Positions 1-64,000 of a stretch of 64,000 nucleotides of DNA are shown piece after piece. The notes under the pieces are model-generated. The model made no database searches, was not told the DNA's origin, and worked only from the letters and a program-made list of their open reading frames with translations. A program made the translations under genes and the position numbers. How positions within the stretch are numbered: position 1 is the first letter of the stretch; every line of letters starts with the position of its first letter. This DNA is from Owenia fusiformis (taxonomy: Eukaryota; Annelida; Polychaeta; Sabellida; Oweniidae), in contig CAIIXF020000008.1 of NCBI GenBank assembly GCA_903813345.2, positions 17,282,822 to 17,346,821 of the forward strand, given 5' to 3'.

Positions 1-27053
<27,053 letters not shown>

Positions 27054-27392
27054 CGTTCAAAGTGAAAATTCTTGCAAATAAGGAGAAAATCAACAGACAC
27101 TAATACTTCCTTCCTCTGCAAAATTTTACTTTGCCAAGAGCGCATGCGCTAAGGTTGAATTTCCATAAAATAAAATCTATTGAACTAGTTAATAACTCAG
27201 AATACAAAATTACCCCTCAGATGTAACTCTTTAAAATACTCATTGGATATTTTAAGTGTAATTTCTTCAATTTTCTACCTTGTGGAAAATTTTGATGTAA
27301 AATATAAAAATTATGACGAAAGATTGAACTAGTTTGTACCTTTAATTTATTTAATCAATATGTAAAGGTCATAGCCTCACTCTGGAAGCAGC
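27054..27392. promoter_or_regulatory. Bidirectional promoter between PYG and CEBPZ
   Basis: Only 339 bases separate the two start codons, which face away from each other. GCGCATGCGC at 27140-27149 is the core NRF-1 palindrome, typical of housekeeping and divergent promoters. No TATA box is evident. Both 5' untranslated regions must also fit here unless there are untranslated first exons elsewhere. Confidence 0.7.
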
Positions 27393-30300
27393 ATGGAAAA
27401 ACAGAAAAAAATTAAAAAGCCTAAATCTAAAGAAACAAGTGATGTATTCTCCCTTAAGAATGTCACAGATCTTGGCGGAAATAAGGTAACATATTATTAC
27501 ACTATTTCTGTGAATTTGATTATCCTAAATAATTGTAAATACCAGAAATTAATTTTTTGATGAATCTTGTTTCAGAATTTTTCATTTTTTCCAGCAGACT
27601 CAAGATTGAGCATTTTTTTCTCAAGTCATAATATCTCTAAATGCTCATGCCGGGCACACCTAGCTAGCATTTACAGCCACTTTTATAAATGTGAGTCAAG
27701 ATTATTGTCCAATTTGACCTGAGAGCAGATTATAAGAAGATCCCCTCAATTCGACTTCCTGACCGACCCTGTTGTTAGATTATCATCTAAAGTACGGACT
27801 AAGAATATTTAGTTTGAATACAATTTATTACTAACTTACTCCTGAATGAGGTAATATACACTGAACGAAATATTGAGTACTTTTGGAAATCCCCAGGTGA
27901 TATCATAACACCTTTGGAATCGATAGAATCTAATGTTAGTCATGGGTGTAGCGCTATTTTTATGAGTAGTATGCAACCACTGGAAGATGAGTTGAGCAAA
28001 GTGGTATTGAACGTTCAGGGGTCTCGGGTTCTGATGCCATGAAAATTTCGAAATTGGTTGTATTTGAAGCGATTTGGTACACCTGTGCGTAACAGGCGCT
28101 ACAACCATGTCAGAATTGTGTTTGTTACAAGATTCATTCATATAACAATTCTTGTTTGTGTCATGAGTAGTGACAGTATTCAGGGGTTTCACTAGAATTT
28201 CTCGAGAACAACAGGCTAAATAAATGAAAACAACAGGCAAAATTAATGGAAATCATAAAGTTGAAGTCTCTAAAAACAACAGGCAATTTAGTGAAAACAA
28301 CCAGTGAAAATCGCCTGTTGCCTGCAGGGGTTTCACTAGAATTTCTCACAAATAAATGAACATGCAAAATTATTGGAAATCATAAATTTAACATGGAAAA
28401 GTTGAAAAGTCTTTAAAAACAACAGGCGATAGTGAAAATCACCTGTTGTTATATATTATATTTCCTTAAAGAGTACATGACTGATTTTTGGTGAATTATA
28501 ACTACTTGTTAATAGTATTTACTATTTATAGAGAATAAAACATGTTTAACTTGCAAATCTCTTCGTTGTATTTATTTTTCCAAACGGATATGATCATGCA
28601 TATATATCTACGAACGACCGGCGCGTTTGCAACAACACACCCAACACTTACGATTATCAATAAATCAGTGATTTATCTCATAGTTTTCATACTAGAAACA
28701 CTCTAAAGTATTTGAGTTGAAAAGAATTCGGATATAATCTGATAAAAAGCACAAATTTCAACAACTTTAATTAAGATCTAAAAACAAATACCGAACACAA
28801 AAGCCTGTGGTCGTTCGTATATAAGACATTTAACGAACGTGTAGAACTTTCGTAACAGAACAAAAAAGTCGGAGTTTGTTCCCATTATTATCGTTTTACC
28901 TGTCATATATTTGTATTCGGGGGGATAATAAACAATTGTTTACTCATAAAACATAGAAAATTTCTCACAGGGAATGACAACATACATTAATAATAAAGAT
29001 AAAATAACGAACGTCATTTTATTTTCGTTCGTAAATTAATCACACAAAAACAAAACAAGTCTAACGTAAGTTTATAATTTCTATTTTATTCCAATCATTA
29101 CATACAAACAAGTAATGTTATTACATTAATAATACTCTGGATATTTCTTGTATCTAATATAAACACATAGATGGGCTAGATCATGAAAGAAAGCCTTGAA
29201 ATCTAGTTTAGATACCAAAAATTGCCTGGAATTATAAACCGGAAGTTATCATCATTTTCAACCCGAACGAGTCGACTCCTCAACTAGAGGAGTCGATTCG
29301 GGTCAACCCGAAGGCCTCAACCCATGGGGAATCGACTCATTGGGTCATCATCCCACCCCTAGTTGTACTCATCTTTAAATAATGTTTTTACATTGATTTT
29401 TTCAGTTGGACTATCAGCTCTGTGAAAATATAGATGATGACACTGAAGTATATGACAATACCACAGATGCCTTTGAAACTGAACCAATACATAGGTCTGA
29501 GGTAAGCCTTGTTTATTTTTATCAATCCTTGTTGATATTATGTGAACAGTTACTTTATAAATATATTCTGTATTTTTATGTGTTTTTTCAAAATTATCAT
29601 TCAAAATTATCAAGTAGACACAGTAAACTCGTGGACATTAACATCTTTCTATGTTTATGATCAGTGACATAAAAATAATGAATGAAAAATATGTTGGATG
29701 TTTTTCTTCTGAAGTCAATAATCATATTTTTCATATGAAATTCCCATGTCCCTTCTAGAATTTCAGTATTCTGTATTTATCTTTCAGATAGCAGAATTGA
29801 TTAATGAGTTGGGCTTGGCCAAATACAGACCAGAAAAGGATGAAATGTGAGTACAAATACAATGAATATCCACATTCCGGTAATCATATGTAGACTCTCA
29901 CCATTTAAACAGTTGCAGGCCCGTACCCAAGGGAGTTACCCCGATGTCTGGCCAAATATTCTTTCAAAATCATGTAGTTACTCATCATTCTAATTTCACA
30001 ATGTATGAAAGAAAGTAAAAGAATAAATAAATTCTCTGGGAACTGCTTTCTTTCCTTCTATAGCTAGAATGAGGATAGTTGAGAATTAGGTCCCAGTATA
30101 AATCAATTGAGAATGGGACAGTAATCCCTATTGGTCATAAAACATCACATTCACGTTCAAGTTCCCCAAAATACATGTAACTTGACCTCTCTCATAAATT
30201 TTCAAAAAATGCAAGAGATGCTCTCCTAAATATTTTCTCAAACATCGAAATATTTTGCGATTTTTGCAAACATCAAATATTCTGACATTTTGGAAAAACT

Positions 30301-33300
30301 GCACTGGGTGTAAATTAATTTTCAACTTGATGCAAGGTCATTTCCGAGTGTTCTAAGTCCTGTTATTCAAAGGCTGGAAGATACTGATTCATTTATTGTA
30401 TACACATCAAATTGTATACTCATTTATTGTAGACCTGAGAAGAAAGAAAAGATTAAGTTGGCAGAGAGACCATTGACAGATGAGGAAAGACAACAGGACC
30501 AGGAAGAACAGGATAAAAAGCATGCTGAATGTAAGTTGACTGCAGGTTGTGTTAAAATGTCTTTTAACATAGTTTTGTCTCTCTATCTTAGTCTATTTTA
30601 CATATAGATGTAATATTAGCTATTTATTTTGTATATATATTTTCACTTTTAAGGTAAATTAATGATTGGTACAGTAGTATTGATGATCTTAGATTATGGT
30701 CAAACATTTATAATCCCATTTAGAGGTGACCCATAACTGATATCATAAATTTTCAATAATCGTTTAATAGTAAATTATTGATAATTTTTTTGAATTGAAG
30801 CACATCAAAAGAGCTCCACATTTTTCTCATTCTAGCATTAGGCAAGAAAAAGAAGGAAACCAAGAACAAATTCAAGAAGAAAGCTGCTGAACATGTTGAT
30901 GCAGATGATGAATCCATACAGCATGATGAGGTGTCCAGTACTACACATACACATGGCCTTGTCCTGGCTGGGGCCAAAGTGTACTCTGATAGGCACATTC
31001 CTAGAAAGTATACGCTTGTCAAGCAGGGAGACTGGCTTGAAAATCTGGTAAGCACATCCAGATTTCAGAATTGTATCTTCATGTGATTAAATAGTGAAAA
31101 TACCTCTAAATGATTGAGTTTACAGGTACTCACATTTTTAGTTGATTCATGTATTTGTGTTCCACTCAAATTAAGGTTGTTCATTAAAATTAGAAAAATT
31201 AAAAAATAAACAATAGGCAATATCATTTCAGCATTTAATGTTGGTTTTTGATTTCTACCATGTTGTGTGAATTCTCAAATATAAATGTGAAAAATGTTGC
31301 CTTTAACATCCATTATTGAATACACTGCAGTTTCGATTTACCATTGGATTCCTAGTATTATTTGCATCATGAATTGTGATTATAGAAAAAGTACCTTTCC
31401 ATAGTAGTACCAGTATTTGCAAAACTTTGTTATGTAAATGTTGTAGAACCCATCAGATCCCAAGTCTTTCCCAAAACTGCCCGTTTATGTCGTGACAGAA
31501 CTAGAGAAGTTTGCTGTAAGGTTACTAGCGGAGGAAGTCAACCTCTACTCTAAAGGTAATATGCTATAAAGTAGTACTATGTTATATTTACACAGTGCAT
31601 TTGCATTTGCGTACCTAAATCGAGCCATTTATTTCAAAATGAGTTTTGAAAAGTTGAAAAGGATAACTTTGCAAAGTGTTGGTGAAGCTCTTTAAACAGC
31701 ACACATAAATCTTGTCCTCAAAATCCAATGCTCGTTTAACTTGAATTTTTTTACAGATGCAAAAACAGACTTATACCAATATCTGAATATTTGATTAGGT
31801 ACTTGGCATGCTGTGTAAATTACTTGGCAGCCATCTTGAATTTTTTAATTAAAAATATATGACATTTATCACTGTGTCTTTTCTCCAGGTAAAGAGAAAG
31901 AGAAGCGGAGTGACACAAGGTGGATGAAGACAGTTGCCTCTTCTGGAACACTGACTGATAAACTTGCTGCATTGACTGTGTTGTTTCAAGACTCCCCTGT
32001 TCATAACCTGGCAAGTCTGGACAAGCTTATCTCCATGGTGAACATGAAAGGCAAACGTGAATGTTTGCTAGCAGTAGGTAATGCATGACACGGTTATAAC
32101 ACAGTCTTTTAACTCGTTCTGAGCTGTTGAGCAACAATTTCAATAAAAAGATACCTCTTAGATTGTATTTGGTGTAAATCACATGTAATGTATCTTTCCT
32201 TGGTGAAGGAAATACTTCCTGTTGAGATAACGAAGAAGAGTTTCCAAAATTATATGGCAATATTCTTAGAGCCTTTAATGGAAATTCGACATCATATTGT
32301 ATTAAACGTAGCATTAAATATGCTTAATGTTATGCCATTGATATATGGATTGAGGAAACAGAGTTTTAGCCTGTTCTTTTGTCACCACCAGGAGTGATGA
32401 GATATTGTTATAGTCTCACTTGGTGAGCTTTTACAATCGCTCACTAGTTTGTGGATGGCATTCAGCATTTGATGTTTGGCAGTTGGTGTTCGGTGTTTGG
32501 CATCTGTAGCGTATGACAGGTGGTGAAATTTTGCATGTTAATTAGAGGTGTGAATTTTTAATCGATCATCGATTAATTGATCGACACAGGTTTAATCGAT
32601 TAAGATTCTTAATACTCAATTAACTGATTCTCAAAAAGATAATCTTCAATATCCTGCCGTGACTAAGCTTACTTGATTTCACTGACTGATTGAGACCTAA
32701 TTTGTCAGGTTGACATGCCAAGCTTAAAACTCAAACTGCCAAACAAGCTAATTACCCTAAGCACGACGCTTACCTTTGTTGTTTTTGTGTTTTACTGATA
32801 CATCTTATTTATATATAATATATATATTCAATAGAGGTATGCAATCAAATCAAACGAATTAATTATCACCTACTACTAAAGAATTAGAAAATTGAAGGGA
32901 AATTATGTCAGATCTCCATCGTTTATGTTATTATTATATTATTATTATTACTGTTCCCTTGTTTCAGATACCCTAAAAGAAGTGTTTATCAATGATTTAC
33001 TACCAGAAGACCGTAAGCTACATACATTTGACCAGCACCCCCTAAGCCTTTTAGAAGATCTCTCCAGTGGCAATAGGGATTCCAGAGATAGGAGACTACT
33101 TATGTGGTACTTTGAAGCTCAGCTTAAAGACAAATATTCAACATTTGTTCATGCACTGGAGTCCATTTCCCATGATACAATTTCTGCTACCAAGAAGAAG
33201 GCGATTGGTTAGTGTTGATTTTTTCAGCGTTCTATTCAGAAATTGTTGCTATAGAGAACAAAATTGAACCTTGAGAGAAACAAAAATAACCTAGGTGTTG

Positions 33301-36300
33301 TAAAAAGATATGAAATGAAAAATTTTGTAACCTGAAATTGTTTAAGACTCAAAGGAGGAGGGAAATTAGCGCAACAGATTTTGGACAGTCATATGTTGGA
33401 TTTTGGCCATTTTCTGAGGATTTAAACAACTGCATATGTTAGGGGCGGGGTCAAAATATCAATGTTCATATGGAGACGAAAGTAATTTCGTTTAGACAAC
33501 AACCCCCCCACCCCCCCCTCTAGACGAAAGCTTAGGTCACTTCAAAAAAACATTGATTAATAATCGTATCCTATTTGCCGGGTTATTATTACGGTGAATT
33601 AACACACGTTCGCAATTTAACTGCATTGAACTCTTCAAAAGGAGGAGGGAAAAGTACGGAATTTATTTGAAAAATGATCGAATTATCGTCTTTATCTACC
33701 GATATTTTGGACCTATCACACAAAAAAGCTCACAAACTATTGAAAACAAGCCTTTTTATCAGAACATAGCGCCAGAAAAAGTGGGTAAGTCCAATTATTT
33801 TTTGTATATCAGATCCGAATTATCGATGTTTTTTTGGTCAACGAAAGTGCCCAAAAACCCCCTCCCCCCTCGCGAAAGTACTTTCGTCTCCATATGAACA
33901 TCGATATTTTGACCCCGCCCCTTAGGCCAATGCATTACCTCCAGGAAAATCACTACTAGAGGTGATGAAATAATTTCGACTTTGAGACAGGGTAGATGCA
34001 AACAACCCACCCACATGTTTTTTCTGAAATGTTTTCCTAATTTTGGACCCCTTCCACCCCTGCTTTTTAAATTTTTCTTGCATCAATATGTTGCATTTTG
34101 ACACATAGTTAACCACTTAAAAGGAATAAGTGATTCCTTCAGGGGTTTTAAAGATATCCATTATGGGTGACCAAACTTAGCTGAAAGCAATGATTTTTCC
34201 AATGGAAAATAACATGGGAAATATTGTTTTCCACTTTATCTAAAAGGAATCATTTATTCCTTTTAAGGGATTAACTTTGTGCCAAAACGCAACACATTGA
34301 TGCAAGAAAAATTAAAAAAGCAAGGATGGAAGGGGTTGAAAAAGAAAACATTTCAGAAAAAACATGTGGGTGGGTTGTTTGCATCTACCCTGTCTCAAAG
34401 TTGAAATTATTTTATCATCTCTAGAAGTGATTTTCAGGGAGGCAATGCATTGGCCTAACATATGCACCTGTTTAAATCCCCAGGAAATGGCCAAAATCAA
34501 ACATATGACTGTCCAAAATCTGTTGCGCTAACTTCCCTCCTCATTTATTCATAAATTGGTCAAAATGTTTTTGCAAACTTGTTTATTTAAGGTCTGTGCA
34601 AAGTGTACAATATACTTTAGATGTTTCTTTGAAGTCAAAATATTTTCTTTATGTATTTAGGTACAATGTTCGAGTTACTATCTTCAAACCCAGAACAAGA
34701 AAAGGTGAGAATGTATTTTAATTATAGATTCTTTAGAGAAGATGATAGCTATTTGACAGTAATGCTAGATTTAGAGAAAGTTGAATACAGTAAAACCTGT
34801 CTAAGTGGAATACCTTTGGTACTCATAGGAAGTGCTTCATTTGGGAGGTTTTCCAGTTAAAGAAGTTCATTTAATTTATTGTCAATTGGTCTTGGGACTC
34901 TGAAGTGTTCCACTTACAGAGGTGTTCCACTTAAAGAGGTGTTCCACTTTACAGGCTCCACTCTAAATGGCAAAAAGCATTAACAGAGAGCAGTTTTCAG
35001 CTGAGACTACATATATTGAAATTGCTATTTGATTTATTTATGTGATATAATATATAGTCTACAATTTACAAAGCTTATGAATGGCTTTACTTGATGCATA
35101 ACTTTGCAATTTGCGAGAAAACCATGATTACTGAGATGAAATCTAATAATGCTGACTTGAAATATACAATATGTAAGTAAGGTGTTCCATAAGTAACTAC
35201 ATGTATATGGTATATCTATTTCATTGCAGATTCTATTGTCTATGCTAGTCAACAAACTTGGTGACCCTGACAGAAAACTGGCCTCACAGGCTGCCCATTT
35301 CCTTACTAAACTAGGTGAGTGCTATAAAATTTAACAGAATATCTAAAAGTGTACATGTATATGTATTACCCTTGCAGCATAATTATTTTATTTCTCAATA
35401 ATTTCTTGTTTTATAATTTTTCCAAAAGGTATCGAGATAAACTCATATGTATTAGGCGTATAGATTCTTATGTTAAATTTTGTGTTCCAGTTGCTAAGCA
35501 TCCAAACATGACGTTTGTTGTGGTCCTTGATGTTGAGAGACTACTCTACAGACCTAACATCTCTGTGAAGGCACAGTAAGTAGACTATAACATACCATAT
35601 AATATTATGTTTATTCATTAGTATATTCTAGTCTTATCAGTACTATATCATAAAATAACATTCTAAAATTCTCACAGTTCGAAAACGATATTTGAAAACA
35701 CAGAATTGCTAAATAAGAAAGGTCACCCCATCCATATTGGATTTGGACTCATATTCCTTCTATGACTTTACTCTTAAGTTTCAAAATGTAGAATCTTTTT
35801 TACTGATGGCATTTCATCATGTTACAAAATGTCTGAAGTAAATATTTTTGATAGTGAATTGATTCTGAACAGACTTGCTTAATTTTGTCATTGGTGTCTG
35901 ATGGTCGGCGTTCTGAGTTTGGCTCATGTAACAAATGGTATGTGGTGACATTTTATATGTTAATGCCTTGTATTTCAGGTACTATGCGATATGTTTCCTG
36001 AACCAGTTAATATTGAGTGAAGATGACAAGGAGCTAGCAGCAAGACTTATAAAAGTCTATTTCTCGTTCTTCAAGGTCAGTTAGTATAGCTGTGATATTT
36101 GAAATTATATATAAATCATGATTGAACTCTGTACAGAATTCAAGTTTTGGGCTTTTTTCTGGACCTTGCCTCCCTCTGAGTAATTAAGATTTATTTTTAA
36201 TTGTCTTGCATTAAACACCTGTTTAAAACACTGATATAACATCTATATGGAAATAGATAATGGAGGGGCAGAGGCTTGATGGAAGGCTATACCATAGAGT

Positions 36301-39300
36301 AAGAGGTATAGGTGCAGAACAATTACATATTTCAAAAATGGAACAATGTAAAGGTGGGATAGTTGAAAAATAGCTGCAGTACCATTGGAGAGTGACTATC
36401 TCTTCATGTTTTTAGTTTTTATCCATTTTTTACCCATTAGAACTTTTGAAAGAATCGGTGGATACAAAAAAAGTTCAATGTCTGGAAAGAATTCTTATAT
36501 GTAATGTTTTTAATTTTCAGTATTTTGTAAAGAAGGGTGAGGTCGATGGCAAGATGCTGAGCTCACTATTGACTGGGGTTAATAGGGCCTACCCCTATGC
36601 CAAAGGTAAACATTTGTTTAATAGGGCAATTTGTTTGCTTAAAGGTAGCAATTTGAATATATCAAATCTAAACTTCACACAATCAACCACTGTGAGATTT
36701 ACGTCAATACATGTATAATATGAAGTTTCTTCAAAAAGTTTATCTTGAAGTTTTCATTTTAAACTTCAAATACATTGTGTACCATAAATTGTGTCCGTGA
36801 TTGGTAATTAAACCCCCCACTCACCCTCCACACCCCTGAGTGAATTAACATATGCCACAATGTACATTTGATATTACAGGTGGCAAGTTGAACATAGATG
36901 AGGAACTGAACACACTGTACAAGGTTGTCCACATAGTGAACTTTAACACCAGTATACAGGCCCTTATGTTACTCTACCAGGTTATGGACTCCAAGTAAGC
37001 TACTTTACAAAATTTTGTGTCACTATGTATTTGATATTTTTGAAAATTATAACTTCAACAGATGTTTGATCACATTTAGGTTGTGATTCTCAAATTCTAT
37101 TACAAAGGTACTATTAGGCTTTTATGAGTGGTATATTAGCATACCATTAAGCGCAGCGTAGACATTTGAAGTGATTAAGATCTTGATTAATCTGAACCAA
37201 TATTTTGTAAATTTATGTACTGATTCAGTCAAAAACAGAGGAAAATAATTCAAAAACACATTTATCCATGAATAGCACATAATTAAATACTCAAAACGTA
37301 CACATTATCAAAATAAGTTTGCCGAAGTAAGTGGTAACATTAAAAAGTCTTGGTCTATCATTAATGAACTACTTGGAAAAAACAAAAAAGCTGCATTGCC
37401 ATCTAAATTCACTATAAATGGAAAGGAAACAACAGATCATGAAATCATTTCCAATGGATTTAATAATTTTTTTACCAATATTGGTAAAAATCTAGCCAAG
37501 GAGATTCCAAAATCCAAAAAATGCTTTAATGAATACCTAGCAAGAGCTCAAAAAGTTCAATCATCTATTTATCTCAAAAAGACCTCAAAAACTGAGCTTG
37601 AATTAGAAATGTGTCTTCTAAAATCTTCCTCGCCTGGACCTGATGGGATTCTACCATCACTTATTAAGTCTGCAAGACAGTTTTTAATTGATCCACTCTT
37701 GTATATATTTAACTTATCTTTTAAATCTGGTATTTTCCCAGACGCCCTCAAATTGGCCAAAGTAACACCTGTATTTAAAAAAGGTGTCACTACAAATCCT
37801 CCGAACTATAGACCAATTTCAGTTTTATCTGTATTTTCTAAATTGTTAGAAAAGCTCATGCACGCCAAACTCACTGGTTTTTTAGAACGTTTTGAAATTA
37901 TTTTTACTTATCAATTTGGATTTCAGAAATTCAACTCTACCTACATGGCCATTTTATATTTCATTGAACAAATTCGAAAATCAACTGATTTGGGGAAAAC
38001 GAGCATTGGCATAACATTAGATTTTTCCAAGGCCTTTGACACAATTAATCATGACATTTTGATACAAAAACTTGAATATTATGGCATCAGAGGAATAGCT
38101 AAGTCCTGGTTTGAAAGTTATTTAAAAGACCGCAAACAATATGTCACCATTAACAATTATGAATCTAAACAATCATCTCTAAATTGTGGTGTTCCGCAGG
38201 GCTCGGTACTTGGACCGCTATTATTTATTCTTTACATAAATGATCTGCCTTTTGTTGCCCCTAATCTAAAATTTATTATGTTTGCTGATGACACCAATCT
38301 TCTTGATAGTGATTATGATTTAAATGAACTTATGACTAGAACTAATGCAAACTTGAATTCAATAGATGACTGGATAAAAGCAAACAAACTTTCACTTAAT
38401 ATTGGCAAAACCAATGCTATTCTATTTGGACCCCAAAAAAATCAAACAAATCTGAATCTTAAAATACGCAATGAGAACATAAATTTCCGGGAAAAAATTG
38501 ACTTTCTTGGAATTATTATTGATAAAAACTTGAAATTTAAAGAGCACATAAAATCTGTTGAAACAAAGATTTCTCGCGTCATTGGTTCTCTTTATCACAT
38601 TAAACATCTACTTCAAATAGACAGTTTCAAAACTATTTACTACTCATTGATACACTCTCAATTAAATTATTGCAACATAATCTGGGGTAACACATTTAAA
38701 TCATTTTATGATCGTCTACATAAACTGCAGAAACAATTCTTAAGGCTAGCTTTAAATAAGGATAGACTTTCTCACTCCGCTCCCCTATTTAAAGATCTTA
38801 GAATATTAAATATTTTTGATGTCAACAGATATTGTACTGGTCAGTTCATGTACAAAATCTTTAATAAGCACCCCAGTCTTCCAAAAAATCTATTTCAAGA
38901 CTTGTTTGATATCAACATTAATATTCATCATCATTACACAAGACAATTGCATTATTTTCATATCCCTAAATGCTCTAAACTTTCCCTTCGCTATCTGGGT
39001 CCTAATCTTTGGAATGCTCTACCACATGATATTAAAAAATGCTCCACTCTAAATATTTTCAAATCTTCATATAAAAAACTACTCATCTATCGATAATGTA
39101 TAATACCAATATCATACTATACTGTTGATTTTATACTGGTACCCGATTTTTGTAACATTTTTACATTGTACATCCTTAGATTAATTGTTAATACCATTTT
39201 TATATACCTACATGTAACATAATATAAGTGTTTTCTTTTATATGTAGTCTAGTTGTCATTTTAATGATTTCTGTTAAACCGCAACATATACCCACTAGGG

Positions 39301-42300
39301 TGTCTAGCGGCTTGTTTTTTATAGTGTATATTATATAAGAATTATGAAATAAATAATTGAATTGAATTGAATTGAATGAAGGTACACCAGATAATCATGC
39401 AGAGTAAACGTGTGTTAGTTGAAGTGTTCCACTTTGGAGGTGTTTCACTGATAGAGGTATTCCAAATGACAGGTTTTTATGTCACCACCAAAAAGTGGTC
39501 AAAAAGGTCCTTTTTCAACCTGCTTTAAATTGACCCATTTTTTCAAAATCATCTACAAGTTCTCAGAAGTTCAAATTTGACTTTAGATTTGAGATTTCAC
39601 CTTCAATGACCTTCTCAGGGTCAAAAATTTCAGAAATTCAAAACTGACTTAAGATTGAACTTATACTATTGTGAGCAACTAGGTGGTGACATTTTGTCAT
39701 GTTAGATATACAATATCCTGAGATGCTGCATATTTGTGATTTAAGCGAGGCCATATCAGACCGTTATTATACAGCTCTCTACAGGAAGTTGATAGACCCA
39801 GGACTGAAGAACTCTTCAAAGCAGCCAATGTTCCTCAACTTGCTCTATAAGAGTCTAAAGAAGGATATTTCAGAGAAGCGATTAGTGGTGAGTTATTATG
39901 GGTCCGTGGGGATGGTGGCTGCAGGTTTCCATCACAAATCAGGTCAAATTTTCTCCTTTACTTGAAATGTCAAGAGTTTTAAGTACCCGAACGTTGATTA
40001 TTTAAGATTCTATGAGAATTCATCCAAAACTTGTGTTATACTTTGTTCATGTAACAAGATTGTATGCTATTGAAAATCTTACGCCATGTCAAAAGGATGA
40101 CATGTTTACATATTTTGACCAAAATAGGTAAAACTGGGATTTAACACATTGTTGAGAAAAACGTTCGGAGATCGCCAACTTGTTAAAAGGATGAAATATC
40201 TTTATATATCAATAATATTGGTAAGATTTGGATTTAGCAGACTGTTGAACAAAAACCTTGGAGGAGCACTGATATATTTCCCCAATCTGACAAATTAATG
40301 CAGGTACTTGATGCAGTTTACTTTAAGTGTGTGTTTCTTTCAGGCATTTATCAAGCGCTTGCTGCAAGTGTGTGCAATCCAGACCCCATCATTCATATGT
40401 GGGGCATTACTTCTACTCTCTGAGGTGCTAACCAGCAAGAAAGGCATAGTCTCTGTTGAACAAGTGGGGGAGGTAGGCACTTGACATTACAACTTGTATA
40501 TCTATGAAGGTTGAATGAATAAATTGAATTGAATTAAAGCGATGACTAACATCCAGATGATAAAAGTACATAGAACATTGAGATACTTGAAATTTTGAAT
40601 TCAGTTTACATGAAATTTTGAATTCAGTTTACAAAAAATTTTGAATTCAGTTTACATGAAGTTTTGAATTCAGTTTACATGAAATTTTGAAGCCTTTTTT
40701 GTTTACATTTTCATGCCCTTCAGTGACATCCTATTTTGATACCCTTTGTTGACATGCTATTTTGATGCCCTTCATTTGATGTCATTTTTGCTTCAGGAGT
40801 CTGACGAGGAAGAACATTTCCATGATGCTCCAGATGACACTAAATACAACAGTGATAGTGATGATGATGTCAAACCTGACATCAAACCTGACATCACTGG
40901 GGGTGTCAGTCAACATACACCTTCATGGGTACACAGAAATAATTATGCAGGTAAGATAAATTTTATGTAGGTCAATGCAATAAAAATTGTTCCATACCTA
41001 GACTAACCCAAATGAGTTTGTTAAGTGTATCAGGGACAATGTTTCAATGTTGTCCCATAACACATACTATAATATAATTAATAATGCATTTTTTCAGTTC
41101 AATCTCTTTGCCCTTGAAATATAATAGACTTTTACCCTCTCCCCAAATATAACTAGAAATGATGTTTATAGGCATAAATCAATATACATTATTGTCCCTT
41201 AGTTCTTCAAAGACAAAATATGCAGTTCATTTACACATTAATTGTACTGTTCTTTGTTCATATTGTGCTATTTTGTATGGTGCAGACATCTCCTTGACTA
41301 CAGTTTGGGTATTTCTCCATTAAACTCTCCACCCTTGTTGGAACCAACTTTGTTAGTACATCATCTGGGAACCACATGGGATTTCCTTTTATACACTCCC
41401 ACGTCATATTACTCAGTGGTAACCCCCAGAACTCAAACAAAACTCTGAGGTCCAAACCAACAGCTTTACTGAACTCCACGTACCATCTGTCTAGCTTGCT
41501 CTCTGTTGTGTTTGGTAGCTCTGAGTTAGACATTGCCTCATAAACTGCAAACACCCGTCTATAGGGACCCCAACCAAAATGATGGGCCAGTTGTATGTAA
41601 ATACCTAAGGCAACGAATGGTTGTTTTTTCCATTCAGCAAAGTCGGGGCCATTCTCAATATATGCTTTGATTTTCTGTTTCCTGTTGTGTGCTATGATTG
41701 CATCGCTGTCTATAGGTTTTATACCACATAGTTTATCCATGGCGTGTACTGTGAATATGTTGCATGTCACCTCTCCTGTGCCTTGAAAAAGATAACTTTT
41801 TGAATTTAAAAATGCAACAAACTATGAATATAAGAATCATTAAAGATTCCCTGTATGATAAAATCACAGAGGCAATTAAGCTGCTGTTCTAATAGTAGAC
41901 ATTGAATCGCAGATTTCTTTAATGTTCTTAAAAATACACAAAACATGTACCTTCAAAAGTCCATGCTTTCCTCTGCATGTTATGACCCAGCTCATGGAAT
42001 AATCCCCAGGACCCATTGGTGACCAGCTGGGGGAGGTTGAACAAGAATTTGTCACTTTTAGGCTCACCGACATCCAACATGGTAACTATGGGGTATCCAG
42101 CATGCATGTACCCAGCACTAGGTTGAATATCACATACGACTCGCTCTCTCCGTTGTTCCCCAGGATTGGTTGTGCGTAGTTCATGGTGAGCTTCTACAAC
42201 CGAGTCCCAGTATTTTATGACTTCACCAGGGTCATCTATGTGTCTAACTGACTCTGCCGGGAGAGTGAATATGATGTATTTTCCAGCAATCTCCGCCCAG

Positions 42301-45300
42301 ACGCCAGGGGAGTGACGTCTTAACTGCCAACTTTCGTATGTTGATATCTCCGCTTTGGTGATGTCATAATATGGAGCAGGAAGAACATTTTGTATGGACA
42401 CCTTTAGGTTCGATCCCGTTATGTTTGGACTTCGGAAATAAACCAAACCACCAAATGGTGAAACAAATGTCAGTGTTTTCCCTTTGAGTGGTCTACTTAT
42501 AGCAACCATGGGGTATCTTTTCCATTCATCCTTCCTTTTAATGTTATCACTGTGGGCCCCAATCTGGACACTCCACAGATGGCTCTGATGGTTGTGCCCT
42601 ATGACAGTAATTTGAATCTGCCCACCAGCTGGTAGATAGAAGCCCGTAGAGTGGAGCTCGGTGAACCTAGCAACAAACTGCATTGTGATTGGCTGCTGGG
42701 TTGGAAACATACAGGAAATGAAGTCTCCGGGAAAATGCTTGACCCCCAGTGATTTGTGACCCACTTCTAAATCTGCATGTTGGTAAATGGACGATAGTAT
42801 TTCCAGATATTCTTTTTCTTTTGGACATTTTGTAGATTTTCCACATATTGCACCAGTTTGTCCTAACATTTCTGTGTGTGACACAATTGTCTGTTGTATG
42901 CGCTCTTTCAATGTATTTTGATGATGTAGCGGAAGCATATTTGCGTGCTTCATGAATGAAGTGCATGTAGGAGTCGACAATCCAGCCAAGCAAATGTGGA
43001 ATAGATGGGCCTCGTCATGTTTCGATTCTGCAGTGTTAATCTTCCCATCCTGAAGTTTGACAGAATCGCTTGTAAAACTCAGACCAGCTTTTGAAATTAT
43101 TTGAGCAACATGCATGTCCTGAAGCTGTGAGTGTAGGTGCTGTTGTAACCACCCCCATGGACACACCCCAATGATAAGCCCCACTCCCTCATCAAACACA
43201 CGCTCCTCTACTGCTGTCATTACATTTTGAACATTGTTCTTTACTTCACCACCTTGTGATATGAGAACATCTGCCTGTTTGATGTCATCAGTGGTAGTAT
43301 TTTTATCTATTTTAACCACTTCTGAAGATGTTCCCTCTTGGCTCACCCACCTAGAAGTATCAGACACATTTCCTTGTTGGTTATTCTATGAAATTTGCAA
43401 AATTACTGAATTGTGCAGGGGCAATTTTAGGCAAAGTTATTGTGACAATGATAAAATTGGCTTTAAAATGACCTATATTCCGACAGTTTCTGTCTGATCT
43501 GTATCTTTGATAAGATGTAGATGTTGTAAAATTATGATTTAGTCCACACCAGATCTACTCTTAATAAGTCAGAAAACATTTCATAATTTCTGAATGATAC
43601 AGCCCTGATTTGGCAAAGGATGAAAAAGAGAAAATTATTTATTATTTAACAGTCACACATTTTGAGATCTTTTATGAGTGTCTTGTCTTATAGACACTCA
43701 TCCTTAGTATATACAAATTGAAAAAAGATGAAAGCAGATATCTTGTTATATACCTGTAGATATTCTCTAACAGTTGCTTGTGTCTAGGTGTATCAGTATC
43801 ATGTCCTGCTAGAAAGGTATTGTGTGACATCACAACTATCCTTCCTCGTCCAAACTGACTTGCTGCAATAACCACCTCATGTTGTTTCCCACTGGTTAAT
43901 ATACCTTGCATTAAAAACAATTTTTGTTGAGTTAAACAAATGAACCCATTAAGTAAGACTCTGTAAGTTGGTTTAGTGCAGCATTGTTTGCTATGTATGA
44001 TTTGAGGAGAGCTATGACACATTCTTTTTTATCCCTCATCCTAAGTGACATAAATGGATACTTTCCTAGCCTGTTCGGAATGGACATTTCAAATTGGGGG
44101 CTCTTGACAAAATTGACCAATTTCCAAATAAAAGGAGACACCAAACCATGATGATAGGATTGCTAAAAATCAATATATTGATATCTGTATAAAAGATCTT
44201 TCCAAAAAGGAATATACCATATGTGAAATAACTAACAATATTGCATTAACTGATTCAGAATGAATATTTTATTTATTTAAATTGGGAACCTCTGACAAAA
44301 ATTGATACATTGCCAAATAAAAAGAAACATCGAGATAACCAAAACAGTACTTTCTATTTTAAATATCCTATAACATGTATTGTAACATACCCTCTGCATT
44401 TTCTCCATGTACTAAGATTGATCCTGGTACGGCTTTTCCAACATCAATCACATCGATTCCTCCAAGAATCTCCTTGTGCCATTTCTTTGCTTGATCAGTC
44501 ATTTCTCCAGTGATAGCAGTATAGTCACTTGTAGAATGATTCAGAAGTAAATGCATATAGTGTATTGATTTAAATGGAAGTGTAGATTTATTTGTTTCTT
44601 CTCAATAGATTCTTTTGAAACTTCATTATGTCAAAATCAATTAGGTAGAATCTCATGAGATATTAAAGATTATATGCAGCAGCTGCTTAGAGTGTTAATG
44701 ATTTGAAAATGATTTGAGATTGAACATTGAAGCCAAATGTATTAAGACTTTTGAAGAGAATTTGATGAGGCCTTTCTTGGTCATAACTCAAAACGTATTC
44801 AGTAAAATAACTTCAAATTGTAAAACTAACATATTTTACAATTTTTTGACAATATATATAAAATGGCCATCATTTTTATTGTTGAAATATCACTTTTTAT
44901 CCTATGCCAAGTAGAGTTTTAGGGAGATAAGTTGGTAAGATATATCCCGTATCCTGATTTTGAGGTTTCCATATCCTGAACCTCCATATCTCCCTCCATA
45001 TCTCCCGCTCCAGGGAATATCTTCCCGCTTCGAAAAAAAATTTGAAAAAAAGAAAAAATTAAAAAAAAGAAAAAATGTTCAAAATGTGAAAAAATAAAAA
45101 ATTGAAAAAAAGAAAAAAATAGAAAAAATTTTGAAAAAATTGAGAAAAATGTGAAAAAATTGAAAAAATAAAAAAATTGAAGCATTATTGAAAGAAAATT
45201 AGAAAACTCTACTTGGTATAGGATAAAGCAGTTATGTACGGTCGGTTTGGATATTGGGTTCATCCCTCGTGAGATATGCACATCTACCTTCGGTCCCTAT

Positions 45301-48300
45301 GGTACCTCAGGTAGATATGCATATCTCCCTCTGGATAAACCCCATATCCAAAACCTCCCAGTACATAACCCTTATTTATGTTATAAATCCAAAAGTTTTA
45401 CATTTACACAACTAAGTATATACTACCAGGTTAACATGTCTAGAATGCGCTTTCACCATTTGAGCCCAGTACCCATGGTACTATTTATTGCAAATGGTTA
45501 CAAGGAATCAAAATGTAAGCCCACTGAATGGTGCAATGTATTCTTTCATCAGATTCAAACCCCCTCCCAAAGATGAATATGTGGTGTCCAAAAATAACCT
45601 GTTAATATATTTTAAGGTGGTGTGAAGAAGGTGATTGAGCACTATGACCCTTACCATAGGAATCCCTTGTACAGCCTTGCAGACAGAGAATGTATTTGGG
45701 AACTGGAGAAATTGGAGACTCATTTCCACCCATCTGTGGCCATGTTTGCCCAGGCAGTCATGAAGGTATGAAAACAAATTAACTATACAAGCCGCTTCTA
45801 AGAGTAGACTAAACCTCAATGTTTTCTAATGGCCACCATGCTTGAATTCATTGTTTTCTTTGAATCTTCTTTTCCTTTGGATTTCTTATTTGGTGGAATA
45901 TTTTTTCTTTTAGGGGGCAAATAAGGCAGAAACATAATAAATATGTGTTTCTATGTTGTTTTTGCTCTTATATTCCAGGGAGAATCTATCCAATACACCA
46001 GTGACCCTCTACAGGATTTTACGCTCATTAAGTTCCTTGACAGATTTGTCTATAGAAATCCTAAGAAGAAATTAGCAGGTAAGAATAGGTCTGCATTAGT
46101 TCTTGGTATTCAAAAGATAACTGGATACCTGTGGTTTTAAAATCCTGTTCAACACATTTATTTGAGGCTGTGATTTGGCACTAGGTGATCTCATTAAACA
46201 AATACATTTACAGTAAAACCTGTCTACTGGAACACCTTTGGTACATCTAAAATGTGTTCTTCTTGGAAGTTGTTCCATTTATAGAGGCTCATTTAACTTT
46301 TAGTCAGTTAGTCATGGGACTGAAAAGTGTTGCACTAACAGATGTGTTCTCACTTCTAGAGATATTCCACTCTACCAGTTTCACTTTATTAGAATCACTG
46401 AAACCATTTGGACATTTAATAATCCTAATCAATTTGTAATTCCAGACTCTGTTAGTGTTATGAGACGTAAGGAGATAGATGTTAAAGGAGTTAAAGCTCT
46501 GGCAGTGAACAGTGATAAATTCCTGGAGACCACAGAGGAAAAAATACCAGTTGATGAGAAATTCTTTCACAGGTAGGAAGGGACTATTGACATTTCCTAA
46601 TTTTGGGTCAGTTTCCCCCAGATTTGAATATTTTGGTCCTCTAACTATGTTATAGAGAGTGTGGGTTGGGGGAGTACAAATATGAAGCTTGACGCAAGAC
46701 TAGTGTAATTCCCTAGCATATTGTAAGAATGATATTCAATATCAGAAATGTTTTGGTAAATAAACATAAAAAAATCATATGTTTGTCATTGCCAGTATAT
46801 AAACTAAAAAATATGCAAATAGGGCAAAGATACACATACTGTTATATATTTCAGGTACTTTAGTCAAATATAGGGCAAAGATACACATACTGTTATATAT
46901 TTCAGGTACTTTAGTCAAATATAGGGCAAAGATACACATACTGTTATATTTCAGGTACTTTAGTCAAATATAGGGCAAAGATACACATACTGTTATATAT
47001 TTTAGGTACTTTAGTCAAATATAGGGCAAAGATACACATACTGTTATATATTTTAGGTACTTTAGTCAAGTTGCTGCTAAGAAGAAGTCCAAGAAGGCAG
47101 ATGATGAGGACAGTGATGCTGGCAGTATCAGTGACGACGAGTTTGATGAATATCTAGGTACATTATACAACCACTTAATTTATATCAAAATAGACAAATA
47201 CAGTGAAACATGCCTCCTTGTGGACATGATGTTATTCAAAAACGAGTTGTTTCAGTGTGGAAATATGATTAACTTATTGCAGTTTTCTGAAACTTTTTCA
47301 GTTTTGTATATGATAATTTGTGTGTCACCCATTATGTGCTCATTTGCAGTACCTACTGAAAAGATATTAGCAAAACCAGGGATTCGACTATTGTATGGTG
47401 AATGCAAGAAATGTTTTTATTTCAAAATCAGAAATTGTAATTTTATTATGTAATCATTGATGTACTCGAATTAATAAGTTGGTACAATGTGTTTCTTTCA
47501 GGGAATCTAGAACAGAATGTTGATGAGAGAGGGGACATGCTTGGTGATCTAGGATATGATTTTGCAAGGTCAGCAAATTTAATTTTTGTTGGTGCTTGAT
47601 ACTTACAAGATGGCAAATCTAAATTGTTCATGTTTTACCTTTGGTAAATTTGATTTGAAACCGAAAAAATTAAATTCTGTGTATCTATCTGTCTCATCAA
47701 TGGGATTGAACCCACGAAAAAACTGTTTCCTGCAAACTTCTTTTCAAATACATTACATGATACAACCATGAACTATGTATATAATTGTTGTAAATCTACA
47801 TACTCTGCTCGTCAAATAAGTGGTATTATGAATGCATTTACCTGGAATTGCAGTGATATGGGTAAAAAGCAGAATAAAAAGAAGAGTAAAGCTAATGAGA
47901 GCAGTGATGAAGATGACGACGAGATTGATGAAGATGATGCCTCTGACCTTGAAGATGATGATTTATCAGAGGAGGAACCTGACTTTGGAGATGGTGACTT
48001 TGGAGATGCATTTGCCTCAGATGCTAGTGATGAGGATGGCAAAAATGATGTTGAATTTGATGAGGAAGATGTTGCCTTTTCCGATGATGATGGTAAATTT
48101 TTGAAATCAAATTTATAATTTTTCCAGTGATGCATATTGAAAAAGAATGATTGCAAAATGAAACAATATAGTATATTACATAAGGGGTGCTATTTTCTGT
48201 CCAGGCAACACAAGAATCTTTGTTCTGATCCTAGAAAACAATGTAATGTTTTCAAATTTATTGACCCATATTAATTGATTTCCATCCATGAGCCATATAT

Positions 48301-49742
48301 AAGACTTGTCATCAATATGTTTAGTATGGAGAGCCATGTACACTTGCTTCGAAGCTACTCAAGAACACCAGTTGTTCCATGCTTTGGGGAAAGTCCTCGG
48401 ACCTAGGCCAGAAAGTGGTGGGGATGAGAATCCCTCCTCTGTGTCCGTTGTTCAATGAATTAGCCTAAGACATTGCAGAATGGAGGCTTGAGCAGGATGT
48501 GGTGATTGTCGTATCAAAGTTATGCAAGTGGTGTGGCATTGCTACACAAACTCGACGGGGCTTACTCATATGAATCTCCATTTTGATTTTTTTTATGTCA
48601 ACACCAAGAAAGGGCAACTTATTGGCAACTTATTGTTATAGCAACTGTTTTTTTGTGAAAGGCATCAGTGTTTGATGTTTGCATAAGGAGTTAGTGTCCA
48701 GGTGATGACATTTTATTATGTGAATTCCTTTCTTATCTGCCCAAATTGTAATTTTAGATGAGCTCGGAGAGGTTGACTTTAGCAAGGACAAGAAAGCAAA
48801 GAAGAGATCTCAAGAAGGCCCCTTAGAATCAATGAGAGGGAAGAAAAGAAAAAGGTATAAAATATTGTGAATTGAATTGATTATTTACAGTAATGGGGCT
48901 GGACTATTTGTTCTTTTTTAAAGATATTCAAAAAGAATTGATGTATTAATTATTTACAGTGATGGGGCTGGACTATTTGCTGCTGCGGAGGAATTCGCAG
49001 ATATGATGGATGATAATGCTGGTGCCAAGTTTGACATGGGAGGTGGAGATGCCATGTCCAATAAAGACAATGCCAGTAAGCAATGTTTTGAGTTTCAAAA
49101 TCAAAATACATGAATAGGGTGTTCCTATTTTCTCAGATCAAGATGGAGTTTCACCCAGTTGGTCTTTGGTAAAGAAAAGCAAGCCTCAGCCAAACTCGTT
49201 GATGATTAGACCTCCCCCCGCCAAATTTTCTGACGCACAATCACTAACATGATAAGTAATAGTTGGTAAAAATAGTTGGAAAATTAAGAAAGTGTAATTT
49301 TGAGGAAAAGTGAAACATTCTATACATGTAACTTCAAACCACTGATGATTACTAGTAATTGATTATCCCATTTTCTGAACCACTATATGGAGAGAATAGA
49401 TGCTGTAGTGGGTATGGAATTGAAAACTATCACATGTTCATTTGGGCAAAATCTTCAGAGCCCAAATGGGTTTCATCCACGAAGTTCGATATTGTATTTT
49501 GAAAAGTAATTGAAATTCACTGTACTATGCCTGTCATAAGGCTATATTATTTTAACTGCTGTTCCTGTGTCTGTGATTTATTCCAATATGTGTCTGTCTG
49601 TGTGTCTGCAGGTGCTAAGCAACTGAAGTGGGAGCTAGAGAGAGACAGGAAAATGAGGGGAGCTGATTGGAGGCAGAAGAAAAGATCCAAGAAACCATTC
49701 AGACCTGGACAGAAAAAACAACAGAAAGGAAAGCGAAGATGA
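27393..49742 (+). CDS. CEBPZ: CEBPZ / NOC1, ribosome biogenesis protein, 26 exons
   Basis: Nucleolar HEAT-repeat/CBF-MAK21 family protein; its yeast counterpart Noc1 works with Noc2 in early 60S assembly. Exons: 27393-27485, 29406-29501, 29788-29846, 30433-30530, 30836-31047, 31447-31555, 31889-32077, 32968-33207, 34661-34704, 35230-35314, 35491-35575, 35979-36075, 36521-36605, 36880-36994, 39746-39887, 40344-40472, 40797-40950, 45617-45765, 45979-46078, 46446-46572, 47057-47157, 47502-47568, 47854-48092, 48758-48854, 48960-49075, 49612-49742. They total 3159 bases, in phase throughout, 1052 residues (human about 1054). Recognised blocks: [10 protein letters not shown] (about 250), [17 protein letters not shown] (about 320), [11 protein letters not shown] (about 485), [19 protein letters not shown] and [20 protein letters not shown] bounding the CBF/MAK21 region (about 538-755), an acidic tail (860-935) and a basic C-terminus. 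Intron 17 contains an antisense gene. Confidence 0.96.
27486..29405. other. CEBPZ intron 1
   Basis: No gene seen. Two CAACAGGC dispersed repeats sit back to back at 28178-28447. A minus-strand open frame at 27836-28240 shows no family features. Confidence 0.6.
28178..28447. repeat. Two adjacent CAACAGGC dispersed repeats
   Basis: Both copies begin CAGGGGTTTCACTAGAATTT (about 28178 and 28324) and end in CGCCTGTTG or CACCTGTTG. Same family as 14286-14460. Confidence 0.7.
33353..34545. mobile_element. Palindromic DNA transposon (host of a nested element)
   Basis: Terminal sequences GAGGGAAATTAGCGCAACAG and CTGTTGCGCTAACTTCCCTC begin long inverted arms. The arms run 33353-33441 plus 33922-34140 on the left and about 34258-34545 on the right; the left arm is split by the element at 33442-33921. 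Located in CEBPZ intron 8. Confidence 0.8.
33442..33921. mobile_element. 480-bp MITE nested in another palindrome, TTA-flanked
   Basis: Ends GGGGCGGGGTCAAAATATC and GATATTTTGACCCCGCCCC, flanked by TTA on both sides (33439-33441 and 33922-33924). A TTA duplication with G-rich ends is what PIF/Harbinger elements produce. The uninterrupted arm on the right of the host palindrome shows the empty-site sequence (TTAGGCC), which supports the insertion. Confidence 0.8.
37240..39379 (+). mobile_element. 5'-truncated non-LTR retrotransposon (LINE)
   Basis: Reverse-transcriptase body followed by about 280 bases of 3' sequence ending in a short tandem tail of ATTGA units (about 39355-39378), as in LINEs that end in a microsatellite rather than poly-A. 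The endonuclease part is missing. The 5' border is approximate. It sits sense to CEBPZ in intron 14. Confidence 0.85.
37276..39096 (+). CDS. LINE reverse transcriptase, 5'-truncated but open
   Basis: One frame of about 606 codons with no stop, starting just after an in-frame TAG at 37273. No reliable initiator is visible, so this is the 3' part of a longer polyprotein ORF. Motifs in order: [22 protein letters not shown] with [52 protein letters not shown], catalytic FADD (38281-38292), then the thumb region [20 protein letters not shown] and a C-terminal LNYCNIIWG block. The order and wording are those of the CR1/L2/jockey group; I cannot separate these by eye. The lack of stops implies recent insertion. 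Confidence 0.88.
   Translation, partial: HIIKYSKRTHYQNKFAEVSGNIKKSWSIINELLGKNKKAALPSKFTINGKETTDHEIISNGFNNFFTNIGKNLAKEIPKSKKCFNEYLARAQKVQSSIYLKKTSKTELELEMCLLKSSSPGPDGILPSLIKSARQFLIDPLLYIFNLSFKSGIFPDALKLAKVTPVFKKGVTTNPPNYRPISVLSVFSKLLEKLMHAKLTGFLERFEIIFTYQFGFQKFNSTYMAILYFIEQIRKSTDLGKTSIGITLDFSKAFDTINHDILIQKLEYYGIRGIAKSWFESYLKDRKQYVTINNYESKQSSLNCGVPQGSVLGPLLFILYINDLPFVAPNLKFIMFADDTNLLDSDYDLNELMTRTNANLNSIDDWIKANKLSLNIGKTNAILFGPQKNQTNLNLKIRNENINFREKIDFLGIIIDKNLKFKEHIKSVETKISRVIGSLYHIKHLLQIDSFKTIYYSLIHSQLNYCNIIWGNTFKSFYDRLHKLQKQFLRLALNKDRLSHSAPLFKDLRILNIFDVNRYCTGQFMYKIFNKHPSLPKNLFQDLFDININIHHHYTRQLHYFHIPKCSKLSLRYLGPNLWNALPHDIKKCSTLNIFKSSYKKLLIYR
40589..40691. repeat. 23-base tandem repeat, 4-5 copies
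   Basis: GAAATTTTGAATTCAGTTT ACAT units in CEBPZ intron 16. Confidence 0.85.
41258..44556 (-). CDS. TCAF-like M60 metallopeptidase, nested in CEBPZ intron 17
   Basis: Four exons in phase: 44556-44391, 43904-43754, 43350-41951, 41781-41258; 2241 bases, 746 residues. The N-terminal part ([24 protein letters not shown], split over two lines of evidence: residues about 62-85) and the large exon resemble vertebrate TRPM8-channel-associated factors. The core is a peptidase M60 domain: the HEXXH zinc motif HELGH is at 41996-41982 (about residue 557), and the glutamate in GEVTCN just after the next splice junction fits the third zinc ligand. From memory, human TCAF1 has lost the second histidine, so this protein looks catalytically able where the vertebrate one is not. 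No signal peptide is apparent. The ATG at 44556 is the first in frame; an upstream exon is possible. The frame start near 43367 is GTG and internal. Substrate unknown; M60 enzymes typically act on mucin-like glycoproteins. Confidence 0.82.
44897..45229. mobile_element. MITE with A-rich interior
   Basis: ATCCTATGCCAAGTAGAGTT near 44897-44920 is inverted at about 45207-45227 (ACTCTACTTGGTATAGGAT). The interior (45030-45190) is mostly GAAAAAA runs. A similar end sequence is seen near 21490. Confidence 0.65.
46821..47056 (+). repeat. Tandemly duplicated 3' splice site of CEBPZ exon 21
   Basis: Five units of 49-51 bases start with AGGGCAAAGATACACATACT (46821, 46872, 46923, 46972, 47023). The first four each contain a complete acceptor (tttcag or ttttag) plus the exon's first 14 bases GTACTTTAGTCAA. 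The fifth runs into the real exon at 47057. Use of any earlier acceptor would read six codons and stop at TAG. Confidence 0.88.
48881..48910 (+). repeat. Duplicated 3' splice site of CEBPZ exon 25
   Basis: TTATTTACAG followed by TAATGGGGCTGGACTATTTG repeats, with one change, the real acceptor and exon start 69 bases downstream (48950-48979). Use of the upstream acceptor would hit TAA after ten further codons. Confidence 0.82.
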
Positions 49743-50248
49743 TCTGAACTTGTCAAATAATTGGTGGTAGTTTCAATGTAGTTCTTTGGTGTTCTGTTCA
49801 TATGGATAAAGGACTTGATTTTTGAAAGCTTGAATTTAGAAACTATTTTGCATGTTTCTACTTGAAGCCTTTGGATTATGTTATAAATATGAAAGTGCAA
49901 TTGTGTTCAGGACTTGGAGTGTCTTAATTATTTAGCCTTTGGGACAGTACATGTTTAAAATGTACATTGTATTGGATATAATGACTAGGCCTAAATAACA
50001 TTTTTAGTCTAGAATGTTTCCTGAACATGCCATGAATTTTATCAATTGATCTTTTATTGATCTGTGATCAATATATTGCATGAGATATACTGTATGATGT
50101 ACAGAAATCCAGACCAGTGTTTCAAATTTCACAGCATGGTTAATATGGGTTTATATGTGTAACCCAAGTTGTAAGTTGATATAAATACTATTGAAGCGGT
50201 AATATGTCCTCCAGTGCATGTGTATTGCATTGATTTAAATAATTCTTA

Positions 50249-50424
50249 CACACTACCCTACCCCCATACTGTAGCCAGTATTCCTTTAAAAGATACATGT
50301 ACAATGTATTAAGAACACTTGGAATATATGAAAAATCTAGTATTATAGAAATATGGAAATAAACAAGTGTCCTCCATTTGCAACTTCACTGTAGCCTGTA
50401 TCCCTATAGGGTAGGGTAGTGTGT
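50249..50424. repeat. Inverted repeat with perfect 16-base arms
   Basis: ACACACTACCCTACCC (50249-50264) and GGGTAGGGTAGTGTGT (50409-50424). It encloses the first candidate polyadenylation signal of CEBPZ. Could be a small MITE. Confidence 0.7.
50358..50363 (+). terminator. Candidate CEBPZ polyadenylation signal
   Basis: AATAAA about 615 bases after the stop. A second AATAAA at 50603-50608 is an equal candidate. Confidence 0.4.
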
Positions 50425-51001
50425 CTTAATAAAATTGATAAATCCCTCTTTGAATAACCAAATTGGCAATGTTTATATGGGCCATACACCGGTTTGTATT
50501 GTTCGTTAAACTCAATTTTCTCATAACCTCACTCTCTTTGTTATTAAAACTGTACATATATATTTTCATTTAAACACTACTTGTATGGAAGACTGAAGGG
50601 AAAATAAATATTTATGATTTTATACAAAACTTTATTGTTTATGTACATTTTCAAGTTCTACATAATCTTTACATTATGACTGCATATTTCTAATAATATT
50701 GATTATATTACACATCTGTACAACAACCTTAAAACTCATGCAATTTAACATAACAATTAGCACATTGCATTTCAGACCAGTCCAAAGTATCAATTTGGGT
50801 ATACTTTATCAAGACATCTAAATCTAGGTGTCATGATAAAGTATGTCATGAATATGTTTGTATGCTAGCCTAACAATCTTGAAAGGTTCTTACTGTTGTG
50901 TAAGATTCCACTAAATACTAGTTTTCTTGATAAAATGTTCATTTTGACACTGCCTTTTAGAATATACATAGATACAATACGCTTATACATCAATGTTACA
51001 A

Positions 51002-51451
51002 GAGGGGGAAATATCCCAGAATTCAAAGATAATAATTTTTTCAGAATATATAACCCTTAGCATGGGTGTAGCTACATATGCAGAATACACAGTCGCATAC
51101 TATTGAGAGTAAAGACCAAAGGTGTAAATCGATCTTAGAATCGCTCAGAACACGCCAAATAAGCCCAAAAATTCAAAAATTTTAAAAAATCATATATTTT
51201 GGACCTAGAATAGCTCAGACCTTGCCAAATAAGTCCAAAAATCCTAAATTTTATGACGTATGAAAACCATCTTTATGCTCATATGGAGAAAGGTTCATCT
51301 ATAAATAGACTAGATCCAAGTAGAAACGATCTTGATCTAGAGGAACTTTTTCCTATATGTGCCATGTTATTTGATCTGAATTAGCCACCTGGTGGTGAAA
51401 ACAGGAACTAACCACTGGTCCCTCGGTAATTCTGGGATATTTCCCCCTCCT
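51002..51451. mobile_element. 450-bp element with 22-base terminal inverted repeats
   Basis: GAGGGGGAAATATCCCAGAA (about 51002) is inverted at TTCTGGGATATTTCCCCCTC (about 51430-51450). Internal CTTGCCAAATAAG-like repeats. A related single end occurs near 19573. Confidence 0.7.
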
Positions 51452-52898
51452 GATCCTACAACGGTGCTGGAACTACAAAAAATGACTGCTTTATTTGGAT
51501 ATAATTTCTATATTTGGCAGCAGCTTTGAGAACACAATTTAATTGTATTACTTAACACCACATACTGCAATTTCAACAACAGTGAAGAAATTTCGTTGTT
51601 TCGTAATATTACTTTTTCTACAGTTTGACACATTCGAATAATGATGCAACACATTTCTTAGTCCCACATACACGGGTTAATCACTTTTTAACACTGGGTC
51701 TATTAATAATAAAAAGCCATACATGGTTCATAATTGACAACTAAGAAACTACATTAATATTGACTGTGCAGAATATTGATAGTGTGATATTTAGGTAGGC
51801 CAGGCAAGATCACTAACTCTCTGTAATTTATCTTATGCAGCAAAACCTTATTTAGTCTTATTGAACACCCTTAGTGAGCACCACTTCAAAACACATTTTA
51901 CATTGGCTCCTGTATGATATACCCTCTGTAGTAATATATGCCTACAATGCACACTATTTTGTGGCTCCATAGGTGTTCACTATATACAGGATTTACTGTA
52001 CATGTGTAGCTACTAGCTGCCTACATATTTCATGTATTCATGCAAACATGTTTGAAATTGCTTACCTTAAGGGTCATTAACTGTAATCCACATCCTTATT
52101 AACTCTAAAATATTTTTAATTCATAATACGCGTATGTGACAATCAATCAATGCACAATCAATAGGCTTTGACACATAAACCTTTTCTGAAAATATTGATG
52201 CTTGAAAAATAATTTCACCTAATAATGCCTGAGTTACATTAACTCCAACTCATCGGCTGGCACCCGGCTGATTTAGCAATCAGTTTAAAATTGTATTCAG
52301 TTTTGAACAAAATACTCAATCGGCCGGGTGTCAATTAATAAATCGGAGAAAATGTGACTGAGGCATTGGTAGTAAACTTCAATAATAACAGAAAGTTTGT
52401 TATCTCAGATTATTGATTGTTTATGTAACAGATCATTGTAAATTTATTTTGTAGGGTTATTTAGAAAGAGAATTACAGTTATTAGCCCTTTAATGAATTT
52501 GAAGTAAATAAAAGTATTAATAGAGAAGTTTCACACAACAGATTACAGCTAAAATGTATCATCAACTGCATCTTGTTTTAGTTGAACTGCTACACATAAA
52601 TCTGGTGAATGCATTACATACTGTAATTTAGATATGTTGGGCAAAAAGCTTTGTGTGAAACCTCTCGATTGTTTCTGGTTACCAGAGTTACAAATTTTGG
52701 ACAAGCTTACAAAAATTCTAGTCATTTTTAATTCTCTAAACTAGCAAAACATGTGGATTATGAAGTTTCTTTATGCTATGCTCCAAAGAAAGGAAAGGGT
52801 AAATTATTTTGCTTTGATGAGTTTATTCAGAATAAATAATATCGTTAATATCCTTTTTGTCACAAGTCCAATTACCAGAACAAAGTATATTTTGCCTC

Positions 52899-52904
52899 TT
52901 TATT
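52899..52904 (-). terminator. Candidate NC2-alpha polyadenylation signal
   Basis: AATAAA on the minus strand about 225 bases after the stop codon. Confidence 0.35.
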
Positions 52905-53127
52905 GAGGCCATTTCATTATTATAATGGATTATAAATTTCTCCGTAATGAAGATACTACATATACTGTACATAGTATATACCAAACAGAAGTAGGTATGC
53001 TAATTGTTTTAGCAGTTATTAGTAATAAACTACGGTATATTGTTCATATTTAACCTGAATTATGTCATTATTGTTCTAAAACCATTGCACAACTGGATTA
53101 TACAGTGCACATATTGCAAGCTAGTGT

Positions 53128-56100
53128 TTACTTCTTTGGTGAATCTAAGCTATCATAAGGGTGCCTTGGTTGGGTCAAATGACTCGAAGGAGAGAACATC
53201 CCAGCAGGCATTCCAGGGAATAACCCGGGGTGGCTTACAGGAGGCATACCTGGTATCCCATAAGGATTCAAACCAGGGAGGCCCATATATGGGAGCATTG
53301 GCATTTGTGGTGATAGGCCCATGGGATATGGCATGCCTGGTCGTGTCATCATCATAGGAAGGCCACCAAATCCAAAGGCTCCGGGCATCATCTGAGCAAT
53401 TCTCTCATCTGCTATAGCTTGAGCCTCTGCTAGTGACATCTTAGGGAGAGGTTTCTCTTTATCACCAGAGGTCTCTCCATTCTTCACTTCTTCTCCAGGA
53501 GATTTTGGGTTGCTAGGGCGACCAGCCAAAGGAGCTTGCATGTGATTCCCAACATGCCCCATTCTAGATATATCAGCATCTGAGTGACGTCTCTCCTGTG
53601 TTAGGAAACCCCTTTCTTGGGCTGAATATGGATGCGCTTGTTCCCTTGGGGGAACTCCCCTTTCCTGGTGGGAATCCCTTGTGTGTAACTCTCTAGGGAT
53701 AAAGGATTTTTCTTTGGGTGACTCCCTATTCCTTTCATGGGGTGGTTCATTATGTGGAAAATGCCTATCTTTGGGCAATTCACGAGAGAGAAATGCTTCT
53801 GAGTGGCGTCGGCCTTGTTCGCTCATATGCAATAACCTGTCTCTAGGGTCAAGGGTCGGGCTGCCACTATGGGCAGGTCTTGGGTGGCACAATGCCGGGT
53901 GCTTAATATCTGGATTGCCATCCCTACTTGACATAGGACTTCCACTATGAGCTGGTCTTGGTAGCCCTGGGAGTTTCCTCTCCTGGGGTGCATCCCTTGG
54001 GAGATACAACAGCTCCCTGGGGTCAGACCGCATTGGACTTCCACTATGGGCAGGCCTGGGTGGTAGAATAGAGGGATAGATATCCCTGGGGGGCACTCTA
54101 TCATCCCTAGGGGGCACTCTATCATCCCTAGGGGGAGCTGTATGGTGATGAACATCCCTATTTGCTTCAGAGAAAATATGAACACTATTCATCATTGGAT
54201 TATGGGAAGGTTTCGATATCCCAGCTGTGGGTAAATTCTTATCCATATCTCTACAGGGAGACCCCTGAACCCTTGATTCCCCTTGGATGTTATTATGTGG
54301 TTTGGGATCAAGCCTAGGAGGCGAACTTGATTTACTAATGTTTGGAGTCCCTATGAGACTTGCAACAGAGAAGCCACCAAGGGATGCACTGGGTTGACTT
54401 GGCTTGGCATAAGATGAGCCTCGGATTGTCATATTAATGGGAGAATCCTGCGTTGAACCGTGTTTCTCCGGATCAAATTTATCACTCGAATTACTGTCTG
54501 AATAAGGAACCTGTCCAAACCTCTTTTTCAACATTTCTAATCCAGGTTGGGTTGTACCTTGAATCTCTGATGAATCCCTGTGTTTCACTAGGGGAGGGGG
54601 ATTTGGCAACTGGGTGGCATTATTCACTTGTTTAGGGTCTGGGATCAGAGGGGGTGGTATCCCTGCTCCTTGATTTTGATCAGATGCTTCCGTTTCATTC
54701 TTTATTGAATGTTCTTGACTATGCATATTTGTATTAGAAACTTCAGGTGTCTCATGCTTCAACTTTACTGACAAATCAATACCAGGTGCTATAGTGCTTT
54801 CAGGTGGTCTAGAAACATCTAAGTCCATAGGAGAATGCTCCCTATTCTGTCCATAGATTTCCTCCTTTGGGAGGATACTCCCTGGGAGAAGGGTGTCTGA
54901 AACTTTACCTCCACTCACTCCTTGGAAAGGAGGTCCCTCTGCATTCCCATGCTGCACTTCTAACCCGCCCACAGATGTAACATTTAGAGTTTTATTATGC
55001 TTTGATTGTGGCGATAACATTGTAGGTCCTGAGTTGTTCTGAATATAGGCCTCCAAAGGTTTGTACTGCGTATAAGGGGTCCCTGGAGGCGAGGCAGACG
55101 GCTGCCTCTGAGCAATAGAACCAGCAGCATCCATCCTAAAACACAATTAAAATATTTGAGATGTTTTTCAAATAATGGAGTTTACAAACATATTATGTTG
55201 ATTGATTGTGATTAAAAGAGGGTGGTTTGTCCAATGACATTCGAGAAATTATTTGGCCAATAGAAGCCATGAAATCTATGCACAATTTTTTTAATAGAAC
55301 AATTTAATGATTTTTGTTTGAAATGCTCAATAGATGGCTCTTATTTCAAGGGGTTTCCCTTTGGTATTCCCTTTGCAATTGTGTGGTTAGATTTTAAATC
55401 AAAAATAAATTAGAAGAAGGCATTAACATGCAAATTGTCACCACCTGCCACAGACACTGTCTGCATAAAACCAACCACTGAATACCGAACACCAACCACC
55501 GAATGCTATACATAACAAGTTTGGAGACAATAACAATATGTCAACACTTCCCAATGATCAAACCATGCAGCAATTTGTAAAATGTAGAAGGGGAGAGAAA
55601 TAGCCCATCGAGAGATGAACTGATAAAATCTTCATGAGAAGCAACAAAACCTTTAGTTTTTGAGAGGTGAGAAGAAAATTATAAACTGAATATATAAATA
55701 ACATCATTTCAAAGAGCAACATAGTGATCTACCCTTAGTCCAAGATTTCACAACGTTGCCCATTGAAATGAGGTTATTAGAATTATCACCACCTATTGTA
55801 ACTAAGTACAAACTCGCTATTCGCCCTGGGCCAGGGTGAATAATAATAACCACTATGGCTCGCACTATGCCCAAGTAACTATTGCTTAAGTTAAATAGTA
55901 AAATATAAGCCTTGTCAACTAGTACTAATACAATGAGAACAGGCCTCGCAATGTGATGATAATTAGAGTTAATATAACTCCTGCCTTTTCATCAATAAAG
56001 ACAGGCCCATAGCCAGGGGGGTTCCAGGGTTCGGGCAAACCCCCCTGGCCATAAATCATGCAGTTTTTCACCATTTTATGCACTTCTTGAGTGATTTGAG

Positions 56101-59100
56101 CCATATTTGGTCCAAAATTATTAAATGTGAACCCCCCTGGAAATTTTTGAAAACTGAACCCCCCTTGGAAAATCCTGGCTACGGGCCTGAAAGACATGTG
56201 AGAGAATAAAGCATGCTCACTGAACTCACTTGGTGTCTACGAACATGGGTTTAACCTCGCTAATATTTGGTTCACTCAAGGTGTTAGCAGATGTGGATGG
56301 TGGAAAACTACTCATTGGTGTACTCTCTGTGTCAGCAGACATGGACTGCTCAATACTAGTTGGTGGTAGTGTTGTAGTGTTTGGAAACATGGGTTGTGAA
56401 AAACCTGCCGGTGTTCCAATCTTAGTTTCAATTTCATCTTCTGTTGATTCATCTTCCGTTTCTTCCTGAAAAATTTTCACGTTCCTCATAATTCATTGTC
56501 CGATGTATGATTAACAGAAAATTCACCAATTTTTCTCTGATTTCTGCCTATAGGTACATATGCATATGTGTTGTCAATCAAAAAAATCATTTATGAAATA
56601 AAAAAAATGAACAATGATTTTTTTAAGTCATTTCTTGCAAACTTTCATGTTTTTGTGTAGCATTCAATTCTCATATATTGTGAATACTGGAGTTATAAAA
56701 ATAATACAGTTGCTAATCATCTTATTGAGACGATAAATCATTAAAGTGGTTCTAATTTCTTAAAGATAGAATCTGTATCAAAAGAAATGAAAGTTGTAAG
56801 CATTATTTGTTTTTGGGTTAGCTATTTTCTTTCATATAATCGTATTACAAAGAGGGAGAAGACACCAATGTCATATAATTCTCCTTTTAAAATATATGAT
56901 ACTGGACTATTCCAGACATATTGATATCTTATGGAAGTAAGAAATAACATCCTGTTTCTAATATTTCTTCTATATTTACGTACATGTTCTATTTTTACAT
57001 AATAATAAACATTGTACTCTGTTAACATGCTAATAACTATATATTTAATAGAATTTGGAGTGTGGAAATAATAAATAGATAAACAGCAAGAAAAAGATTC
57101 AAGTAAAATAGTATACTTTGTAAAACCCAACAAAACAAAGCATCTGACGTCAATGACTTGTGATTACATCAATATGAATAATTCAATGTACAATACTGTA
57201 AAATAATTAATCTACGCAAATAATACACTTCCTACATAAACATACTTTTATGAATAATTTACCTCGGATATATCAGATTCTGTACTTCTTTTATCATCAA
57301 GCTTCATCTTTTTTGGTCTGAAATAGGATTTATAAAGGCTTACAATCAATGCAGGAAAATCTCAACTAGAAGCCTCAAGCAAAACTAGGTTTAAAGTAAC
57401 ATTTACAAGTTTTTAGAGGGTACTTTTTATTTTTCTCTATTATCATATGTATTATGTATATCATATGTATTATGTATATCATATAAATTACTTCAACTAA
57501 TATGTCATTCATCTGTCATTTAATTACACATTTTCTTCACACTATTTCTTGATTAATTCATTAACATTATGCTGTATGCAGTATTTAATACTATACCACG
57601 CGGTAGTATCTCTTCGGGACGTATCGAAACCACTCCGTCCCGAAAAACCTTTAATTTGAATTCAAAACCTACCCCAGTGTTTGAAAATCAAGGATTGTGA
57701 GTCTCACACTTCACCGTTTTTCTTCAAACTTGCTCCGTACAAAGCTTCACAGAAATACCTTTCAGTCGATACATTGATTTCGTGTACAAAGTACCTCGTT
57801 TTAGCGGCGTTTTGGTCCCCAGCTGTGAGATAAAGCAAATTTTCATAACTTTCAACTGTAAGTCAAGTTATCTCGTCAGTCTTTTACCCATTCTCGCCCA
57901 TAATTTCAGAATGGACTCCCATTACAACCTTCCATCGCTACGTCTTGATTTTTGGGCATCAAACGCAGCAGTTTCTAAATCATCCACACATCTCTTCAAA
58001 TTTGACCAATACGTCCCGTCATCTTCCACTACGCCCCGCCGAGTCTATCACTATACACGTAGAGTTGCATTCTAAAACAATTTGTCCATCGATGTGTCCG
58101 TTTGTAGGTTGCCATTGTCGATTCTAAATACCAATCGGATTGTGTTTTAAGATTTACCCATTCTTGTCCATTTTCAATATACCTATAATAGGGTGGTCCA
58201 AAATCTCCCTAAAATTTAGATTTCCCTATATTGCAATATAAAGATTTTAATTACTGAACAATTGAAAATATTTTTAAGAAACGTTTTAAGTGCCCTAGCT
58301 ATCCTTGAAAACATTTTAAAATGCGAAAGGATGGGTGATGTCAATTATATTATTTTCAGCATAACGTTAGAAACATGTATCATTTTATATGGTACACGTT
58401 TCATAATGTAATGTAAAGCTTTGTTAGTACTTTGCCTTGGATGTCATACAGTACATTTACACTGTGGCATGATGATGAACTTAGAAAATATGTATAGTCA
58501 TGACAAAATGTTCTTTGTGATATAATAGTATCATTCTGATACGTATTACATGTTTATGTTTAGTGCATAAAATTCATAGCCAGATCAATAATTCGGAGAG
58601 AATACGCTGGACGATAGAATATTAAAAACTATAAAAACATTCTTCATAGAATTAAGCAAATAGTGTTATTATCATTTAAGTAGTAACTGCATATGTTTAA
58701 AACCACTCTGTTTAAATACAGGTAAATAAATAAATATGATGCAATGAAAATTGAAGCTTTCTGTCGAGAGCAATAGTCATCACAATAGTATAGCGTTTTT
58801 CTTTTACATGTTACTTTTTGTACATCATTGATTGATCCGCTCTTATCTGCCCTCGGCCGATAATTTATAAATTATTTATGTTGAACATTAGCAAAACAAG
58901 ATTCCAGATTTTATTGTGTTTCAAACCAGACACTTGGTTTCCTCACAAAATCAAATACAGGACAATTACATATAATTAAAGTTAAAAAGCAACATCTTCA
59001 CAAACATTTAAATTATCAATTTCATGCAATCAGTTATAGTTATACTCCGTATGTATGCTAAACTTAAGACTGGTGTTAAGAATCGACCAAGGCAAACCTA

Positions 59101-60031
59101 TGTTAAATTACACAACGATGAACAAAATGTTTTAGAATACAACTCCACGTTTGTAGTCATAGACTCGGCGGGGCGTAGTGGAAGGTGACGGGACGTATTA
59201 GTCAAATTTTAAGAGATGTGTGGATGATTAAGAACCTGCTGCGTTTGATGCCCAAAAATCAAAACGTAGCGATGGAAGGTTGTAATGGGAGTCCATTCTG
59301 AAATTATGAGCGAGAATGGGTAAAAGACTGGCGAGATAACTTGACTTACAGTTGAAAGTTATGAAAATTTGCTTTATCTCGCAGCTGGGGACCAAAACGC
59401 CGCTAAAACGAGGTACTTTGTACACGAAAACAATGTATCGACTGAAAGGTATTTCTGTGAAGCTTTGTACGGAACAAGTTTGAAGAAAAACGGTGAAGTG
59501 TGAGACTCACAATCCTTGATTTTCAAACACTGGGGTAGGTTTTAAATTCAAATTAACGGTTTTTTCGGGACGGAGTGGTTTCGATTCGTCCCGAAGAGAT
59601 ACTACCGCGTGTATACATGTACAGTAAAACCTGTTATCATAATCTGAACACCTTTTAAATATGAACATCTTTTTCGGTCCAATTCTTTAATCCGCCAGAC
59701 TTCCATGATAAATAAATCTTGATATATGATCATCTGTCAATCTGATCACTTTCCACCCGTTCCAATAGCATTCAGATGAGTCAAGTTTTACAATACTCAT
59801 GAATCATTCATTCACCACATAAAAATCAAAAGATCTCACCTTCCAGGTCCTTTTTTAGCTCCAGAATTGTGAGATTTGTTCGTGCTTGGGGGCCTCTTTG
59901 TTGACACTGATGTGCCCTCTCCACTATTACTGGCCTCTTCTTCCGCTCCCTCGTTATCAGCGACATCTTTTATGTTGGCAACCAGATCCTTGAGGAAGTC
60001 AAACTGCTTCACAGACTCTATTGTCTGCTTG
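53128..60031 (-). CDS. DRAP1: NC2-alpha (DRAP1) with long proline-rich tail, 3' part
   Basis: NC2-alpha pairs with DR1 through a histone fold, binds TBP on DNA and represses RNA polymerase II initiation. Exons in phase: 60031-59840, 57317-57263, 56465-56230, 55135-53128; about 829 residues. The first begins inside the last helix of the fold: KQTIESVKQFDFLKDLV matches the human KQCIELEQQFDFLKDLV. Next comes an acidic stretch (STESDISEEETEDESTEDE) like the human one. The last exon alone codes 668 residues of Pro/Ser/Arg/His-rich sequence, including three RPAHSGSP repeats, DDRVPPR repeats and a Met/Pro/Gly-rich end. Human DRAP1 is about 205 residues in total. The histone-fold exons are not in the window. 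An open frame continues upstream of 60031, but the ttccag acceptor and homology place the border there. Confidence 0.82.
56002..56189. mobile_element. MITE with CAGGCCCGTAGCCAGG ends, copy 2
   Basis: Same terminal repeats as 17952-18146, with exact 5-base flanks AAAGA on both sides. It lies just downstream of NC2-alpha exon 56465-56230. Confidence 0.8.
57597..59611. mobile_element. 2.0-kb palindromic element, 5-base target duplication
   Basis: Begins CACGCGGTAGTATCTC and ends GAGATACTACCGCGTG, flanked by TATAC on each side (57592-57596 and 59612-59616). Inverted arms of about 500 bases (to about 58095 and from about 59110) are nearly identical, each with an open frame beginning MYKVPRFSGVLVP. 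The 1-kb centre has no coding frame I recognise. It lies in the NC2-alpha intron between exons 59840 and 57317. Confidence 0.82.
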
Positions 60032-60621
60032 CTGGAAATAGATTTTAGCACTTTAATAGCTTTTTCATTCATTATTAATTTATTCAGTTGGGAGTATTTT
60101 AGTGAAACGTGCCCCATGGTTCAGTATATTCATTAAGGTTTTATTACTCATTTGAGAAGTAAGGGGTCCTTCGTTGAACTTCGACGTATGGGGTTACTTC
60201 ATCATGAGACTACTGCGACTATGGAGTTATTTCGACCATGGCTGATAATTCAAATTGGGAATTGGTCATCTTGGATTAAAATGTTGCCTATTAATTGGAG
60301 ATTTCAATTTATTTTTAAAATTTTCAAAAAGCATATATGGCAGACAGCCTGAAGTTTGTGAATATCTTTTTTTGAAGATTAAATCCAATGGTGTCATAGC
60401 GTTTGTTTGAAAACATTAAACAAGATATTTTCCTTCATATAAAATGCACCTGTCAATGTTTGTGATAACTAGAACCTACAGGTGTCAATTCTTTGTTTGT
60501 AAACATTAAGCTTTTTCTTGAAGATAAAATTCACCTGTTTGTTTGTCATGTGTTTCTGCCAAACTTGACCAAACTGGTAAAAACTTAAAATACAAAGATT
60601 ACATTCAAAAAATTAAAAGCA

Positions 60622-60628
60622 TATATAA
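60622..60628 (+). promoter_or_regulatory. TATA box of the intronless gene
   Basis: TATATAA 100 bases before the ATG at 60728, leaving room for a short leader of about 70 bases. Suits a compact intronless gene. Confidence 0.45.
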
Positions 60629-60727
60629 CCAAACTTTTTAAGGACTGATCATAACTGATTTGATTACTGTAGTGATCATATCAGAAATTGACAGACAAAC
60701 AACACCACTGATTCACTCAGCGACACA

Positions 60728-61192
60728 ATGGATGTACAAAGCAACATAATGGATGATGCACCTAGTGATATCATGGATTCCTATTCTATGAGAGAGTTCG
60801 AAGCCTCCAGACAGGCAGAACTTGAGAATAACAATGACCTTGACTATGCCACCATACAGCTTGATTCAGCCTACAGAAAATTTACCAAGGCATGTGATCA
60901 ACTCCTTGTCATTGATGACCAGACCAAGATGGTAGAGGTGCATTACAAGCGAGCGCAAGCTAAGGAGAACCAGAGAGAGGCTCATCGCTATTCCCTGCAT
61001 CTACAGCTATCCACACTCAGCAACATGAAGATGATGTTCTACTACTATGCTCAAGAGATGGCTGAAGTGGTCCAAGAACTGAAGACCAAAGTTCAACAGA
61101 TGGAAGCCCAAGATTCTGATGCTGAGTCTGAATATTCATTCATTGATGATGAAGAATATGATGAAGGTGAAGAGGAAGACATGGAATATTAG
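60728..61192 (+). CDS. Intronless 154-residue acidic coiled-coil protein with histone-type 3' end
   Basis: I do not recognise this protein. It is one uninterrupted frame with a good start context (cacaATGG). Residues 1-40 are acidic and Met/Asp/Ser-rich; 40-125 are charged and predicted by eye to be helical with coiled-coil character (AYRKFTKACDQLLVIDDQTK, then AEVVQELKTKVQQME); 126-154 are strongly acidic, ending EDMEY. No transmembrane segment, signal peptide or histone fold is visible. Two tandem histone-type stem-loops follow the stop within 45 bases, and a TATA box precedes it, so its mRNA is probably made in S phase without a poly-A tail. It lies antisense to, and probably inside, an upstream intron of NC2-alpha. 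Confidence 0.75.
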   Translation: MDVQSNIMDDAPSDIMDSYSMREFEASRQAELENNNDLDYATIQLDSAYRKFTKACDQLLVIDDQTKMVEVHYKRAQAKENQREAHRYSLHLQLSTLSNMKMMFYYYAQEMAEVVQELKTKVQQMEAQDSDAESEYSFIDDEEYDEGEEEDMEY

Positions 61193-61197
61193 GTGAA

Positions 61198-61213
61198 AGT
61201 CCTTTTCAGGGCT
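61198..61213 (+). terminator. First histone-type 3' stem-loop (one G-T pair)
   Basis: AGTCCT TTTC AGGGCT, a 6-base stem with one G-T pair and a TTTC loop, five bases after the stop codon of the intronless gene. Confidence 0.65.
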
Positions 61214-61219
61214 ACAAAC

Positions 61220-61235
61220 GGTCCTTTTCAGGACC
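61220..61235 (+). terminator. Canonical histone mRNA 3' stem-loop
   Basis: GGTCCT TTTC AGGACC: perfect 6-base stem and 4-base loop, preceded by ACAAAC and followed by ACCAG, as in replication-dependent histone messages. A purine-rich AAAAGAGAAA at about 61249-61258 fits the histone downstream element bound by U7 snRNA. Confidence 0.85.
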
Positions 61236-61359
61236 ACCAGATACTTTCAAAAGAGAAATTAGTGATGAATTTGTCCAGTTTTTGTTTGAACTTTGAACTG
61301 CATGTTTTATGAGGGGATATTGGCAACTTCCTTGGTTGCATAAGTGACTCCCATGGTCC

Positions 61360-61620
61360 AAAGAGAAAGCCCTTTTAAGGGCTTCAAACGGTCCTTTTCA
61401 GTACCACCAAATATTTAAAATTAAAAATGTTGATGAATTTGTCTAATTTTTTGTTTGAACTGCATGTTTTATGAATCAATCTATCACATACAATTTACAA
61501 TTTGTACTATGTAAACCTTAAAATATAAAGCATGAGGGGCTCTTGCCAACTTCCTTGATTGCCTCTGTGGCTCCTATTGTTCTTTCAGGACCACCAAATA
61601 TTTTCAAAAGAGCAATTGGT
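61360..61620 (+). repeat. Degenerate tandem copies of the stem-loop block
   Basis: A block of about 170 bases including the double stem-loop and the following TGATGAATTTGTC-TTTGAACTGCATGTTTTATGA is repeated: AGCCCT TTTA AGGGCT at 61368-61383, a mismatched GGTCCT TTTC AGTACC at about 61390-61405, and a remnant TTTCAGGACCACC at about 61579. The intervening ACTTCCTTGGTTGC is also repeated. Confidence 0.75.
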
Positions 61621-61639
61621 GGTGACACATATAAATAAA

Positions 61640-61785
61640 TATTCTGTATTTCCTATTGTTAACAGTGGTTAATAAGCCCAAGATGGGCTGGGTAAAATTG
61701 TAATTAATTGTTTTATATTTTATTGAATTGTGAGACTGACCACTATGAATAAACAAATAAACTAAACTAAACTAACTACAAATAA
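61640..61785. repeat. Dispersed repeat ending in AACTA units, copy 1
   Basis: TTTCCTATTGTTAACAGT through GATGGGCTGGGTAAAATTG to an (AACTA)n-like tail. Second copy at 63475-63610. Probably the 3' end of a SINE or LINE. Confidence 0.7.
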
Positions 61786-62018
61786 AGAAGGAAAGTTTTA
61801 ACATCCACAGTACAGTACAGGCAATAGAAATGGATATTGATACAGCATCACCCAAATAGACAGTTTTATGTCTTCATGTATAGAATATAAAATGTGTCAG
61901 AATTTTACAATTATCATTGCTTATGTTCTGCTAGTGAATGGTCGGGGCCAAGCTTCTACTTAGATTTTTAGCATAAATCAATTGTTCACTTCTAATTCTT
62001 TGAGTACTTAAATCATAT

Positions 62019-62285
62019 TGTATTAAATATGCACTAATTTATTGTATTAAATATGCACTAATTTATTGTATCAAATCTACACTTTTATCTTATTGTATTA
62101 AATCTATATTTCTATCTTATTGTATTAAATTAACACTTCTTTCTTATTGTATTAAATGTATACATTTAATTCACTCATGGGCTTTCAACTCTAATTGAAA
62201 GCCCATGATTCACTGTATCAAATCTACATCTTATACCTATCTATCTTATTGTATCAAATCTATACTTCTATATTCTTGTATCTTA
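62019..62285. repeat. TTATTGTATTAAAT tandem region
   Basis: About ten loosely spaced units containing CTTATTGTATTAAATCTA variants. The 32-base hairpin at 62176-62207 is inserted in it. Confidence 0.75.
62176..62207. mobile_element. 32-base hairpin insertion with 7-base flanking repeat, copy 2
   Basis: CATGGGCTTTCAA, six central bases, TTGAAAGCCCATG, flanked by exact ATTCACT repeats (62169-62175 and 62208-62214). Same arms as 18322-18355, different flank. Confidence 0.75.
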
Positions 62286-62289
62286 TCAA

Positions 62290-63474
62290 AGCTGAAACCG
62301 TTAAAGTTTAAGTCATTAAGATGAAAAATTCACTTTCAATTTGAGATTAAAAAGCACTGAATAATTATTCATCATTATTAAGAACTCTCATGAATATTCC
62401 GAAGGTTGAATCAATCCCGATCATTTATACAATACACTTTGTAATCACTCTATTGCATGAGACCAGCAAATAAAATGCCGACAATACATTGTTCCAGAAA
62501 AGATCACACAGAACTTGATGTATTTGACATTTAAGTGTGATAAAGTGCCACTAGTCACTAATTGAGACAATAAACATTGTTTTGTTAGCGATTTTATGCC
62601 TGCATGAACTGCTAGTATACACAATCGGTCGTGTTAACCATTTCCCTATCGATAGCGGTGCTTCCTTATATGGTGTGTAGCTAGGCATATGTATACTTCC
62701 CTCCATCATTTTGGCAACCAATAGTCCCCGTTTAAATCCCTTGCCAACCCCCAGGTGGGAGAGAGAGGAGGTACTGGTCAAATATCCACCTACATCTAGG
62801 GATTTTTTCTCTAAAGATGGACCCACATCTAGGGTTTTTCTTTGACCCACTTCGAGATAACAAAATTGAAATCCAACATTGACAGACTTTTACATGCTCT
62901 CAAATGAAAACTGCCCGTTGCCAAACTTAAAAGGAGGGAGTGTTTGTTATATGGTATGTAGCTAGGTATATTGTACTCCCACTAATATTTCAGGCTATTG
63001 CATTTCGCAATTTTGTGATTTTGAAATTCCGCGTCTATTAATTTATGCTAATTTTCTGTTTTTTGATATTTTACGGCTATTAATTTTCCCACATCCATAT
63101 AAACTTAACATTTCGTAAATGCCAGCTTTTGAAATTTCCCAGCTTTTATATTTTGCTAGTTTTCCTAACCTCATGAAAATATAAATTACAAAGTGTTCTA
63201 CAAACAAAAAGGGAAGAAAAGGTTGTATGTCCATTTTGTTATGTAGGTAGCCCTGCCATATATGTTAAGTTCCAACATTTTCTCTGTTTAAATATAACTA
63301 AATGTACCAATTTGACAAAACATAATATGACAATGAGTCAAAAAAATATCAACCAATGGGATTGAGAAAAACTTTAATATCAGCTTAAATGAGCTTATTA
63401 GCCTTTTGCAGATTATTGATGTAGATGTTGATTGATGGAGAAACATATAACTAGGTTTTTGTGTGTTAATTTTG
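62290..63474. other. No gene recognised
   Basis: AT-rich sequence. A pair of similar stretches (TTATATGGTGTGTAGCTAGG near 62668 and TTATATGGTATGTAGCTAGG near 62948) suggests another old repeat. Histone-fold codons for NC2-alpha were looked for on the minus strand and not found. Confidence 0.5.
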
Positions 63475-63610
63475 TATTTCCTATTGTTAACAGTAGTTTA
63501 TAAGTACAAGGTGGGCTGGGTAAAATTGTAATTAATTTTTTAAATATTTTTATTGAATTGTAAGACTGACCACTATAAATAAATAAATAAATAAACTAAA
63601 CTAAACTATG
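63475..63610. repeat. Dispersed repeat ending in AACTA units, copy 2
   Basis: Same order of blocks as 61640-61785, with (AAAT)n then AACTAAACTA at the end. Confidence 0.7.
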
Positions 63611-64000
63611 AAAATATTTAGGCACCTCTCTGTCTCCTATCTTTCCATATATTAAATTTTCCATCGATCTATACAACAAATCAATACAGTTTTTTGTAAA
63701 AATTATTTGAAGGACAAATTGATTAAAACATCATATTTAAACAGCTAACATAACATAACTTAACATAGTACAATGTAACTTATCACTGTCAGAGAAGGAA
63801 AAAAATGTGATGCAGCACGGATGTATATACACCGCCGTAACTGAAATGCAAACAAAATTCATATGAATAAGGGATCAGGAAACACTGCCATATCTACGAG
63901 TTTCACATTTCTATGCAACTTATCAATTAAATATACACAATCATATAAAACAGGAAATCCCTAAGAAAGTACTCTCTATCTCTGTTTTAATTAACGATAA

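Follow-up and report, generated by a model that had tools for sequence, protein, structure and literature searches.

We propose that positions 60728 to 61240 of the window, by which we mean the whole 64-kb stretch of DNA analyzed here, hold a compact, intronless, non-histone animal gene that carries the 3'-end module of a replication-dependent histone mRNA, a reading of the sequence whose chances we put at about even. In the established pathway, SLBP sits on the stem-loop, the U7 snRNA pairs with the histone downstream element (HDE), and CPSF73 cuts between the two, as described in the part of PMC7026596 available to us. Histone mRNAs are called the sole known mRNAs of this kind in the available sections of PMC6303110, PMC10388802, PMC7026596, and PMC2642717, and the accessible text of a 2026 preprint has them as uniquely non-polyadenylated in metazoans (PMC12803260). 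A non-histone gene with a complete module would break this histone-only rule. If the proposal is true, the encoded protein would become a candidate for a factor that partners histone supply during S phase, and it becomes testable whether other genes can recruit the histone 3'-processing pathway. The features on which the proposal is built are as follows.

60622 to 60627 (+): TATA box-like TATATA, some 100 nt ahead of the ATG, found in the sequence
60728 to 61192 (+): single-exon open reading frame (ORF) for 154 aa, its 154 codons coding-like
61198 to 61213 (+): first histone-type stem-loop, SL1, AGTCCT-TTTC-AGGGCT with one G-U pair, found in the sequence and by pattern match
61214 to 61239 (+): main stem-loop, SL2, with its flanks, ACAAAC-GGTCCT-TTTC-AGGACC-ACCA, found with Rfam RF00032
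61248 to 61259 (+): HDE-like purine stretch, CAAAAGAGAAAT, beginning 8 nt past the ACCA
61365 to 61474 (+): unit 2, in which the 3' end recurs in tandem in decayed form, found with RF00032 (30.5 bits) and as a DNA repeat
61532 to 61625 (+): unit 3, in which the 3' end recurs in part, clearly recognizable as a repeat at the DNA level

Judged on its sequence, the locus fits the definition of a histone-type 3' end, and its protein did not come out as a histone in any of our tests. An earlier note on this DNA had claimed a histone-type 3'-processing signature with a second stem-loop ahead of it and a purine-rich stretch downstream, and every one of these elements is in place. Checked against the sequence, the main stem-loop consists of ACAAAC (61214 to 61219), a perfect 6-bp stem with a 4-nt loop, GGTCCT-TTTC-AGGACC (61220 to 61235), and the tail ACCA (61236 to 61239). 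An Rfam scan of both strands of the 64 kb placed RF00032 (Histone3) at 61215 to 61260 (+) with 37.4 bits and an E value of 2.6e-7, exceeding the curated (gathering) cutoff of 34 bits; this match, which also takes in the ACCA tail and the purine core AAAAGAG, is one of two gathering-level Rfam matches within the window. A relaxed 20-nt hairpin pattern matched SL1, SL2, and nothing else in the window, whereas 100 shuffles gave a mean of 0.02 matches and never two in the same shuffle. A chance likeness to a histone 3' end is excluded for practical purposes. The main target cluster of SLBP in an eCLIP study matches RF00032, according to the available part of PMC6897289, which contains no discussion of non-histone targets.

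The purine-rich stretch that had been reported downstream is AAAAGAGAAA, at 61249 to 61258. The slightly longer CAAAAGAGAAAT contains AAAGAG, the purine core named for the mouse H2a HDE (PMC7026596, in the part available), about 10 nt past the predicted cut; we infer an mRNA 3' end at about 61239 to 61240. The stem of SL2 begins 27 nt past the ORF stop codon, in the sense orientation. By simple arithmetic, a random site would fall in the 100 nt that follow a stop codon on its own strand about 0.4% of the time for the five ORFs of at least 150 aa and 1.4% of the time for the 18 ORFs of at least 100 aa, both counts including the 154-aa ORF. As far as the accessible text of each source goes, bdelloid histone genes have the stem-loop 40 to 80 bp past the stop codon (PMC2642717), and the replication-dependent histones of Hydractinia have a stem-loop and a purine-rich HDE with short spacers (PMC5011920).

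The 6-bp stem, TTTC loop, A-rich 5' flank, ACCA, and AAAGAG are all shared with the 3' ends of replication-dependent histone mRNAs, as the apparently intronless ORF and the stem-loop near the stop codon are shared with replication-dependent histone genes. Here, however, the module stands behind an ORF without significant histone similarity, a second hairpin lies ahead of it, two decayed tandem copies follow it, and no histone gene was found in the 64 kb. In the literature searched, which was mostly other than subscription papers and in part available as excerpts, we found no non-histone animal gene ending in a histone stem-loop; the nearest precedent, in the part of PMC7786107 available, was a stretch of coronavirus coding sequence with a calculated RF00032 score of 14.7 bits, under the cutoff of 34.

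Tandem copies of the 3' end lie downstream of the intact one (unit 1). Unit 2 is 81% identical to unit 1 and keeps an intact copy of SL1; its copy of SL2 has one broken pair, its purine core is lost, and its RF00032 score of 30.5 bits is under the cutoff of 34. Unit 3, with a 3-nt loop and a short stem, retains the purine stretch CAAAAGAGC and scores at noise level as Histone3 (9.9 bits; E value, 7.4). The complete and intact set of elements is found only in unit 1, which adjoins the ORF; taken alone, the intactness of this unit is suggestive. Constraint on the hairpin block was not significant in a comparison of units 1 and 2, which showed 2/26 differences in the block versus 12/64 elsewhere (Fisher P=0.34), nor was it when SL1 was added to the block (P=0.27). 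Pairing of unit 1 with U7 was unremarkable for human U7 (matched by 58 of 300 shuffles) and good for sea urchin U7 (3 of 300), both being foreign sequences that may differ from the U7 of the host. With human U7, the decayed unit 3 did better still, equaled by 1 of 300 shuffles, so unit 1 does not stand out by its pairing.

An alternative hypothesis is that the module is a relic, the 3' end left by a dispersed (orphon) histone gene that has lost its coding part, captured behind an unrelated gene that is polyadenylated further on, perhaps past 61420 or 61634. Three units stand in tandem, and neither of the two decayed ones is preceded by an ORF, so copies of the 3' end do drift here without a gene; the nonsignificant constraint between units would also fit a relic. 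Poly(A)-signal words are also present downstream of the hairpins, with ATTAAA at 61420, AATAAA at 61634, and others further on. Yet the perfect stem, the tail, and the purine core sit together in the very unit that adjoins the ORF, the sense orientation and the 27 nt to the stop codon match the layout of a histone-type gene, and the window is without a significant histone coding remnant. We regard such a capture as unlikely, though it deserves more weight than the other alternatives considered below.

The same poly(A)-signal words bear on a second alternative, in which dividing cells or the germ line would form the mRNA end at the hairpin and other cells would polyadenylate the message downstream, a scheme already put forward for H2AX and the H2A variants of bdelloids. 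Both kinds of signal are present here, as they are in the bdelloid H2A variants described in the available part of PMC2642717, which resemble this locus in combining a stem-loop with possible downstream poly(A) signals. The bdelloid genes differ in that they encode histones, whereas the 154-aa protein has no significant histone similarity. Poly(A)-signal words are, however, common in AT-rich DNA (about 65% AT), and their usage here is only putative. We consider two modes of 3'-end formation improbable for this gene.

The preferred reading, a non-histone gene with a histone-type 3' end, also requires that the ORF be a gene. The earlier note had taken it for an intronless gene, and the ORF does look real in its length and codon score and apparently intronless as the DNA reads. 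ORFs of this length are expected 0.05 times per simulated 64 kb (40 simulations), and none of 20,000 sequences with the ORF's own dinucleotide makeup stayed open through 154 codons. Its base use depends strongly on codon position, with G at 37% of first positions and A at 51% of second positions. The start is the first ATG past the TATATA sequence, with no other ATG between 60640 and the ORF; it has a Kozak-like context (ACAATGG) and an in-frame stop upstream at 60689. The TATATA by itself is weak evidence because the DNA, at about 65% AT, is AT-rich.

For a codon score, the training set was three ORFs elsewhere in the window, of which two are probably parts of one M60-peptidase gene. Taking no account of stops, this score was 0.065 in the frame of the ORF, above all 3,000 random segments drawn from sequence that excluded the ORF and the training set (highest, 0.047). 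Frame +2 scored 0.062 with 22 stops; because the two scores are nearly equal, the ORF frame is not distinguished by codon usage on its own. This failure to part the two frames when stops are left aside, together with the lack of a credible family match and of any homologue reached in the collections searched, would fit an ORF that is not a working gene, either a chance ORF or a recent pseudogene, with the hairpin as a histone fossil. The ORF length, the codon score above 3,000/3,000 segments, and the heptad pattern described below instead point to a selected protein, and we think it very improbable that the ORF is nonfunctional; that it arose by chance is, from its sequence, unlikely.

The predicted protein has a pI of 4.2 and a net charge of −23, and 15 of its last 26 residues (129 to 154) are Asp or Glu. 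Residues 21 to 132 are without Pro or Gly, and a heptad-patterned helix spans approximately residues 21 to 128, with 73% hydrophobic residues at positions a and d, a level reached by 4 of 20,000 shuffles. Among five AlphaFold models built from the single sequence, the best shows one helix from 21 to 132 with a mean pLDDT of 75 and a pTM of 0.31; the mean pLDDT of the five ranged from 49 to 75. Modeled in this way, the protein is likely a coiled coil, which bears out the description in the earlier note of an acidic, probably coiled-coil protein with an acidic tail.

No credible relative of the protein was found in Pfam, NCBIfam, or PDB sequences. Several low-scoring matches were set aside as products of helix or acidic composition: Seryl_tRNA_N (E value, 0.7) and DUF4611 (E value, 1.8) in Pfam, both far under the cutoff; Cas4 (E value, 0.0032; 17.3 bits against a cutoff of 65) and TIGR04211 (E value, 0.75) in NCBIfam; and bS21 (E value, 0.13) among PDB sequences. 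Single-protein searches, which reach close relatives, were also run on contig collections not intended for animals. In viral contigs, eight stretches matched the search pattern and none was confirmed as a homologue. One of 19 pattern matches was confirmed in genome contigs; it spans 41 residues, comes from the MAG of a rumen bacterium, and has an E value of 5e-7 counted only against candidate stretches chosen for shared words; we judged it to be chance, its identity being centered on ENNNDLDY. Exact scans of the viral contigs for histone hairpins returned none, which says little of a collection not meant for animal genomes.

The claim that the protein lacks a histone fold was supported, in that searches of Pfam and PDB sequences and tblastn with histones gave no significant histone similarity. 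When core histones and H1 were compared with the 64-kb window by tblastn, the best E value was 0.22, with no significant sign of a histone gene or coding remnant. A 21-residue H2A match inside the ORF, on the opposite strand (E value, 0.023 in a 1.6-kb search), was judged to be chance.

Proteins of the geminin family are cell cycle proteins with a coiled coil plus an acidic tail, and the 154-aa protein bears a weak likeness to them in layout and composition. We asked whether it could be a highly divergent geminin-like replication regulator, its coiled coil followed by an acidic tail, which would explain coupling to S phase. A local alignment with human geminin scores 69, a score reached by 2 of 1,000 plain shuffles and by 30 of 2,000 shuffles that keep the heptads. 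The candidate was, however, picked after the sequence had been viewed, and the score likely comes from the common coiled-coil and acidic composition. There is no significant profile or pairwise match to the family: at database scale, the E value is about 120 with phmmer and about 2,300 with BLASTP, and the Pfam scan, at E values up to 10, does not list geminin. We give this identification almost no credence.

The two hairpins may interact. SL1 begins 5 nt past the ORF stop codon and went unscored as Histone3, including in a 40-nt test stretch where the 3' part of the model was cut off. Folded alone in silico, SL2 forms the expected hairpin. Folded together with SL1, one long hairpin is favored (−18.6 kcal/mol versus −15.8 kcal/mol for two hairpins), and the closing pair of SL2 is present in 8% of the ensemble, so the SLBP site would be hidden unless co-transcriptional folding or SLBP itself stops the long hairpin. 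This predicted alternative hairpin might itself act as a switch. The minimum in silico fold of unit 2 keeps two separate hairpins, so a fold switch is no common feature of the units.

We postulate, with confidence a little under even, a fuller scheme in which this is a working non-histone animal gene, processed through SLBP and U7, with a doubled and perhaps fold-switching hairpin, whose acidic coiled-coil product is made together with histones in S phase. SLBP would bind the stem-loop and U7 snRNA would pair with the HDE; CPSF73 would then cut at about 61240, between the stem-loop and the HDE, to yield a message without poly(A), with S phase as the main time of its synthesis and translation. 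The use of the SLBP/U7 pathway by the gene, the cleavage site, and the coupling to S phase are what we infer from the module. The product would be a rod-shaped coiled coil of two or more chains that ends in an acidic tail. The function that suggests itself most readily is one alongside chromatin or freshly synthesized basic proteins, but this is no more than a guess, the acidic tail being the sole sequence support for histone handling or a chromatin role, which the earlier note had likewise offered as speculation. As to origin, an unrelated ORF may have acquired, or been put ahead of, the 3' end of a histone gene.

On the opposite strand upstream of the ORF, at about 59840 to 60031 (−), an exon-like stretch (KQTIESVKQFDFLKDLVANIKD) resembles the end of the NC2-alpha/DRAP1 histone fold. 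It matched human NC2-alpha/DRAP1 with a tblastn E value of 1e-5, and an AG and a GT resembling splice sites flank it; the likeness was not borne out by searches of Pfam and PDB sequences, and earlier DRAP1 exons were not found within the window. If the stretch is a DRAP1 exon, the 154-aa gene would lie antisense inside a DRAP1 intron.

The wider surroundings look like an animal nuclear genome. A full-length RF00030 match of 135.2 bits marks an RNase MRP RNA gene at 48329 to 48577 (+), and an acidic Ser/Asp/Glu-rich ORF (47768 to 48118) ends about 200 nt ahead of it. Two ORFs at 41258 to 43220 (−), which we take to be TCAF-like, match Peptidase M60, one of them also matching the M60 N-terminal domain. 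A 668-aa Pro/Arg/Ser-rich ORF at 53128 to 55134 (−) had no Pfam match at E values up to 0.1. A 495-aa reverse transcriptase ORF, presumably of the non-LTR type, lies at 37609 to 39096 (+) (RVT_1; E value, 7e-34). Downstream of unit 3, two copies of a repeat (61641 to 61775 and 63469 to 63604, both +) are about 90% identical and share an A-rich end, AAACTAAACTAAACT; the repeat is probably a transposon tail.
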